NCBI RefSeq assembly: GCF_001748145.1
Contig: NZ_BCQA01000001.1
Coordinates: forward strand, 806,001-870,000
DNA from: Bosea sp. BIWAKO-01
GTDB lineage: Bacteria; Pseudomonadota; Alphaproteobacteria; Rhizobiales; Beijerinckiaceae
Length of the DNA: 64,000 bases
Reading direction: 5' to 3'
The stretch's first letter is position 1, and each line of letters begins with the position of its first letter. The notes beneath the pieces were generated by a model, which was given only the letters and a program-made list of their open reading frames with translations, ran no database searches and was not told the origin of the DNA. Shown here piece after piece: positions 1-64,000 of the stretch. The translations under genes were made by a program, and so were the position numbers.

Positions 1-63
1 GTCCGCAAAGGCGGGCGAGAGCGACACGAGCGAGAGCAGGACGGCGGCGAGCAGGCGTCTCAT
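1..63 (-). CDS. N-terminus of a secreted protein (cut by window edge)
   Basis: Reading down from an ATG at 63 gives 21 residues: a short basic start (MRR), a hydrophobic Leu/Val/Ser core, and an Ala-Phe-Ala motif followed by Asp, which is a textbook Sec signal peptide with a signal peptidase I site. The rest of the gene lies before base 1, so the mature protein and its function cannot be read. It lies upstream of nothing visible here; the next gene (corA) starts its own reading on the same strand and ends 70 bases away. Confidence 0.6.
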   Translation of the reverse strand, partial: MRRLLAAVLLSLVSLSPAFAD

Positions 64-133
64 CGGCGGGCTACTCCGGAGGGACCTGCATATTCAAAGG
101 CTCAGGCAGCCAAGGCAACCTTCAATCCAGGCG

Positions 134-1123
134 TCAGAGCCACTTTTTCCAGCGGAACAAGACATAAGGCACCACCGCCGCGACGATCATCATGCCGACC
201 GCGATCGGGTACCCGAACTGCCATTCCAATTCCGGCATCGTCTTGAAGTTCATGCCGTAAACCGAGGCGATCAAGGTCGGCGGCATCAGCGCGACCGCAA
301 CGACCGAGAACAGCTTGATGATCTTGTTCTGCTCGATGCTGACCAGGCCGAGCGTGGCATCGAGCATGAATTGCAGCTTGTTCGAGAGGAAGGTCGCGTG
401 CTCCTCGATGGCCTGAACGTCGCGGATCGAGGTCCGCCACTCCGGCGCAAAGCCGCTCGCGGCCTTCTTCGGCCGCTTGTAATTGGCCGACAGGAAGAGC
501 AGCACGCGCTCGATCGCCACCATGCTCTCGCGCACATTCGAGATGATGTGCTCGTACTGGCCGATTTTCTGGATCACGCCCTGATAGGCGCTGCCCTGCT
601 CCACCTCGGCCGCCTTGCCGTCGAAGACCCGGCGCGAGGCACCGTCGATCTTGTCGCCGACGCCGCGCAGCACCTCTGCGGCCCGGTCGACGATGGCCTT
701 GATCAAGCCCTCCATGATCGCCTCGGGCTGCATTCCGCATCCGCCCGGCTTGGCGACCCGGTTGAGGAAGATGCCGAATGCGCCGGGCTCGTCATAGCGC
801 ACCGTCACCAGCGCCTTCTCGGTCAGGATGAAGGTGACGTCCGCCAGCTTGGGGACATTGCTGTCCGACTGGCAGATCACCCGCGCCGTCATGTAATGCG
901 CGCCGTTCTCGGTATAGATGATCTCGGACGGCTCGAGGTCATGCATCTCCTCGCGCGTCGGGATCGAGATCCCGAGATGCGCCTCGACGCGCTTGTCGTC
1001 CGTGGAGGTCGGATTGAGCAGATCGATCCAGACGGCTCCCACCGGGATCGGCTCATCCTGCGAGAGCGGGCGATGGGCCAACCGGTCGCCATGGTCGGGG
1101 CAGATGCTGTGGATCAGGAGCAT
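134..1123 (-). CDS. corA: CorA-family magnesium/cobalt transporter
   Basis: A 329-residue inner-membrane channel for divalent cations (Mg2+, possibly Co2+/Ni2+). The N-terminal two thirds form the cytoplasmic domain with a long acidic/helical stalk. The C-terminus has two closely spaced membrane helices, and the first ends in the YGMNF signature that forms the pore entrance. The protein ends in a basic tail (RWKKWL), as family members do. I chose the ATG at 1123 because the product then begins MLLIHSI, as homologues do; a TTG at 1180 would add 19 residues that look unlike the family. No strong Shine-Dalgarno is visible before the ATG. It is probably monocistronic. Confidence 0.9.
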   Translation of the reverse strand: MLLIHSICPDHGDRLAHRPLSQDEPIPVGAVWIDLLNPTSTDDKRVEAHLGISIPTREEMHDLEPSEIIYTENGAHYMTARVICQSDSNVPKLADVTFILTEKALVTVRYDEPGAFGIFLNRVAKPGGCGMQPEAIMEGLIKAIVDRAAEVLRGVGDKIDGASRRVFDGKAAEVEQGSAYQGVIQKIGQYEHIISNVRESMVAIERVLLFLSANYKRPKKAASGFAPEWRTSIRDVQAIEEHATFLSNKLQFMLDATLGLVSIEQNKIIKLFSVVAVALMPPTLIASVYGMNFKTMPELEWQFGYPIAVGMMIVAAVVPYVLFRWKKWL

Positions 1124-1222
1124 AGGGGAGCGACTCGTCAGCGGCCGGCTGGGCGCCTTGCTGCAGTGCAGGAACTCCAAGCCGCCAACGATGTCAAACC
1201 GATGACGCGCCTTCTGGCGCGC

Positions 1223-2083
1223 TCACACTCCGCCCTTCACACCGGCCGGCGGCTTGCTGTCGGCGGGCACGAAGAAGTCCGGCATCAGCGGCACTGATGG
1301 GTCGACACGGTAGGCCGAGAAGTCGGTGATGCCCTCGCCGGCCATGAAGCTGTCGTCGATCAGGAAATTGCCGGAAAACTGCCGCGACGACTTCAGGAAG
1401 ATCATATGCGCCGCATCGGCCAGGATCTCGGGCGTGCGGCTCGCCTGCACCATCTTGTCGCCGCCGAGCAGATTCTGGACGGCCGCGGTCGCGATGGTGG
1501 TGCGGGGCCAGAGCGCGTTGACCGCGATGCCCTTCGCAGCGAGTTCCCCGGCCAGGCCCAGCACGCACAGGCTCATGCCATATTTCGCGATGGAATAGGC
1601 GAGATGCGGGGCGAACCAGTGCGTCTTCATGTCGAGCGGCGGCGAGAGCATCAGGATATGCGGGTTCTCCGCCTTTTCCAGATGCGGAATTGCGTATTTC
1701 GAGACCATGAAGGTGCCGCGCGTGTTGATCTGGTGCATCAGATCGAAGCGCTTCATGTCGGTCATCTGCGTATTGGTCAGATTGATCGCGCTCGCATTGT
1801 TCACGACGATGTCGATGCCGCCGAAGGTGGCTGCCGTCTTGGCAATGGCGTCCGCGACCGCAGCCTCATCGCGCACATCGACCATCAGCGGCAGGCATTT
1901 TCCGCCGGCTGCCTCGATCTCGGCGGCGGCGGTATGGATTGTGCCCGGCAGCTTCGGATGCGGCTCGGCTGTCTTCGCGGCGATGGTGACATTGGCGCCG
2001 TCGCGGGCCGCCTTGAGCGCGATCGCGAGCCCGATGCCGCGCGAGCCGCCGGTGATGAAGAGCGTCTTGTTCTTGAGCGACAC
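1223..2083 (-). CDS. short-chain dehydrogenase/reductase, HSDL2-like
   Basis: A 286-residue NAD(P)-dependent oxidoreductase of the classical SDR type. The cofactor loop is TGGSRGIG (residues 11-18), the NNAS motif lies near residue 95, and the catalytic Tyr-x3-Lys is in YSIAK near residue 165. The stretch after the second strand (AEPHPKLPGTI) is typical of the hydroxysteroid-dehydrogenase-like 2 branch, but the C-terminal sterol-carrier domain of the eukaryotic proteins is absent. The GTG at 2083 is preceded by a purine-rich GAGGGAGAG and is preferred over starts further upstream. It follows another SDR gene by 14 bases, so the two probably share a transcript. Substrate unknown; acyl-chain or terpenoid metabolism is possible. 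Confidence 0.85.
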   Translation of the reverse strand: MSLKNKTLFITGGSRGIGLAIALKAARDGANVTIAAKTAEPHPKLPGTIHTAAAEIEAAGGKCLPLMVDVRDEAAVADAIAKTAATFGGIDIVVNNASAINLTNTQMTDMKRFDLMHQINTRGTFMVSKYAIPHLEKAENPHILMLSPPLDMKTHWFAPHLAYSIAKYGMSLCVLGLAGELAAKGIAVNALWPRTTIATAAVQNLLGGDKMVQASRTPEILADAAHMIFLKSSRQFSGNFLIDDSFMAGEGITDFSAYRVDPSVPLMPDFFVPADSKPPAGVKGGV

Positions 2084-2097
2084 GGTCTCTCTCCCTC

Positions 2098-2961
2098 TCA
2101 ATCTGGAATGGTGAAACGGGCCGGCTGAGTGCCGTCCTGATCGGTGAAGCCATAGGTTCGCGCGAGATCGGCGACGTGCAGCACGGTCCCGGCGTGGCGA
2201 CCGACATCGGGATCGGCGGCGAGCGCGACGACAGCCCGGCCGGCATAGAGCGGCGTCTCCGTCGTTTCGGCCGCCATGCCGGCATCCTGCACCCGCTCGG
2301 TCAGGACATGGCCGGGCGAGAGGCCAAGCGCGGCGACGCCGTAAGGCCTGAGTTCCTGCGCCATGGCGAAGGTCAACCGGTTCATCGCAGCCTTCGCGAG
2401 ATCGTAGACGACATCGCCGAGATAGCCCGCGCCGGTATCGAAGCCCACGGTTGCGATCAGCCCCTTGCGCATCTGCACCATGGCTGGCGCGACGGCTTTC
2501 GCCAGCAGGAGTTGCGCATAGACGCCGCTCTCGAAGCCTTGGCCCAGACGTGCGGCCGGGCGACGCCAGAACGGCGTGCCGAAGGCCGAACCGTCGGGAT
2601 ATCTCTCGCCGTCATAGCCCTCGTTGCCGCCCCAGACGGCATCGACGACGCAGTCGAGCCGGCCGAAGCGCCGCAGGGCCCAGGAGACAAGCTGATCGAC
2701 CTCGCGCTCCTGCGTATGGTCGCAGCGATAGGGATGCCCCTTGCCGCCGGCCGCCTCGACCTCGCGCGCCGTGTCCTCAAAAGTCTCCTGCCGCTGATCC
2801 GTGCGGGGGCCGGCCTCGCTCGAGCGGCCGGTGACGATGACGGTTGCCCCCGCTTCGCCCAGCGCCCGAGCGATGCCGCGCCCCAGGCCGCGGGAGGCTC
2901 CTGCAACGAGGCAGATGCGGTTGGCCAGCGGACCTGCCGCAAGGTCGGCGCCGGTCACCAC
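2098..2961 (-). CDS. short-chain dehydrogenase/reductase, DHRS1-like
   Basis: A 287-residue SDR with a glycine-rich cofactor loop (AGASRGLG, near residue 20), a catalytic Tyr-x3-Lys in YDLAK, and the long insertion between the N-terminal half and the active site that marks DHRS1-type proteins. Two adjacent GTG codons (2961 and 2958) can both start it; neither has a clear ribosome-binding site, so the start is uncertain. It is the first gene of a two-SDR run, with the HSDL2-like gene 14 bases downstream, and is divergent from the methyltransferase at 3036. Substrate unknown. Confidence 0.8.
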   Translation of the reverse strand: MVTGADLAAGPLANRICLVAGASRGLGRGIARALGEAGATVIVTGRSSEAGPRTDQRQETFEDTAREVEAAGGKGHPYRCDHTQEREVDQLVSWALRRFGRLDCVVDAVWGGNEGYDGERYPDGSAFGTPFWRRPAARLGQGFESGVYAQLLLAKAVAPAMVQMRKGLIATVGFDTGAGYLGDVVYDLAKAAMNRLTFAMAQELRPYGVAALGLSPGHVLTERVQDAGMAAETTETPLYAGRAVVALAADPDVGRHAGTVLHVADLARTYGFTDQDGTQPARFTIPD

Positions 2962-3035
2962 CGGAGCGACAATTCCGGTGGCGCAGGCATCGGCAATCCT
3001 CTAGACGAACCGTCCCCCGAATCAGGAGAGCGTGA

Positions 3036-3824
3036 ATGGACAGCGCAGACGTCGCCGCCTGCTGGGAGGCCAATGCCGAAACCTGGACGCGCCATGCGCG
3101 CGCCGGCTACGACCTCTACCGGGATGCCCAGAATACGCCGGCCTTCATGGCGAACCTGCCCTCTGTCGGCGGGCTCGAGGGGCTCGACATCGGCTGCGGC
3201 GAAGGCGCCAATACGCGTCGCATTGCCCAGGCCGGCGCCGGGATGACCGGCATCGATATCGCGCCGACCTTTATTCGACATGCGCAGGAAGCGGAAGCGG
3301 CCGCTCCACTTGGCATCTCCTACCAAGTCGCCGACGGCATGGATCTGCCCTTCGCCGATGGGAGTTTTGATTTCGCCACCGCCTTCATGTCCCTGATGGA
3401 CATGCCGCGGCAGGATCGCGTCCTGGCCGAAGCCGAACGTGTCCTGCGACCCGGCGGCTTTCTGCAATTCTCGATCCTGCATCCCTGCTTCGCCACGCCG
3501 TTCCGGCGGGTTCTGCGCGACGAGAACAAGACCGTGCTCGGGATCGAGGTGCGCGAGTATTTCCGCGCCACCAATGGCGAGATCGAGACCTGGCGCTTCG
3601 GGGCCGCGCCCGAGCATGAGAAGGCCAAGGTCGAGCCGTTCAAGGTGCCGCGCTTCCATCGCACGCTGAGCGACTGGATCAACCTCCTCGTCACGACAGG
3701 CTTCACCATCGAGCATATGCACGAGCCGACTGTCGATGCGGAAACAGCGGCGCGCGAGCCTTATCTCGCGGATACCCGCGTCGCGCCGCTGTTCCTGCAC
3801 ATGCGCGTGCGCAAGGCCGGCTGA
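3036..3824 (+). CDS. class I SAM-dependent methyltransferase
   Basis: A 262-residue soluble protein with a Rossmann-type SAM-binding core: motif I is DIGCGEG (residues 51-57), an acidic motif II residue lies in GIDIA (Asp74), and the post-motif LRPGG lies near residue 130. This is the methyltransferase-11/UbiE-like architecture. An AGGAGAG ribosome-binding site lies 8 bases before the ATG. The acceptor substrate cannot be read; the HPCF segment after the core occurs in several uncharacterised small-molecule methyltransferases. It is divergent from the SDR pair and convergent with the acyl-CoA dehydrogenase, whose stop is 17 bases away. Confidence 0.85.
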   Translation: MDSADVAACWEANAETWTRHARAGYDLYRDAQNTPAFMANLPSVGGLEGLDIGCGEGANTRRIAQAGAGMTGIDIAPTFIRHAQEAEAAAPLGISYQVADGMDLPFADGSFDFATAFMSLMDMPRQDRVLAEAERVLRPGGFLQFSILHPCFATPFRRVLRDENKTVLGIEVREYFRATNGEIETWRFGAAPEHEKAKVEPFKVPRFHRTLSDWINLLVTTGFTIEHMHEPTVDAETAAREPYLADTRVAPLFLHMRVRKAG

Positions 3825-3841
3825 GGCGCGCGGCGCCCCGT

Positions 3842-5617
3842 TCACGCGGCGAAGACCACGTCGGCCTCGGTCACGGCGCCAGCGCCTTCTGTAACCGCGA
3901 GCTCCAGCCCCGGGGCCTCGATGGCGCCATGCTCGGCAAAGAAACGCGCCGTCGCCACGGCCGCGGCGCCGTTTTCCTCAGTGCGCATGGCAAGCGCCTT
4001 CTTCGCCAGCCCGGTTCCGCCCTGCGCCAGGGCGAAGAGCTTGAGATAAGGCGTCGCGCCGGCGAGCACCTCGGCGGGTTTCGCCCCCATGGTCGCGAGC
4101 ATCCATTCGGTTGCGCGCTCCAGCGCATCGACCGCGCTCTTCAGCCGCTCGGCGGTGCGGCCGAAGCCGGGCGTGTTGGCCGCCGCCACTTCGCCCACCA
4201 CGCCCCGCATCTCGGCGATCAACGCCCTGACGGCATCGCCGCCGGAGAGCGGCAGCTTGCGCTGCACGAGGTCGATGGCCTGGATGCCGTTGGTTCCCTC
4301 GTAGATCGTGGCGATGCGGGCATCGCGCAGATGCTGGGCCGCGCCAGTCTCTTCGACATAGCCCATGCCGCCATGGATCTGGATGCCTGTCGAGGCGACT
4401 TCGACGCCGATATCGGTCGCATAGGCCTTCGCCACCGGCGTCAGGATCGCGGTTCGCTCGGCCGCCTGCTTGCGCCTGCCGATATCGGTCTCGCGATGTG
4501 AACGATCCAGCGCTTCCGCGACCATGTAGGAAATCGCACGCGCCGCCTGCGTCTTGGCGCGCATCTCCATCAGCATGCGGCGAATGTCGGGATGCACGAT
4601 GATCGGGCTCATCGGCGCGCCCTTCGGCGCATCGAGTGCCGCGCCCTGCTTGCGTTCATGGGCGAAGGCGAGCGCCTGCTGATAGGCCCGCTCGGCGATG
4701 GCGACGCCCTGGAGCGCCACGTTCAGCCGGGCGTTGTTCATCATCGTGAACATGCAGGCGAGGCCGCGATTTTCCTCGCCGATCAGCCAGCCGATTGCGC
4801 CGCCATTGTCGCCATAGGCCATCGAGCAGGTCGGCGAGGCATGGATGCCGAGCTTGTGCTCGACGCCGGAGCAGCGCAGGTCGTTATGGGCGCCGAGCGT
4901 TCCATCAGCGTTGACGAGGTATTTCGGCACGAGGAAGAGCGAGATGCCGCGTGTGCCGGGAGGCGCATCGGGCAGCCGGGCAAGGACGAGATGCACGATA
5001 TTCTCGGTCATGTCGTGCTCGCCATAAGTGATGAAGATCTTCTGGCCGGTGATGCGATAGGTGCCGTCCCCGGCGCGCTCGGCCTTCGAGCGCAGTGCAT
5101 TGAGGTCGGAGCCGGCCTGCGGTTCGGTGAGGTTCATCGTACCCATCCACTCGCCGGAGACGAGCTTGGCGAGATAGGTCTCCTTCAGTTCCGCCGAGCC
5201 ATGGGCATGCAGTGCCTCGATCGCGCCGACTGTGAGCAGCGGGCCAAGCGCGAAGGCGAAGGCGGCCGAATTCCACATCTCGGTGCAGGCCGACTGCACC
5301 AGCGCCGGCAGGCCCTGCCCGCCATAGGCTTCCGGAGCCGGCAGCGCGTTCCAGCCGGCCTCGGCCCAGGCCTTGTAGGCCTCCTTCCAGCCGGGCGGCG
5401 TGGTCACCGCGCCATCCTTGAGCGTCGAACCGACCTTGTCGCCAACCATGTTGAGCGGCGCGATCACATCGCCCGCAAATTTTGCCGCCTCGCCGAGGAT
5501 CGCCTCGGTCATTCCGCCGTCGAGCTCGGGCGCAAGGCCATCGGCAACGAGCCGGTCCAACCCCGCCACGTGGCGCAAGGTGGCGACGATGTCCTCGACC
5601 GGGGCGCGATAGCTCAT
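3842..5617 (-). CDS. acyl-CoA dehydrogenase, DmdC-like
   Basis: A 591-residue FAD enzyme, about 200 residues longer than the mitochondrial-type family. In order it has an N-terminal extension, the helical N-terminal domain, the middle beta domain (TMNLTEPQAGSDL, then ITGQKIFITYGEHD), the C-terminal helical domain with the IYEGTNGIQ segment, and an extra C-terminal domain. This length and layout match the 3-methylmercaptopropionyl-CoA dehydrogenase (DmdC) branch. That branch also holds many FadE-like enzymes of unknown chain preference, so DMSP metabolism is not shown. An AGGGAGAAGG ribosome-binding site precedes the ATG at 5617. An imperfectly understood TTGCC-N5-GGCAA repeat sits about 20 bases upstream (5637-5651). 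Confidence 0.88.
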   Translation of the reverse strand: MSYRAPVEDIVATLRHVAGLDRLVADGLAPELDGGMTEAILGEAAKFAGDVIAPLNMVGDKVGSTLKDGAVTTPPGWKEAYKAWAEAGWNALPAPEAYGGQGLPALVQSACTEMWNSAAFAFALGPLLTVGAIEALHAHGSAELKETYLAKLVSGEWMGTMNLTEPQAGSDLNALRSKAERAGDGTYRITGQKIFITYGEHDMTENIVHLVLARLPDAPPGTRGISLFLVPKYLVNADGTLGAHNDLRCSGVEHKLGIHASPTCSMAYGDNGGAIGWLIGEENRGLACMFTMMNNARLNVALQGVAIAERAYQQALAFAHERKQGAALDAPKGAPMSPIIVHPDIRRMLMEMRAKTQAARAISYMVAEALDRSHRETDIGRRKQAAERTAILTPVAKAYATDIGVEVASTGIQIHGGMGYVEETGAAQHLRDARIATIYEGTNGIQAIDLVQRKLPLSGGDAVRALIAEMRGVVGEVAAANTPGFGRTAERLKSAVDALERATEWMLATMGAKPAEVLAGATPYLKLFALAQGGTGLAKKALAMRTEENGAAAVATARFFAEHGAIEAPGLELAVTEGAGAVTEADVVFAA

Positions 5618-5779
5618 GGCCTTCTCCCTGAATGCCTTGCCTGCCTGGCAATGTGCCGGCGCAAGGTCTGCTGCCGTCGTTATGCGTTGACGGCGATGTT
5701 AGCGACGAACTATCCCCTTCGCCACGCGCCAGCCTCACGACTTTCCGCCATACGCACTGCCGCGCAACACAGTTTATAT

Positions 5780-6778
5780 ATGAACCATTCCAGGTCAACG
5801 GGCTCCGGGATACGTCCGACCCGCATTCTGCATGCCGATGCCGAAGGCATTGCCGAGGCCGCCCGCCTGCTGCGCGCCGGCGGCCTCGTCGCGCTGCCGA
5901 CCGAGACCGTCTATGGATTGGCGGCCGACGCGACATCCGGCCACGCCGTCGCCGGCATCTATGCGGCAAAGGAGCGGCCCAGCTTCAATCCGCTGATCTC
6001 ACATCTGCCGAGCGTCGAGGCAGCGCGGCGCGAAGGCCTGTTCGATGCCAATGCGCTGGCACTGGCAAAGGCCTTCTGGCCGGGGCCCTTGACGCTGGTG
6101 GTGCCGGCCTCGTCCTCCTGCCAGGTCAGCGAGCTGGCGCGCGCCGGGCTTGCCTCCGTCGCGTTGCGGGTGCCTTCGCATCCGCTCGCCCATGCCATTC
6201 TTGAGGCGGCCGGACGACCGATCGCCGCGCCCTCCGCCAACCGTTCGGGGCGGGTCAGCGCCACCAGTGCAGAGCATGTGCTGGCCGATCTCGATGGCCG
6301 GATCGATGCCGTGGTCGATGCCGGGCCGGCCGAGGTCGGTGTCGAGTCGACGATCATCGCCTGCCTCGATGGGGCGCCCAGGCTGCTTCGGCCGGGCGGC
6401 GTCTCCCGCGCAGCGATCGAGGGTGTGATCGGCCGCCCGCTGGTGCTCGCCGGGGAGGCTGGCGCCGCACCGATTTCGCCCGGGCTGCTCGCCTCGCATT
6501 ATGCTCCCGCTGCCGCGGTACGGCTGGACGCCGAAGCCCCGCGCGCCGGCGAAGCCTGGCTCGGCTTCGGCTCGGAACAGGCGGGCTTCGTCGCGCCGGC
6601 GATTTCGCTCAACCTGAGCCCGGCCGGCGATCTCGCGGAAGCCGCTGCCAATCTCTTCGGTTACATGCGTCAACTCGATGCGCAGGGGCCCAGGGCAATT
6701 GCGATCGCATCGGTGCCCGCGCACGGCCTCGGCGAAGCCATCAACGACCGGCTGAGGCGCGCAGCCGCACCGCGCTGA
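5780..6778 (+). CDS. sua5: L-threonylcarbamoyladenylate synthase (Sua5/YrdC family)
   Basis: A 332-residue protein that makes threonylcarbamoyl-AMP from threonine, bicarbonate and ATP, the first step of t6A37 tRNA modification. Residues 20-210 form the YrdC domain with LPTETVYGL, a basic AKERPSFNPL segment and PSANRSG. The last about 100 residues form the extra Sua5 domain, so this is the long Sua5 type rather than short TsaC. The ATG at 5780 follows AGTTTATAT with no Shine-Dalgarno, so the message may be leaderless or the start may lie slightly downstream. It is divergent from the acyl-CoA dehydrogenase. Confidence 0.92.
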   Translation: MNHSRSTGSGIRPTRILHADAEGIAEAARLLRAGGLVALPTETVYGLAADATSGHAVAGIYAAKERPSFNPLISHLPSVEAARREGLFDANALALAKAFWPGPLTLVVPASSSCQVSELARAGLASVALRVPSHPLAHAILEAAGRPIAAPSANRSGRVSATSAEHVLADLDGRIDAVVDAGPAEVGVESTIIACLDGAPRLLRPGGVSRAAIEGVIGRPLVLAGEAGAAPISPGLLASHYAPAAAVRLDAEAPRAGEAWLGFGSEQAGFVAPAISLNLSPAGDLAEAAANLFGYMRQLDAQGPRAIAIASVPAHGLGEAINDRLRRAAAPR

Positions 6779-6794
6779 GCCCCGCAAACGGCGT

Positions 6795-6810
6795 CTTGCA
6801 ATTGCGCAAG
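6795..6810. promoter_or_regulatory. LysR-type inverted repeat
   Basis: CTTGC (6795-6799) and GCAAG (6806-6810) form an inverted repeat with a 6-base centre, about 40 bases before the LysR start at 6850. This spacing and the T-N11-A shape resemble LysR operators, so autoregulation is plausible. The arms are only 5 bases, so chance cannot be excluded. Confidence 0.35.
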
Positions 6811-6849
6811 ATATCGCGATGCTGCCCGCCCCAACGGGAGCCTGCGTCG

Positions 6850-7755
6850 ATGAAGTCCAATCTCGCCTGGGATGATTTCAGGCTGGTCAAGGCAATTGCC
6901 GATCAGGGCGGGCTGACGGGGGCGGCGACTGCTCTCGGGGTCAATCATTCCACCGTGTTCCGCCGGCTCGGGCAGATCGAGGAACAACTCGGCCTGCCGC
7001 TCTTCGAACGCCACAAGACCGGCTACGTCGCCACCTGCGCCGGCGAAGAGATGGCCGTCCTGGCGAGCCGCATGGAGGAGGATGTCACCGCCTTCGACCG
7101 CCGCCTGGCCGGGCGCGATGTCGCCCCGTCCGGCGAGGTTCGCGTGACCACGACCGATACGCTCTTCCTCAATATGCTGCTGCCGATCTTCGCTGCGTTC
7201 CGCAAGGCGCATCCGGCGATCCGGCTGGATGTCGCCATCGGCTACCAGACGCTCAATCTCTCGAAGCGCGACGCCGATGTCGCGATCCGGGCCAGCGATT
7301 CGCCCGGCGAAACCCTGGTCGGGCGCCGGCTCGCGACGCTGAACTGGGCGATCTATGGCCGCAGCGAGGACGGGCTCACCTCGGAGGAAGCTGCCGATCC
7401 TGCAGTTCTCTTCAAGCGGGACTGGGTCACGCTCGGCGACCAGCTCGGCTATGTGAAGGCGGCACGCCATGTCCGCGACCATGTCGCGCCGGAGCGCATC
7501 GCGCTCAAATGCTCGGCCGTGCTCGGCCTCACCGAAGCCGTCGAACAGGGAATCGGCATCGGCCCCCTGCCCTGTTTCATCGCCGATCAGCGCCCCAGCC
7601 TGAAGCGCCTGACGGCGCCCAATCCAGATTTCTCGACGGGACTATGGATCCTGACCCATCCCGATATCCGGAACGCGCCGCGCGTGCGTGCCTTCATGGA
7701 CTTTTGTGGAAACGAACTCGCGAAGCACCGCGGCCTGATCGAGGGGACGGGGTGA
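6850..7755 (+). CDS. LysR-family transcriptional regulator
   Basis: A 301-residue regulator. A winged helix-turn-helix occupies residues 5-63 (recognition region around HSTVFRRLGQIEEQLG), followed by a linker and a two-lobed periplasmic-binding-like effector domain. The ATG at 6850 gives the usual short N-terminus (MKSNLAWDDF); a TTG at 6796 would add 18 atypical residues. It starts 71 bases after sua5 on the same strand and faces the acuI gene from the opposite direction, so no divergent target is adjacent. Its target and effector are unknown; a candidate autoregulatory repeat lies at 6795-6810. Confidence 0.85.
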   Translation: MKSNLAWDDFRLVKAIADQGGLTGAATALGVNHSTVFRRLGQIEEQLGLPLFERHKTGYVATCAGEEMAVLASRMEEDVTAFDRRLAGRDVAPSGEVRVTTTDTLFLNMLLPIFAAFRKAHPAIRLDVAIGYQTLNLSKRDADVAIRASDSPGETLVGRRLATLNWAIYGRSEDGLTSEEAADPAVLFKRDWVTLGDQLGYVKAARHVRDHVAPERIALKCSAVLGLTEAVEQGIGIGPLPCFIADQRPSLKRLTAPNPDFSTGLWILTHPDIRNAPRVRAFMDFCGNELAKHRGLIEGTG

Positions 7756-7859
7756 GGCTTGGACCGCCGTGCGTCCTGCCGGATGCGAAGCGGCGATCCA
7801 TCTCTTTGCGTGGCATCGGACTTTTCCGAAAGGTGGATTCCACGTTTCGGTCCGAGGCT

Positions 7860-8846
7860 CTAGCCCACCTCGACCACCACTCGCCCCCGCACCTTGCCCT
7901 CGACGATTGCCTTGCCGGTCTCGATCACGCTTTCCAGCGGAATCGTCGAGGTCATCGAAGCAAGCTTGTCGCGGTCGAGATCAGAAGCCAGCCGCGCCCA
8001 GGCCTCGAGCCTGCGTGGTTTCGGGCACATCACCGAATCGACCCCGAGGAGCGAGACGCCGCGCAGGATGAAGGGCGCAACCGAGGCCGGCAGATCCATG
8101 CCCTGGGCCAGGCCGCAGGCGGCAACGGCGCCGCCATACCGGGTCATCGCCAGCAGATTGGCGAGCGTATGCGAGCCGACCGCATCGACGCCTGCGATCC
8201 AGCGCTCCTTGGCCAGCGGCTTGCCGGGGTTGGAGAGCTCGTTGCGGTCGATGATCTCGGCCGCGCCGAGGCCCTTGAGATAGTCGGCCTCTTCAGCGCG
8301 GCCGGTCGAGGCGATGACATGCCAGCCAGCCTTCGCCAAAAGCGCGATCGCGACCGAGCCGACGCCGCCGGCAGCACCGGTGACCACGACCGGGCCATCC
8401 GCTGGTTTCAGCCCGTGCTTCTCCAGCGCCAGCACGCAAAGCATCGCGGTATAGCCCGCGGTACCGATCGCCATGGCGTCGGCCGGGGTCATGCCGGCGG
8501 GCAGCGGCACCAGCCAATCGCCCTTGACCCGGCTCTTCTGGGCATAGGCGCCAAGATGGGTCTCGCCCGTGCCCCAGCCATCGAGGATGACGAGATCGCC
8601 CGGCTTGAAGTCGGGGTGGCTGGAGGTCTCGACCCGGCCGGAGAAGTCGATGCCCGGGATCATCGGCCAGCGCCGGATCACCGGCGCCTTGCCGGTGATC
8701 GCGAGCCCGTCCTTGTAATTCACCGTCGAGTGCGTGACGCGGACGGTGACGTCGCCCTCCATCAGGTCGGCTTCGGCGAAATCCGCAAAGGCGAGGTTCG
8801 GGCCGGTTTCGCCCTTCGTCGCGACGAGCGCCTTGAAGCTGGACAT
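7860..8846 (-). CDS. acuI: acrylyl-CoA reductase-type quinone oxidoreductase (YhdH/AcuI family)
   Basis: A 328-residue zinc-independent medium-chain dehydrogenase/reductase. The family signature [10 protein letters not shown] lies near residue 45, MIPGIDFSG near residue 65, and the NADPH-binding loop TGAAGGVGS near residue 155. AcuI enzymes reduce acryloyl-CoA to propionyl-CoA, detoxifying a reactive intermediate of 3-hydroxypropionate and DMSP metabolism. The ribosome-binding site (AGGAG, 6 bases before the ATG) lies inside the 3' arm of a perfect 13-base hairpin (8851-8885), which should strongly affect translation. The upstream MFS gene ends 95 bases away on the same strand. Confidence 0.85.
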
Positions 8847-8850
8847 GCAT

Positions 8851-8885
8851 CACTCCTGTCGTGCCAACTGGTCACGACAGGAGTG
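8851..8885 (-). promoter_or_regulatory. perfect 13-bp hairpin covering the acuI ribosome-binding site
   Basis: CACTCCTGTCGTG (8851-8863) and CACGACAGGAGTG (8873-8885) are exact reverse complements around a 9-base loop. In the acuI message the 3' arm contains the AGGAG that precedes the start codon by 6 bases, so the folded RNA would hide the ribosome-binding site. As DNA it could equally be an operator for a dimeric regulator, as acuI genes are often under a TetR-type repressor. There is no T-run, so it is not a terminator of the MFS gene. Confidence 0.75.
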
Positions 8886-8941
8886 GAACGAGCCCGGGCA
8901 ATCCGCAAGGCGCAAGCATGTGCGCCTTTGCGTCACCCCGA

Positions 8942-10177
8942 TCAGGCGGGCTGCGGCACCGCGCGCGTCACAGGCTTCTCGACGATCGGCAGGTTGATCA
9001 GGGCGGAGGCGACCCCCAAAGCGACCGAAAGCCACCAGACGATCTCGTAGGAGCCGGTCCGCTCATAGAGGATGCCGCCGAGCAGCACGCCGAGGAAGCC
9101 GCCGACCTGATGCGAGAAGAAGGCGAAGCCATAGAGCATTGCCATGTATTTCGTGCCGAACATCAGCATGACCAGCGAGGATGTCGGCGGCACGGTCGAG
9201 AGCCAGAACAGGCCGATCACGACGCCGAAGGCCAGCGCGGTTGCCGGGCTCGCCGGCAGCAGGATGAAGGCGGCGATGGCAACCGCCCGCCCCAGATAGA
9301 TCCAGGCCAGCAAATGGCGCTTCGGCATGCGGGAGGTCAGCCAGCCGGAGCCGAGAGAACCCGCCGCATTGGCGAGGCCGATCACGGCAAGCGTCCAGCC
9401 GCCGACCCAGGCCGGCAGCCCGGCATCCTTGAGATAGGCCGGCATATGCGCCGTGATGAAGGCGAGTTGGAAGCCGCAGGTGAAGAAGCCGAGCACGAGC
9501 AGGACGTAGCTGCGATGCTTGAAGGCTTCCGTCAGAGCCTGCGTGACGCTCTGGTTCGGCAGGTTGACGGCCGAAGCAACCTGCTTCGCCCCCCCGGTCT
9601 TGCGGGTCCCCAGCATGATGGCGAGCGGCATCACCAGCAGCACCGAGCCGGCGAAGACGACAAGCGCCTGATGCCACCCGATCTGCTCGATCATGATGTT
9701 GCCGATCGGCGGGAACAGGAACTGGCCGAAGGAACCTGCCGCGGTGCCGGCACCGAACGCCATCGGGCGCCATTGCTCCGGAAGCAGCTTGCCGAAGGCA
9801 GCCAGCACGAGATTGAACGAACAGGCCGAGAGGCCGAAGCCGATCAGCACACCGGCGCCGAGATGCATCGTCATCGGCGTCGTGGCATAGGCCATGACGA
9901 TCAGGCCGGCAGCGTAGAGCAGTGCACCGAAGCACAGCACCCGCACCGTGCCGAATCGGTCGGCCACAGCGCCGGCAAAGGGGGCGCCAAGGCCCCAGAG
10001 CAGGTTCTGCAGGGCAATGGCGATACTGAACGTGTCGCGCCCCCAGCCGAACTCGAGCGTCATCGGGATCTGGAACAGACCGGCGCTGGCGCGGGGGCCG
10101 AAGGTGATCAGCGCGATCAGACAGCCGGCAGCGACGACGATTTCGGGCGCGTATCTGCGCCCAGTGGCCGCACTCAT
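8942..10177 (-). CDS. MFS transporter, monocarboxylate/oxalate-formate type
   Basis: A 411-residue inner-membrane carrier with 12 predicted membrane helices in two bundles. The loop between helices 2 and 3 reads AGAVADRFG, an MFS motif A variant, and a central cytoplasmic loop (TRKTGGAKQ) separates the bundles. The sequence style (GPRASAGLFQIPM at the start, WLSTVPPTSSLVM in the second half) fits the monocarboxylate/oxalate-formate antiporter group. The substrate cannot be read. GGAG lies 5 bases before the ATG. It precedes acuI by 95 bases on the same strand, so a shared role in small organic acid uptake is possible but unproven. Confidence 0.82.
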   Translation of the reverse strand: MSAATGRRYAPEIVVAAGCLIALITFGPRASAGLFQIPMTLEFGWGRDTFSIAIALQNLLWGLGAPFAGAVADRFGTVRVLCFGALLYAAGLIVMAYATTPMTMHLGAGVLIGFGLSACSFNLVLAAFGKLLPEQWRPMAFGAGTAAGSFGQFLFPPIGNIMIEQIGWHQALVVFAGSVLLVMPLAIMLGTRKTGGAKQVASAVNLPNQSVTQALTEAFKHRSYVLLVLGFFTCGFQLAFITAHMPAYLKDAGLPAWVGGWTLAVIGLANAAGSLGSGWLTSRMPKRHLLAWIYLGRAVAIAAFILLPASPATALAFGVVIGLFWLSTVPPTSSLVMLMFGTKYMAMLYGFAFFSHQVGGFLGVLLGGILYERTGSYEIVWWLSVALGVASALINLPIVEKPVTRAVPQPA

Positions 10178-10216
10178 GAGGAGCTCCGACAGTAGGACAG
10201 AAGGAGAGCAAGTTTA

Positions 10217-10234
10217 AACGTGTGGCTGCACGTT
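10217..10234. promoter_or_regulatory. 6-6-6 inverted repeat upstream of the MFS gene
   Basis: AACGTG (10217-10222) and CACGTT (10229-10234) are exact reverse complements separated by 6 bases, 40-57 bases before the MFS start codon. The size suits a small dimeric repressor. The regulator is not identifiable. Confidence 0.4.
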
Positions 10235-10359
10235 ATCGTTTCGTCCCGAGCCGCAACAACGTCTTTTCGTGAAATTCCACATCACGGCCGCGCATGGAAC
10301 GCGGATCGCCGAATAGCGCGTGCCCGAGCTGGGCATTAACCGGCTCTCAACCCTACCGG

Positions 10360-11736
10360 ATGGATAACGGGATCGTCGAAAAGCGCGCCTTGGCTGCGCG
10401 GCCGACCCCCGGTGTTGTCAAGGCGGGCAGAGCGTTGAGTCAGTTGCGGTTGCGGCGTCGCACGAGGCGAATCAGGGCGCTGGGTCTGAAATGGGCCCTG
10501 GCTACGGTCGCGCCCTGGGCGCTGTCCGTCGGGCTCCTGGTTTCTTTCACCGCATCCGCCGGGCAAAATCACGACGGCGACACGCTTCCCTATTCTCTCG
10601 TGCGGCGCGCCGCGCCCTCGCCCGATTCCGTGCTCGAGGAAGGCCCCTCGATGCTGGTCGCGGCCAGCGCCTTCCGCCTGCCGGGCCTCACGCTGTCATC
10701 CTCGATCCAGCAGGCTCATCTCTCCTTCGACGACCCCGAACGGCGCATCGCCATCGATCCGCGTCAGCCGCGCGAGGACATGAAGCGCACCGCGAGCGCC
10801 TTCCCCGAGGTCGACCGCAGCGCCAAGGGCGACCTGCTGCCGGGCCTGCGCCCGGGCCTGACCCTCACCCCGCAGCCGCGCGAGCTCGAACGTGTCGTCT
10901 TCGGCGATAACCAGCCGGGCCTGATCTCCGGTGGTTTTGCGCTCGACGCCGTGCGCGAAGGCGAGAGCGCCGACGGCCCGCAAGTGGGTTTCGAGCCCTA
11001 TGCCAATGACGAAGGACTGACCGATCCGGCCCTGTCGGATTCCTCGCCGAGTTCGCCGAAGCCGATCATCACCTCGCCGCGCGGGGCCGAGCTGCATCTC
11101 GAGAGCATCGACGGCTCGACCCCTTCGGTTCCGCAGCCCTCGGCTCAGTCCTCGTCGACTCCGGTCGTGAACTACAGCGTCGCCACGATCGCGCCGACGA
11201 CGCCGCCCGCCGTCGCCGCCGCACGGCCCGCCGCCATCGGGAAGGCGAGAGCCCCCGCAACCAGCGTCGCGCGCAAGAGCGATCCGGGGCCGAAGCAGAT
11301 CTATACCGGGCTGATCCTGCCGGAGAACATGGCGCGCGAGCAGCGCTGCCTCGCGGAAGCCGTCTATTTCGAGGCTCGTTCCGAATCCGAGGAAGGCCGG
11401 GCTGCCGTGGCACAGGTCGTGCTCAACCGGGTGAAGAGCGGGCTCTATCCGGATACGGTCTGCGGCGTGGTCTACCAGAACCGCAACCGCTACCTCGCCT
11501 GCCAATTCACCTTCGCCTGCGAAGGCAAGTCACTGCGCATCACCGAGCCCGAGCCGTGGCGCGCCTCCGTGCGCATCGCGCGCGAGGTCTATGAGGGAAC
11601 GACCTATCTCGCGGATGTCGGCGCCTCCACGCATTACCATGCCGACTATGTCCGGCCCTACTGGGCCAAGAAGCTGAAGAAGATGGACGTAATCGGCCGG
11701 CACGTCTTCTATCAGCTGAGGCCGGGCCAGACCTAG
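10360..11736 (+). CDS. SleB-type cell wall hydrolase
   Basis: A 458-residue membrane-anchored protein. After a basic cytoplasmic stretch comes one membrane helix (about residues 43-65). A long low-complexity periplasmic region rich in Pro, Ser and Ala follows. The last about 130 residues form a Hydrolase_2 (SleB) domain beginning EQRCLAEAVYFEARSES, with the catalytic Glu in the VYFEAR segment and the CQFTFAC and HYHADYV blocks. Such enzymes cleave peptidoglycan glycan strands. The start could also be the ATG at 10294; neither has a clear ribosome-binding site. A near-match to a CtrA box (TTAA-N7-TCAA, 10336-10350) lies just before the start. Confidence 0.82.
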   Translation: MDNGIVEKRALAARPTPGVVKAGRALSQLRLRRRTRRIRALGLKWALATVAPWALSVGLLVSFTASAGQNHDGDTLPYSLVRRAAPSPDSVLEEGPSMLVAASAFRLPGLTLSSSIQQAHLSFDDPERRIAIDPRQPREDMKRTASAFPEVDRSAKGDLLPGLRPGLTLTPQPRELERVVFGDNQPGLISGGFALDAVREGESADGPQVGFEPYANDEGLTDPALSDSSPSSPKPIITSPRGAELHLESIDGSTPSVPQPSAQSSSTPVVNYSVATIAPTTPPAVAAARPAAIGKARAPATSVARKSDPGPKQIYTGLILPENMAREQRCLAEAVYFEARSESEEGRAAVAQVVLNRVKSGLYPDTVCGVVYQNRNRYLACQFTFACEGKSLRITEPEPWRASVRIAREVYEGTTYLADVGASTHYHADYVRPYWAKKLKKMDVIGRHVFYQLRPGQT

Positions 11737-11788
11737 CCTATCCTGAATTTTCAACCGCAGGCCCTGACTTCGAACAGATTGGGTACTG

Positions 11789-11811
11789 GGTCTGTTTGAC
11801 AGAAACAGACC
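11789..11811. repeat. perfect 9-bp inverted repeat
   Basis: GGTCTGTTT (11789-11797) pairs with AAACAGACC (11803-11811) across a 5-base loop. A third copy of the core, AACAGA, lies at 11773-11778, so the site reads AACAGA / TCTGTT / AACAGA. There is no T-run after it, so an operator or RNA stem is more likely than a terminator. Confidence 0.6.
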
Positions 11812-12001
11812 TGCGCAGGCTCCTCGAGTAACCCCCGTGGGATCTTGGCTTGCGGGGGCGGGGCCGCATCGAGTCACCTCTGGCCGGCCCGGTGTCCCCC
11901 GACGGGAGGGCCACCCTGCCCTGGAAACTTCTGCCGGCTCCATGAGGGAGCTCAGCGAAAGCCACTGCGCCGGGACCCAATCCCTCCGGGCAGCGCCAGA
12001 C

Positions 12002-12038
12002 CTGACATGCAGGACGTTCATGAAAGTCGTCCTGTCAG
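12002..12038. repeat. bulged inverted repeat before the GDCCVxC gene
   Basis: CTGACA (12002-12007) plus GGACG (12012-12016) pair with CGTCC (12028-12032) plus TGTCAG (12033-12038), giving 11 pairs with a 4-base bulge and an 11-base loop. It sits about 70 bases before the likely start of the next gene and may be an operator or leader stem. Confidence 0.5.
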
Positions 12039-12106
12039 CTTGACCCGGCCCGTCGACTGGAATTGCATCTAAGATGCCCCGTCTCTCAGAGCCGCGCGTG
12101 AATCGA

Positions 12107-12352
12107 ATGCAGCTTCAGTCTCTGATTACCTGCCCGCATTGCGGACATGCTGCGGCCGACACGATGCCGACCGACGCCTGCCAGTTCTTCTACGAATGCA
12201 AGGGATGCGGCGCATTGCTCCGGCCGAAACAGGGCGATTGCTGCGTGTTCTGTTCCTATGGCTCGGTTCCCTGCCCGCCCATTCAGGAGGCTGTGAACGG
12301 AGGATCCGGCAACCTGTCCTGCTGCGCCTCTCATGGTCCGAGCGGAACGTGA
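12107..12352 (+). CDS. GDCCVxC domain-containing (seleno)protein family member
   Basis: An 81-residue Cys-rich protein. Two Cys pairs (CPHCGH near residue 8 and CKGCG near residue 32) resemble a zinc ribbon. They are followed by the family signature GDCCVFCSYG, then VPCPPIQ, and a C-terminal SCCASH. In some relatives the first signature Cys is selenocysteine; here it is an ordinary TGC Cys. The family's function is unknown; from memory it is often near metal or mercury genes, but no such neighbour is present here. I chose the ATG at 12107 because homologues begin just before the first Cys pair; the ATG at 12074 would add 11 residues. Neither has a clear ribosome-binding site. Confidence 0.72.
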   Translation: MQLQSLITCPHCGHAAADTMPTDACQFFYECKGCGALLRPKQGDCCVFCSYGSVPCPPIQEAVNGGSGNLSCCASHGPSGT

Positions 12353-12559
12353 TCTGAGCCCGGGGATGCAGCCCGAAGCTGCGTCCATCTCAGCTGCACG
12401 CTGAACGAAACCGTTCTTGCCACGGCGCCCGGCCGGGACTTGCGGCCCGCTCTACCCTTGAGCCAGCGGGCTTCCGCTGCGTAGGGCTCGCCGGCCCGCC
12501 GCCTTTGCATTCCAGTTCAGTATTCGGGGCCTTGCCGGATGCGGCCGATCATGGTTAAT

Positions 12560-12585
12560 TTTACCTTGTTTTAGCGTTTACCTTG
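12560..12585 (+). promoter_or_regulatory. direct repeat TTTACCTTG x2 in AT-rich promoter region
   Basis: Two exact 9-base copies, 12560-12568 and 12577-12585, lie in the only AT-rich part of the intergenic region, about 80-100 bases before the secreted repeat protein. They could be regulator half-sites or promoter elements. Confidence 0.4.
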
Positions 12586-12621
12586 CGTTCATCACTTCCG
12601 GCTGGCTTTCTGCCTCCAACA

Positions 12622-12643
12622 CGGCGGCGCCAGGACGCCGCCG
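12622..12643 (+). promoter_or_regulatory. 8-bp GC-only hairpin in the leader of the repeat protein
   Basis: CGGCGGCG (12622-12629) and CGCCGCCG (12636-12643) are exact reverse complements with a 6-base loop, ending 18 bases before the ATG and immediately before the GGGGAG ribosome-binding site. It may stabilise the message or tune initiation. Confidence 0.5.
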
Positions 12644-12661
12644 GGGAGTTCGGAGTCAGAC

Positions 12662-13258
12662 ATGCGAGGCAAGGTGTTTTCCGCTTCCGCATTGGCCGCT
12701 TCGGTAGCTGCGGCCGCGCTGCTGCTCGGCGCCCAGGGCGCCCAGGCTGGCGGTGGCTGTTATGGCTCCGCCTGCTACACGCTGCAGCAGTCGCCCCCGG
12801 TCTATGGCACGATCAACGAGACCTATGTCGCGCGCCCCGCACAGACGCAGTCGCGCATCATTCCGGCCGAATATGAATACGTCACCGAGCAGGTGATGGT
12901 GCATCCGCAGCGGGTCATCCCGCGCTATCGCCCGGCCCAGTACAGCACGGTTGCCGAACAGGTCCTGATTTCACCGGCGGGCCGCCGCTGGGAGGTCAGC
13001 CGCGATCTCTATGGCAACGTCACCGGCTGCTGGGTCGATGTGCCCGCGCGCTACGGCATCCAGCAGCGTACGGTCGAGATCAGCCCGGCGAGCACCGATT
13101 ACGAGACCCTGCCTGCCGTCTATGGCCAGCGTCAGCGCAAGGTCATGGTGCGCCAGACGCAGGTCGTGCACGAGACGATCCCCGCTCTTTACGAAACCCG
13201 CCAGCGCCAGGTGCTGATGAGCCCCGGCTCGCAATACTGGGCGCGCGGCCGCTATTGA
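12662..13258 (+). CDS. secreted protein of five PAxY repeats
   Basis: A 198-residue exported protein of unknown function. A Sec signal peptide spans residues 1-29 (basic MRGK, Ala/Leu core, QAQA-like end), and the mature protein starts with a Gly/Cys-rich stretch. From about residue 65 it is built of five units of about 23 residues. Each starts with a Pro-Ala-x-Tyr motif and carries a Val-rich beta segment ending in Pro; the second unit has a 15-residue insertion containing a Gly-Cys pair. Alternating hydrophobic residues suggest a beta-rich surface protein. The ribosome-binding site is GGGGAG/CGGAG before the ATG, and a strong terminator follows at 13316. I recognise no named family. Confidence 0.75.
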   Translation: MRGKVFSASALAASVAAAALLLGAQGAQAGGGCYGSACYTLQQSPPVYGTINETYVARPAQTQSRIIPAEYEYVTEQVMVHPQRVIPRYRPAQYSTVAEQVLISPAGRRWEVSRDLYGNVTGCWVDVPARYGIQQRTVEISPASTDYETLPAVYGQRQRKVMVRQTQVVHETIPALYETRQRQVLMSPGSQYWARGRY

Positions 13259-13315
13259 GTTCACGCCTACCGAGAGTTTAGACGCAGACCCTTTTAACCA
13301 CGGAAACGACCTTAC

Positions 13316-13341
13316 GCCCCGGCTTCGGCCGGGGCTTTTTT
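13316..13341 (+). terminator. rho-independent terminator of the repeat protein
   Basis: GCCCCGGC (13316-13323) and GCCGGGGC (13328-13335) pair around a TTCG tetraloop and are followed by six Ts, 58 bases after the stop codon. Its T-run touches the nadC stop codon on the other strand. Confidence 0.9.
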
Positions 13342-14195
13342 CATGCGATCTCGATATCGAGCCCGAGGTCGAGCACGCTGGCGGAATGGGTCAGGGCGCC
13401 CACCGAGATCATGTCGACGCCGGTCGCCGCAATCGCCGCGACGGTGTCGAGCGTGATGCCGCCGGACGCCTCGACCTTCATGCGCCCGCCGACCATGGCA
13501 ACGCCGGTGATCAGATCGGCAACGGACATGTTGTCGAGCATGACGATGTCGGCCCCCTCGGTGAGGACCTCCTCGAGTTGGGCCAGGGTATCGACCTCGA
13601 TCTCGATCTTGACGAAGTTCCCAGCCTGGCGCTTGGCCGCCTGCAATGCGGGGCGAATGCCGCCGGCGACGGCGACATGATTGTCCTTGATCAGGATGGC
13701 GTCATCGAGCCCATAGCGATGGTTGCCGGCGCCACCGCAGCGAACGGCATATTTCTCGAACGCGCGCAGGCCCGGCGTGGTCTTGCGGGTGTCGACGATC
13801 ATCGCCTTCGTGCCCGCGACCTTGGCCACATAGGCCGCGGCCAGCGTGGCGATGCCCGAGAGCCGGCCCATGAAATTCAACGCGACACGCTCTGCCGAGA
13901 GGACGGAGCGGGCCTCCCCCTCGATGCAAGCCACAATGGCGCCGGGCTCGAGCCTGTCGCCGTCCGACATGCCGGCCTCGAAGCGAACCGACGGATCATA
14001 CTGCCGGAAGGCCTCGCGGGCGAAGGGGAGCCCGGCAATGATGCCACTCTTGCGCGCTGCGATCACCGCCCGTGCCCGCTTGCCGGCCGGGATCGTCGCA
14101 AGGGTGGTGATGTCACCGGCCCGGCCGAGATCCTCGATCAGGGCGGTACGCACCGCCTCGGTGATGAGCAGGGGATTGAGGACGGCTTGGCTCAC
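13341..14195 (-). CDS. nadC: nicotinate-nucleotide pyrophosphorylase (carboxylating)
   Basis: A 284-residue quinolinate phosphoribosyltransferase, which converts quinolinate and PRPP to nicotinate mononucleotide and CO2 in NAD synthesis. Family marks are the early EDLGRAGDITT segment, the DTRKTTPGLR motif near residue 137, GGAGNHRYGLDD, the KDNHV segment, and the C-terminal barrel motifs IEIEVD, VMLDNM and EASGGI. It starts at a GTG (14195) with GGAG 8 bases upstream, 13 bases after nadB, as the last gene of the nadABC operon. Confidence 0.97.
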   Translation of the reverse strand: MSQAVLNPLLITEAVRTALIEDLGRAGDITTLATIPAGKRARAVIAARKSGIIAGLPFAREAFRQYDPSVRFEAGMSDGDRLEPGAIVACIEGEARSVLSAERVALNFMGRLSGIATLAAAYVAKVAGTKAMIVDTRKTTPGLRAFEKYAVRCGGAGNHRYGLDDAILIKDNHVAVAGGIRPALQAAKRQAGNFVKIEIEVDTLAQLEEVLTEGADIVMLDNMSVADLITGVAMVGGRMKVEASGGITLDTVAAIAATGVDMISVGALTHSASVLDLGLDIEIA

Positions 14196-14208
14196 GTCGG
14201 ACTCCGGA

Positions 14209-15768
14209 TCAGGACAGGGCGCGGCGCGCGGCAGGCGGCGCCGATAATGTCAGCTTGCTGCGCGTCGCGAGCGCCGCGCTGGCTTGCGGGAAATCGCTGC
14301 GCCAATGGCCGCCACGGCTCTCGCGCCGGGCAAGCGCTGCGGCAACGATGATGAGAGCGGCACTCGCCATGTTGACGAGCGTCGAACTCTCCGCGGCCTC
14401 GGCGATGGCCTGGAGCTGACGCGACGCGGCAAGCAGCCCTGACCCGTCACGCACCACGCCAGCCCTCTCCGACATGATCGCGCGCAAGCGCGAGATCGCG
14501 CGCTGGTCTACGGCCGTCGGCAGGCAGGCTGCCGTGCCGCTCATACGGACAGGCTTCCCCCTGGTTCTCATCACCAACGGACGGCCCTTCAGGTGCTCGG
14601 CGACACGTGCGCCGAAAACCACCGCCTCCAGAAGGGAATTCGAAGCGAGCCGGTTGGCACCATGCAGGCCGGTGCTGGCCACTTCACCGGCGGCATAGAG
14701 GCCGGGAAGCGTCGTGCAACCATGAGCATCAGTCGCCACGCCACCCATGTGGTAGTGCTCGGCCGGCGCCACCGGCATGAGCTCGGTCGCTGGATCGATG
14801 CCCGCCATGCGGCAGGCGGCGGTGACGGCGGGAAACCGCTCGGAAAACGCCGCGCCGATCGCCGCCCGTGCATCGAGAAAGGCACCACGCCCGGCCGCGA
14901 TCTCGGCGAAGACGGCGCGCGCCACGATATCGCGTGGGGCGAGCTCGGCGTCCTTGTGGGCAGCCAGCATGAAACGCTCGCCAGCGGCATTGACGAGAAT
15001 GCCGCCATCGCCCCGGATCGCTTCGGTAGCCAGCGGGGCTGGATCGAGCCCAAGCGCCAGCGCAGTTGGATGAAACTGCACGAACTCCGCATCGGCAATC
15101 GTGGCGCCGGCGCGTGCCGCCATGGCCAGTCCTTCGCCACGCGCCTCCGCCGGATTCGTGGTCAGCGCGTAGAGATGGCCGATGCCTCCCGTGGCCAACA
15201 CGGTTGCGACGGCATGAAACCGCGTCGCCTCGCGCGCCGCCCCGTGCTCGCCGCGCGCCAGCACACCCGTGCAGGCGCCATCGGTGAGAAGCAGGTCCTC
15301 GGCGATGAACCCTTCCCGCACGGTAATCGAAGGCGTCTGCCGCACCGTCGCAATCAGCGCCTGCATGATCGCGGCGCCGGCACCATCGCCGCCGACGCGG
15401 ACGACACGATGTTCCGAATGCGCGGCCTCGCGCGACTGCACGAGGCGCCCGGCGAGATCGCGGTCGAAGGGCACGCCATAGGACAGAAGATCATGGACGC
15501 GTTCGGCGGCCTCACTGGCAACCATGCGCGCGATGGCCTCGTCGACGATGCCGGCACCGGCCGCGATCGTATCGGCGGCGTGTTTGCCGGCCGTGTCGCC
15601 CTCGGACATCGCCGCGGCAATTCCGCCCTGCGCCCAGCTCGACGAAGAGCCCTCGCCGAGCGGACGCGGCGCCAGCACAGTGCAGGGCAGCGGTGCCAGC
15701 TTCAGGGCCGTGAAAAGCCCCGCCAGCCCGCCGCCGACGATGAGGATATCCGCTTGGATGTCAGGCAT
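14209..15768 (-). CDS. nadB: L-aspartate oxidase
   Basis: A 519-residue FAD enzyme that oxidises L-aspartate to iminoaspartate for quinolinate synthesis. The dinucleotide loop is ILIVGGGLAGL (about residues 7-17), followed by GGIAAAM. The succinate-dehydrogenase-like active-site segments HRVVRVGG and TALATGG-like (VLATGGIGHLY) and the HPTAL and YHMGG blocks are present, and the helical C-terminal domain closes the protein. I chose the ATG at 15768 because MPDIQADILIVGGG is the family start; the open frame continues upstream without meaning. It lies 53 bases after nadA, and a small CTCCCC/GGGGAG hairpin (15794-15809) fills that gap. Confidence 0.96.
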   Translation of the reverse strand: MPDIQADILIVGGGLAGLFTALKLAPLPCTVLAPRPLGEGSSSSWAQGGIAAAMSEGDTAGKHAADTIAAGAGIVDEAIARMVASEAAERVHDLLSYGVPFDRDLAGRLVQSREAAHSEHRVVRVGGDGAGAAIMQALIATVRQTPSITVREGFIAEDLLLTDGACTGVLARGEHGAAREATRFHAVATVLATGGIGHLYALTTNPAEARGEGLAMAARAGATIADAEFVQFHPTALALGLDPAPLATEAIRGDGGILVNAAGERFMLAAHKDAELAPRDIVARAVFAEIAAGRGAFLDARAAIGAAFSERFPAVTAACRMAGIDPATELMPVAPAEHYHMGGVATDAHGCTTLPGLYAAGEVASTGLHGANRLASNSLLEAVVFGARVAEHLKGRPLVMRTRGKPVRMSGTAACLPTAVDQRAISRLRAIMSERAGVVRDGSGLLAASRQLQAIAEAAESSTLVNMASAALIIVAAALARRESRGGHWRSDFPQASAALATRSKLTLSAPPAARRALS

Positions 15769-15793
15769 GAGGGCCAATCCGCCGCCAGGGCCC

Positions 15794-15809
15794 CTCCCCC
15801 TGAGGGGAG
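15794..15809 (-). repeat. small hairpin between nadA and nadB
   Basis: CTCCCC (15794-15799) pairs with GGGGAG (15804-15809) over a 4-base loop. With no T-run it is not a terminator; it may be a processing or spacing element inside the operon, or a chance GC-rich repeat. Confidence 0.35.
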
Positions 15810-15821
15810 AGGCATGCGGGT

Positions 15822-16925
15822 TTACATCGTCAGGTTGACCATGCGCTCGACCGAGCGCCGGGCCTTCTCGGCCATCGCCGGATCGATCACCACCTCGTGC
15901 TGCATATAGACCAGCGACTCGAGGATCTTGGGCAAGGTGATGCGCTTCATATGCGGGCAGAGATTGCAGGGCCGCACGAATTCGACGCCCTTCGTCTCGG
16001 CTGCGACATTGTCCGCCATCGAGCATTCGGTGACGAGCAGGACGCGGCCAGGCAGCTCATGCTTGACCCAGTCGATCATGCCCTTGGTCGAACCGGCGTA
16101 ATCGGCAACTGCAACGACCTCCGGCGGGCATTCCGGATGGGCAACGATCTTGATGCTTGGATCGGCCTCGCGGTAGCGCACGAGTTCTTCGGCGGTGAAG
16201 CGCTCATGTACCTCGCAGGCACCGGCCCAGGAGATGATCTTCACCTTGGTCTGCGCCGCGACGTTCTTCGCCAGATACTGATCAGGCACGAAGATGACTT
16301 CCGGCACGCCCAGGCTCTCGACCACCTGCACGGCATTCGAGGAGGTGCAGCAGATATCGACCTCCGCCTTCACATCGGCCGAGGTGTTGACATAGGCGAC
16401 GACCGGACGGCCGGGATAGCGCTCGCGCAGCAGGCGGATATCGGCGCCCGTGATCGAAGAGGCCAGCGAGCAGCCGGCCTTCATGTCCGGCATCAGCACG
16501 ATCTTCTCGGGGCTGAGCAACTTCGAGGTCTCGGCCATGAAATGCACGCCGCCCTGCACGATGACCTCTGCCTTGGTCTTCGAGGCCACCTTGGCGAGCT
16601 GCAAGGAGTCGCCGACGATGTCGGAGACACAATGGAAGATCTCCGGCGTCATGTAGTTATGGCCGAGGATGACCGCGTTGCGGACCTGCTTCAGCTCGTT
16701 GATCGCCTTGATCGTCGGCGCGAAGAAGGGCCATTCCACCGCTGGAATGACGGCCTTGACCTTCTCGTAGAGATGCGCCGTCGCGGCCTCGACCTCGGGT
16801 GTCCAGGTCAGGTCGGGCATCGGCAGTGGCCGGAAGCGCGGATCGTCCCTGCGGCGCGCGACAGTAACCGGGGCGACAGCGTTGTCGGCCGCGAAGCCCC
16901 GAGACTTTTCCAAGCCCAAAGACAT
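15822..16925 (-). CDS. nadA: quinolinate synthase
   Basis: A 367-residue iron-sulfur enzyme that condenses iminoaspartate with dihydroxyacetone phosphate to quinolinate. Three pseudo-symmetric domains can be followed by [12 protein letters not shown], the GVHFMAE block and MPDMKAGCS in the first, the [14 protein letters not shown] and CCTSSN segments in the second, and [13 protein letters not shown] and PCNLCPHMK in the third. The three cluster cysteines are expected among the [14 protein letters not shown] and PCNLCP sites. GAGGAGG lies before the ATG at 16925. It is the first gene of nadABC and has a perfect palindrome (16994-17012) 69 bases upstream. Confidence 0.97.
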
Positions 16926-16993
16926 GACATCCTCCTCATCCCTGCGATGCCGGAGCTCCGCTCCGGGTCGCCGCCAGCCTTTTTCTAGCCAGC

Positions 16994-17012
16994 TATGCTC
17001 GTTTTGAGCATA
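16994..17012. promoter_or_regulatory. palindrome upstream of nadABC, candidate NadQ operator
   Basis: TATGCTC (16994-17000) and GAGCATA (17006-17012) are exact reverse complements across GTTTT, in an AT-rich stretch 69-87 bases before nadA. Alphaproteobacterial nadABC operons are known to be controlled by the repressor NadQ. The palindrome fits that role by position and form, but I matched the motif from memory only. Confidence 0.6.
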
Positions 17013-17104
17013 AGGATATTAGCACGTCTCCCCGATGCTGACCAGCACTCGGCATCCCGCGCCAGCGCGCGGTCCTTCATGTGTTGAGGGAATATGTCAG
17101 GCGG

Positions 17105-17374
17105 TCAGGCGATGCCGCCGGTGACCAGCGCCAGGATGCCAAGACCGAGCACGAAGGCCAGGATCCGGGCGGGCATCCCGACAAGAGCGCCGGGAGGGCG
17201 GCCCGTCACGAAACCAAAGACGACTTCGATGAGGCCAAGCCCGATCAGGACGAACAGATAGCGCGGGAAAGCTGCCGATCCCGCCAGCCATCCAATGTGA
17301 GCCGCGAGTGCGACAAGGCCTCCGAGGCCTGCGCCTGCAGCGAGGAAGAGCAGTTCAACCCGGCTGAAGCGCAT
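17105..17374 (-). CDS. small integral membrane protein
   Basis: An 89-residue protein with three hydrophobic segments (about residues 8-27, 38-57 and 68-88), separated by short loops, one with PPGALVGMP. There are no catalytic motifs. It starts 8 bases after the infA stop on the same strand, so it is probably translated from the same message. Function unknown. Confidence 0.65.
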   Translation of the reverse strand: MRFSRVELLFLAAGAGLGGLVALAAHIGWLAGSAAFPRYLFVLIGLGLIEVVFGFVTGRPPGALVGMPARILAFVLGLGILALVTGGIA

Positions 17375-17382
17375 GCTGTGGC

Positions 17383-17655
17383 TCAGCGCCGACGGAAGTT
17401 CTGATTACGCGGCGGCCCGCCCGGAGCCGGCCCCGCCGTCTTCTGACGGAAGTTGATGCGGCCACGATCAAGATCATAAGGCGACATCTCGACGACGACC
17501 CGGTCTCCGGCGATCGTGCGGATGCGGTTCTTCTTCATCTTGCCGGCCGCGTAGGCCAGGATCACATGGTCATTGTCGAGCTTCACCCGATAGTTTCCAT
17601 CGGGCAGCACCTCGACCACCGTGCCGTCGAACTCGAGAAGTTCTTCTTTCGCCAT
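17383..17655 (-). CDS. infA: translation initiation factor IF-1
   Basis: A 90-residue OB-fold protein that sits in the ribosomal A site during initiation. It begins [13 protein letters not shown] and contains the core [21 protein letters not shown] and [13 protein letters not shown], which are diagnostic. About 18 residues of Gly/Pro/Arg-rich tail extend beyond the usual 72-residue length, as in many Hyphomicrobiales. AAGGA precedes the ATG. It follows the DEAD-box helicase by 83 bases and precedes a small membrane protein by 8. Confidence 0.97.
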
Positions 17656-17738
17656 TCCTTGGTCCTTCTTCTGCGCCTTGGGCGGACGACCGGATCAGAG
17701 GGATCCGCCGGCCCGATCGTCCCCTGGCTATCCGCGCG

Positions 17739-19184
17739 TCAGTTCGCGCGGCGCCGGGCGCCGCCATTGCGACGTTGCTCTGTTCTTTGCTGCAAGAACG
17801 CGACGCCGCCAAGTCCTTCCTTGCCGGCAACGCTGTCTTTTCGCGCCGAAGGCGCCTCAGTGCGCTGGGGCGGACGGTCATTGCGCGGAGTTTCGCTGCG
17901 CTGACCGCCGGCATGCTGGGGCTTGCCCGCCTGCTGCGGCTTCGCGCCCTGGCGCTGGCCCTGCGGCCGGCCATGATCGCGCCCGCCACCGGAGCCCTGG
18001 CCATTGCGGCCGCGACCCTGGTTCTGCGGCGGCTTCTTGGGCGTGCGACCATCCCAATGCGGCACCTCGCCGACCGGGGTCAGCGAAACGCGGGTCAGCT
18101 TCTCGATCGCCGCCAGATCGCCGCGCTCTTCCGGGGTGCAGAAGGCAATGGCGACGCCGGTGGCGCCGGCGCGCGCGGTGCGGCCGATGCGGTGGACATA
18201 GGTTTCCGCAACGTTCGGCAGGTCGAAATTGACGACATGGCTGACGCCGTCGACATCGATGCCGCGCGCCGCGATATCGGTCGCGACCAGAATGCGCAGT
18301 TCGCCATCACGGAAAGCGCCGAGAGCGCGCTCGCGCTGGCCCTGGCTCTTGTTGCCGTGGATGGCTGCCGACTTGATACCGGACTGCTCGAGCTGGCGCA
18401 CAACCTTGTCTGCACCATGCTTGGTGCGCGTGAACACGATCGCGCGCTCCATCTCCGGCACGCCGAGCGTCTTGGCCAGCAGGGCCGGCTTTTGGCCGGG
18501 GTCAGTGAAGATGACGCGCTGCTCGACCTTCTCGGCAGTCGTGGCAACCGGCGTCACCGCGACCTCGACCGGATTGGTCAGATAGGCCGAGGCGATCTCG
18601 CGGATCTGCTTCGGCATGGTCGCCGAGAACAAAAGCGTCTGGCGCTTGGCCGGGATCAGCGTCGCAATCCGGCGCAAGGCATGGATGAAGCCGAGATCAA
18701 GCATCTGATCGGCCTCGTCGAGCACCAGGAACTCGATCTCGCGCAGCGAGACTGCGCGCTGGTCGACGAGATCAAGCAGGCGGCCGGGCGTGGCGACGAG
18801 GATGTCGACGGTCTGGCCGAGCGCACGGATCTGCTTGCCGACAGGCACGCCGCCGAAGATCACGGCCGATTTGACCGTGGTAAACTGGGCGTAGGTGCGG
18901 ATGCTGGTCTCGATCTGCGCCGCAAGTTCACGCGTCGGGCTCAGGATGAGTGCGCGCACCGAGCGCGGCTGCATGCGCCGGGGGTTGTTCAGCAACCGGT
19001 GCAGCATCGGAAGCGAGAAGGCGGCCGTCTTGCCCGTGCCCGTCTGGGCCGCGCCGAACAGATCTTTGCCTTCGAGAATAGGGGGGATGGCCTGCGCCTG
19101 GATGGGCGTCGGCTTGGAGTAACCTTCAGCCGCGAGCGCCTTGAGAAGCTGCTCGGCGAGGCCGAGGTCTGTAAATTGTGTCAA
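17739..19184 (-). CDS. rhlE: DEAD-box RNA helicase, RhlE type
   Basis: A 481-residue ATP-dependent RNA helicase. Motifs in order are the Q motif KPTPIQAQAIP, Walker A AQTGTGKT, PTRELA, TPGRLLD, DEAD in VLDEADQM, SAT in LFSATMP, and the C-terminal ARGIDVDG and HRIGRTARAG. A tail of about 100 residues rich in Gly, Gln, Arg and Pro follows and probably binds RNA. No ATG fits; the TTG at 19184 gives a product starting (M)TQFTDLGL, the family N-terminus, and is preferred over a GTG at 19295. Such helicases help cold adaptation and ribosome assembly, and a cold-shock gene lies upstream. Confidence 0.9.
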   Translation of the reverse strand: MTQFTDLGLAEQLLKALAAEGYSKPTPIQAQAIPPILEGKDLFGAAQTGTGKTAAFSLPMLHRLLNNPRRMQPRSVRALILSPTRELAAQIETSIRTYAQFTTVKSAVIFGGVPVGKQIRALGQTVDILVATPGRLLDLVDQRAVSLREIEFLVLDEADQMLDLGFIHALRRIATLIPAKRQTLLFSATMPKQIREIASAYLTNPVEVAVTPVATTAEKVEQRVIFTDPGQKPALLAKTLGVPEMERAIVFTRTKHGADKVVRQLEQSGIKSAAIHGNKSQGQRERALGAFRDGELRILVATDIAARGIDVDGVSHVVNFDLPNVAETYVHRIGRTARAGATGVAIAFCTPEERGDLAAIEKLTRVSLTPVGEVPHWDGRTPKKPPQNQGRGRNGQGSGGGRDHGRPQGQRQGAKPQQAGKPQHAGGQRSETPRNDRPPQRTEAPSARKDSVAGKEGLGGVAFLQQRTEQRRNGGARRRAN

Positions 19185-19375
19185 AACAGGTCTTTCTGAA
19201 GCCGAAACGCAAGGGGCGCATGTGGAAACCGGCTGCGCCACCGAATGGGTTCGGCATTGAAGTACGTCATTTCCGTCCGGCGAACCGCTAGCCACTGCGC
19301 CGAAAGGTATTGTTGTAAAGGTATCGGTAGAGAGAGCCGGGAGAGTGCGAGCACCCTCCCGGTCAGTATTCAGCC

Positions 19376-19585
19376 TCAGGCGACGACGAGGTTGCCGGCC
19401 GAGGACTTGCCGGTCTTGCGATCGGCGATCAGCTCGAAGGAGACGACCTGACCGTCGCGCAGCTCGCGCAGGCCAGCACGCTCGACAGCGCTGATGTGGA
19501 CGAAAACGTCCTGGCCGCCGGCCTCAGGGGTGATGAAGCCATAGCCCTTGGTGGTGTTGAACCACTTCACGGTGCCCTTGTTCAT
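19376..19585 (-). CDS. cspA: cold-shock protein (CspA family)
   Basis: A 69-residue single OB-fold RNA/DNA chaperone. The RNP1 motif reads KGYGFI and RNP2 reads VFVHIS, with KWFN before them. AAGGA lies 8 bases before the ATG at 19585. A long upstream stretch without genes could hold the structured, temperature-sensitive leader common for this family. The next gene downstream is the RhlE helicase, a likely functional partner. Confidence 0.95.
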   Translation of the reverse strand: MNKGTVKWFNTTKGYGFITPEAGGQDVFVHISAVERAGLRELRDGQVVSFELIADRKTGKSSAGNLVVA

Positions 19586-20095
19586 AGGGGTAGTCCTTAC
19601 GTTTCAGATCCGCGTTCGTATGTGGAAGACACGACTTGACGCGCGGACGCCTCGCCGTGGCCTTGATAACGATGTGTGGTGGATCTGAATCGTGCCCGCC
19701 GACCGGGAAATCCCGCGCGGAGGATTGGCCAGAACCCGGCCGCATCTCGTCTTACATGGGCGGCACTAGCATAAATTGCAATGCGGGTCCAGCGCAGCAC
19801 CCTGATGCGCAACGGCGCCCTCTTTCCCGGCATCCGCGCAAGACGGGAGCATCGGGAAAGGCGACACCCGAGGCCTGCCCTGCGTCGAGGCGGTATCCCT
19901 CGACCCGTCGCAGGAACGTCTTCGCGGGCGTGCCGACAGAATAACCTCAATGAGCGATGTTGACCCGCACGCCGAACTCTTTGCCGATCTGGTTTTCGAA
20001 CGCGGACTGCTTGCTTGCGCCCGGGACCAGATGCCTTCCGGGCCGCTCCTCAGCTTTGACGCTTCGGATGGCCCGACATGGGGCGCCGCTTGGCG
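19586..20095. other. 510-base gap holding the cspA upstream region
   Basis: No convincing gene is present. The half next to cspA should contain its promoter and leader. A plus-strand frame (19950-20153) starts with a plausible ATG and 50 protein-like residues but runs into the HAD gene on the other strand and has no ribosome-binding site, so I do not call it. I see no terminator or RNA gene. Confidence 0.4.
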
Positions 20096-20800
20096 TCATT
20101 CGATCTCGCCAAGAAGCCCGACGAGGCCACCAAGATCCGCCAGGCGGCGATAGCGCTGCTCCGAAACTGGTTCCTCGGCATGTTCGAGCACCCAGGTCAG
20201 CTCATGCGGCACATGCACGGCCCAGGCTCCCGCCTGCAGCGCCGGCACGATGTCCGACTTCAGCGAGTTGCCGACCATCATCGCATGTCTGGGCCCGTCA
20301 CCATGACGCGCAAAGATGCGTTCATAGGTCGTGACACTCTTGTCGCTGACGATCTCGACCGCCTGGAAGAAATCGCCCAGCCCGGACTGGGCGAGCTTGC
20401 GTTCCTGATCGAAGAGATCGCCCTTGGTGATCAGTACCAGCCTGTATTCGGAGGCCAGTGCCTCAAGTGTTTCCTGTGCGCCGGGAAGCGTCTCGACCGG
20501 ATGCGCCAGCATCTCGCGCCCGGCGGCAAGGATTTCGGCGATGACGGAAGCCGGCACATTGCCGCCTGTGACCTCGATCGCGGTCTCGATCATCGAGAGC
20601 GTGAAACCCTTGATGCCAAATCCGTAGAAGCCGAGATTGCGGCGCTCGGCGTCCAGCAGCCTGCCGGAGATTTCGGCGGCTTCGCCGTGCTCGCCGAGCA
20701 GGGCGACGAAACGCTCCTCCGTCAGCCGGAAGAACTGCTCGTTCTGCCAGAGCGTGTCATCGGCATCGAAGCCGATCGTGGTCAGCGCGCGAGACGGCAC
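20096..20800 (-). CDS. HAD-superfamily hydrolase
   Basis: A 234-residue phosphatase-type protein. Motif I is DADDTLW (nucleophile and acid aspartates near residues 12 and 14), motif II lies in LVLITKGD, motif III is a Lys in the SDKS segment, and motif IV is in MMVGNSLKSDI. The helical cap follows motif I, as in subclass I. The substrate is unknown. It starts at a GTG 3 bases after the alpha/beta-hydrolase stop, so the two are almost certainly cotranscribed. Confidence 0.85.
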   Translation of the reverse strand: MPSRALTTIGFDADDTLWQNEQFFRLTEERFVALLGEHGEAAEISGRLLDAERRNLGFYGFGIKGFTLSMIETAIEVTGGNVPASVIAEILAAGREMLAHPVETLPGAQETLEALASEYRLVLITKGDLFDQERKLAQSGLGDFFQAVEIVSDKSVTTYERIFARHGDGPRHAMMVGNSLKSDIVPALQAGAWAVHVPHELTWVLEHAEEPVSEQRYRRLADLGGLVGLLGEIE

Positions 20801-20803
20801 GGT

Positions 20804-21625
20804 TCAGGCTTTCAACTCGGACATGAAGCGGTCGAGCTCGGCATTGAAGCGCGCCGCATCCTCGAAATAGACGGAATGGCCGGTTTCGGGAACACTGACG
20901 AAGCGCCCCCGCGCGGCATGGGCAGCGACCGCCTCGACGCCACAAGGCGGGACGACGAGGTCGTCGGCGCCGGACAGGAACAAGGCGGGACAATCGAGCG
21001 TGGCGAGGTCGGCCGGCGAGCGGTTGCGCGCCTCCCAGATGCGTTGCCGAACCAGGGCCTTGTCCAGACCTGCATTGATGCGGTCGATCGATTTGTAGAG
21101 TTCGTAGAGCGCCGGCAAGCGTTTCGCGAAGGCCTCGCCGCAAGCGGGATGGATGCCGCTCTTGGCCCAAAGCGGCAGTGTCTCATCGACACGCTGCTGC
21201 CAGGCCGCGAGTTCGCTCGAGATATCCCTTCCGGCCTTGCCGAAATCGAGCGTGCCGGTGGTGCAGGCCATGACGAGCCCGCTCACCTTCCCGGGGTTCG
21301 CCAGCGCATAATCGACACAACTCCAGCCGCCCATGGATTGCGCGACCAGAACCGGCCGCTCCAGCGACAGATGGGTGATCAGCGCGGCGAGGTCGCCGGC
21401 ATAATCTGCCGGATCGGGGCCTCCGGGCACCGGCTCCGACGGCACGAAACCGCGATGAGCGAAGGTGACGCAGCTGTACTGCGGACTGAAATGAGCGACC
21501 TGCTGCCACCAGGACAGATGATTGCCGCCCAGCCCATGAGCGAAGACAATCGGCGGGCCTGAGCCCGTGACCTCGTAATAGAGCTTGCCGAAGGGGCGGG
21601 AGAGTTGGCCGATACGCGTCTGCAT
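20804..21625 (-). CDS. alpha/beta-hydrolase
   Basis: A 273-residue serine hydrolase. The oxyanion segment HGLGGN follows the first core strand, the nucleophile elbow is AQSMGG (Ser near residue 97), the acid is in GADDLV, and the catalytic His lies in ETGHSVY. This resembles 3-oxoadipate enol-lactonase-like esterases, but the substrate cannot be assigned. It is the first gene of a pair with the HAD hydrolase, 3 bases apart. Confidence 0.85.
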   Translation of the reverse strand: MQTRIGQLSRPFGKLYYEVTGSGPPIVFAHGLGGNHLSWWQQVAHFSPQYSCVTFAHRGFVPSEPVPGGPDPADYAGDLAALITHLSLERPVLVAQSMGGWSCVDYALANPGKVSGLVMACTTGTLDFGKAGRDISSELAAWQQRVDETLPLWAKSGIHPACGEAFAKRLPALYELYKSIDRINAGLDKALVRQRIWEARNRSPADLATLDCPALFLSGADDLVVPPCGVEAVAAHAARGRFVSVPETGHSVYFEDAARFNAELDRFMSELKA

Positions 21626-21756
21626 GGCGCGAAACTAGACCGGCGGCCGTTCTCGCGCCAATGCAGGATTATCGGTCTCAGGCCGCGCATGGCGCAGGCC
21701 CGGGACCGACGTCCAGGAGATGGTCGGCTCGAGGCCGACCATCGGAAACTCCCTGC

Positions 21757-24441
21757 TCAGGCGTCCTTGGCCTTGATCGCGCCCAGTGCGGCCTGCGCCG
21801 CGGCCAGGCGTGCGATCGGCACCCGGAAGGGCGAGCAGGAGACATAGTCGAGACCGATGCTCTCGCAGAAACCGATCGAAGCCGGATCGCCACCATGCTC
21901 GCCGCAGATGCCCAGTTTGATCCGCGGACGGCTCCGGCGACCGCGCTCGACCGCGAGCTTGACGAGTTCGCCGACGCCCTCCTGGTCAATGGTGACGAAG
22001 GGGTCGGATTCCAGGATGCCCTTGGCGGTATAGGAGCCGAGGAAGGAACCGGCGTCGTCGCGGCTGATGCCGAGTGTGGTCTGGGTCAGGTCATTGGTGC
22101 CGAAGGAGAAGAATTCGGCGCTGCGGGCGATCTCCTCGGCACGCAAGGCGGCGCGCGGCAGCTCGATCATCGTGCCGACCTGGTAGGTGAATTCGGTCTT
22201 GCTCTCGCCGATCACCGCCTTCGCCATGGCGTCGATGCGGGCCTTGACGAGGTCGAACTCGGCGACGCCCATCACCAGTGGCACCATCACCTCCGGGATG
22301 ACCGGTTTGCCGGTCTCGCGCGCCGCGATCACGGCGGCCTCGAAGATGGCACGGGCCTGCATCTCGGCGATTTCAGGGTACGCCACCGCCAGCCTGCAGC
22401 CGCGGAAACCGAGCATCGGATTGAACTCGTGCAGCTCGGCCGCCCGGCGCCGGAGGACGTCCGGCGTCACCGCCATGGCGCGCGCCACCTCGGCGATCTC
22501 CTCGTCGGTATGCGGCAGGAACTCGTGCAGAGGCGGATCGAGCAGCCGGATCGTGACCGGCAGGCCCTGCATGATGGTGAAGAGCTCGACGAAATCCTGC
22601 CGCTGCATCGGCAGGAGCTTGGCCAGCGCGTCGCGCCGTCCCTTGTCGTCGCCGGCGAGGATCATCTCCCGCATCGGCAGGATGCGATCCTCGTCGAAGA
22701 ACATGTGCTCGGTGCGGCAGAGCCCGATGCCCTCGGCGCCGAAATCACGGGCGGCGCGGGCATCGCGCGGCGTCTCGGCATTGGCACGGACCTTGAGGCG
22801 CCGAACCTTGTCGGCCCAGCCCATCAGCGTGCCGAACTCACCGGAAAGCTCCGGCTGCTGCATCTTGACCTCGCCAAGCAGAACCTGGCCGAGGGTGCCG
22901 TCGATCGTGATGAAATCGCCGGCCCGCAGTGTGGTCGGCCCCACCGTCATCGTGCCCTTGGCATAGTCGACCCGGATCTGGCCGGCGCCGGAGACGCAAG
23001 GCTTGCCCATCCCGCGTGCGACGACCGCCGCATGCGAGGTCATGCCGCCGCGCGTGGTCAAGATGCCTTCGGCGGCATGCATGCCGTGGATATCTTCCGG
23101 GCTGGTCTCCACCCGAACCAGGATGACCTTGCGGCCCGTCTTCTTGGCAGCCTCGGCATCGTCTGAATTGAAGACGATCTCGCCGGCCGCCGCACCGGGC
23201 GAGGCCGGCAGGCCGGTCGTCAGCACGCGGCGCTCGGCCTTGGGATCGATCGCAGGGTGCAGGAGCTGTTCGAGGGCGCCAGGCTCGACGCGGCCGACTG
23301 CCTCCTCCTCGCCGATCAATCCTTCCTGCGCCAGATCGACCGCGATCCTGAGCGCGGCCTTGGCGGTACGCTTGCCGGACCGGGTCTGCAGCATCCAGAG
23401 CTTGCCCTCCTGGATGGTGAACTCCATGTCCTGCATGTCGCGATAATGCTTCTCGAGGATGCCGTAGATCCGGCAGAGCTCGGCATAGGCCGCGGGCATC
23501 GCCTTTTCCATGGAAGGCTTGTCCGAGCCGGCGGCCTGACGCGCCACCTCGGTGATGTCCTGCGGAGTGCGGATGCCGGCAACGACATCCTCACCCTGCG
23601 CATTGATCAGAAACTCGCCATAGAGCGCGTTCTCGCCGGTCGAGGGATTGCGGGTGAAGGCGACGCCGGTGGCCGAGGTCTCGCCCATGTTGCCGAAGAC
23701 CATCGACTGGACATTGACGGCCGTGCCCCAGGAGGCAGGGATGCTGTTGAGTTCGCGGTATTTGATCGCGCGCGCATTCATCCAGGACGAGAACACTGCG
23801 CCGACGGCGCCCCAGAGCTGCTCCTGCGGCTCCTGCGGGAACTCGGCACCGAGCGCCTTCTTCACGATGTCCTTGTAACGACCGACAAGCACCTTCCAGT
23901 CATCGGCCGAGAGATCGGTATCGAGATGCAGGCCCTTGCGCTCCTTGTAGTCTTCGAGCGCCTCCTCGAAATGGCCGTGATCGACGTCGAGCACGACGTT
24001 CGAATACATGGTGATGAAGCGGCGATAGCTGTCCCAGGCGAAGCGGGCGTCGCCCGAGGCCTTCGCCACGGCCTCGACGGTGACGTCGTTGAGGCCGAGG
24101 TTGAGGACGGTGTCCATCATGCCTGGCATCGAGGCGCGGGCGCCGGAGCGCACCGACACCAGAAGCGGATTGGCGGGATCCCCGAAGAGCTTGCCGGTGA
24201 GACGCCCCATCTCGGCGAGCGCAGCCTTCACCTGCCCGGCGAGATCGGGCGGGAAATTCTTGCCGTTATCGTAATAATGGGTGCAGACCTCGGTGGTGAT
24301 CGTAAAGCCGGGCGGAACCGGCAAGCCCAGATTGCTCATCTCGGCGAGGTTCGCGCCCTTGCCGCCGAGCAGGTTCTTCATGCCCGCTTCACCCTCGGCC
24401 TTGCCGTCGCCAAAGGTGTAGACCCACTTCCCACCAGCCAT
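21757..24441 (-). CDS. ppdK: pyruvate, phosphate dikinase
   Basis: An 894-residue enzyme interconverting pyruvate, ATP and phosphate with phosphoenolpyruvate, AMP and pyrophosphate. In order it has the N-terminal nucleotide-binding domain (GGKGANLAEM near residue 27), the swivelling phosphohistidine domain with GGMTSHAAVVARGMGKP (catalytic His), and the C-terminal PEP/pyruvate barrel ending with FSFGTNDLTQTT and ICGEHGGDP. Its length is standard. The ATG at 24441 has GAGGTAG upstream; a GTG one codon earlier is possible. It is probably monocistronic and supports gluconeogenic growth. Confidence 0.97.
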   Translation of the reverse strand: MAGGKWVYTFGDGKAEGEAGMKNLLGGKGANLAEMSNLGLPVPPGFTITTEVCTHYYDNGKNFPPDLAGQVKAALAEMGRLTGKLFGDPANPLLVSVRSGARASMPGMMDTVLNLGLNDVTVEAVAKASGDARFAWDSYRRFITMYSNVVLDVDHGHFEEALEDYKERKGLHLDTDLSADDWKVLVGRYKDIVKKALGAEFPQEPQEQLWGAVGAVFSSWMNARAIKYRELNSIPASWGTAVNVQSMVFGNMGETSATGVAFTRNPSTGENALYGEFLINAQGEDVVAGIRTPQDITEVARQAAGSDKPSMEKAMPAAYAELCRIYGILEKHYRDMQDMEFTIQEGKLWMLQTRSGKRTAKAALRIAVDLAQEGLIGEEEAVGRVEPGALEQLLHPAIDPKAERRVLTTGLPASPGAAAGEIVFNSDDAEAAKKTGRKVILVRVETSPEDIHGMHAAEGILTTRGGMTSHAAVVARGMGKPCVSGAGQIRVDYAKGTMTVGPTTLRAGDFITIDGTLGQVLLGEVKMQQPELSGEFGTLMGWADKVRRLKVRANAETPRDARAARDFGAEGIGLCRTEHMFFDEDRILPMREMILAGDDKGRRDALAKLLPMQRQDFVELFTIMQGLPVTIRLLDPPLHEFLPHTDEEIAEVARAMAVTPDVLRRRAAELHEFNPMLGFRGCRLAVAYPEIAEMQARAIFEAAVIAARETGKPVIPEVMVPLVMGVAEFDLVKARIDAMAKAVIGESKTEFTYQVGTMIELPRAALRAEEIARSAEFFSFGTNDLTQTTLGISRDDAGSFLGSYTAKGILESDPFVTIDQEGVGELVKLAVERGRRSRPRIKLGICGEHGGDPASIGFCESIGLDYVSCSPFRVPIARLAAAQAALGAIKAKDA

Positions 24442-24618
24442 CACAACTACCTCTTCATACAGCCGGGCTCAGCAACGCGCCGGCGATCCAAAAGTTTCAT
24501 GCGAAGCGCCGCCGGCAGAAACAGCCGGGCAGCAGGGACGGGCGAGGTCATGCCGAAAAGCGGATGAACAATCAATGAGCGAGGCTGCAGCAGGATTGCT
24601 GCAGATCTGCGACGCTCC

Positions 24619-25116
24619 TCAGCCACGCGAAGGGTTGCGCGCCGCGCGCGGCCAGCGCAACGGCCAATTGACGATACGTTCGGGCAGGTCGTCCTCATGC
24701 ACGTCATCTTCACTGGCGAAGACCCGGCCACGCACGGAAACGCCGGCCGCGACGACCGTCTCGGGGTCGCCAGACACCAGCGGATGCCACCAGGGCAGGT
24801 CACGCCCCTCCCCGACCAGCCGATAGGCGCAGGTCGGCGGCAGCCAGGGCAGCGTGCGAACGTCTTCCGGGGTCAGCGTCACGCAATCGGGAACGAGCGT
24901 CGAGCGATGGGAGTAATCCTTGCAGCGGCAGGTCCCGGCATCGAACAACCGGCAGCCGATATCCGTCGCATGGATGCGACCAGTATCGTCGTCCTCGAGC
25001 TTCACCAGGCAGCAGCGCCCGCAGCCGTCACAGAGCGATTCCCACTCCTGCGCGGTCATCTCGTCGAGCGTCTTGCTAAGCCAGAATGGCTCTGGCCGGA
25101 TGGGTGCGTCCGTCAT
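24619..25116 (-). CDS. YcgN-family (UPF0260) cysteine-cluster protein
   Basis: A 165-residue protein of the YcgN/CxxCxxCC family. The cluster CDGCGRCC lies near residue 30, and further cysteines follow in DIGCRLFD and TCRCKDY, suggesting a zinc or iron-sulfur site. The WWHPLVSGD and [18 protein letters not shown] blocks are also family hallmarks. The biochemical role is unknown. The ATG at 25116 gives the normal length. It is divergent from the penicillin-binding protein gene. Confidence 0.9.
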
Positions 25117-25383
25117 GAACGCGCTTATGCGCCCTCGTGGAGTTCGTGGGAAGCGCCGCGATGCCGCGCATCCCAGCTGCACATCGATCCGGGCGGGCTG
25201 TTTCGCAATGACACGGATCGTCTGGCGCGAAACCTGCTGTTCATCTGCTTAAAGGATGACGCTGGCCTTCCCGTGCGCGAAGGTCGATCCTATCTCCCTA
25301 CCAAGGGGCACTTTGGGTTGCCAACACCATCCGGTCGCGGCAGGAGATAACCGCAGTTTTTCGTCAGGGTGGCCCGGGCGGCG

Positions 25384-27609
25384 ATGGAGTTCAGGAAGGC
25401 AAACTGGACGACCCGTCTCAAGCGCTTTGCGCTTGCCGTCGATTCATGGATCGACGACACGCTCTGGGGCGCGGGCCGTCGCGCGGGCGAAGCCTATGAA
25501 CGTTTGCGCAGCTATGCCGACCGGCTGACCGTCTCCGGTGGCAAGCGGCTCGCAGCGGAGTTCGCGAGCGAGGGCCTGAATGTCGGGATCGCCGGCGCTC
25601 TCGTCATGCTCATGCTCGCAATCCCAGCCTTCCACGAAGGCCGCGAGGAGGCGCTCAAGCATCAGGTCTTCGCGGTGACCTTCCTGGACCGATACGGCTC
25701 CGAACTCGGTCATCGCGGCGCGCGCCATGACGATTCGCTGAAGCTCGAGGAACTGCCGGACCATCTCATCAAAGCCGTTCTCGCAACCGAGGACCGGCGC
25801 TTCTACGACCATTTCGGCATCGACATCTTCGGCACTTTCCGCGCGATCACCGTCAACGCGCGCGCCTCGGGCGTGGTTCAGGGCGGGTCGTCGCTGACCC
25901 AACAGCTCGCCAAGAACCTCTTCCTGAGCAATGAGCGGTCGCTCGACCGCAAGATCAAGGAAGCGTTCCTGGCTCTGTGGCTCGAATACAGGCTGACCAA
26001 GAACGAGATCCTCAAGCTCTATCTCGACCGCGCCTATATGGGCGGCGGCACCTTCGGCGTGGCGGCTGCGTCAGAATATTATTTCGGCAAATCCGTGAAG
26101 GATGTCAGCGTTGCCGAGGCCGCCATGCTGGCAGGACTGTTCAAGGCGCCGACCAAATATGCGCCACATGTCAATCTGCCGGCAGCCCGTGCCCGCGCCA
26201 ATGACGTGCTGAACGCGATGGTCGATGCCGGTTTCATGACCGCGGGCCAGATCGACAGCGCGAAGCGCAACCCGGCCACCCCGGTCGACCGCAAGCGTGA
26301 CTTCAGCCCCGATTACTATCTCGACTGGGCCTTCGACGAGGTTCGGAAGCTGGCTGATGAGGGCAAGATCGGCCCGGACCGGGTTTTGACCGTCAAGACG
26401 CCGCATGATCCGGCGATCCAGGATCGTGCCGACCGCGCAATCGAGACGATCCTGCGTCAACACGGGCCGGCCTATCATGCGAAACAGGCGGCGACCGTGG
26501 TGATGGACCCCGACGGCGCCGTGCGCGCGATCGTCGGGGGGCGCGACTATGGCGCGAGCCAGTTCAACCGCGCGACGGCAGCAAGGCAGCCCGGCTCTTC
26601 GTTCAAGCCGTTCGTCTATGCGGCAGCACTCTCCGCGGGGCTCTATCGTCCCAACACGATCGTGACCGACCGCCCGGTCTGCATCGGCAACTGGTGCCCT
26701 AACAATTACGGACGCTCCTATGCCGGGTCGATGCCGTTGACGGTGGCGCTGGCGAAGTCGATCAACACGATCCCGGTGCAGATGTCGATCGCGATCGGCC
26801 GCGCCACCGGCGAGACCCACGAGGCGCGCGCGGCGCGCATCGGCCGGACGAAGATCATCGAGACGGCACACGCCATGGGCTTGACCACGCCGCTGACCGA
26901 CACGGTCTCGCTGCCCATCGGCGCAGCCGAAGTCACGGTCATGGATATGGCCGCAGGCTATTCCGTGTTCGCCAATGGCGGCCTGCGAGCCAAGCCCTAT
27001 GCCGCGATCGATATCCATAATTCGCAGGGCGACCTGATCTACCGGCATGATCGCGACGACGGCACCGGCAAGCGCGTGCTGAGCGTCCAGGTCGCGCAGG
27101 ACATGAACTTCATGCTGGCCAAGGTTCCGACCGAAGGCACCGGGCGTCGCGCCGCGCTCGATGGCGTGGTCACCGCCGGCAAGACGGGCACCACCAATGG
27201 CTACAAGGACGCCTGGTATGTCGGCTATTCCGGCAATCTGGTCGGCGCGGTGTGGTTCGGCAACGACGACTCGTCGGAGACCGCGAACATGACAGGCGGC
27301 TCCCTGCCCGCGATGACCTGGAAGGAGATCATGCAGTTCGCCCATCAGGGGCTGGAGCTGAAACCGATCCCGGGTGTCACGCCTGTGATCGACCCGAAGG
27401 TCGCAGCACTCGCAAAGGCCAATGCTCCGGCAACCGATGCCGCAGCTCTGAGTGCCGGCGCTGGACACATGCCGCGCCAGTCCTTCGAGGTTCTCTCGGC
27501 GGTCGGCGCGATGTTCCGCACGATCGAGCCGGTGCGGGCAGCAGGACGGACGGCCCAGGCCGGCATTCAGGACCTGACGCCACCGGGTGGCGCAAGTCGT
27601 ATCCGCTGA
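25384..27609 (+). CDS. class A penicillin-binding protein (PBP1A family)
   Basis: A 741-residue bifunctional peptidoglycan synthase. A membrane helix lies around residues 66-82. The GT51 transglycosylase domain follows, with the catalytic Glu in ATEDRRFYDHFGID and the GGSSLTQQLAKN block. The transpeptidase domain carries the nucleophile QPGSSFKPF, the KSINT triad and TAGKTGTTN. The C-terminal tail is Ala-rich. The ATG at 25384 is preferred over a GTG at 25369. Two small membrane-associated proteins (DUF1214/DUF1254 type) follow directly, a linkage seen in related genomes. Confidence 0.95.
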   Translation: MEFRKANWTTRLKRFALAVDSWIDDTLWGAGRRAGEAYERLRSYADRLTVSGGKRLAAEFASEGLNVGIAGALVMLMLAIPAFHEGREEALKHQVFAVTFLDRYGSELGHRGARHDDSLKLEELPDHLIKAVLATEDRRFYDHFGIDIFGTFRAITVNARASGVVQGGSSLTQQLAKNLFLSNERSLDRKIKEAFLALWLEYRLTKNEILKLYLDRAYMGGGTFGVAAASEYYFGKSVKDVSVAEAAMLAGLFKAPTKYAPHVNLPAARARANDVLNAMVDAGFMTAGQIDSAKRNPATPVDRKRDFSPDYYLDWAFDEVRKLADEGKIGPDRVLTVKTPHDPAIQDRADRAIETILRQHGPAYHAKQAATVVMDPDGAVRAIVGGRDYGASQFNRATAARQPGSSFKPFVYAAALSAGLYRPNTIVTDRPVCIGNWCPNNYGRSYAGSMPLTVALAKSINTIPVQMSIAIGRATGETHEARAARIGRTKIIETAHAMGLTTPLTDTVSLPIGAAEVTVMDMAAGYSVFANGGLRAKPYAAIDIHNSQGDLIYRHDRDDGTGKRVLSVQVAQDMNFMLAKVPTEGTGRRAALDGVVTAGKTGTTNGYKDAWYVGYSGNLVGAVWFGNDDSSETANMTGGSLPAMTWKEIMQFAHQGLELKPIPGVTPVIDPKVAALAKANAPATDAAALSAGAGHMPRQSFEVLSAVGAMFRTIEPVRAAGRTAQAGIQDLTPPGGASRIR

Positions 27610-27621
27610 ACAGGCTTAGCC

Positions 27622-28197
27622 GTGCGCCTCCTCACGCTCTCCTACATCATCGCACTCGGTGCCGGGCTGGGGCTCACCTCGGCGCATTATGCCGTCGCGG
27701 AGCGCCCTCCGCTCGGACGGCTGCAGGTCGGTTCATGGACCGCCTGGCCGCGCAGCGGCGGGCGCGATGTCGATCCCTATATGCGGGCCTATCTGGCCCG
27801 TGGCGTGCATCTGCCGCTTGGCTCCGGCGAAGGGCTCGAGCTGATCGCCGAACGCGACGAGACCGGCCAGGTGCTCGACGGGCGCTGCCGCTATCTCGTT
27901 ATCGGAACGACGCCGACGACGCGAGGCTGGACACTGAACGTCACGGACGCTGATGGCCACGCCTTTCGCCTGCCGCTCGAACGCAACGGGTTCACCGATG
28001 CCGAGATCGTTCGCGACGAAAGCGCCAGTGTCCGGGTGATTGCCGGGACGACGCCGGAGGCGGGGAACTGGCTACCATTGCCCATTCGCGGGCGGTTCCA
28101 GTTTCGACTGAGGCTCTATGATACCCCGATCTCGGGACATGCCAGCGAACTGCGCCCCGAGTCCCTTCCCCGCATCGGCCGGATCGATTGCCGATGA
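27622..28197 (+). CDS. DUF1214-domain membrane-associated protein
   Basis: A 191-residue protein with an N-terminal hydrophobic segment (residues 4-25) that acts as an anchor or signal. The C-terminal domain, with RYLVIGTTPTTRGWTLNVTD and the WLPLPIRGRFQFRLRLYDTP block, matches the DUF1214 pattern. It starts at a GTG 12 bases after the penicillin-binding protein stop, and its TGA overlaps the next ATG (ATGA), so all three genes are probably coupled. Function unknown; an envelope role is inferred from context. Confidence 0.7.
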   Translation: MRLLTLSYIIALGAGLGLTSAHYAVAERPPLGRLQVGSWTAWPRSGGRDVDPYMRAYLARGVHLPLGSGEGLELIAERDETGQVLDGRCRYLVIGTTPTTRGWTLNVTDADGHAFRLPLERNGFTDAEIVRDESASVRVIAGTTPEAGNWLPLPIRGRFQFRLRLYDTPISGHASELRPESLPRIGRIDCR

Positions 28198-28835
28198 CAA
28201 GTTTCGAGCCCTCCCACGGTGTTTCCGGTCCGGTCGTCGCGAAGGCAAAGCGGACGATGAATTGGCGCCTGCGCATCACGACCGCGATCCGCCGCTTCGC
28301 ACTGGCGACACTGGCCGGGCTGGTGCTGGCCGGAATCGTCCATATCGTGATCGTGCTGCTGATCCCGCTCTTGTCGGAGCGCGATGCGGCAACGGCCTAT
28401 GCGGCCTTGGGCGCCGGGGGCCAGGCCGAACTGGTATCGGCGCAGACCACAGGCCTGCCGGCCCCGCGTGATGCCGACCCTGCCCTGGTGACCGCCGTTT
28501 GCAGCTATGATCTGAGTGCGGGCCCGATGCGGGTGGTGGCTCGCGTCGGATCGCTGCCGCTGGGACTGTCGCTGCACCGGCGTGGCGGCGGTGTCGGCTA
28601 CGCCATCACGGACCGCGCCGCGATCCGCGGGGTTCTGGAATTCGTGGTGATGACCACCGAACAGCTCGACGAGCGATTGGCACGCGACGAGGAGGGAGAG
28701 ACCACGCGCGAACTGCGTGTCGTATCCGACACGGAGCAAGGCCTGATCGTCGCGCGCGTCCTGGCGAAGCTGCCTTCCGACCGGCCCGATGCCGAGGCGA
28801 TGGCCAAAGGCGTCGCCTGCGGCCTGGCGGATTGA
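28194..28835 (+). CDS. DUF1254-type membrane protein
   Basis: A 213-residue protein with one membrane helix (about residues 33-58, LATLAGLVLAGIVHIVIVLLI), followed by an extracytoplasmic domain. The pair-wise arrangement with the DUF1214 gene suggests the short DUF1254 type; individual motifs are weak, so the family name is less sure than the gene itself. Start and previous stop overlap by 4 bases. Function unknown. Confidence 0.65.
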   Translation: MTSFEPSHGVSGPVVAKAKRTMNWRLRITTAIRRFALATLAGLVLAGIVHIVIVLLIPLLSERDAATAYAALGAGGQAELVSAQTTGLPAPRDADPALVTAVCSYDLSAGPMRVVARVGSLPLGLSLHRRGGGVGYAITDRAAIRGVLEFVVMTTEQLDERLARDEEGETTRELRVVSDTEQGLIVARVLAKLPSDRPDAEAMAKGVACGLAD

Positions 28836-29624
28836 TCAGCCTTTGTAGACCACCGGCCTGGACGGTTCGTCCTTGAAGGTGCCGATCAGCGGCAACTTGC
28901 AGAGGGGCCCGGCCTCGGCCTCGAGCGCCATGATGCTGCGTTCGGCCCTGACCGCGTCGCGCGCCGGCATCTCGACGACGAGATTGGCCAGCGCATAGCG
29001 GTAGCTTTCCAGCCGGAAGCCGACTCGCTCGCAGACCCAGAGGATCAGGCCTTCATTCTCGATCACGCGCGCCAGCGCCGGATCGTTCTGATCGGGCGGC
29101 ACGAGTGGCGATGCCTCCAGCGCCTTCATCCGGATCCGGTCAGCCGCAACCACCCTGCCTGCATTGCCCCGGAACGGCCCGATCAGCAGGCGGTCTGCGT
29201 TGGCATCCTCGGCGAGCCGGTTGTAGCGCGAGGCCTGTGACCGGAAGGAGCCCGATATCAGCGACCGATGATAGTCGGAGATGTTGCTTGACTGAGCGGC
29301 CGCCGGCAGGATTCGGGCATGGGCCAGATCGGAGACCTGACGCTCGAAGACGTTGCGCTCATGTGCCGGCATGACGAAGCGCCAGGCGCGATCGCGCAAC
29401 TGCTCCTCGTCGTCCGTCATATGGAAGTACGATACGGCCTCGCCACGTGCGATCGCGGAGCCGAGGCCGATGCTGGGCGCAATCGTATCGTTCCAGATAC
29501 CGGGACGCGGGCGGCCGAAGTCGCCGCTACCAGGTGCACAGCCCGCTGCCGACAGGGCCACCACCAGAGCCCCTTGCAGGCTCCGCCTGCCCGCACCGGA
29601 ACGCATACGCCGCAACAGGAGCAT
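28836..29624 (-). CDS. predicted lipoprotein
   Basis: A 262-residue protein. After a basic start and hydrophobic core comes the lipobox LSAAGC near residue 32, so the mature N-terminus is a lipid-modified Cys, probably outer- or inner-membrane attached. The rest is mostly helical, with segments DRAWRFVMPAHERNVFERQV and LWVCERVGFRLESYR, and resembles conserved alphaproteobacterial proteins without a named function. Its ATG shares one base with the stop of the small gene upstream (TGATG), so translation is coupled. Confidence 0.75.
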   Translation of the reverse strand: MLLLRRMRSGAGRRSLQGALVVALSAAGCAPGSGDFGRPRPGIWNDTIAPSIGLGSAIARGEAVSYFHMTDDEEQLRDRAWRFVMPAHERNVFERQVSDLAHARILPAAAQSSNISDYHRSLISGSFRSQASRYNRLAEDANADRLLIGPFRGNAGRVVAADRIRMKALEASPLVPPDQNDPALARVIENEGLILWVCERVGFRLESYRYALANLVVEMPARDAVRAERSIMALEAEAGPLCKLPLIGTFKDEPSRPVVYKG

Positions 29625-29833
29625 CACGCCGGCTGCCTGACACTCTTCGGAGCGGACTTGGCACGGGACCGAGTGCTCGGCTTGCGCTCCGGCCTGCCGG
29701 AAGCGCGCGGCTCCGGCGGGCGCTCGTAGCGAACACCGGTGAAGAACAGGATCGTTCCGGCTTCCCGGGGAAGAGCCGGGAGCAGGCCAGCAATCCTGCG
29801 CCGACGCGGCGCGAAAGGAATGACGACGGCCAT
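29624..29833 (-). CDS. small conserved protein (FFTGVRYER motif)
   Basis: A 69-residue basic protein beginning MAVVIPFAPRRRR, with a central segment GTILFFTGVRYERP and a Lys/Arg/Ser-rich tail. From memory, short alphaproteobacterial proteins with the FFTGVRYER segment are conserved but uncharacterised. Its stop overlaps the lipoprotein start by one base. The divergent intergenic region upstream contains an exact CtrA-type box 113 bases away. Confidence 0.65.
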   Translation of the reverse strand: MAVVIPFAPRRRRIAGLLPALPREAGTILFFTGVRYERPPEPRASGRPERKPSTRSRAKSAPKSVRQPA

Positions 29834-29945
29834 GATGCGCCTCCTTGGTTGGCGCCTTGGTTGCGGTCGAGGCAGGGAACGGATGGCACGGCGCGGGCCG
29901 GCGCCGGCAGCCGAGGCCCTCAAACCGCATCAGGCCCCGACATGG

Positions 29946-29960
29946 TTAACGCCACATTAA
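29946..29960. promoter_or_regulatory. CtrA-type box TTAA-N7-TTAA
   Basis: TTAA (29946-29949) and TTAA (29957-29960) are separated by exactly 7 bases (CGCCACA), matching the full CtrA consensus. It lies 54-68 bases before the DUF2336 gene and 113 bases before the small gene on the other strand, so it could serve either promoter. Confidence 0.6.
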
Positions 29961-30013
29961 CGCGTCGGGCATAAGTTGACGGAAACCTCCCGTGTCTCCG
30001 ACGAGTTGTCAGT

Positions 30014-31147
30014 ATGCCGTCCCGTATCTCCGCCGATCTTGCGCAGCTCGCTCGTCTCGCGCGTGACGGCGGGCTCGATCTCAGCCAGGTTTCACTGCGT
30101 GTGAAAGCCGATCTGCTGATGTCGACGACGCAGCCCTCCAGCGAGGATCTGGAGGCGTTTCGCGAGATGGCGCTCGCCCTGATTCCCGCCATCGATGAGG
30201 GCACAGCCATCATCCTGGCGCGCAAGCTTGCCGGGTGGCGCCATGCGCAGGCCGATGTCCTGCAGGCGCTCAAGGCACGCGGCGGGGCCGTCCTGTCGAC
30301 GCTGATGCGCCATGGCGGCCCGGTCTCGCCCTCCGAGCTCGAAGACATTGCGGCCCATGGCGACGCAGCAGCTGCCATCGTCGCTGCCGAACGGGCCGAC
30401 CTGCCGGCCAAGGCCAGCCTGATGCTGACGGGTCGGGGCGAGCGGGCAGTCGATCTGGCGCTCCTCGCCAACCCGTCCGCCCCCCTGCCCCGGCCCGTGC
30501 TCGACCTCCTGCTCGACCGGGCGCGAGACGATGCCGCCTATGTGCCGGGCCTGCTGGTGCGGCGAGACATCAACAGCGCGGACCTTATCCCGCTCTTCCT
30601 GCATGCCGGTGCCGAACGACGCCGTACCACAATCGAATCGCTTGCGGCGCTGGAGGCGGTCAGCCCATCGGAGAGACGCCCGGCGCCGACGCCGGAGACC
30701 TTTGCGGGCTGGCTCGCCACCGCCGAACAGGATCGCGACGGCCTCTTCGGTGCGCTCTCGAGCCAGCTGGGCACGGGCAGCCGTCTCGCCGAGGCAATGG
30801 CCCGCGATCACTCGCGCGACCTGACGGCACTCACCCTGATCGCCGGCGGCGTCAGCGTCGAGGATGCGACGCGCCTGCTGATCAGGCTTGGCGACGATGC
30901 CGCCCATTCGGTGGAGCGCATCTTCGCCCTGGTGGCGCTGATGCGCTCGGTCACCCCGGGGGTGGCCTATCGGCTCGTCATGCAGATATCCGGCGAGAGC
31001 AAGAGCCTGTCCAACCGCAAGGGCCAGCACCAGCCCCTCCTCGACCCGAGCGGAACGCCCGCCCGTTCCGGCGCCGCCAGGCCGGATAGTCGCTCGGTCC
31101 TCGACGAGGTCAGGCGCGGACTGCGCAGCGGGCGCGAGCACGGCTGA
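30014..31147 (+). CDS. DUF2336 family protein
   Basis: A 377-residue soluble, almost all-helical protein built of short HEAT-like helical pairs. Its first 250 residues match the DUF2336 pattern common in alphaproteobacteria. The last about 60 residues are Ser/Arg/Gly-rich and probably disordered. No enzymatic motif is visible; a scaffold or signalling role is the usual inference. It starts at an ATG with a weak ribosome-binding site, and an exact CtrA box lies just upstream. Confidence 0.75.
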   Translation: MPSRISADLAQLARLARDGGLDLSQVSLRVKADLLMSTTQPSSEDLEAFREMALALIPAIDEGTAIILARKLAGWRHAQADVLQALKARGGAVLSTLMRHGGPVSPSELEDIAAHGDAAAAIVAAERADLPAKASLMLTGRGERAVDLALLANPSAPLPRPVLDLLLDRARDDAAYVPGLLVRRDINSADLIPLFLHAGAERRRTTIESLAALEAVSPSERRPAPTPETFAGWLATAEQDRDGLFGALSSQLGTGSRLAEAMARDHSRDLTALTLIAGGVSVEDATRLLIRLGDDAAHSVERIFALVALMRSVTPGVAYRLVMQISGESKSLSNRKGQHQPLLDPSGTPARSGAARPDSRSVLDEVRRGLRSGREHG

Positions 31148-31170
31148 GCGTTCGTATACGCGGCGGCGGG

Positions 31171-31506
31171 TCAGCCTTCGGCAAGGGCCAGTCTGGGATC
31201 GCCCTTCCGGTTCTCGATCTCGACGAGCCAGAGGTCCGGATCGAAACGACGTTCGCGCTCAACCCGTTCCTCAACGCTGAGCGGGTCGGAATCGAGGATC
31301 AGCTGAAAGCGGCGTGCGCCGCTCTCGTCCGCCAGCGCCTGCGGCGCAGGCCCGTAGAGCGCGGCAGTGCCGTCAAGCCGGTCGAGCTTGACGAAGATCG
31401 CCCCGGCCTCGCTGGCACCGCGGCGGCGCAGGACGGCATCGAAGCCGTCGAGTGCCGCCTGCCGCAAATAGGCCGAGACCCAAAAATCGCTGGTGAGACG
31501 CGCCAT
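31171..31506 (-). CDS. DUF1491 family protein
   Basis: A 111-residue protein. The family pattern is clear: VSAYLRQAALDG, GAIFVKLDRLDG, and the C-terminal RRFDPDLWLVEIENR. Function unknown. It is the last of a minus-strand run (histidine kinase, membrane-anchored protein, DUF1491) with short gaps of 13 and 24 bases, an order I recall from other Hyphomicrobiales, so it probably belongs to the same transcript. Confidence 0.85.
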   Translation of the reverse strand: MARLTSDFWVSAYLRQAALDGFDAVLRRRGASEAGAIFVKLDRLDGTAALYGPAPQALADESGARRFQLILDSDPLSVEERVERERRFDPDLWLVEIENRKGDPRLALAEG

Positions 31507-31530
31507 CGTCGGAAGGGTACGCGATCTGCC

Positions 31531-32136
31531 TCAGTTTTCCACGGTGCGGCGCGGCGAAGCCGGCTTGGCCGAAGCCACGCCCCGGATTTCCGCCGGAGGC
31601 CGCATGTCGACGCCGTTGATCAGATCGGCGATCGGATCCCGGTCACGCATCGGGGCGGGAGCGCGCTGTGCTGCCGCCTGGGTCGGCGCAGCGGGCGCCG
31701 GGCGCGGGGCTGCGTTGACGGATGCCGGTGGGCGCGGCGCCGCTTCACGAGCCGCCTGCGTCAAGCCGCCCGGGCGCGAAGGGGGCAATTGCACGGGCTC
31801 TGCCGGAACGGATGCGGCCGGGGCGGGAGCGACTGCTGCTCCGGCAGGCGCCTGCTCGGTGCGCCGCTCGGCATTGCGCGGCGACGGGGTGGCCGTCGTG
31901 GATTGCGACAGGATTGGCGAGGGATGACGCGCCTTCTGAAACAGCAGCGCGTTCATCAGGATGGCCGCGGCGGCAGCCGAGAACAGGGTCAGGATCAGGC
32001 TACGGCCCGGGCGACGCAAGGTTGCGCGCCAGATCCGCATCAGGAAGGACGCCTTGCGGCGAGCCGGCGGGGCGCGCCTCGCCGGAGCGGACAGGGTCGC
32101 GTTCGAGTGAGCGCGGGCTGCGAGTGTGACGGACAT
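31531..32136 (-). CDS. membrane-anchored Pro/Ala-rich protein, partner of the histidine kinase
   Basis: A 201-residue protein with a basic N-terminus, one membrane helix (about residues 46-66), and a Pro/Ala-rich periplasmic tail ending near DPIADLINGV. From memory, genes in this position in related species continue after the DPIADL segment into a peptidoglycan-binding domain. Here the protein stops about 30 residues later, with no such domain and no room for one before DUF1491. It may be a shortened form. It lies 13 bases after the histidine kinase. Confidence 0.65.
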   Translation of the reverse strand: MSVTLAARAHSNATLSAPARRAPPARRKASFLMRIWRATLRRPGRSLILTLFSAAAAAILMNALLFQKARHPSPILSQSTTATPSPRNAERRTEQAPAGAAVAPAPAASVPAEPVQLPPSRPGGLTQAAREAAPRPPASVNAAPRPAPAAPTQAAAQRAPAPMRDRDPIADLINGVDMRPPAEIRGVASAKPASPRRTVEN

Positions 32137-32149
32137 GGTCGGCTCTCGA

Positions 32150-33955
32150 TCAGGCAGTCAGACGATAGGGTTCTTTGGTTTCGAAGCCGCGGCGCGGCGC
32201 TCGGGCGAAGGTAACGATCTTTGCGGGCTCGGAGGCCTGGGCAACGCCGCCAACCGGCAACCTCACCGAGACGCGTGTGCCGACACCTGGAGCGCTCTCC
32301 ACCGTCAGGCGGCCTCCATGCAGGCCGACGAGGCCACGCACCACCGACAGGCCGAGACCGGTGCCCTCATAGGCGCGGTCATAGGAGCCTTTGGCCTGGA
32401 AGAAGGGGTCGCCCAACCGTGGCAGATCCGCGGCCGCAATGCCGATGCCGGTATCGGACACCGAAAGATCGAGCATATCGCCATCACGCACCACGGCCAG
32501 CGTGACCCGGCCGCCAGCCGGCGTGAACTTGATTGCGTTCGAAAGCAGATTCAGCAGGACCTGCTTCAGCGCACGACGGTCGCCACGGAGCAACGGCAGA
32601 TCCGGGCCGATGACGCGTTCCAGGGCAACCTTCTCCGCCTCGGCGCGCAGCGCCATCAGCCTGCAGCCGTCCTGGGCGAGTTCCGCAAGATCGAGCGGCT
32701 CCTGCTCGATCGCCATGACTCCGCTCTCGATCTTGGAGACATCGAGCAAGGTATTGACGACATCGAGCAGGTGATGGCCCGAAGCATGAATGATATTGGC
32801 GTATTCGCGACGCTTGCCGGCATCGAGCAGGCCGTAGCTGTCGGTTCCCAGCATTTCCGAGAAGCCGATGATCGCGTTCAGCGGTGTGCGCAGCTCATGG
32901 CTCACCGTGGCGAGAAACTGTCCCTTCTCGTCGCTCGCACGGACGGCCTCGGCATGGCCGCGCGCCCGCTCTTCGTCGAGCGCATGACGCACGGTGACGT
33001 CGCGCATGACGCAGACAACCGCAGCCCCGTCCCGCGGTCCGGCATTCGCGACGCGATGCGCCTGCATCTCGAGCCAGAGGGCAACCGGAGAGGACGGCGT
33101 CCCCGCCTCGTCCTGGCGCGGGACGAACAGCGTGCGAAAGCAGGCGCTCGCTGTCCCGTCGCCGTGCGCGGCATCGCTGAGCGCCTTGAGAAATAGAGGG
33201 CGGTCGGCGACATGGACACGGTCGAGCAGCCCTCGCCCGATCAACTCGCGCGGCTCTGCGCCCGTCAAGGAGGCCGAAGCCGCATTGGCGAAGACAACGG
33301 CGCCGGTCGCATCATGCCAGGTCACAAGGTCTCCAACATGGTCGAGCAGGAGCTGCGCACGCACGCCGGAGGCGCGATGTTCGCGCATCTCGTCGTCACG
33401 GCGCCACAGGAAGCCGAAGGCAACCACGGCGACATGCAGGATTGCGGCAGCAGCCAATAGCGGCATGGCAGCGGAGACCCAGGGAGCCGGCTCCGCAGGC
33501 AGGCCGAATGCGTGCACGATTGTGACCGAAGCCAGGGCGACGACAGCGATGGCGCCGGCGCGGGCAACATAAGCCCGCGAGCCGAAGAACATCGCCTCCG
33601 CCGGAATGGCGGCGAGCCACAGCAGGAGCGGTGATGCGATCCCGCCGGTCATGCCCGAAAGTGCGACGATCAGGAGCGCCAGCGCTGCGGCGGAAATGCA
33701 ATGGGCGAGCTCGAGCCGCCCGCTGCGCGAGAGAGTGAAGACGGCCAGCAACGGAAGCGTCACCGCAATCAGCACAAGCAGTTCAAGCGGGCCCATCGTA
33801 CCCCGCCAGGCGAGATAGGCCGGAGCCAGGCTCAGGGCCACCGCGCCGAGCGCCAGCCGCGTCAGCATGAAGCGCTCGTGGCGGATGCGCTCAACGGAAT
33901 TCGGCAGCACCGATGGATGAACCATCGCCGCCACCTGTGTCCTGATCGCCGTCAT
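32150..33955 (-). CDS. PAS-domain sensor histidine kinase (PleC/DivJ-like)
   Basis: A 601-residue inner-membrane kinase. The N-terminal third has about six hydrophobic helices. A PAS domain follows (around LLLDHVGDLVTWHDATG). The DHp helix contains the phospho-acceptor in FLATVSHELRTPLNAIIGF, and the ATPase domain shows LLNLLSNAIKFTP (N box), SDTGIGI (G1), and TGLGLSVV (G2). No receiver domain is present, so it must act on a separate regulator. The ATG at 33955 fits homologues; an ATG at 33925 has a better AGGTGG site. An exact CtrA box lies 75 bases upstream. Confidence 0.88.
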   Translation of the reverse strand: MTAIRTQVAAMVHPSVLPNSVERIRHERFMLTRLALGAVALSLAPAYLAWRGTMGPLELLVLIAVTLPLLAVFTLSRSGRLELAHCISAAALALLIVALSGMTGGIASPLLLWLAAIPAEAMFFGSRAYVARAGAIAVVALASVTIVHAFGLPAEPAPWVSAAMPLLAAAAILHVAVVAFGFLWRRDDEMREHRASGVRAQLLLDHVGDLVTWHDATGAVVFANAASASLTGAEPRELIGRGLLDRVHVADRPLFLKALSDAAHGDGTASACFRTLFVPRQDEAGTPSSPVALWLEMQAHRVANAGPRDGAAVVCVMRDVTVRHALDEERARGHAEAVRASDEKGQFLATVSHELRTPLNAIIGFSEMLGTDSYGLLDAGKRREYANIIHASGHHLLDVVNTLLDVSKIESGVMAIEQEPLDLAELAQDGCRLMALRAEAEKVALERVIGPDLPLLRGDRRALKQVLLNLLSNAIKFTPAGGRVTLAVVRDGDMLDLSVSDTGIGIAAADLPRLGDPFFQAKGSYDRAYEGTGLGLSVVRGLVGLHGGRLTVESAPGVGTRVSVRLPVGGVAQASEPAKIVTFARAPRRGFETKEPYRLTA

Positions 33956-34300
33956 CGTGATGGGAAAACGCAACGCTCACCTCGGCAGGCCGACTTGCCT
34001 GTAACATCCCGATCCTTGCCGAGCCGGGTTTAAGCGGGGTTTAAGGCGATTGCCGACCGAACGCGCCGAACCCGTTCCGCGGGAAGAAATTCGATAAATT
34101 GTACAGATAGTTAGAGCAGTTCGACCCACGAATTCCATCCATTTCGATGTTCGCAGCAGGGTGAACGGAAGCTGAAGATAGAGCAGGACCTTCGATTCAA
34201 ATGCGTTGCTTACAAATGACGCGATCTTTTGAGATCCGGGTCTAGGATGTCCTCGGGATCAGGGGCGAGCCGGCATTGCCGGCAACCGGGGAAACGAGCG
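33956..34300. other. 345-base divergent intergenic region with a CtrA box
   Basis: This region separates the histidine kinase and the small exported protein, which diverge. It is AT-richer than the genes and contains the CtrA-type box at 34030-34044. It also has a GATC-N6-GATC repeat around 34219-34232 and GCCGGC twice just before the plus-strand gene. No RNA gene or ORF is credible. Confidence 0.45.
34030..34044. promoter_or_regulatory. CtrA-type box TTAA-N7-TTAA upstream of the histidine kinase
   Basis: TTAA (34030-34033) and TTAA (34041-34044) with exactly 7 bases between them (GCGGGGT) match the full consensus. The box is 75 bases before the kinase start, a typical promoter position. Confidence 0.6.
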
Positions 34301-34576
34301 ATGGCCTATCTTCTGCGCAGCCTGGCGGTGATCGGGGTCATCGCCCTCAACTCACCCGTCCATGGCGGCAAAGCCGAAGATGGCGGCTCGGCTGATACCC
34401 TGCGCAACGTGGCGAAGGCTGCGAGCCAGGTCGATGTCAGGACGGTGGCGAATGGTGCGATGGCCGCTCGCGAGGCCGCAGAAATCCTGGCCGGCCTCGA
34501 CCCGGAAACGCGCTCCCGCTTCCTGGCGCTCACGCTCAGCGCAGCAAACCAGAAACCTCTGGCCACTACCCGCTAG
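34301..34576 (+). CDS. small exported or membrane protein
   Basis: A 91-residue protein. Residues 1-23 form a signal peptide or anchor (MAYLLRSLAVIGVIAL). The rest is a mostly helical, Ala-rich segment containing RNVAKAASQVDVRT and LAGLDPETRSRFLALTL. It resembles the short Hyphomicrobiales proteins of the DUF5330 type in size and position, but the motif match is weak. It starts at an ATG after GGGGAAACGAG. sufE follows on the same strand 110 bases later. Confidence 0.55.
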   Translation: MAYLLRSLAVIGVIALNSPVHGGKAEDGGSADTLRNVAKAASQVDVRTVANGAMAAREAAEILAGLDPETRSRFLALTLSAANQKPLATTR

Positions 34577-34686
34577 CAGACTCGCACCTATATCTTGAGG
34601 GACGAGCGCTTGACGGGGCGCGCCGGTCGGCCGAAGACGCTCGCCGTTGCCGCCCCGCCCATGGCGCGGCTCCCGGCGGACAGGAC

Positions 34687-35112
34687 ATGAGCGCAAGCCT
34701 CGACGAGATCATCGCCAATTTCGAGCTGCTCGAAGAGTGGGACGACCGCTACCGATATCTCATCGAGCTCGGCCGCAGCCTCGCCCCGCTGCCGGAAGAA
34801 GCGCATAACGACGACAACAAGGTCCGAGGCTGCGCCAGTCAGGTCTGGCTGGCAGCACGCAGCGAAGGCGGCCCCGGCGCAGGGACGCGCCTGCATTTCC
34901 TGGGGGACAGCGATGCCCATATCGTACGTGGCCTGGTTGCGCTGGCACTCGCGATCTATTCGGGCCGCACCGCCCAGGAGATCCTCGCGACGGACGCATT
35001 CACGATCTACCAATCCCTCGGGCTCGCAGCCCATCTGACGCCGCAACGCTCGAACGGCGTGCGCGCGATGATCGAACGCATCAAGACGGATGCCCGCAGG
35101 GCGGCCGCGTAA
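34687..35112 (+). CDS. sufE: SufE-family cysteine desulfuration protein
   Basis: A 141-residue sulfur acceptor that takes persulfide from a SufS-type desulfurase and passes it to Fe-S cluster assembly. The acceptor Cys is Cys49 in KVRGCASQVW. The IIANFELLEEWDDRYRYLIEL start and the helical C-terminus are standard. GGACAGGAC precedes the ATG. No other suf genes are in the window, so it works with partners encoded elsewhere. Confidence 0.95.
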   Translation: MSASLDEIIANFELLEEWDDRYRYLIELGRSLAPLPEEAHNDDNKVRGCASQVWLAARSEGGPGAGTRLHFLGDSDAHIVRGLVALALAIYSGRTAQEILATDAFTIYQSLGLAAHLTPQRSNGVRAMIERIKTDARRAAA

Positions 35113-35297
35113 GACTGCTCAAGACCGAATGCGGCGGGCACAGTGGGAGCTGTCGCGCGGTAGGTTAAGCCTCGCCTCCTGCCGCTTCCTCATTTGCTTC
35201 GCTGGGAGATGTCGGTGCCCCCAGGCAACCGCAGGGACCGATGAGCCGAGGCACGACGCGATCCCCGCCAAGCACGCCGGCAAGCGGCAGCGCCATG

Positions 35298-35324
35298 AAA
35301 AAGGCCGCCGGGAACCCGGCGGCC
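35298..35324 (-). terminator. rho-independent terminator of mucR
   Basis: On the minus strand, arms GGCCGCCGGG and CCCGGCGGCC (35303-35324) pair with a 2-base centre and are followed by five Ts (35298-35302), 62 bases after the mucR stop. The stem is 10 perfect GC-rich pairs. Confidence 0.88.
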
Positions 35325-35386
35325 AGACGAACTGTTTGGTCGCAAGCGCTGCCCGAATTGGCAGCGCCGTCCTCCGCGACAAACAA

Positions 35387-35803
35387 TCAGCGGCGCTTGC
35401 GGCGCTGCTGACCCAAGCCCATTTTCTTCGCCAGCTGCGAGCGCGCCTCGGCGTAGTTGGGGGCCACCATCGGGTAGTCGGGCGGCAGACCCCACTTTTC
35501 GCGATACTGCTCGGGCGACATATTGTACTGCGTACGAAGATGACGCTTCAGCGACTTGAACTTCTTCCCGTCCTCAAGGCAGATCAGATAGTCGGCCGTG
35601 ATGGATTTCTTGACCGGAATGGCCGGCTTGGGCGCCTCGGCAGGCACAACCGGCGCAACACCACCAACAACGCGGCTCAGGGCGGCATGCACATCGCTGA
35701 TCAAAGCGGGCAATTCGGACGTAGGAACAGAATTGTTCGACACATAAGCGGACACGATGTCCGCGGTCAGCTCGATGAAATCCGAGCCGTCGTTGTCGGT
35801 CAT
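35387..35803 (-). CDS. mucR: MucR/Ros-family transcriptional regulator
   Basis: A 138-residue zinc-finger repressor of the Ros/MucR type. The prokaryotic zinc-finger region runs from about residue 70: [18 protein letters not shown], then [15 protein letters not shown] and the basic end [10 protein letters not shown]. The expected Cys-x2-Cys is reduced here to one Cys followed by Asp-Gly, which occurs in many MucR proteins. MucR controls exopolysaccharide, motility, quorum sensing and cell-cycle genes by binding AT-rich DNA, often including its own promoter. The ATG at 35803 has TAAGGAG 10 bases upstream. Confidence 0.92.
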
Positions 35804-36274
35804 GGCGAAAATACTCCTTATGTGTTCTTGGACAAAAAAATCGTCGGATCGGCCTGTACGTCCCGCGACTGAAGCCTTCGAACTTCCAGCCCAGCAGCTG
35901 GTCAAGAGCTGCCCAAGCCAGAATCACGAAAAGCGAGACGACGAGGAAACGGTTTAATGCATAGAAAACACTCTCGCAAGACAATAATCGATCGCATGAA
36001 TACATTCAAACGCCCGACTTACTGCGCCCGCGAACATTGTTCATAGCGTCCGTATTGTGTCGCGGCCCTGATCATGCTCGGTCTGGTTGTCTTGCTCGCG
36101 CCACACACCGGCCTTACCTGTTCATTGCGCGCGCGAAGTACCCAAATGTCCTATGCCTCTCCAGATTTGAACTCCGAACCTTCGTGAACATCGCAACAAA
36201 CGACGTTGACTACGCAACGATAGCCACATCGCCTTCAATCCTTAACGCCATCTTAAGATAGTGCGAGCCCTGCC
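35804..36274. other. 471-base AT-rich region between mucR and oligopeptidase B
   Basis: This is the longest AT-rich stretch in the window and the natural place for MucR autoregulation. It contains the mucR ribosome-binding site, a CGTTG-N6-CAACG inverted repeat (36204-36219), and the CtrA-type box at 36242-36256. A minus-strand frame from an ATG at 36005 encodes a hydrophobic peptide that overlaps the mucR start in another frame; it has no ribosome-binding site and is not called. Confidence 0.5.
36242..36256. promoter_or_regulatory. CtrA-type box TTAA-N7-TTAA between mucR and ptrB
   Basis: TTAA (36242-36245) and TTAA (36253-36256) flank 7 bases (CGCCATC). The left half and spacer start (TTAACGCCA) are identical to the box at 29946. 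It lies only 18 bases before the ptrB start codon, so if bound it would more likely repress ptrB, or act on mucR 440 bases away. Confidence 0.5.
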
Positions 36275-38401
36275 GTGACCAAACGCCTCCCCTTGCCTCC
36301 CCATGCCGAGAAGCGGCCGGAAACCCGCACCGTTCACGGAGTTGCGCTGAGCGACGCCTATGGCTGGCTCAGGGCCGAGAACTGGAAGGATGTTCTCCGG
36401 GACCCCGGCAAACTGCCGGCAGATATTCGCGCCTATCTTGAAGCTGAGAACACCTATTGCGCAGCATTGATGGCACCGACGCGTGCTCTGCAGCGCGATC
36501 TCGTCAAGGAAATGCGCGGCCGGATCAAGGAAGACGATGCAGCCGTCCCACAGCCGGACGGCGCCTTCCTCTACTATTCGCGCTATCGGCGCGGCGGCGA
36601 ACATCCGCTCATCTGCCGCAAGCCACGCATCAGGCCCGAAAAGGGCGAAGCACGCGAGCAGCTCCTGCTCGATGCCGACGCCCTGGCGAAGGGGAAGGAC
36701 TTCTTCGAGCTCGGCGATGCGGCCCACAGCCCGGATCACAGCTTGCTTGCCTGGAGTGCTGACGAGGCAGGCTCGGAACTCCACGACATCAAAGTCCGCG
36801 ACCTTGCCACCGGGGCGGATCTGGACGACCGGATCACCGACACCACCGGCGACATCGTCTGGGCGCCCGATTCACGCTCCTTCGCGTATGTTCGTCTCGA
36901 CGCCGATCACCGCCCGTCGCAGGTCTTCCGCCATCGACTTGGCACCGGGATGGACGAGGACGAGCTCCTGCATGACGAGCAGGATGCAGGCATGTTCGTC
37001 GATATCGACGAGACCCAGTCCGGCCGCTTCCTGCTGATCTCGATCAGCGATCATGAAACCTCGGAGACCCGTTTCGTCGATCTTGCCGCACCGCAGGCTG
37101 AGCCGGTCCTGATCGCGCCGCGCGAGACGGGCCGCCAGTACAGCGTCGAGCATCACGGCGACGACTTCCTGATCCTGACCAACGCCGATGCCGAGGACTT
37201 CAAGATCGTCTCGGCTCCGCTCGAATCCCCGTCGCCGGAAAACTGGCGGGACCTGATACCGCACCGATCAGGCCGTCTGATCCTCAGCCATGTCTGCCTG
37301 AAGGATCGGCTCATCCGGCTCGAACGCGAGGATGGCCTGCCGCGCATCGTCATCCGCGACCTCGCCAGCGGCGTCGAGAGCAGCATCTCATTCGACGAAG
37401 AGGCCTATGGTCTCGGCCTCGATGCCGGCTACGAATTCGAAACCGACACGCTGCGCTTCCTCTATGCCTCGATGGCGCGCCCGGCCGAAACCTACGACTA
37501 CAACATGGCGACGGGAGAGCGGACGCTACTGAAGCGCCAGGAGGTTCCGTCCGGTCACGATCCGGCGGCCTATCGGGTGCGACGTGTCTTCGCGACGGCG
37601 AAGGACGGAGCCAGGGTCCCTGTCTCCCTTCTGCACAGGGCCGACCTCGCCCTCGATGGTTCAGCGCCATGTCTGCTCTATGGTTACGGCTCCTACGGCG
37701 CGGCCATGTCGGCCTCGTTCCGGACCAATCCGCTCAGCCTGGTCGATCGCGGCTTCGTCTATGCCATTGCCCATATCCGCGGCGGCACCGACAAGGGCTG
37801 GCGCTGGTATCTCGACGGCAAGCGAGAGAAGAAGACCAACACCTTTACGGACTTCATCGCGGCAGCCGAGATGCTGGCCGATACCGGCTTTACCGCACGC
37901 GGCCGCATCGTCGCGCAGGGCGGCAGCGCCGGCGGCATGCTGATGGGCGCAATCGCAAACATGGCGCCGGAGCTCTTCGCCGGCATCATCGCCGAGGTTC
38001 CCTTCGTCGATGTGCTCAACACGATCCTTGACGACACGTTGCCGCTCACCCCGCCGGAATGGCCGGAATGGGGGAACCCGATCCGGGACGTCGAGGCGTT
38101 CCACATGATCAAAAGCTATTCGCCCTATGACAATGTCCGGGCCCAGGCCTACCCGCCGCTCCTCGCGATGGGCGGGCTCACCGACCCACGCGTGACGTAT
38201 TGGGAACCGGCAAAGTGGGTCGCGCAACTGCGCGCGACCATGACCGGCGGCGGGCCGGTCCTGCTGCACACCAATATGGAGGCCGGCCATGGCGGCTCGG
38301 CCGGGCGCTTCGACTCGCTGAAGGAGGTGGCGCTGGCCTATGCCTTCGCCATCCACACGATCCGCGAGGGATGGCCGGAGCAAGCAATCGCCAAGCGCTG
38401 A
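36275..38401 (+). CDS. ptrB: oligopeptidase B (S9A prolyl oligopeptidase family)
   Basis: A 708-residue cytoplasmic or periplasmic serine peptidase that trims short peptides after basic residues. The N-terminal beta-propeller (about residues 70-400) has VPQPDGAFLYYSRY at its start. The alpha/beta-hydrolase domain carries the nucleophile GGSAGGML, the LTDPRVTYWEPAKWVA segment with the acid, and the catalytic His in MEAGHGG. There is no signal peptide. It starts at a GTG. A CtrA-type box lies just before it. Confidence 0.93.
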   Translation: MTKRLPLPPHAEKRPETRTVHGVALSDAYGWLRAENWKDVLRDPGKLPADIRAYLEAENTYCAALMAPTRALQRDLVKEMRGRIKEDDAAVPQPDGAFLYYSRYRRGGEHPLICRKPRIRPEKGEAREQLLLDADALAKGKDFFELGDAAHSPDHSLLAWSADEAGSELHDIKVRDLATGADLDDRITDTTGDIVWAPDSRSFAYVRLDADHRPSQVFRHRLGTGMDEDELLHDEQDAGMFVDIDETQSGRFLLISISDHETSETRFVDLAAPQAEPVLIAPRETGRQYSVEHHGDDFLILTNADAEDFKIVSAPLESPSPENWRDLIPHRSGRLILSHVCLKDRLIRLEREDGLPRIVIRDLASGVESSISFDEEAYGLGLDAGYEFETDTLRFLYASMARPAETYDYNMATGERTLLKRQEVPSGHDPAAYRVRRVFATAKDGARVPVSLLHRADLALDGSAPCLLYGYGSYGAAMSASFRTNPLSLVDRGFVYAIAHIRGGTDKGWRWYLDGKREKKTNTFTDFIAAAEMLADTGFTARGRIVAQGGSAGGMLMGAIANMAPELFAGIIAEVPFVDVLNTILDDTLPLTPPEWPEWGNPIRDVEAFHMIKSYSPYDNVRAQAYPPLLAMGGLTDPRVTYWEPAKWVAQLRATMTGGGPVLLHTNMEAGHGGSAGRFDSLKEVALAYAFAIHTIREGWPEQAIAKR

Positions 38402-39823
38402 TCAGCCGCCAAGCCTGCTCTTCTCGCTGGCGAGATAGGTCTTGAGTTCGTCCATCGAGGCGAACTTGTATTCGCCGTCGGGCGTACGAGCCTGGATGGA
38501 GCCATCGGCATACATCGTGAAATGTGTGTCGCCGACCTGATAGGCTCCGACGACGCCCTCGTCGGAGGTCGCCGGGCGGGGCGACTCGGGAACCGTTTCC
38601 GTCTCTTCGCCGGAGGTTGCCTCCTCGGCTTCATCCAGCGGCTCGCTCGCAGCCTCGGACTCCTCGAAGACCGGCTCGATCCGCGTTTCCGCTTCGGCCA
38701 TGTCCGGTTCGGCCTCCGGCATGTCCGCACTCTCGACATCCGGCTCCAGCCGTGGCGTTCCGCTGGTCAGCGGCGGCCAGCGCGGGATCGTAGGCTCATC
38801 CGCCACCTGCTCGGGCTCGCCAAAGGGCGGCTCACGCCGGCCGAAGGCGGGTGCCATCCAGGCGGCGGCCTCGTCGATCTCACGATCGCGCTGATCGAAC
38901 GACGTTTCCCCCACCGGCAGATCAGGCTCGGGTTCGGGCTCGAAATGGGCTCCCGGGCGCTGCGGGCCGAACGAAAGGTGCTGGCGCAAGGCGCCGAAAT
39001 CATCGGCTTCCACGGGGGGCTCGACCTCGTCCGGGCGCGGCCTCTCGACCTGCGGCCACCAGGCGGGCGCTTGAGCCGAAGGCGAACGCAGCTCCTTATC
39101 ATCCACCACAGCGCTCGTGTCGGCGCCCTCGCCCTCTCCGGCGGCTTCATCCCCATGCTGCGTCACGAAGGAAACGGCAATCGACGGGGTAACAATCTCG
39201 GGCGCAAGCTCGGGCAGCACCGCTTCCGCTTCGTGCGGCTCATGCGTTTCGGCCGCGGGGATATCCGCCCTGACCTCTTCGGGCTCCTCGACCGCGTCAA
39301 CGGCCTCCTCACGCCGCTCAGCAGGCAGCGCCGAGGGGGGCGTAATCTCATCGAACAGATCGCTGATCACAGGCTCAGGCAAGTCCTGGGTTGCAGCGGC
39401 AGCATGCTCAGCGCCACCGCGCATTGAAGCTGCGAGCGCTCCGCCGGCGGCGACAAGCCCGGCCCCTGCTGCCACGGTGCCAAGGCCCGGAAGCGTCGAC
39501 CGGGCTTCGCCGGGAATGGCCCGTACATCGCCACCCATCTCCACCGATGCCCGCGCCGCCTCAGCAGCAGAAGGCCCGGCTGAGGGCAACGTCAGCGCAC
39601 CGGCAATCGCCACCCTGACGCGGCGCAGTTCCACCAGGACCCACGACAGGGCAAGCAGGATGACGCCGGCCGTGACGGCCACGCTCCCGACGATGACCTG
39701 GGTGAAGCCGCGCTCAAGCAGAAGGTAGGGCCAGCCATCGACGATGGCAGCGATGCCACCGGCACAGAACCCCAGACCCAACAGAACGAAGATCGTTATC
39801 AACGCAGTACCCTCAGTATCCAC
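38402..39823 (-). CDS. membrane protein with long acidic linker and conserved C-terminal module
   Basis: A 473-residue protein of unknown function. Two membrane helices lie at residues 7-27 and 42-63. About 330 residues rich in Glu, Pro and Ala follow, with no predicted fold. A compact C-terminal module of about 50 residues (HFTMYADGSIQARTPDGEY, then a Glu-Leu-Lys helix) ends the protein and is the conserved part in alphaproteobacterial relatives. The layout suggests a membrane tether that holds a small module away from the membrane. It starts at a GTG. A short palindrome lies 42 bases upstream. Confidence 0.7.
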   Translation of the reverse strand: MDTEGTALITIFVLLGLGFCAGGIAAIVDGWPYLLLERGFTQVIVGSVAVTAGVILLALSWVLVELRRVRVAIAGALTLPSAGPSAAEAARASVEMGGDVRAIPGEARSTLPGLGTVAAGAGLVAAGGALAASMRGGAEHAAAATQDLPEPVISDLFDEITPPSALPAERREEAVDAVEEPEEVRADIPAAETHEPHEAEAVLPELAPEIVTPSIAVSFVTQHGDEAAGEGEGADTSAVVDDKELRSPSAQAPAWWPQVERPRPDEVEPPVEADDFGALRQHLSFGPQRPGAHFEPEPEPDLPVGETSFDQRDREIDEAAAWMAPAFGRREPPFGEPEQVADEPTIPRWPPLTSGTPRLEPDVESADMPEAEPDMAEAETRIEPVFEESEAASEPLDEAEEATSGEETETVPESPRPATSDEGVVGAYQVGDTHFTMYADGSIQARTPDGEYKFASMDELKTYLASEKSRLGG

Positions 39824-40128
39824 CGGAGGCAGGCGGCTTCATCGCCTCTCCGATTATCTTCTAACTTATTGAATAAGAGACTCTTTCACAATTCGCACTG
39901 AACTATGCCTGCAAATGGCCTGTTCATTGTGCCCTGTCCCCCAGGCTTCGGGCCATTTGCTCCGACGCAATATCATGGCCGACGGCGCGCCAAGCCGGTT
40001 GCCGGCCGGAAGCGGGAGGCTTAACTATCGCGTGGAATGGCGGCTGTTCCGCCGGGCTGGCAAGTCCCAAGCCGTTCATGACGAAGCCATTCTCAGCAGT
40101 GTGATTTGACAGCCTAAGGAGAGGCCAA
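39824..40128. other. 305-base divergent promoter region (acidic-linker gene / sodB)
   Basis: The left end is AT-rich, with the palindrome at 39865-39877. The right end holds the sodB ribosome-binding site AAGGAG. No coding frame or RNA gene is credible. Promoters for both divergent genes must lie here. Confidence 0.4.
39865..39877. promoter_or_regulatory. 13-base palindrome upstream of the acidic-linker gene
   Basis: CTTATT and AATAAG flank one G, giving an exact 6-base inverted repeat 42-54 bases before the GTG of the minus-strand gene and 250 bases before sodB. It looks like a small operator; the regulator is unknown. Confidence 0.35.
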
Positions 40129-40728
40129 ATGACCTTTACCCTTCCCGACCTGCCCTACGCCCATGACGCGCTCCAGCCGTTCATGTCGCGGGAGACGCTG
40201 GAATATCACCACGACAAGCACCATCAAGCCTATGTCACCAACGGCAACAACGCGATCAAGGGCACCGAATTCGAGGGCAAGTCGCTCGAAGAGATCGTCA
40301 AGGGCTCCTACGGCAAGAACCCGGCTGTCTTCAACAATGCCGGCCAGCACTACAACCACCTCCATTTCTGGAAGTGGATGAAGCCCAATGGCGGCGGCAA
40401 GCTGCCGGGCGCGCTGGAGAAAGCCGTCGTCGATTCGTTCGGCTCCGTCGACAAGTTCAAGGAAGACTTCGTTGCGGCCGGCGTTGGCCAGTTCGGCTCC
40501 GGCTGGGCCTGGCTCGAGGTCAAGGGCGGCAAGCTCGCGATCAGCAAGACCCCGAATGGCGAGAGCCCGCTGGTTCATGGCGGCACGCCGATCCTTGGCG
40601 TCGATGTCTGGGAGCACTCCTACTACATCGACTATCGCAACCGCCGTCCCGACTACCTCAAGGCCTTCCTCGAGAGCCTGGTGAACTGGGACTACGTTGC
40701 CGAACTCTACGACGGCGCGAAGGCCTGA
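40129..40728 (+). CDS. sodB: superoxide dismutase, iron type
   Basis: A 199-residue Fe/Mn-family superoxide dismutase. Metal ligands are His27 (in LEYHHDKHH), His77 (in QHYNHLHF), and the Asp and His of DVWEHSYYIDY. Gln73 in the N-terminal domain, directly before the second ligand region, and the FGSGWAWL segment are marks of the iron form. AAGGAG lies before the ATG and a strong terminator follows. There is no signal peptide, so it is cytoplasmic. Confidence 0.96.
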   Translation: MTFTLPDLPYAHDALQPFMSRETLEYHHDKHHQAYVTNGNNAIKGTEFEGKSLEEIVKGSYGKNPAVFNNAGQHYNHLHFWKWMKPNGGGKLPGALEKAVVDSFGSVDKFKEDFVAAGVGQFGSGWAWLEVKGGKLAISKTPNGESPLVHGGTPILGVDVWEHSYYIDYRNRRPDYLKAFLESLVNWDYVAELYDGAKA

Positions 40729-40754
40729 CGGCAGCGCAGCCGAGACACTATGCG

Positions 40755-40779
40755 ACGGGGCCCTTTCGGGCCCCGTTTT
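40755..40779 (+). terminator. rho-independent terminator of sodB
   Basis: ACGGGGCCC (40755-40763) pairs with GGGCCCCGT (40768-40776) over a TTTC loop and is followed by a short T-run ending at 40779. It lies 27 bases after the sodB stop. Confidence 0.88.
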
Positions 40780-40800
40780 GCATTCCTGGCAGGGAGATGG

Positions 40801-42495
40801 TCAAGCCGCCACGCTGTGCAGGAACTGGTCGACCGTCGCGCGAAGTCGCAATGCCTGGGCCGCAACCTCGCCAGCGGCATCCCGAACCTGCCCCGCGGAT
40901 TGTCCGGTCTCCTCGACGCTGTCCGCGAGCACGCTGAGATCGCTCGACACCGACAGCGCTGACGAGCTTGCCATCGCAACGCCGCTGGCAATCTCGCCGG
41001 TCGCGATCGCCTGCTGCTCGATCGAGGTCGCGACCGCGTTCGTGAAGTTCTCGATCGCGCCCATTCGGTTGGCGATGTTCAAAATGGCGCCGACGACCTC
41101 ACCCGTCGCCCCCTGGATGGCGCCAACCTGTGTCACGATCCGATCGGTCGCATCCGCCGTCTGCGCCGCAAGACTCTTCACCTCCGACGCGACGACCGCG
41201 AAGCCACGCCCCGCGTCGCCGGCGCGCGCAGCCTCGATCGTCGCGTTGAGCGCCAGCAGGTTCGTCTGTGCGGCGATGTCCCGGATCAGGTTCACCACCT
41301 CGCCGATCGCGCGAGCCGTTTCGTCCAATGCTTGTACCGAACCCGCGGTGTCGCGCGAGGCCGAGGCGGCCTCGACGATCTCGGTGCGGACATGCCGGAT
41401 CTGAAACTCGACCTCGCGGATGGCCGCGCCCATCTCTTCGGCGGCCTGTGCGGCGCTTTCGACATTGGCCGAGGCCCCGTGCGAGTTCTGGGCGGCGCGG
41501 GCCGCGCGTCCCGACGACTCTGCCGCAACACGCGCCAGACCATCCGACGCTTCGCTCATCCGTTCGGCGTTGTTCTTGAATGCCTCCAGCGCCGCACCGA
41601 CCTCGCCCCGGAACAGGGCAATCGATTCGTCGACGCGGCGCTGCTGGTAGCGGCGTTCGGCCTCGGTGACGTGCTGGGCCTCCTGGAGGGCCGCACGCTC
41701 TCCCAGCCGGACCTTGAGCACGCTGAGCGCCTGCGCGATCGCGCCGATCTCGTCGCTCCGGTCCGCCGCGTCGATCGGTGTATCGAGCTTGCCGTCGGAG
41801 ATGCTGACAATGGCCTGGGTCATGCTCTTCAGCGGCCGCATCGTGCGCGACAGGGAAACCCAGAGCAGCGGCCCGAGAATGAGCAGGATCAGAACGCCGA
41901 TGCCGATCGTGACGAACTGCTCGAAGGAGGCCCGCGCATTGAGGCGGGTCTTGTCGAACCGGACGGCGACATAGCCGACCTGCTTCTGGTTCGGCCCAAT
42001 CCGCACCGAACGAAACTGGACAAGGTAGACCTGATCCTCGAGCTGAAGAGTATCGCGCTCCTTCAAGGCGTCCCAGGGCTCGCGCCCAAGTGCCGCCGCC
42101 AATGAACGCGGGGTGAGCGAAAGCCTGCTCTCGGTCGATTCGCCGGCGCTCGCCAGGGCAACGATGTCATCGGCGACGAAGCCTGCATTGAAATCGGGAT
42201 CCTGACGCAGGGATTCGAGGATGTATCCCAGTGTCGTGGTGTCACGGGACAGGATCAGCGCCGGAGCCGCATTCGTGACCATGCTGGTCAGCGCGGCGAT
42301 CTTATGCTCGAGGTCGTCGCGGGTCTGGGCCTGATTATAGCGTGATGCCACGATCACGAGGATGAGGATGGCCGCCGCGACGATGGCAATCGCCGCTCCA
42401 GCGATCCTGCTGCCGAGCGAGAGCGAACCACGTGTTCGAGCCGCGCGCTTCGATGCAACCATCGCGATCGCCCCAGATCGCTTCAACCATGCCAT
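40801..42495 (-). CDS. methyl-accepting chemotaxis protein
   Basis: A 564-residue chemoreceptor. The first membrane helix is at about residues 31-51, a periplasmic sensing domain of about 140 residues follows, the second helix is around residues 195-215, and then come a HAMP domain and a long cytoplasmic coiled coil. The hairpin tip carries the diagnostic [20 protein letters not shown] and [13 protein letters not shown]. The periplasmic domain has no recognisable ligand signature. No che genes are adjacent, so it is an orphan receptor. Confidence 0.93.
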
Positions 42496-42631
42496 AGCGC
42501 CGAGATCTCCGCCGGAGGCTGCAAGGGTAGGATCCGAACGGACCGGTGCTTACAAACTGAGCGATCACGGTAAATTTTCGATTGCGTAGGGTTAGCTCGC
42601 GGCAAAGTTTTTAGCCGGCACCGACCTGTGG

Positions 42632-43462
42632 TCAAAACAGCTCCGAGAAGCGCGCGATCCTGAAGCCCGGCGGGGGCACGAATGCGGCAAGGGCAGCGTG
42701 TTCGAGCGCGCGCGTGGCGATGACCGGATCGAGCCTCGCCAGTTCGTCGTCGATATGTCCGGGATGACACATCACAAGATGTGCCGCTCCGGGCGCGATC
42801 AGGAAATGGCGCAGATCCGCACCGAAGTCGCGTTCGGAATCGAATGGCGAAACGCCGGAGAAGCCCCGGTTGACCGGGATCCCGCGCCGCAAGGCCTGCG
42901 AGCGCAGGCCCACCGCCAGACCAGCGATCACCAGTGCCTTGCCTACCGCCACCCCGCGCTGGCGGATCGCCCGGGCCGAGTCCGCCGGATCGCGCAAATA
43001 GACCGTCCCTTCCGGGTAGCGGCGCTGGATCGCCCGCAGCACCGCTCCGCGGACGCCTGGCAGCACATGGACGTGCTGATGGCCGTCGACGAAATCCGGG
43101 GCGCGGCCCAGCGCGTCCTCGAAGGCTTCGAGCTGACGGCCGATCTCGCCCGCGATCTCAGCGCGGGCTGCGGCCGAGGTCGCCGCGGCCCGCGCGAGAT
43201 CGCCGAGCCTTGGGAGCATGCCTGCCGGCGCGACCCGCTGCATCGGCCCAAGCGGGGCAGCACAGGTCAGATTGAGATGCAGCCCGAGATCAGCCCTGCC
43301 GGAAAAGCTGCCCAGTTCGGTGGCAAGGTGCTGCCAATGCGGCCGGTTTGTCATGGCGCCCGTCGCCGAGAGCTTTCCAAGCGCAAGCAATTCCAGGATC
43401 GAACGGCTTACGCCTTCGGTCATGGCAAAATCATCAGCGCAAAGAACGAAACGGATCGTCAT
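42632..43462 (-). CDS. YdjC/ChbG/HpnK-family deacetylase
   Basis: A 276-residue metal-dependent polysaccharide/sugar deacetylase-like protein. Metal-binding signatures are CADDFAM (residues 8-14), LHLNLT, DGHQHVH near residue 127, and the C-terminal CHPGH. The family includes chitooligosaccharide deacetylase ChbG and hopanoid-associated HpnK; the two cannot be told apart here. No hopanoid genes are adjacent. It is divergent from an ArnC-like glycosyltransferase, which suggests a shared lipid-linked sugar pathway. I chose the ATG at 43462 because the Asp-Asp metal motif then falls at the usual place. Confidence 0.85.
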   Translation of the reverse strand: MTIRFVLCADDFAMTEGVSRSILELLALGKLSATGAMTNRPHWQHLATELGSFSGRADLGLHLNLTCAAPLGPMQRVAPAGMLPRLGDLARAAATSAAARAEIAGEIGRQLEAFEDALGRAPDFVDGHQHVHVLPGVRGAVLRAIQRRYPEGTVYLRDPADSARAIRQRGVAVGKALVIAGLAVGLRSQALRRGIPVNRGFSGVSPFDSERDFGADLRHFLIAPGAAHLVMCHPGHIDDELARLDPVIATRALEHAALAAFVPPPGFRIARFSELF

Positions 43463-43625
43463 CGATTTCGTTGTCCAGGGTTCATCCGCGATGGTGTAAG
43501 GGGCCCGTCGCAGGACTTGTGAGTACAACAGCTTTACGGTTCTGTGCCCATCGCGTCACCCGTGTCGAGCCCGGCTTCGCCGGAAAGCGGGGCCGGCCCG
43601 TCCTGGCCGGATCAAGAGGTCAGTC

Positions 43626-44660
43626 GTGTCGGAAACATCGCCCGCTCCCAGCCTCGCAGTGCAGCGCTCCGCGCCTGCCCGGCCGGAGCTTTCCATCGTC
43701 GTCCCCGTTCACAACGAGGCCGATAATCTGCCGCTTCTCGTCGAGCGCCTTAAATCCGTGCTGACAGGCGCGGTTTCGTCCTGGGAAATGATCTGCGTCG
43801 ATGACGGCAGCCGCGACGGCTCGCTCTCCGTGCTGCGCCTGCTGAACGCCAGCGACCCGCGCATCAACGCCGTGTCGTTCAGCCGCAATTTCGGCAAGGA
43901 GATCGCCATCGCCGCCGGGCTGGACCATGCTTCGGGCGATGCGGTGGTGATCATGGACGCCGATCTGCAGCATCCGCCGGAAACCATCCTGACCTTCCTC
44001 GCCAAGTGGCGGGAAGGATATCTCAACATCTACGGCCAGCGCGCCGACCGCTCGGGCGAGAGCCGGCTGAAACGCGGCTTCGCCAAGGCCTTCTACCGGG
44101 TCTTCGCCAGTTTCGGCGAGACGGAGTTGCCGGAGGGCGCGGGCGATTTCCGCCTGCTCGACCGGCGTGTCGTGGATGCGTTGCGCGCCCTGCCGGAACG
44201 GGCACGATTTTCCAAGGGCCTCTATGCCTGGGTCGGCTTCCCCTCGACCGGCGTGACCTTCGAAGTCGCCGAACGCCAGCACGGCGTCACCAAGTTCAGC
44301 TTCCGCAAGCTGTTCAGCTTCGCCTTCGACGGGTTGTCCTCGTTTTCGACCGTGCCGCTCAAGGTCGCGACATGGACGGGCGTGATCATCGCCCTGATCT
44401 CGACCTTCAGCGCCATGTTCTTCCTGTTGCGGACACTGCTATACGGAACCGACCTGCCCGGCTTCCCGTCGCTGATCGTGTCGATCATGTTCTTCTCGGG
44501 CATCCAGCTGATTTCGCTCGGCCTAATCGGCGAGTATGTCGGACGCATCTTCGCGGAAGTGAAGCGCCGGCCGCTCTACCTGATCGGCGAGCGGGTCGGT
44601 TTCAACGCCCGCGCCGTCGATCATCCGCGCGGCGACGCATTGCCGCCATTGATCCGCTAA
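43626..44660 (+). CDS. family 2 glycosyltransferase, ArnC/GtrB-like
   Basis: A 344-residue polyprenyl-phosphate glycosyltransferase. The GT2 domain has SIVVPVHNEADNLP, CVDDGSRDGS, and the metal-binding DADLQHPP near residue 105. Two C-terminal membrane helices (about residues 235-260 and 270-295) and the terminal VKRRPLY segment mark the DPM1/ArnC/GtrB branch, which loads a sugar onto undecaprenyl phosphate. It starts at a GTG with AAGAGG upstream. murJ follows on the same strand 156 bases later, and a deacetylase is divergent. Confidence 0.9.
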   Translation: MSETSPAPSLAVQRSAPARPELSIVVPVHNEADNLPLLVERLKSVLTGAVSSWEMICVDDGSRDGSLSVLRLLNASDPRINAVSFSRNFGKEIAIAAGLDHASGDAVVIMDADLQHPPETILTFLAKWREGYLNIYGQRADRSGESRLKRGFAKAFYRVFASFGETELPEGAGDFRLLDRRVVDALRALPERARFSKGLYAWVGFPSTGVTFEVAERQHGVTKFSFRKLFSFAFDGLSSFSTVPLKVATWTGVIIALISTFSAMFFLLRTLLYGTDLPGFPSLIVSIMFFSGIQLISLGLIGEYVGRIFAEVKRRPLYLIGERVGFNARAVDHPRGDALPPLIR

Positions 44661-44816
44661 GAATGGTGCAGACGATTCGGCTTGTTCCGGCGCAGGCGAG
44701 CGCGTCTGGGGCAATGGCGCTCCTAGGGCAAGAGCGCCTTGGGGCAAGAGCGAGGCCTGGAGTTCGAGCATGACGCCGTCCGCACGCCGGAAACTACATC
44801 CTGGCCTCATGCGCTG

Positions 44817-46343
44817 ATGTTCAGGAAGATCCTGTCCGTTGGCGGCTTCACGCTGCTCTCCCGCCTGAGCGGTTTCCTGCGCGACATCGCTCTTGCTGCC
44901 GTGCTCGGCGCGGGCGCGATGATGGATGCTTTTTCGGTCGCGTTGCGGCTGCCCAATCATTTCCGCGCGATCTTTGGCGAGGGCGCTTTCAACCAGGCCT
45001 ATATCCCGGCTTATGCCCGCATCAGGCAGCAGACCGGAGACGCTGCGGCTGCGCTCTTCGCCAACCGCGTCTTCACGCTGAACCTGATCGTGCAGGTCGT
45101 GCTGCTCGCGCTCGCCCTGCCCTTGATGCCCGAGGTCGTGCGCCTGCTCGCGCCCGGCTTTGCCAACGATCCTCAGCGTTTCGAGCTTGCGGTCGCGCTG
45201 ACGAGGATCACCTTCCCCTATCTGCTCTTCATCACGCTGGTGACACTGCTTGCCGCGAACCTGAACGCCGTCGACCGTTTTGCGGCCGCAGCGGCAGCGC
45301 CGGTCCTGCTCAACATCTGCCTGATCGCGGCACTGTTCATCGCCTTCCTGTTCCCGAGCGCAGCCTATGCCGCCGCCTGGGGGGTCGCCGTCGCGGGCCT
45401 TCTCGAGTGGCTGCTGCTGGTGCTTGCGGCCCGGCAGGCAGGTGTGTCGGCGGCGCTGACGCGCCCGCGCGTCGATGCCGATGTGAAGAGCTTTCTCAAG
45501 GCTTTCGGCCCAGCCGTCATCGGCTCTGCCGGTGTGCAGATCGCGCTCTTCGCCGACACGATCATCGCCTCCCTGCTGCCGCGCGGCGCCTATGCCTCGC
45601 TCTACTATGCCGAACGGCTCTACCAGCTGCCGATCGGCGTGATCGCAATCGGGGTGGGCACGGTGCTGCTGCCGACCATGAGCCGCCTGATTGCGGCCGG
45701 CGATATCCATGGCGCGGACAAGGCGCAGAACCGGGCCGTGGCGCTGACGCTGGTCATGGCCGCCCCCTTCGCCGCCGCCTTCCTCGCCATCCCGGAGCTG
45801 ATCGTCTCGGCCCTGTTCGAACGCGGCCGTTTCGATGCAGCAGCAAGCCAGGCGGCGGGCGCAGTGCTGTTTGCCTATGCAATCGGGCTCCCGGCCATCG
45901 TGATGATCCGCTCGCAGGTCTCCGCCTTCCAGGCTCGCGGCGACACCACGACGCCAATGCTGGTTTCGCTTGCCGCCATCGCCGCCAATGTCGCACTCAA
46001 GCTGCTGCTCTGGCGCGATTTCGGCGCGCCCGGGCTTGCGCTGGCGACGGCAACCGGAGCGTGGATCAATGTCGGCGCCTTGTTTGTCCTGGCGCTGCGG
46101 CGCGGCTGGACGAAACCGGACCGGCAGCTTCCCGGGCTGATCGTCATCACCCTCGCAGGTGGCGTGATTGCCGGGCTGGTCGCCCGCGTGCTCGCGCCCG
46201 GCGTCGTGGCCGCTCTGGCGCATGTCCCGTTCGAGCCGCGTCTTCTGGCACTGACCGCGATCGGGCTGGTGGCCGCGAGCCTCTATCTCATGATCGTTGC
46301 CGGCGGGCTGAAGGCGGCAGGCCTGTTCCGGCTCCTGCGCTGA
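44817..46343 (+). CDS. murJ: lipid II flippase MurJ
   Basis: A 508-residue polytopic protein (about 14 membrane helices) of the MOP superfamily that moves lipid II across the inner membrane for peptidoglycan synthesis. Family marks are the N-terminal GGFTLLSRLSGFLRDIALA, FRAIFGEGAFNQAYIPAYA, and the later YYAERLYQLPIGVIAIGVG. The ATG at 44817 gives the standard N-terminus MFRKILSVGG. It follows the ArnC-like gene and could also flip other lipid-linked precursors, but the sequence fits canonical MurJ. Confidence 0.95.
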   Translation: MFRKILSVGGFTLLSRLSGFLRDIALAAVLGAGAMMDAFSVALRLPNHFRAIFGEGAFNQAYIPAYARIRQQTGDAAAALFANRVFTLNLIVQVVLLALALPLMPEVVRLLAPGFANDPQRFELAVALTRITFPYLLFITLVTLLAANLNAVDRFAAAAAAPVLLNICLIAALFIAFLFPSAAYAAAWGVAVAGLLEWLLLVLAARQAGVSAALTRPRVDADVKSFLKAFGPAVIGSAGVQIALFADTIIASLLPRGAYASLYYAERLYQLPIGVIAIGVGTVLLPTMSRLIAAGDIHGADKAQNRAVALTLVMAAPFAAAFLAIPELIVSALFERGRFDAAASQAAGAVLFAYAIGLPAIVMIRSQVSAFQARGDTTTPMLVSLAAIAANVALKLLLWRDFGAPGLALATATGAWINVGALFVLALRRGWTKPDRQLPGLIVITLAGGVIAGLVARVLAPGVVAALAHVPFEPRLLALTAIGLVAASLYLMIVAGGLKAAGLFRLLR

Positions 46344-46355
46344 CCGGCTGTTTCG

Positions 46356-47336
46356 TCAGGTCCTGAGCCGAGCTGCTCCGGAGCGAATGCAGGCGGCGGC
46401 TTCCGTAACCATGCGCTCGACGATCTCGGCTGCCGTCGGGATATCCGAAATCAACCCGGCGGCCTCACCGAATATCACCGCGGCGTTCTGCGGATCGCCG
46501 GCCGTGAAAGCCGCCTTGTAGGCCGGGGCCTCCGTTTCGATCGCGCCCTTGAGTTCATGATCCCGGCCAACCCATTTCGCAATGAAGGCGTTGGCGCTGA
46601 CACGGATATCGAACGGTCTTGGCCAGTCGAGCTGGCGGACGATGTCGGGCAGCGAGGAGCGCACGGTCTCGTCCCCCGTCGCGGCAACGGCCGCCGCATG
46701 GTGATTGGCGTGAACCAACGCCTCGCGGCTCGCCCAGAAACGCGTGCCGACCAGAACGCCGTCCGCCCCCAACATCAGGGCCGCCGCGAGCCCACGGCCA
46801 TCGGCGATGCCGCCCGCAGCCAGCAGCAAGGTATCGGGGCTTTCACGTGCAAGCAGATCGGCCACTTCCGGCACGAAAGGCAGGGTCCCGCGCGCATGAC
46901 CGTGCCCACCGGCTTCGGCGCCCTGCGCGACGATAACGGCCGCGCCTGCCTGCAGCGCCTGCCGGACATGAGCAATCGACTGGCACTGGCAGATCATCGG
47001 CACGCCAGCCGCCGCGATCTCGTCCGAAAAAGGCGCGGAATCGCCAAAGGAGAGCATCAGCGCCGCAGGCTGATGCTCCAAAACCTTGCCAAGCAGATGC
47101 GGCTGCCTGGCAAGCGACCAGGTGATGAAGCCGCAGCCGGTCCGGGTATTGCCGGCCGCGGCGAATTGCTGGTCCAGCCAGGCATCGTCACCGTAACCGC
47201 CGCCGATCAGGCCCAGCCCGCCGGCGCGCGTCACAGCGGCGGCCAACGCCCCGCCCCCGGCCAGAGCCATCGGCGCGGACAGGATCGGATGATCGATCCC
47301 GAAGCGCTCGGTGAGCCGGGTGGCGAGGCGCGCCAC
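46356..47336 (-). CDS. nitronate monooxygenase (NPD family)
   Basis: A 326-residue FMN-dependent TIM-barrel protein that oxidises nitronates. The family pattern is clear: HPILSAPMALAGGG at the start, GCGFITW, the AQGAEAGGHGHARG segment, AAGGIADGRG, and ADGVLVGTRFWAS. It starts at a GTG 5 bases after the aminotransferase stop, so it is cotranscribed with ilvE. Such enzymes detoxify propionate-3-nitronate or nitroalkanes; a link to branched-chain amino acid metabolism is not known. Confidence 0.9.
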   Translation of the reverse strand: MARLATRLTERFGIDHPILSAPMALAGGGALAAAVTRAGGLGLIGGGYGDDAWLDQQFAAAGNTRTGCGFITWSLARQPHLLGKVLEHQPAALMLSFGDSAPFSDEIAAAGVPMICQCQSIAHVRQALQAGAAVIVAQGAEAGGHGHARGTLPFVPEVADLLARESPDTLLLAAGGIADGRGLAAALMLGADGVLVGTRFWASREALVHANHHAAAVAATGDETVRSSLPDIVRQLDWPRPFDIRVSANAFIAKWVGRDHELKGAIETEAPAYKAAFTAGDPQNAAVIFGEAAGLISDIPTAAEIVERMVTEAAACIRSGAARLRT

Positions 47337-47341
47337 AGTGA

Positions 47342-48208
47342 CTAGGCGGTCTTGGAGTGCGTGAAGTCCATGTAGAGTTCGCGCGCCTTGCGGAACAGCG
47401 GCCCGGGCTGGAGCGCGGTGTTGTCGATCCGGGAAACCGGCATGACCTTCGAGTAGTTGCCGGAGATGAAGATCTCGTCGGCCTGCTCGAAATCGCTGTA
47501 GCGCAGGCTGGTCTCTTCGACCGTGATACCGTCCTGGCGCAGCAGCGAAATGACGCGCTGGCGCGTAATGCCGTTCAGGAAGGTGCCGTTCGCGACCGGG
47601 GTCTTCACAACGCCGTCCTTGGCCATGAAGATGTTGGACGTCGCCGTCTCCGCGACATTGCCGAGCATGTCGAGCACCAGCGCGTTGTCGAAACCGGCCG
47701 CCTTGGCGGCGCGCAGGACACGGGCATTGTTGGGGTAGAGGCAGCCCGCCTTCGAGTCCGTCGGCATGGTCTCGAGCGTGGGGCGGCGATAGGCGCCCTG
47801 CGTCACCGAGAAGCCGTTCGACGGCACCGGCATCGGGGCCTCGAAGAGGCAGAGGCAGAACTTGGTCGACTCAGGGTCGGCCATGATGGTCGAGAGGCCG
47901 TCTGCCTCGCCCCAATACATCGGCTTGACATAGAGCGCCGTGCCCGGGGCGAATTTCTTCGCGCCTTCATAGGTCTTGGCGATGATCTCCTCAGCCGACA
48001 TCGTCGCCTTCAGTCCGAGCACATGGGCCGAGCGGTTTACGCGGGCAGCATGTTTGTCGAGATCGGGCGCCTTGTCCTCGAAGTAGCGAGCCCCGTCGAA
48101 GACGGTCGAAGCCAGCCAGCTGGCATGGGTCCGCGGGCCCATGATGCCCGGATTTCCCTCATGCCATTCACCTTCGAACCAGCTCCAGGTTTGCGAATAC
48201 CAAGCCAT
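47342..48208 (-). CDS. ilvE: branched-chain amino acid aminotransferase (class IV)
   Basis: A 288-residue PLP enzyme of fold type IV that interconverts Leu, Ile, Val and their keto acids. The PLP lysine is in SKAGCLYPNNARVL, and the GNVAETATSNIF and LNGITRQRVI blocks are diagnostic. I chose the ATG at 48208 because TCGAGG lies 6 bases before it, while for the ATG at 48214 that site would touch the start codon. It sits between azlCD (predicted branched-chain amino acid exporter) and the nitronate monooxygenase on one strand, a coherent amino-acid context. Confidence 0.92.
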   Translation of the reverse strand: MAWYSQTWSWFEGEWHEGNPGIMGPRTHASWLASTVFDGARYFEDKAPDLDKHAARVNRSAHVLGLKATMSAEEIIAKTYEGAKKFAPGTALYVKPMYWGEADGLSTIMADPESTKFCLCLFEAPMPVPSNGFSVTQGAYRRPTLETMPTDSKAGCLYPNNARVLRAAKAAGFDNALVLDMLGNVAETATSNIFMAKDGVVKTPVANGTFLNGITRQRVISLLRQDGITVEETSLRYSDFEQADEIFISGNYSKVMPVSRIDNTALQPGPLFRKARELYMDFTHSKTA

Positions 48209-48274
48209 AACCATCCTCGATTTTGTCAGTGTTATTGACCGCCACCGTCTGCCGCCCCGCCGCGCGCGTCAACA

Positions 48275-48303
48275 TGCCGGAGGCCCTCCGGCAATGACGT
48301 CAT
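48275..48303. repeat. hairpin and adjacent palindrome upstream of ilvE
   Basis: TGCCGGAGG (48275-48283) and CCTCCGGCA (48285-48293) are exact reverse complements around one C. The 10-base palindrome ATGACGTCAT (48294-48303) follows directly. They lie 67-95 bases before the ilvE start in the gap after azlD. The hairpin lacks a T-run on the minus strand; an operator pair or attenuator is possible. Confidence 0.5.
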
Positions 48304-48333
48304 GTGATGGAAGCAATGCAGCCGGGTGATGGA

Positions 48334-48651
48334 TCACAAGCCGAAGGCGCGGGCGAGCGAAACGACCACCATGCCGACGACGAGCGCCAGAAGCTCGCTT
48401 CGACGCAACACCATGCTGCCGATTGCGGCCAGCAGCGCCAGGGCCGCGGCAAGCCCGAGACGCTCGACCAATGGCAGCACGGTTGCGACGACGATCGACC
48501 CCGGCAAGGCGGCCAGCCCGCGCCGGACATGCGGCGTGAGAGGGATGAAACCCATCAATACCACGCCGGAGATGCGACAGAGATAGGTGGCGATCGCCAT
48601 GGCGGCGATCGCTGCCCAGGCTCCCCAGCCGGCGAGATCAGGCAGCGTCAT
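48334..48651 (-). CDS. azlD: AzlD-family branched-chain amino acid export subunit
   Basis: A 105-residue protein with four hydrophobic segments, the small subunit of the AzlCD exporter. The core ATYLCRISGVVLMGFIPLT (residues 20-38) and RRGLAALPGSIVVATVLP are typical. The ATG at 48651 gives the usual length; the frame remains open further upstream but that part overlaps azlC and is unlike the family. It overlaps the azlC end by 14 bases and is followed by ilvE. Confidence 0.85.
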   Translation of the reverse strand: MTLPDLAGWGAWAAIAAMAIATYLCRISGVVLMGFIPLTPHVRRGLAALPGSIVVATVLPLVERLGLAAALALLAAIGSMVLRRSELLALVVGMVVVSLARAFGL

Positions 48652-49369
48652 CGAGGAAAGCTCCAGCGACCGCGCCAGAGAGCGCTCCGACGATGATGAA
48701 GGCATAGCCATCGACCAGCTTGGCCGTAACGAGCGCCACGATGCCCGCAACCAGCCAGGGCCGCGCCGCCCTCCGGCCACGCCAAAGCGGCACGATCATC
48801 GCGGCAAAGAAGATCGGCATCACGAGATCGATGCCATAGCGTCGCGGATCACTCACCAAAGAGCCGAGCAGATATCCCGGCACGGTGGCAAGAACCCAGA
48901 CAACCCAGAGCAGGAGCCCGCCGCCGATCAGCACGCCGAGATCGCGCCCACCCTCGGCGTGATAGCGCGTTCCGACCAGCCAGTTCGCATCGGTGAAGAA
49001 GAACAGATGCAAGGCGTTGAGGGCCCGCGGAAAACGCGAGAACCAGGGCTGAAGCGATGCACCTTGGAGCACCATCCGCGCATTCACCGTCGCGGTGACG
49101 GCTGCAAGGCCGGCAATCGCCCCCCAGGTCCATTCCGGCCGCCAGAGTTCCATCGCCACGAGCTGCGCGACCCCGGCATAGACGATCGCGCTCATCATCA
49201 CGGTTTCCAGCAGGCTCAGGCCTTTCGCCGCAGCGGCAGCGCCGAAGGCAACCGCGAAAACGATGATGCCCGGGAGCACCACGGAAATCTTGCGGACTCC
49301 CAGGATCATGCCCCGCCAGGTCACGGGCGCGCGCGCTTCCTTTGGGAGTGGGTCGGGTGACGACGTCAT
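48638..49369 (-). CDS. azlC: AzlC-family branched-chain amino acid export permease
   Basis: A 243-residue inner-membrane protein with about six helices, the large subunit of the AzlCD exporter that removes excess branched-chain amino acids. Family marks are the PGIIVFAVAFGAAA start, SAIVYAGVAQLVAMEL, NARMVLQGASL, and HLFFFTDANW. The ATG at 49369 has GGAAGAAG just before it. It overlaps azlD by 14 bases, and ilvE follows, so export and synthesis genes appear to be cotranscribed. Confidence 0.9.
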   Translation of the reverse strand: MTSSPDPLPKEARAPVTWRGMILGVRKISVVLPGIIVFAVAFGAAAAAKGLSLLETVMMSAIVYAGVAQLVAMELWRPEWTWGAIAGLAAVTATVNARMVLQGASLQPWFSRFPRALNALHLFFFTDANWLVGTRYHAEGGRDLGVLIGGGLLLWVVWVLATVPGYLLGSLVSDPRRYGIDLVMPIFFAAMIVPLWRGRRAARPWLVAGIVALVTAKLVDGYAFIIVGALSGAVAGAFLDDAA

Positions 49370-49500
49370 GCTTCTTCCAAGGACCAACCACGCCCCGCGT
49401 CAACGGGCACAAGCAGCGCCGCTGCATGAATTCCATGCAGGGCGGTGCAACGCAGATCAACAGAGGCGACGGAACGCTCCGAGCCCGCTAGCATTCCGCG

Positions 49501-50109
49501 ATGCTCTGGCTGACCTCGATCGATGCAAAGGCCTCCACACTCCCCGCCGTCTGGCTGATCCCGACCAGCGAGCGCCCGGCCAATCTGATGGAACGCGCAC
49601 GGCTCAGACGTAGCGTGGCTGGGCTCGTGCTGGACCACCAGCTCGGCCAGCCCGCCGCCACCATTGAGATCGGCCATGACGAGCGGGGCCGGCCCCTGCT
49701 CGCGCGCCCCGCCGGCCAAGGCCTGCATCTTTCTCTCGCGACACGCGCAGGTATTGTTGCCGTGGGCCTTGCCGAGCGGCCGATCGGCGTCGATGTCGAG
49801 CGGGTGGAACAGGGAACAGAGCCGCCGCTGGCCGTGCTGCACCCCACCGAAAGGGACATTCTGCTTGCCCTGCCTGCGGCTGAAAGACCGCTCGCTTTCG
49901 CGCAGCTCTGGAGCGCGAAGGAGGCCTATGTGAAGGCACTGGGCACGGGCTTCGCACACGCGCCCGAACGCTTCTGCGTGAGATTCCTGGCGGAAGGATT
50001 CTTCACGGTCGAGGACGCTGGCGTTCGCTCCATCGGTCTCGGAGCGGCCCGCCTCATGAAAAACGGCGACCAGGAAGACCTGGCCGCCGCAATTGTCGTT
50101 GTTGCCTGA
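49501..50109 (+). CDS. 4'-phosphopantetheinyl transferase (Sfp type)
   Basis: A 202-residue enzyme that transfers phosphopantetheine from CoA to carrier proteins. The two halves of the pseudo-dimer are seen. The Mg2+ site GVDVERV is near residue 98 and the WSAKEAYVKALGTG motif near residue 140. Its length and the second motif place it with Sfp-type enzymes, which act on secondary-metabolite or fatty-acid carriers. No carrier protein or synthase genes are adjacent. The ribosome-binding site is weak. Confidence 0.9.
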   Translation: MLWLTSIDAKASTLPAVWLIPTSERPANLMERARLRRSVAGLVLDHQLGQPAATIEIGHDERGRPLLARPAGQGLHLSLATRAGIVAVGLAERPIGVDVERVEQGTEPPLAVLHPTERDILLALPAAERPLAFAQLWSAKEAYVKALGTGFAHAPERFCVRFLAEGFFTVEDAGVRSIGLGAARLMKNGDQEDLAAAIVVVA

Positions 50110-50117
50110 AGGGCGGC

Positions 50118-50858
50118 TTAGCCCGGCTGGTTTACCGGCTTGCGCTTCAGGACGTAGCCGATGGCGCAGACGAGCGCCGCGCCGAGAGCCGCGCTGACAT
50201 AATGGGGCAGGTTCGCAGGCCCGACGCCGAGCGGGTTGACGTCCGTCGAGACCGCCTTGACCCAGGTCGGCATATTCACCTGCAGCCATTGCAGCACGGC
50301 GATATCACCGAGAATCATCTCTGCTGCGATCCAGCCGAGCAGCGCCGCGCCAATCCAGATCAGGATCGGGAAACGCTCGATGATCGAGGTCAGGAGCTGG
50401 GCACCCATGATGATCAGCGGGATCGAGAGCAGCAAGCCGAAGATGAAGAGCTCAGGGTGGCCCTTGGCGGCGCCGGCGATCGCGATGACATTGTCGAGGC
50501 TCATCACGGCGTCGGCAATGGCGATGGTGCGCACCGCCTTCCAGAGATTGTCCGCTGCCTTGATGTCGGCATGCGCTTCCTCTTCACCCTTGGCGAGCTT
50601 GACCGCGATCCAGAACAGCAAGAGGCCGCCGATGACCTTCAGATAGGGCACGGCCAGCAGATAGGTGACCACCAGGGCGAAGGCGATGCGCAGGCCGACC
50701 GCCGCACCCGCGCCGAGCCAGATGCCGACCTTGCGCTGGTTCTCCGGAAGGGAGCGGACGGCAAGCGCGATCACCACCGCGTTGTCGCCGGACAGGAGCA
50801 GATCGATCCAGATGATCTGCAGCAGCGAGATCCAGAATTGGCTCGACGAAAAATCCAT
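50118..50858 (-). CDS. TerC/YjbE-family membrane protein (copy 1)
   Basis: A 246-residue integral membrane protein with seven predicted helices. The TerC signatures are LSGDNAVVIALAVRSL in the first helix and DAVMSLDNVIAIAGAA in the middle; both acidic residues are expected to bind metal. Related proteins export manganese or work with calcium. It is the downstream copy of a tandem pair, 18 bases after the other copy. The most divergent part is the C-terminal region (DIAVLQWLQVNMPTW). Confidence 0.88.
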   Translation of the reverse strand: MDFSSSQFWISLLQIIWIDLLLSGDNAVVIALAVRSLPENQRKVGIWLGAGAAVGLRIAFALVVTYLLAVPYLKVIGGLLLFWIAVKLAKGEEEAHADIKAADNLWKAVRTIAIADAVMSLDNVIAIAGAAKGHPELFIFGLLLSIPLIIMGAQLLTSIIERFPILIWIGAALLGWIAAEMILGDIAVLQWLQVNMPTWVKAVSTDVNPLGVGPANLPHYVSAALGAALVCAIGYVLKRKPVNQPG

Positions 50859-50876
50859 TTTGCGGTCAGTCCTCTA

Positions 50877-51581
50877 TCAAGTTGCCGGGTCGGGCCGGCG
50901 TGATTTCAGCCAATAGCCAAGGCCGAGAACCAGCAGCGCTCCAAGGATCGCCGCCGGATATTCAAGCTGGTGCATCATTGCTGCACCGAAGTTCGATGCG
51001 AACCAGGGGTCGCTATCGAGCATCTCGCCCGCGACCCAGCCGAGCAGCCCGGCCCCCGCCCACACCAGGAGCGGGAACTGGGCCAGCAGGCGGGTGATCA
51101 GAGAAGCGCCGACGACGATCAGCGGGATCGAGATCACCAGCCCCGCGACCAGGAGCGGGATCGAATCCTTGGCGACGGCAGCGATCGCCAGGACATTGTC
51201 GAGGCTCATGACGATATCGGCGATCGCAACCGTCTGAACGGCCTTCCAGAGCTTGCTGCTGGCGGCGATGGCGTCCTCGTCACCCTCGCCATCCTCCAGA
51301 ACCAGCTTCACGGCGATCCAGAACAGCAGCACAGCGCCGGCGATGCGCAGGAAAGGCGCGCTCAGCAGCGAGGCGACAACGACCGTGAACACGACCCGCA
51401 GCAGCACGGCGACAATGGCACCAAGCGCAATGCCCCTGGTGCGTTGCGCCGGTGCCAGCGCCCGACAGGCGAGCGCGATCACAACCGCGTTGTCGCCCGA
51501 CAGCACGATGTTCAGCACGATGATTTCGAAGAGCTTGCCCCAGAGGAGGGGATCGGCCAGCGAAGCAGCGGTGAAATCCAT
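50877..51581 (-). CDS. TerC/YjbE-family membrane protein (copy 2)
   Basis: A 234-residue paralogue of the adjacent gene. It has the same seven-helix layout and signatures (LSGDNAVVIALACRAL and ADIVMSLDNVLAIAAVA), with an acidic insertion LEDGEGDEDA after helix 3. Copies 1 and 2 lie 18 bases apart on one strand and probably come from a tandem duplication followed by divergence. The upstream gap to the next gene is only 72 bases, too short for a yybP-ykoY riboswitch. Confidence 0.88.
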   Translation of the reverse strand: MDFTAASLADPLLWGKLFEIIVLNIVLSGDNAVVIALACRALAPAQRTRGIALGAIVAVLLRVVFTVVVASLLSAPFLRIAGAVLLFWIAVKLVLEDGEGDEDAIAASSKLWKAVQTVAIADIVMSLDNVLAIAAVAKDSIPLLVAGLVISIPLIVVGASLITRLLAQFPLLVWAGAGLLGWVAGEMLDSDPWFASNFGAAMMHQLEYPAAILGALLVLGLGYWLKSRRPDPAT

Positions 51582-51653
51582 GGATGAAGCAGCCTCTCGC
51601 GGAATATGATCGCTTTCTAGCCAATACCTTGGCTGGAGTCGCGCCCTTCTTGC

Positions 51654-52733
51654 TCAGCCCAGCGCTTGCTCAACCGCTCTGCCCGCGGCCTCGGTGCTCA
51701 AGGTTCCGCCGAGATCGCGCGTGCGCGTCCGGGCGTCTCCAAGGGCACGCTCGATCGCTGCCTCGATGGCCTTTGCGGCCTCGCGCTCGCCGAGATGGTC
51801 GAGCATCATCGCGCCTGACCAGATCTGGCCGACGGGATTGGCGATGCCCTGGCCGGCAATGTCAGGCGCCGAGCCGTGAACGGGTTCGAACAGCGAAGGG
51901 AATTCACGGGTCGGGTTGATGTTCCCCGACGGCGCGATGCCGATCGTGCCGGTGCAGGCCGGCCCGAGATCGGACAGGATGTCACCGAACAGGTTGGAGG
52001 CGACCACGACGTCGAAACGGTCGGGATTCAGCACGAAATGCGCGGTGAGGATGTCGATATGGTACTGGTCGACCGCGATGTCGGGATAGTTCTTGGCCAT
52101 CTCCTTCACCCGCTCGTCCCAGTAGGGCATGGTGATCGAGATGCCGTTCGACTTGGTGGCCGAAGTCAGCTTCTTGCGCGGGCGGCGCTGGGCGAGCTCG
52201 AAGGCGTATTTCAGCACGCGGTCGACGCCGACGCGGCTCATCACGGTCTCCTGCAGCACGATCTCGCGCTCGGTGCCGGCATACATGCGCCCACCGACAG
52301 AGGAGTACTCGCCCTCGGTGTTCTCGCGCACGACAAAGAAATCGATATCGCCCGGCTTGCGGTTGGCCAGCGGGCCAGGCACGCCGGGCATCAGCCGCAC
52401 GGGGCGGAGGTTCACGTATTGGTCGAATTCACGCCGGAACAGCAGCAGCGAGCCCCAGAGCGAGATGTGGTCCGGCACCTGCGCCGGCATGCCGACAGCA
52501 CCGAAATAGATCGCGTCATGCCCGCCGATCTGGTCCTTCCAGTCGTCGGGGAGCATCTTGCCGTGCTTGGCGTAGTAGTCGCAGGAGGAGAAATCGAAGC
52601 TGTCGCAGCGCAGCTCGAAGCCGAACTTCTTCGACGCCGCTTCAAGCACCCGCAGACCTTCGGGCATGACCTCCTTGCCGATGCCGTCGCCGGCGATCAC
52701 TGCGATGCGGTAGACGCGATTGGTTCCGGTCAT
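51654..52733 (-). CDS. ttuC: tartrate dehydrogenase / D-malate dehydrogenase (decarboxylating)
   Basis: A 359-residue NAD- and metal-dependent beta-decarboxylating dehydrogenase of the isopropylmalate/isocitrate family. Signatures are IAVIAGDGIGKEV at the start, the substrate loop LWGSLLLFRREFDQYVNLRP, RENTEGEYSSVGGR, and the metal/cofactor motif SNLFGDILSDLGP with HGSAPDIAGQGIANP. The WGSLLLFR loop is the TtuC/DmlA form, not LeuB. Its ATG overlaps the stop of the hydrolase gene upstream (ATGA), so both are coupled. It would convert tartrate or D-malate to oxaloglycolate or pyruvate. Confidence 0.88.
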   Translation of the reverse strand: MTGTNRVYRIAVIAGDGIGKEVMPEGLRVLEAASKKFGFELRCDSFDFSSCDYYAKHGKMLPDDWKDQIGGHDAIYFGAVGMPAQVPDHISLWGSLLLFRREFDQYVNLRPVRLMPGVPGPLANRKPGDIDFFVVRENTEGEYSSVGGRMYAGTEREIVLQETVMSRVGVDRVLKYAFELAQRRPRKKLTSATKSNGISITMPYWDERVKEMAKNYPDIAVDQYHIDILTAHFVLNPDRFDVVVASNLFGDILSDLGPACTGTIGIAPSGNINPTREFPSLFEPVHGSAPDIAGQGIANPVGQIWSGAMMLDHLGEREAAKAIEAAIERALGDARTRTRDLGGTLSTEAAGRAVEQALG

Positions 52734-53641
52734 GTGTCTTCTCCGAAGAAAGCCGTGAATTCGGCAGCGACGAGATCGGGGATCTCCTCCGCCAAATAAT
52801 GGCCACCGGGCAAGGGCCGGCCTTGGACATTCTGTGCACGCTGGCGCCAGAGCGCCAAGGGATCGAAGCAGCGCCCGATCACGCCCTGCTCGCCCCAGAG
52901 CGCCAGCAGGGGCTGCTCAAGCTTGCGGCCACCATCCTCGTCGTCATGACGCAGGTCGATGGTCGCGGCCGCGCGATAATCCTCGCAGCTCGCGTGAACC
53001 GTCGCCGGATCGGCGAAGCAGCGCAGATAGTGTTCAAGCGCCTCAGGCGCGAAAGGGGTCAGCCCGGCGGAACCCGAGCCGCATTTTTTCAGCCAATAGG
53101 CTTTGGAATCAGCGCCGATCATGCGTTCGGGAAAGGGCGCGGGCTGGATCAGGAAGAACCAGTGCCAATAGGCACGCGCAAAGGCGTCCGTGGTATTGGC
53201 ATACATCTCGCGCGTCGGCGCGATGTCGAGCGTGGCGAGCCTCGTCACATGGCCTGCGTGGTCGAGCGCCATGCGATGGGCCACGCGCGCGCCGCGATCA
53301 TGCGCGCCAACGGCAAACCGATCATGCCCAAGCGCAGTCATGACCTCGACCATGTCCTGCGCCATCGCACGCTTGGAATAGGCAAGATGAGCGGCGTCGG
53401 AGACAGGCTTCTCGCTGTCGCCATAGCCACGCAGATCTGCGCACACCAGGGTAAAACGCCGCTTCAGCCGATCGGCGACCTTGTGCCAGAGCGCATGCGT
53501 CTGCGGATAACCGTGCAGCAGCAGCAAGGCCGGCCCCTCCCCGCCTGTCCGCACGCGAATTCGCGCGCCCGACGTCTGAACGTCGAGCAGGCGAAAGCCA
53601 GGGAAAAGGCTGTCCGCAACGGGACATTCGGAGATGGTCAT
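52730..53641 (-). CDS. alpha/beta-hydrolase of the fluoroacetate dehalogenase type
   Basis: A 303-residue hydrolase. All residues that define fluoroacetate dehalogenase FAcD (RPA1163 numbering from memory) have equivalents. The nucleophile is Asp115 in GAHDRGARV, with Arg116 and Arg119 for the carboxylate, Asp139 as the acid, and His160-Trp161 in YWHWFF plus Tyr222 as the halide pocket. The catalytic His281 is in PGGHYLAEE. Epoxide hydrolases share the Asp nucleophile but lack the His-Trp pair. It is translationally coupled to ttuC. An ATG at 53656 would add five residues; neither start has a clear ribosome-binding site. Confidence 0.82.
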   Translation of the reverse strand: MTISECPVADSLFPGFRLLDVQTSGARIRVRTGGEGPALLLLHGYPQTHALWHKVADRLKRRFTLVCADLRGYGDSEKPVSDAAHLAYSKRAMAQDMVEVMTALGHDRFAVGAHDRGARVAHRMALDHAGHVTRLATLDIAPTREMYANTTDAFARAYWHWFFLIQPAPFPERMIGADSKAYWLKKCGSGSAGLTPFAPEALEHYLRCFADPATVHASCEDYRAAATIDLRHDDEDGGRKLEQPLLALWGEQGVIGRCFDPLALWRQRAQNVQGRPLPGGHYLAEEIPDLVAAEFTAFFGEDT

Positions 53642-53810
53642 ACAGCCAGGGCGCATTGAAACGATCAGCAGCCGATAGCGCGATTGTTCACGGATTGCGC
53701 GGGCGGATTATTACACAATCTGGATCAATAACGCCGCACCGACCCATCGCCCCACAGCCGCCCCAGCACCCTGCCCCGGGACAGCCCGACGGCAGGCCCG
53801 CCAGATAGGC

Positions 53811-53844
53811 AAAAGGCGGGCGCGCCGATTGTCGCTCCCGCCTT
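53811..53844 (-). terminator. probable terminator of pheT
   Basis: On the minus strand, AAGGCGGG (from 53837-53844) pairs with CCCGCCTT (from 53813-53820) over a 16-base loop containing further GC pairs, followed by Ts (53811-53812). It lies 44 bases after the pheT stop. The T-run is short, so efficiency is uncertain. Confidence 0.65.
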
Positions 53845-53887
53845 CCAATATGTCGGCTCCGAGGAACCGGTGTTCCCGGCCTGAGGA

Positions 53888-56311
53888 TCAGCTCCGCAGG
53901 GTCGCGCCGTAGCGCTTGGTCATCTCGGCGACGATCTTGCTGCCGACGGCATCGATCTCGACATCGGTCAGCGTCTTCTCGGCAGGCTGGAGCGTGACGG
54001 CGAGCGCCACGGATTTCTTGCCCGCCTCGACGCCCGGTCCCTCATAGAGATCGAACACCGTGACATCGCAGATCAGGCTGCGCTCGGCATTCTGCGCCGT
54101 GCGCATCATGTCACCTGCCGCGACCTTGGCATCGACGATGAAGGCGAAATCGCGCGTCAGCGGCTGGAAGCCGGAGAGGCTCAGTTTCGGCTTGACCTTG
54201 GTCGGCCTGGCCTTCGGCAAAGGCATGGCGTCGAGATGAATCTCGAAGGCAACGAGCGGCCCCTTCACGTCCAGAGCCTTGAGGATCTTGGGATGGACTT
54301 CCCCGAAGGCGCCGATGACGCCCTTCGGCCCGAACTGCAATGTCGCCGACCGTCCCGGATGAGCCCAGGCTGGGCCGCCGGCCACGACCTGCAAGCCGCC
54401 GACGGGGATTCCGAGACCGGAGAGCAGGGCCATGACGTCGGCCTTGGCATCGAAGGCATCGACAGGCTCGGCCGCACCGTCCCAATGACGGCCGACACCC
54501 TCGAGCCGCGCCGTGCCGCGGCGCAAGCCGGCGGCCGCGATCACCTGGCCTTCGGGCTCGTCGCTGAAGAAGACCTGACCGACTTCGAACAATGCGACGT
54601 CGCCGAAGCCGCGCGCCGCATTGGCCTGGGCCGAACGGATCAGCCCCGGCAGCAGCGAGGGCCGCATGTCGGAGAGATCGGCGGCGATCGGATTGGCCAG
54701 AACCAGCTTGGGCGAGCCGCCGCCGAAGAGCGTGGCCGCTTCATGCGAGATGAAGGACCAGGTCACGGCCTCGACCAGGCCACGGCTGGCAAGCAGACGC
54801 TTAGCGGCGCGGGTGCGCTTCTGCAGCACGGTGAGAACCGGCTTCAGCACCTCTGCCTTGATGCGTGGCAGCGGCGTGGAGGCAACCCGGTCGAGCCCGG
54901 CAATGCGCAGGATCTCCTCGACCAGATCGGCCTTGCCCTCGACGTCGCCGCGCCAGGACGGCGCCGCGACCTTCACCCGCTCGCCCGCACCCGAGACATG
55001 GAAACCGAGCGAGGTCAGCGCGAGCTTCATCTCGACCTGCGGCAGATCGAGCCCCGTCAGGCGCTTCACTTCCGACCACGGGAAATCGATGGCGCCGCGC
55101 GACTCCGGAAGCTCGCCCTCGAAGACCATTTCGGAGGCTTCACCGCCGCAAAGATCGATGATCATCGCTGTCGCGAGATCGAGGCCCGGCCTGCAGAAAT
55201 CAGGATCGACGCCGCGCTCGAAACGATAGCGCGCATCCGATTTGATACCGAGCGCCCGGCCCGAACGGGCGATGTTGAGCGCGTCCCAGAGCGCGCTCTC
55301 GACCAGGACATCGACCGTGTTCTCGTCGCAGCCCGAAGCCTCGCCACCCATGATACCGGCGAGCGATTCGACGCCGTGCGCATCGCAGATCACCACCTGT
55401 TCCTCGCTCAGCTTGTAGGTGCGCCCGTCGAGCGCGAGAATCTCCTCGCCCGCCTTGGCCCGGCGCACAGTGAGATCTCCCCTGACCTTGGCCGCGTCGA
55501 AGACGTGAAGCGGCCGGTTGCGGTCGAAGGTCATGAAATTGGTGATGTCGACGAGCGTATTGATCGGCCGCAAGCCGATGGCGCGCAGGCGGGCCTGCAA
55601 CCATTCCGGCGACGGGCCGTTCTTCACGCCGCGGATCAGGCGCAAGGCGAAAGCCGGGCAGAGCTTCTTGTCCTCGGGCGCGAAGTCGAGCGTGACCTTG
55701 ACCGGGCACGGGAACGAGCCGCGCACCGGCTGGATCGACGGTGTGGTCAGCGTGCCGAGGCCTGCGGCGGCAAGATCGCGCGCGACACCGCCGACGCCGA
55801 GCGCGTCGGCCCGGTTCGGCGTGACCGCGATCTCGATCGTGGCGTCGTCGAGCTTGGCATAGGTCGCGTAGGGCATGCCGACCGGAGCATCCTCCGGCAG
55901 CTCGATGATGCCGTCATGATCCTCGGAGAGCTGGAGCTCGGCCTCGGAGACCAGCATGCCGTTCGACTCGACGCCACGAATGACGCCCTTGCCGAGGGTG
56001 ATGTCCTTGCCGGGAATGTAGCTGCCAGGCGGCGAGAACACGCCCTTCATGCCGGTGCGGGCATTGGGCGCGCCGCAGACGACCTGCACGGGCTCGCCGG
56101 TGCCGGTGTCGACCAGGCAGACGCGCAGCCGGTCGGCATTCGGGTGCTGCTTGGCCTCGATCACATAGGCGATGGTGAAGGCCTGGAGCGCCTTCGCCCT
56201 GTCCTCGACGCCCTCGACCTCGAGCCCGACACGGGTCAGGGTCTCGGTGATGGTGTCGACCGTATCGGTGGTGGCGAGATGGTCTTTGAGCCAGGAGAGC
56301 GTGAATTTCAT
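53888..56311 (-). CDS. pheT: phenylalanyl-tRNA synthetase beta subunit
   Basis: An 807-residue subunit of the (alpha-beta)2 enzyme that charges tRNA-Phe. Domains in order are the N-terminal tRNA-binding OB fold ([15 protein letters not shown] near residue 45), B3/B4 editing domain, B5, the catalytic-like core, and the C-terminal ferredoxin-like anticodon-binding domain ([16 protein letters not shown]). The ATG at 56311 gives the family start [12 protein letters not shown]. It overlaps the ASCH gene by 4 bases and is separated from pheS by two unrelated genes. Confidence 0.97.
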
Positions 56312-56724
56312 GCGTGTGCGTCCATCGGAGCGAGCACTTCCACCAGACGGAAGCGTTCGCAAATCAAGGTCATGTCGGGACTGAAGACGCCGAGGCGTCG
56401 GAAATAGGCTTCATGGGCTTGGCGCCATGAGGCCAGAGTACGGTCGTCCTCGCCTTCCTCGAAGGCGAATTCCGCATCGATCTCGTCGAACCGCCGCGTC
56501 GTCAGTTCGAGCGTCTCGATGACGCAGACAGGTCGCTTGCCGCCGTCGAGGACGATCCACATCTGGCCGACCTCCGGGCAGTCGGGATCGTCCGGCGTGT
56601 TCACCGTCGCCCGCTTGCGGCCGCTGACGACGAGGGCGGCCAGTTCGGAGGCCAGCTCCGGGCTGTCGCCAAAGGAGAAGCTCGGGCAGTCCCTGTAGCG
56701 CGCGGGGATCGTGGTCGTGCCCAT
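56308..56724 (-). CDS. ASCH-domain protein
   Basis: A 138-residue protein with the ASCH fold, a small RNA-binding-like beta barrel. The family motif region reads [15 protein letters not shown], followed by [20 protein letters not shown] and a C-terminal helix with [14 protein letters not shown]. Some ASCH proteins hydrolyse N4-acetylcytidine or bind RNA; which applies here is unknown. It is tightly packed: 2 bases after the GT21 gene, and its stop overlaps the pheT start (ATGA). Confidence 0.85.
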
Positions 56725-56726
56725 GG

Positions 56727-57914
56727 TCACGCCGCCCCATCCCGCCGAGCCGCGACCGGCGACAGCTGGGACTGACCATCGTTCAACCGGTCCTCGCCAT
56801 CGATCCGGATTTTCATCGCATTGCCGCGCCATGTCACCTCGCCCGCGACGAAGGCATAGGCCCAGATCCCCGGGAAGACGATATCGCGCACCAGGAAGGC
56901 GAAAGGCAGCCGCCACGACAGGTACCAGCCGACGCCATAGGCCAGAAGCATCTCGCCCGCGTACCAGGGCAGCAGCACGGCACATAGCGCGGCCCAGGCC
57001 GGCAACCCAAAAGCCGGCGCCGCAACAACGGCCGCCAGCACTGGCAGCAGCGGTCCCGACAGGATCTCCGGTGCGAAGAAGGGCAGGAACGTCACCCGGC
57101 GCAGCCTGGCCCAGCGGAACTGGCGCTGCACCACGTCGCGCAGGCTGCGCTCGCCCAAGGGCTGCTCGAAGGGCTGGCCGACGAGATGGACGTGCTTGCC
57201 GGCCCGGCGCACCAGCTTCGTCGCCGCAGCATCTTCGGCGATCTCCGCCCCCAACGCTGCAATGCCGCCATTAGAGTCGAGAAAGGGCTTGTTCCAGAGC
57301 ATCGACTTGCCCTGCGCGAAGCCGAAGCCGAGCGCCTCGCCGGCATATTGCCAGCGCGCCTGGAAGGTATTCAGGAAGGCGCATTCGAGTTCGGCGGAAA
57401 AGCCCTGCGGGCGCGAACCGGCCGGTGTCGAGCAGACGAGCCCCGTGGTGGGCCGCCACGCCGCCAGCATCCGCTGGATATAGTCCTTCGGCATCAGCAC
57501 GTTGGAATCGGCGAGAATGACCCAGTCGGTTTCCGCCGCGTCCCAGCCTTTGACGCAGTTATTGAGCTTCGGATTGGCGCTGACCGCCACATCGCCGACG
57601 ATCAGCCGCACGCGATCGTCACCGAAGCGCCTGATCAGATCCTCGATCAGCGGCACGATAGGGTCGTCGCCATCGGCAACGCAGAAGATCGTCCTGTAGC
57701 GGGGGTAGTCGAGCACCAGCCCCGAGCTCAACGTCTCGCGGCTGAACGTCTCGAGACCGCGCACTGGCCGCACGATCGTGACGGCCGGGCACTGGTCGAG
57801 CAAGGCCGAGCCCAAAGCGCGGTGGCGCAGGCGGAAATAGGCGATCGCGAGGCACAGCAGGTTGAGCACGACGGCGAGCGCCGCGAACATTCCTGCTCCT
57901 GCTGCGACTGTCAT
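56727..57914 (-). CDS. GT21-family glycosyltransferase (ceramide glucosyltransferase / HpnI type)
   Basis: A 395-residue membrane glycosyltransferase. An N-terminal helix anchors it. The GT-A domain has D1 in VADGDD (80-84), D2 in ADSNVL (136-140), the D3 acid in AEDA (227-228), and QRQFRW (263-268), the (Q/R)xxRW signature of GT21. Two to three helices end the protein. Relatives transfer sugars to ceramide, diacylglycerol or hopanoids, so a glycolipid product is likely. GGGGAGGG precedes the ATG. It lies inside the pheS-pheT transcription unit, 28 bases after pheS. Confidence 0.85.
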   Translation of the reverse strand: MTVAAGAGMFAALAVVLNLLCLAIAYFRLRHRALGSALLDQCPAVTIVRPVRGLETFSRETLSSGLVLDYPRYRTIFCVADGDDPIVPLIEDLIRRFGDDRVRLIVGDVAVSANPKLNNCVKGWDAAETDWVILADSNVLMPKDYIQRMLAAWRPTTGLVCSTPAGSRPQGFSAELECAFLNTFQARWQYAGEALGFGFAQGKSMLWNKPFLDSNGGIAALGAEIAEDAAATKLVRRAGKHVHLVGQPFEQPLGERSLRDVVQRQFRWARLRRVTFLPFFAPEILSGPLLPVLAAVVAAPAFGLPAWAALCAVLLPWYAGEMLLAYGVGWYLSWRLPFAFLVRDIVFPGIWAYAFVAGEVTWRGNAMKIRIDGEDRLNDGQSQLSPVAARRDGAA

Positions 57915-57942
57915 CCCGCCCTCCCCTGCACGACCGGCTCCT

Positions 57943-59025
57943 TCACGACGTCAGGCCGCCAGTCAGGGTCGGCAGGTCAAGCGGGCGGAAACCGTAATGG
58001 GAAAGCCAGCGGATATCGGCCTCGAAGAAGGGGCGCAGGTCCGGCATGCCGTATTTCAGCATGGCGATCCGGTCGATGCCCATGCCCCAGGCGAAGCCCT
58101 GATAGACATCGGGATCGAGGCCGCAATTGCGCAGCACGTTGGGGTGCACCATGCCGCAGCCAAGGATCTCCAGCCAGTCATCGCCTTCGCCGAAGCGGAT
58201 CTCGCCGCCCTTGCGCGAACACTGGATATCCACTTCGGCTGACGGTTCGGTGAAGGGGAAGAAGGAAGGGCGGAAGCGCATCTTGACGCTGTCGACCTCG
58301 AAGAACGCCTTGCAGAACTCCTCGAGCACCCATTTCATGTGGCCAAAATTGGCCTTCTTGTCGATCACCAGACCTTCGACCTGATGGAACATCGGGGTGT
58401 GGGTCTGGTCGGAATCCATACGATAGGTCCGGCCCGGGCAGACGACGCGGATCGGCGGCTCCTGCGAGATCATCGTACGCACCTGCACCGGAGAGGTGTG
58501 CGTGCGCAGCAGCTTGCGCTCGCCATTGGCGTCAGGCGCGAAGAAGAAGGTGTCGTGCATCTCCCGCGCCGGATGGCCGATGGGGAAGTTCAGCTTGGTG
58601 AAGTTGAGATCGTCGGTTTCGACATCGGGACCTTCCGCGATCGAAAAGCCCATGTCGCCGAAGATCGTGGTGATCTCGTCAATGACCTGGCTGATCGGGT
58701 GGATGCGCCCGCGCGCCTCCGGCCCCTCGCGCACCGGCAGGGAGACATCGATCCGCTCGGCAGCAAGGCGCGCGTCGAGCGCAGCCTGCCCCAACGCCTC
58801 CTTGCGCTCGGTGATGGCGCCCTGGACCTTGTCGCGCAGGCCATTGATCAGCGGGCCCTTTTCCTTACGCTCGTCCGGCGTCATCGCGCCCAGCGTCTTC
58901 AGCAGCGCGGACACAGAGCCCGACTTGCCGAGCGCGGCGATGCGCAACTGCTCGAGCGCGGCTTCGTCCTGCGCAGCGGCGATCTCACCAAGAAGTGAAT
59001 CGCTGAGGGTATCGATCTCATTCAT
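57943..59025 (-). CDS. pheS: phenylalanyl-tRNA synthetase alpha subunit
   Basis: A 360-residue catalytic subunit. After an N-terminal coiled coil (residues 1-95) comes the class II core. Motif 1 is in [22 protein letters not shown], motif 2 in [17 protein letters not shown], and motif 3 in [16 protein letters not shown]. The ATG at 59025 is the family start (MNEIDTL). It leads a run of four genes in which the GT21 and ASCH genes lie before pheT. Confidence 0.97.
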
Positions 59026-59154
59026 GCCTGATCTGGTCCGATTGCGAGGCATCTTCTAGGGTGTCATCTTGAGCGATGCTAGGGGCAATCGTGCTGGCAA
59101 AGCATCGCAGGCGCGACGGCAGGGCCCCCGTTTGGCCGAAATGAGCGCAGCATC

Positions 59155-59589
59155 ATGACAATCCTGTCTCACTGGCGCGCATTGGCATTCCTGATCGTCA
59201 CGCTGAGCGCCACCCCGGCAGGGGCACAGGACGGGCAGCGCGTCACGATCACCGGGGAAATCAGCGATACCTGGTGCTCGATCAGCGGCCTGATGTTCGC
59301 CAGGGGCACGGCCCACCACCAATGCGCGATCTGGTGTGCGCTTGGCGGCATCCCGGTCAGCATCCGCGACCCGGCCGGCAATCTCTATCTCATCCTCAAG
59401 ATCGGCGATGACGATGAGAGCGCCGCCAATCCGCGTGTCGCGCGGATGGCCACGCATCAGGTCACAGTCGATGGCGAGCTGCTCGAGCGCGACGGCGTGA
59501 AGTACCTGCTCGTCGACCGGATCGCAGACGACAAGGGCGTGATCGACATGACCCATGAAGAACACGGCATCCAGCCGTTCGGGAACTGA
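59155..59589 (+). CDS. secreted Cys/His-rich protein (cassette gene A)
   Basis: A 144-residue exported protein. A signal peptide ends at AGA-Q (24/25). The mature N-terminus has Cys41 in DTWCSI, then His54-His55, Cys57 and Cys61 in AHHQCAIWCALGG, a candidate metal or disulfide centre. A compact beta domain follows, with RDPAGNLYLILKIGDD and HQVTVDGELLERDG. Gene B downstream has the same plan, so the two are probably distant paralogues. It is the first gene of a plus-strand cassette with an SCO1-like gene. I recognise no named family. Confidence 0.7.
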   Translation: MTILSHWRALAFLIVTLSATPAGAQDGQRVTITGEISDTWCSISGLMFARGTAHHQCAIWCALGGIPVSIRDPAGNLYLILKIGDDDESAANPRVARMATHQVTVDGELLERDGVKYLLVDRIADDKGVIDMTHEEHGIQPFGN

Positions 59590-59592
59590 GCG

Positions 59593-60108
59593 ATGCCGAT
59601 GCTGCGGCCCATGCTGGGTGTCGCCGCGCTTCTCGCCGGCTTCCCCGTGACGACTGCGCGCGCGGCCGAAGCCTGGAACATCCCGAACGAGACCGCGACA
59701 ATCCTCAAGGGGCGGGTCGTCGATGCGCTCTGCCATCTCAAGGGCCGTTGCACGCCCGATTGCGGCAGCGGCAAGCGCCAGCTCGGCCTTGTCCTGGCCG
59801 ACGGCACCTTCCGGCTTGTCGCGAAATCGAATGTCGACTTTGCCGGCTCGGTCAGGGACCTGATCGGTTATTGCGGCCGCGAGATCGAGGCCGATGGCCT
59901 GCTGATCGCGAACCCGGCAGTGACGGTATTCTTCGTGCAGGCGGTCCGCGAAGGCCCCTCGCAGCCCTGGATTCCAGCCGAACGCTTCAAGTCCGACTGG
60001 GAGGCCCGCAACGGCAAGGCCGCCGAATGGTGGCGGGCCGATCCTGAAGCGAACCGCATCATCGCCGAAGACGGCCCTTACGGAATCAAGGGACTTCGGC
60101 CGAAATGA
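59593..60108 (+). CDS. secreted Cys-rich protein (cassette gene B)
   Basis: A 171-residue exported protein. Its signal peptide ends near ARA-A (24/25). The mature part contains Cys47, Cys53, Cys57 (ALCHLKGRCTPDCGSGKRQ) and Cys94, followed by a Trp-rich C-terminal helix (EWWRADPEANRI). The pattern 'Gly-x-Val-x-Asp-x2-Cys ... Cys ... Cys ... Gly ... Gly-x2-Leu' is shared with gene A. It lies 3 bases after gene A, and its stop overlaps the SCO1-like start (ATGA), which indicates one translational unit. Confidence 0.72.
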   Translation: MPMLRPMLGVAALLAGFPVTTARAAEAWNIPNETATILKGRVVDALCHLKGRCTPDCGSGKRQLGLVLADGTFRLVAKSNVDFAGSVRDLIGYCGREIEADGLLIANPAVTVFFVQAVREGPSQPWIPAERFKSDWEARNGKAAEWWRADPEANRIIAEDGPYGIKGLRPK

Positions 60109-60700
60109 TCTCGCGGCGGGTCCTGCTGGCCCTTGGCGCCATCCTGCCGGCCGCAAGCGCGTTCTCGCAGCAGCCGCCTGCATCTGGTGCCAGCCCTGTC
60201 GACCCGCTCGCCACCCGGTTCGGCGGCCCTTTCACGCTCACCGACCACACCGGCAATCGCGTGAACGACACGGATTTCCGCGGGCGGTTCATGCTGGTCT
60301 ATTTCGGCTTCACCCGTTGCACCGATACCTGCCCGGTCGATCTTCCGATCATCGCGCAGGCGCTCGACGCCATCGGCCCGCAGGCCGAGCGGCTCGCGCC
60401 GCTCTTCGTCACGGTCGATCCGGCCCATGACACGCCCGCCACGATGGCGGCCTATGTCACGGCCCTCCATCCACGCCTGATCGGACTGACCGGCAGCGAA
60501 TCGGAGATTGCCGCGATCGCCCGCGCCTACAAGGTGCATCGCCGCAAGCTCACGCTACCGCATCATGGCGCCGCGGATTACGCCGTCGATCACGGCTCCC
60601 TCACCTATCTGATGGACCGCGAAGGGCGCTTTCTGACCCTGCTGCCGCACAATGCCGCGCGCCACGTCTCGCCGAGATCCTCAACAAGTACCTCACCTGA
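60105..60700 (+). pseudogene. SCO1/SenC-like copper chaperone with a 3' frameshift
   Basis: An SCO1/SenC-type thioredoxin-fold protein. A signal peptide precedes the metal site Cys72-x3-Cys76 in TRCTDTCPV, and the conserved His163 is in VDHGSL. These ligate copper for cytochrome oxidase assembly. The family C-terminus should read like LAEILNKYLT followed by stop. That sequence is present (60671-60700), but in a different frame from the one carrying the domain, so one base appears missing near 60650-60670. Without it the frame runs on to 61079 through the LOG gene. Only the last about 15 residues are affected, so a functional protein is conceivable; a sequencing error is equally possible. Confidence 0.65.
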
Positions 60701-60798
60701 ACAAGTGCTCGGCCTGAACAAGTCCCTGGCCTGGCGGAGCAGCCCTGCCAGCGATGCAGGCGACAGTGCCGCCGGGATGCGGCTATGCAGGTGGCATC

Positions 60799-61575
60799 AT
60801 GGAGACAAAGATCATGCCCGACAGCCAGGCCCAGAAGAATTCCCCCTCGTACCGCCTGGCGGCGCTCGACCCCGATTTCATCCTTGGCGATTCGACACGC
60901 GGCGTGCGCTTCATGCTCGAATACCAGAAGGCCGAGGACCATTTGCGCGCGCGCGGCATCGTCTCGACCGTCGTCGTGTTCGGCTCGGCCCGCGTCCGGG
61001 AAGGAGACCGCTGGTACGAGGCGGCACGGCAATTCGCCCGCATTGCATCCGAGCGGGGCGGCGCGCTCATCGACGGTGAGAGCGGGCGCCATCATGTCAT
61101 CGCCACTGGCGGCGGGCCGGGGATCATGGAGGCAGCCAATCGCGGTGCGACGGAAGCGGGTGCGCTCTCGATCGGCTTCAACATCACGCTGCCGCACGAG
61201 CAGGAGCCGAACCCGTGGTCAACGCCGGACCTGACGTTCCGCTTCCACTATTTCGCGATGCGGAAGATGCACCTGGCAATGCGCGCTGCGGCGCTCGTCG
61301 TGTTTCCCGGCGGATTCGGCACGCTCGACGAACTCTTCGAGATCATGACGCTGAAGCAGACCGGCAAGATGCCGGCCGTACCGATCGTGCTCTACGACAG
61401 CGCCTTCTGGCGTGACCTGCTCAATCTCGATGCCATGGCGACGGCAAAATTCATCCGGCCGGAAGATCTTTCGCTGTTCTGCTACGCCGATACGCCGGAG
61501 GAAGCCTACCAGCGTGTCGTCGACGGCGCGGGCCAGAACTGGACCCTTCCCGCAAACGACAGCATGCAGACCTGA
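60799..61575 (+). CDS. LOG-family protein (cytokinin-activation/purine nucleotide phosphoribohydrolase type)
   Basis: A 258-residue protein of the LOG/lysine-decarboxylase-like family, which cleaves nucleoside 5'-monophosphates to the base. Its motifs are TGGGPGIMEAANRGA near residue 105 and the hallmark PGGFGTLDE near residue 175. The N-terminus is longer than in plant LOG enzymes, as in the type II bacterial group. AGGTGG lies 5 bases before the ATG at 60799; the ATG at 60814 is the alternative. A bidirectional terminator follows. Confidence 0.9.
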   Translation: METKIMPDSQAQKNSPSYRLAALDPDFILGDSTRGVRFMLEYQKAEDHLRARGIVSTVVVFGSARVREGDRWYEAARQFARIASERGGALIDGESGRHHVIATGGGPGIMEAANRGATEAGALSIGFNITLPHEQEPNPWSTPDLTFRFHYFAMRKMHLAMRAAALVVFPGGFGTLDELFEIMTLKQTGKMPAVPIVLYDSAFWRDLLNLDAMATAKFIRPEDLSLFCYADTPEEAYQRVVDGAGQNWTLPANDSMQT

Positions 61576-61581
61576 CAACGA

Positions 61582-61609
61582 AAAAGGCCGGCATCGCTGC
61601 CGGCCTTTT
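61582..61609. terminator. bidirectional terminator between LOG gene and rplT
   Basis: AAAAGGCCGGCA (61582-61593) and TGCCGGCCTTTT (61598-61609) are perfect reverse complements with a TCGC loop. The A-run on one side and T-run on the other allow it to end both the plus-strand LOG message and the minus-strand rpmI-rplT message. Confidence 0.92.
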
Positions 61610-61634
61610 CCAATTCACTTCGCCGAGGCGAAAC

Positions 61635-62009
61635 TCAGGCGGCCTTGGCTTCCGCGCTGAGGGCACCCTTCACCGTCTCGACCACGGCCGCAAAGGCGGC
61701 TGCGTCGTCGATGGCCAGCGCCGACAGCGTCTTGCGATCGAGCTCGATACCGGCCTTGGCGAGACCGCCAATGAAGACCGAGTACGTCAAGTCATGCTCA
61801 CGCACCGCAGCGTTGAGGCGCTGGATCCAGAGCGCGCGGAACGAGCGCTTCCGGTTCTTGCGGTCGCGATAGGCATACTGCATGGACCGATCGACGGCCG
61901 CCTTGGCAGCGCGGATCGTATTCTTGCGGCGGCCATAGAAACCCTTGGCGGCCTTGAGTGTCTTCTTGTGCTTGGCGTGGGACGTTACGCCCCGTTTCAC
62001 GCGAGCCAT
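61635..62009 (-). CDS. rplT: 50S ribosomal protein L20
   Basis: A 124-residue basic protein that starts large-subunit assembly by binding 23S rRNA. The start [16 protein letters not shown], the segment [17 protein letters not shown], and [16 protein letters not shown] are diagnostic. It follows rpmI by 28 bases. A bidirectional terminator lies after it, so it is not transcribed together with pheS, which is 2.6 kb further on. Confidence 0.98.
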
Positions 62010-62037
62010 GTGTGATCTCCGGAAAGGTTAGAGGGCG

Positions 62038-62238
62038 TCAGCCGTTCGGCAGGAAGTATTTTTTCACGTTGGCGGCATCGCCCTCGAAGAGGGTTGCCGT
62101 GCCGCGGTGATTGCGGATCTGCTTGTTGGTCCGCTTGATCATGCCGTGACGCTTGCCGGCCTGGGCGTAGAGCACCTTGCCGGTTCCGGTGATCTTGAAG
62201 CGCTTTTTGGCGCTCGACTTCGTCTTGATCTTGGGCAT
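62038..62238 (-). CDS. rpmI: 50S ribosomal protein L35
   Basis: A 66-residue basic ribosomal protein. [18 protein letters not shown] at the start, the central basic stretch, and the end KKYFLPNG are family marks. It is the first gene of rpmI-rplT here; infC is not in the window. The leader of about 200 bases may carry L20 autoregulation, but I see no clear hallmark. Confidence 0.98.
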
Positions 62239-62451
62239 TTGAGCTCCTCAATGGTCGCGGACGCGCGAGATGCGCCGCTTCGATTTTGCTTGCTGGAAGC
62301 AAAGTACGACCGCCACGGCAGCCCTTATCAGCCGGGCGATCGAAGGGCGCGCATATGACAGAAAAGCCCGGGGCTGGCAAGTGCAGGCGCTGCTCATGCC
62401 GAAAAGGCCGCATGGCGAACCGGAGCGGGTCCGGCTCCTTCCATATCCTGA

Positions 62452-62841
62452 TCAGCCCGGCTTTCCGGCGCGAGGCCCTCTGATCCCGATGCAATTGCCC
62501 CAGGGATCGCGAACCTGGCACATCCACAGATCACCGTCGATGGCCAGCGGCCCACGATAAAGTACCGCTCCGACCGCCTGCAAATGGGCAAGCGTTCGCT
62601 CGAAATCCTCCACCCGCCAATAGACGATCGAGCCCGCCGCGCCGCTGGGCACCTTCGTGTCGGCCGGAACGATTTCAAGTTGCGTCTCGCCAATCTGCAG
62701 AAAGGCGAATCCCGAAGGCTGGCTTGTCGCCGGAACGGCCCGGGGAAATGCGCTGCGATACCAAGCGAGCCCCGCGACCACGTCCGAGACGTGAACCAGA
62801 ACGGCCGAAATAGAACCCGTCACGGAAATCCTCGTGGTCAT
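62452..62841 (-). CDS. VOC-superfamily protein (glyoxalase/dioxygenase-like)
   Basis: A 129-residue two-module beta-alpha-beta-beta-beta protein. Segments VLVHVSDVVAGLAWYRSAF and LEIVPADTKV form the first module. YWRVEDFERTLAHLQAVGAV and VRDPWGNCIGI form the second; the metal ligands are expected at His17 and Glu57 of the first module. The substrate is unknown. It lies 42 bases after the LysR gene on the same strand and may be controlled with it. Confidence 0.78.
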   Translation of the reverse strand: MTTRISVTGSISAVLVHVSDVVAGLAWYRSAFPRAVPATSQPSGFAFLQIGETQLEIVPADTKVPSGAAGSIVYWRVEDFERTLAHLQAVGAVLYRGPLAIDGDLWMCQVRDPWGNCIGIRGPRAGKPG

Positions 62842-62883
62842 GATCTGAGGGGAGCCGAACGGGCCCGGACGCGCGCGGCAGCG

Positions 62884-63777
62884 CTACCCCTTATCAGCCC
62901 GGAAGAAGTCGATGAAAGCCCGCAGCGCCGGACGCATCTGCCGGCGGCTCGGATAATACACGTAGAATCCGTCGAATGGCGGACACCAATCCTCCAGAAC
63001 AGGCACCAGCCTGCCCTGCCCGAGCCCATCGCGGACATAGTCATCGAAGAGGAATGCGATGCCGGCACCATCGAGTGCGGCCTGGAGGACGAGCCGGTCA
63101 TCGCCCAGGATCAGCGGCCCCGTGACTTCGGGTTCGACGACGAGACCATCCTTCTCGAACTCCCAGCGATAGATCACGCCGCTTTCGAAGCGGAAGCGGA
63201 TGCAGCGATGCCCGGCCAGGTCGTGCGGCGTCAGCGGCATGTCCCGCCCGGCGAAATAGGACGGGGCCGCAACCGCGACGCCACGCATGGGCGGCCCGAT
63301 GCGAATGGCGATCATGTCGCGCTGCAGGCTCTCGCCGAGCCGGATCCCGGCATCGAACCCGCCCGCGACGACGTCGGCGAACCTGTCGTCAATGACGATT
63401 TCGAGCACGATGTCCGGATAGGCGGCGGCAAAGGCGCCGAGCTTCGGCGCCAGCACAAGATGAGCGGCGGTGCGCGGCACGGTGAGACGAAGATTGCCGG
63501 CGGGCTCGTCGCGCGAGGAAGTCGCCACGTCCAGTGCCAGGGCGATCTCCGACATCGCCGGCAGCAGCCGTTCCAGAAGCTGCGCCCCGGCCTCGGTGGG
63601 GGCGACGCTGCGTGTGCTGCGCGCCAGCAAGCGCACGCCGAGCCGGCTCTCCAGCAGCGACACGGCATGGCTGACGGCGGACGGCGCAATGCCGAGCTCG
63701 CGGGCCGCGCCACGGAACCCCCGATTGCGGGCGACTGCCGCGAGGACGGCGAGATGCGGGAGATCGGCGCGGTTCAT
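62884..63777 (-). CDS. LysR-family regulator, divergent from an aldo/keto reductase
   Basis: A 297-residue LysR regulator. The helix-turn-helix spans residues 5-64 (GAARELGIAPSAVSHAVSLLESRLG), and a two-lobed effector domain follows, with the WCPPFDGFYVYYPSRRQMRPALRAFIDF C-terminus typical of the group that sits beside aldo/keto reductases. The intergenic region of 96 bases contains a CTGTT-N6-AACAG repeat, which fits a LysR operator for the divergent pair. Confidence 0.88.
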   Translation of the reverse strand: MNRADLPHLAVLAAVARNRGFRGAARELGIAPSAVSHAVSLLESRLGVRLLARSTRSVAPTEAGAQLLERLLPAMSEIALALDVATSSRDEPAGNLRLTVPRTAAHLVLAPKLGAFAAAYPDIVLEIVIDDRFADVVAGGFDAGIRLGESLQRDMIAIRIGPPMRGVAVAAPSYFAGRDMPLTPHDLAGHRCIRFRFESGVIYRWEFEKDGLVVEPEVTGPLILGDDRLVLQAALDGAGIAFLFDDYVRDGLGQGRLVPVLEDWCPPFDGFYVYYPSRRQMRPALRAFIDFFRADKG

Positions 63778-63781
63778 TGAT

Positions 63782-63824
63782 CTGTTTTATCGAACAGGCC
63801 GTGCTTTCTCCAGGCGATTATCGA
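63782..63824. promoter_or_regulatory. LysR-type operator with repeated TTATCGA
   Basis: CTGTT (63782-63786) and AACAG (63793-63797) form an inverted repeat with a 6-base centre. TTATCGA occurs at 63787-63793 and again at 63818-63824, 31 bases apart, which is three turns of the helix. This fits a LysR recognition site plus an activation site between the divergent genes. Confidence 0.5.
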
Positions 63825-63873
63825 TCATTGGCGCAAGCCTCATCTGTATCGGATCACAGCAGAGGAGCCCGTG

Positions 63874-64000
63874 ATGCAAACCCGCAAGCTTGGTCAAGAA
63901 CTCGAAGTCTTCCCCGTCGGCCTCGGCTGCATGGGCATGACCTTCGCCTATGGCGGCCAGGAAGAGAGCGCCGCGATCACCACCCTGCGGCGCGCCGTCG
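63874..64000 (+). CDS. aldo/keto reductase, N-terminal part (cut by window edge)
   Basis: 42 residues are visible: MQTRKLGQELEVFPVGLG, then CMGMTFAYG and an EESAAITTLRRAV helix. This is the first strand and helix of an NADPH-dependent aldo/keto reductase barrel. AGAGGAG lies 8 bases before the ATG. The catalytic tetrad lies beyond the window. The divergent LysR gene probably regulates it. Confidence 0.85.
   Translation, partial: MQTRKLGQELEVFPVGLGCMGMTFAYGGQEESAAITTLRRAV

Follow-up and report, generated by a model that had tools for sequence, protein, structure and literature searches.

The Shine-Dalgarno (SD) sequence of acuI in Bosea sp. BIWAKO-01 lies in the 3' arm of a long and stable hairpin, the 5' arm of which overlaps a conserved promoter-like motif. 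On the basis of computed features (the hairpin, the closure of the SD, the coevolution of the arms, the spacing of a TTG box and a -10 element, and the conserved order of an MFS transporter gene and acuI), we propose with moderate confidence that translation of acuI is gated by the origin of the transcript. The gene would be translated mainly from a short message of its own, while read-through RNA would be sealed.

The acuI leader hairpin

In the 64-kb window (the whole stretch of DNA analysed), acuI (7860..8846, minus strand) encodes acrylyl-CoA reductase (NADPH) (NCBIfam acrylyl_AcuI, 521 bits with a cut-off of 440). Upstream of it, 95 bp away and also on the minus strand, lies the co-directional gene of an MFS transporter (8942..10177), the presumed source of read-through RNA. 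In message order the gap holds a small hairpin (8932..8904), then the 5' arm (8885..8873), the loop and the 3' arm (8863..8851) of the SD hairpin, followed by the ATG at 8846; translation of the MFS gene stops 56 bases upstream of the 5' arm. The small hairpin (CGCAAAGGCGCA / TGCGCCTTGCG, 8904..8932, minus strand) has one bulge and no T-run, and a putative -35 element lies in its 3' arm. A LysR-type regulator gene (6838..7755, plus strand), a possible regulator, is convergent with acuI, an arrangement found for a LysR relative in 28 of the 80 fetched loci. LysR relatives (43-86% identical) often adjoin acuI beyond Bosea as well and are candidate regulators of the acuI promoter.

The two arms of the SD hairpin, at 8851-8863 and 8873-8885, form a perfect 13-base reverse-complementary pair separated by 9 bases, as a sequence-only reading of this DNA had stated, and constitute the sole perfect non-overlapping 13-base inverted repeat listed in the 64 kb at gaps of up to 20 bases; the next one, I16, has arms of 12 bases. 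In message sense (minus strand), the 5' arm reads CACTCCTGTCGTG and contains the anti-SD CTCCT, the loop (8864..8872) reads ACCAGTTGG and the 3' arm reads CACGACAGGAGTG. The SD itself, AGGAG (8857..8853), is 6 bases before the ATG and lies wholly inside the 3' arm, also as that reading had it. RNA of 8835-8900 (minus strand) folds at -35.9 kcal/mol (z -5.7), and 0 of 200 shuffles were equally stable; the claim that the hairpin hides the SD is borne out by folding.

For a background, leaders were folded across 464 kb of this Bosea genome, made up of the window plus 400 kb taken elsewhere. Among the 224 genes of this background, which were roughly called, starts included, from frame composition, acuI ranked first for both SD closure and leader stability, and in a window-only sample it again came first, of 32 genes. 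Closure as such occurs elsewhere, since 14 of the 224 genes had an SD unpaired probability of 0.01 or less; these fold probabilities refer to naked RNA free of ribosomes. Another gene of the same genome, approximately called at L298 3686-5719 (plus strand), has a closed SD (0.002) that pairs with upstream bases and a co-directional neighbour at 199 bp, and may be a second case.

Exact matches to the 13-mer in the whole genome were confined to the two arms at acuI, and 3 further sites appeared at one mismatch, compared with 10 matches for the reversed control. The palindrome does not recur before unrelated genes of this genome, whereas the sequence-only reading had named such recurrence as a refutation, and a repetitive (REP-like) palindrome was rejected. 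One similar site (L149) was considered as a repeat copy and rejected: it lies 3' of a sulfatase-like reading frame and has a terminator-like look.

A promoter-like motif overlaps the 5' arm

Alignment of upstream regions on their TTG box revealed a motif that the sequence-only reading had overlooked, and whose -10 element sits within the 5' arm. It consists of [CG]TTGNN, 16-18 bases and a further element whose second position is A (A at -11), and was seen in Bosea, Methylobacterium, Microvirga and Phreatobacter loci. In the window, the putative -35 element is CTTGCG (8904..8909, minus strand), which keeps a near-fixed distance to the 5' arm across relatives, and the putative -10 is either CCACTC (spacer 17) or CACTCC (spacer 18) within 8880..8886 (minus strand), where only the first base falls outside the 5' arm. 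Leader length varies, but the box keeps a steady distance to the -10. Of 124 orthologues, 71 had a [CG]TTG box at -67..-49 and 65 also had A at position 2 of the -10 at a spacing of 16-18, whereas 200 dinucleotide shuffles of the same upstream regions gave means of 16.8 (maximum 26) for the box and 7.5 (maximum 17) for box plus A; because the orthologue rows are related, no probability is attached to this comparison.

A consensus sigma-70 scan of 8800-9000 found no promoter. Weak -10 elements are nevertheless acceptable here, because those of Methylorubrum, as in other Alphaproteobacteria, have no conserved T at -7 according to passages of PMC9320726. We infer from the alignment that the motif is acuI's own promoter. 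With its -10 in the 5' arm, the message would be predicted to start near 8874, at the edge of the loop (8871..8875, minus strand, as judged from the -10 position), and so acuI's own mRNA should be without the 5' arm. The geometry differs between genera: the -10 is inside the 5' arm in Bosea, while in Microvirga the 5' arm is inside the -35/-10 spacer and the -10 is in the loop. If the Microvirga motif is a promoter, its RNA likewise cannot hold the 5' arm.

SD closure among relatives

Two close relatives (acuI 98.5 and 97.6% identical) carry identical arms, so the lack of conservation in close relatives that the sequence-only reading had allowed for was not observed. In Bosea beyond the window's clade the arm letters change, and the SD is still paired in many lineages. 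Loci were placed by eye in groups W, B, C, D, E, M1 and M2, which broadly agree with the acuI tree. The arms read CACTCCTaGGG.../...CCC(G/A)GGAGTG in group B (8 Bosea loci), TATCTCCTG.../...CAGGAGA in group C (8 Bosea loci), and TGCCGGAA/TTCCGGAGG and relatives in group D (4 Bosea loci). The SD unpaired probability was below 0.2 in 3/3 loci of W, 8/8 of B, 6/8 of C and 3/4 of D (20 of 23 together), and in 0/12 of E. It was below 0.2 in 6 of the 14 scored ungrouped rows and in only 26 of the 49 scored Bosea rows (50 in all). The 15 ungrouped rows, in which the promoter region is replaced or unlike, stand outside the swap, own-mRNA and nearest-pair tests described below. When the upstream part was shuffled 60 times, a level of 0.05 or less was reached by 17 of these 23 loci in W, B, C and D (3, 8, 5 and 1, respectively).

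Group E (12 Bosea loci) has no SD hairpin and an unchanged gene order. On the acuI tree, W lies near the base of Bosea, C forms a grade, B and D lie inside, and E forms a single clade that also takes in two ungrouped rows; support is weak for many branches, 20 of the 57 inner ones being open. The simplest reading of this distribution is an old hairpin that was repeatedly rebuilt and then lost in group E. Two loci of group E (L103 and L111) have a stem of more than 20 base pairs, GGCCGATGGGGTTGCGG.../...CCGCTGCAACCTTGTCGGCC, in place of the SD hairpin, about 30-80 bases upstream of acuI, with the -35 in one arm and the -10 in the other; its inner part is visible in other group E loci. In read-through RNA this stem may be a target of RNase III or a terminator-like element. 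An open SD with a long stem could fit a shared need to handle read-through RNA, or equally a dispensable SD hairpin.

A further 40 family loci were taken from the top of the list of relatives, 33 of them new. In the genus assigned here to Microvirga, whose motif recurs in named Microvirga loci, 44 of 46 loci keep the TTG box, 34 of them as CTTGCC and 28 with CACAAATG at N17, with the 5' arm (in many loci GATCCTCCGCCGCGCC) occupying the -35/-10 spacer. Folding and swap analyses covered these 44 loci, the 2 without a TTG box being omitted; the SD unpaired probability was below 0.2 in 29/44, and in 37/44 the SD was paired to promoter bases (probability >0.5). One Microvirga place, represented by L284 (the same as L234), has perfect 13-bp arms (CCTCCCTTGCGCC/GGCGCAAGGGAGG) flanking the -10 motif, a second instance of exact long arms with different letters. 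In Methylobacterium group M1 the SD unpaired probability was below 0.1 in 10 of 12 loci, although the scored SD of L051 and L052 is doubtful, lying 19-20 bases from the start.

Coevolution of the arms

Since short leaders made the 5' and 3' segments overlap, arm-by-arm duplex energies gave way to a group swap. Across 10 Bosea groups, cognate combinations averaged -12.7 kcal/mol compared with -9.4 kcal/mol for permuted ones (p=0.0003); the signal remained without E (p=0.001) and was weaker without W and E (p=0.009). The Microvirga swap gave p=0.0003 over 44 rows and p=0.013 over 11 arm clusters, where 7 of the 11 clusters favoured their own 3' part, 1 was a tie and 3 preferred a foreign one, and where a single cluster accounts for 33 of the 44 rows.

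Effects of relatedness were limited in a nearest-pair test, which used greedy disjoint pairs chosen by acuI distance and skipped pairs with one side identical, leaving 8 of 11 possible pairs in Bosea and 19 of 22 in Microvirga. The own arm paired better in 7/8 Bosea pairs (two of the 8 being practically zero) and in 14/19 Microvirga pairs, or 21/27 pooled (p=0.0011). On the antisense strand the own arm was better in 13 of the 27 pairs (sense versus antisense difference, p=0.08), and in the group E control it was better in 2 of 6. Methylobacterium gave no swap signal (group swap p=0.14; nearest pairs 5/8, p=0.32), and as there is no coevolution signal there, this genus counts as SD closure only. 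The compensatory changes in relatives raised by the sequence-only reading are thus found in Bosea and Microvirga, and Methylobacterium fails the same check. A swap signal confined to the sense strand, together with the G-U pairs in groups B, C and D, points towards acuI-strand RNA and away from a DNA operator, although the direct comparison of the strands reaches only p=0.08.

Read-through RNA, own message and gene context

The SD was also folded in the predicted own mRNA. Mean SD unpaired probabilities in read-through RNA and own mRNA were 0.00 and 0.60 in group W (the same values as for the window's acuI itself), 0.00 and 0.44 in B, 0.11 and 0.37 in C, and 0.03 and 0.56 in M1 (the own value from 10 of 12 loci). 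Microvirga loci averaged 0.17 when the promoter part was included, compared with 0.62 for the own message as predicted. Bosea group D was equally closed in both forms (0.18 in read-through RNA, 0.18 in predicted own mRNA), and five Microvirga loci (L253, L258, L280, L282 and L286) still had values of 0.02-0.20 in the predicted own mRNA. The MFS gene is co-directional and upstream in 50/50 Bosea rows and 45/46 Microvirga loci.

As sealing should matter only where RNA runs in from upstream and the gene has a promoter of its own, SD closure was compared by neighbour direction and motif over 165 distinct upstream regions, 162 of which were scored (3 had no SD score). With a co-directional neighbour and the promoter motif (n=104), the median SD unpaired probability was 0.11 and 49% of rows were below 0.1; with a co-directional neighbour and no motif (n=42), the median was 0.34 and 14% were below 0.1; with a divergent neighbour (n=12), 0 rows were below 0.1; in the remaining 4 the neighbour was uncalled. 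The contrasts gave p=0.0006 and 0.008, values to be read knowing that the motif/no-motif contrast is partly built in (the promoter overlaps the arm), that the rows are related, that only 5 divergent rows have the motif, and that L255 and L268 were scored as promoter-less only through a strict rule. Phreatobacter loci keep the motif with a divergent neighbour (RadC in L021), and their SD unpaired probabilities were 0.42 and 0.80.

These comparisons are consistent with the following mechanism. A promoter of acuI would sit between the MFS gene and the acuI start codon, its DNA (the -10 in Bosea, the -35/-10 spacer in Microvirga) doubling as the 5' arm, with the acuI SD in the 3' arm. Read-through RNA from the MFS gene, which we infer to occur, would carry both arms, fold and hide the SD, and so presumably be poorly translated for acuI. 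RNA from the own promoter would begin in or near the loop without the 5' arm and have a freer SD. The output of acuI would then track its own, perhaps regulated, promoter and be insulated from expression of the transporter gene. The sequence-only reading had held that a ligand, a protein, temperature or translation must open the stem; with the -10 in the 5' arm and the own message predicted to be free of that arm, no such opener would be needed, and the claim finds no support.

Alternative explanations

The palindrome, which would span -10 to +20, might instead be a DNA operator bound by a dimeric repressor, perhaps the neighbouring LysR or an AcuR-like TetR-type regulator, and we consider this unlikely, albeit the least unlikely of the rivals. 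Perfect 13-base arms over a promoter motif, identical in all three loci of the window's clade, would suit such a site, as would the LysR relative convergent with acuI in 28 of the 80 fetched loci. There is precedent in Rhodobacter sphaeroides, where passages of PMC3338564 and PMC4029986 describe a TetR-type repressor of acuR-acuI-dddL that is relieved by acrylate, and in Halomonas-like strains, for which passages of PMC13104084 report AT-rich palindromes at acuI promoters as potential TetR sites and a LysR regulator on related genes. The window's palindrome, however, is not AT-rich, its exact arm is absent before other genes of the genome, and conserved half-sites at fixed spacing, as expected of a palindromic operator, were not found across lineages: the CTCCT-to-AGGAG span ranges from about 23 to 33 bp across Bosea sequences (read by eye from the alignment), and the arm letters vary by lineage, with identity confined to the three loci of the window's clade. 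The swap signal from the sense strand alone and the use of G-U pairs in groups B, C and D also count against it. The operator alternative of the sequence-only reading is therefore weakened by varying half-site spacing and letters and by the lack of an antisense swap signal, and a fixed-geometry operator fits less well than gating by transcript origin.

Also unlikely, and placed after the operator in our ranking, is an RNA switch in the main acuI message, which would start upstream of both arms or be the MFS-acuI read-through RNA itself, with a ligand, protein, temperature or ribosome opening the hairpin. A very stable hairpin with the SD inside, SD closure kept with coevolving arms in many relatives, and the conserved MFS-acuI order would all be expected of such a switch. 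A 13-bp GC-rich stem is, however, very stable for a simple RNA thermometer, and translation of the MFS gene terminates 56 bases short of the 5' arm. The TTG-box/-10 motif falls within the 5' arm or, in the case of Microvirga, has its -10 in the loop, no conserved loop sequence was seen beyond the -10 letters, and Rfam returned no match at E<=1 in 8500-9300, on which ground a riboswitch or RNA thermometer of a described family was rejected. A quite improbable reading is that the structure serves the 3' end, processing or termination of the MFS mRNA, by stopping exonucleases, attracting RNase III or ending transcription, and includes the SD merely because the region is short. The second hairpin upstream of the SD hairpin in the window speaks for it, as do the two folded group E loci with a stem of more than 20 pairs between the MFS gene and the SD, which looks like another hairpin confined to read-through RNA and doing the same job. 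Yet no terminator-like site (a GC-rich stem followed by a T-run) was found in 8800-9000, which led us to reject an intrinsic terminator, and the SD core itself is paired in W, B, most of C and Microvirga. Chance complementarity between a CTCC-rich -10 and the SD in GC-rich DNA, with no function at all, appears very improbable: SD-complementary cores do arise readily, as the 14 of 224 sampled genes closed to 0.01 illustrate, and Methylobacterium passes no coevolution test, but acuI ranks first of the 224 genes, 17 of 23 loci in W, B, C and D stand out from their shuffles, and the arms coevolve in Bosea and Microvirga.

Comparison with known systems

Related arrangements exist in mobile elements and phages. 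In the IS10 and IS50 transposase genes, an inverted repeat at the element end reportedly hides the SD in read-through RNA; the hiding of an SD in such RNA is alike at acuI, whereas the repeats there are element ends and acuI belongs to a conserved chromosomal gene pair. For the phage T4 lysozyme gene e, and also soc and 49, passages of PMC3014915 describe long RNA started upstream that folds over the SD and is poorly translated, and late promoters located where the 5' strand is encoded, which yield well-translated RNA without that strand. At acuI, folding places the SD in a stable hairpin of upstream RNA, and the counterpart of the promoter that encodes the 5' strand is a putative one, a motif far more frequent than in shuffles and steady in spacing, for which the consensus scan was negative. 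The T4 genes are phage lysis or late genes under early/late switching, while acuI is a metabolic gene of the chromosome that follows a transporter gene and has no known timing switch. According to passages of PMC2988022, transcripts from upstream promoters of I-TevI, I-TevII, I-TevIII, segB and mobE form a hairpin for which RNA from the proximal promoter is too short; RNA of the proximal promoter without enough sequence for the hairpin resembles what we propose for acuI, and the difference is that these homing endonucleases are mobile-element genes in phages with other promoters. The read-through mRNA isoform at isrK of Salmonella Gifsy-1 is translationally inactive in the account of PMC4825925, which is a likeness; there an sRNA activates in trans, and no such RNA is known for acuI. 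Titles and abstract openings among the open-access papers listed yielded no chromosomal example of such a gate, and the passages found by terms in open-access papers on acuI mention AT-rich palindromes at acuI promoters as possible TetR sites (PMC13104084) but no leader hairpin.

A tentative extension is that promoters of ordinary genes on the chromosome can have a dual use, in which -10 or spacer DNA is selected as the anti-SD strand of a hairpin so that translation depends on where the transcript began, with acuI showing at least two geometries. Such promoters may be a general and so far unannotated means of insulating co-directional genes that are closely packed. If true, a single constraint would act jointly on the letters of the acuI promoter and the structure of the leader as they evolve, and a device so far documented in phages would extend to housekeeping metabolism. 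Operon maps built on co-transcription would then overstate co-expression, as a gene could be on a long RNA and yet not be made from it. The device would also have a simple searchable signature, an anti-SD between the -35 and +1 of an internal promoter.

Other upstream regions at acuI

Six loci (L011, L017, L091, L014, L150 and L163) share a repeat, CCTTCGAGACGC...CTCCTCAGGATGAGGG or a near variant, in the MFS-acuI gap, at the place of the promoter motif and the 5' arm of their relatives. In L163 the repeat occupies the promoter/5' arm place of its relatives, and the letters of the 3' arm are still there. Four Beijerinckiaceae-type loci (L031, L041, L207 and L221) have a different motif, CTTGAC...TGGCATGAT. 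Among them, a separate hairpin (CCCCGC/GCGGGG) closes the SD of L041 (unpaired probability 0.003), and the SDs of L207 and L221 are open (0.45).
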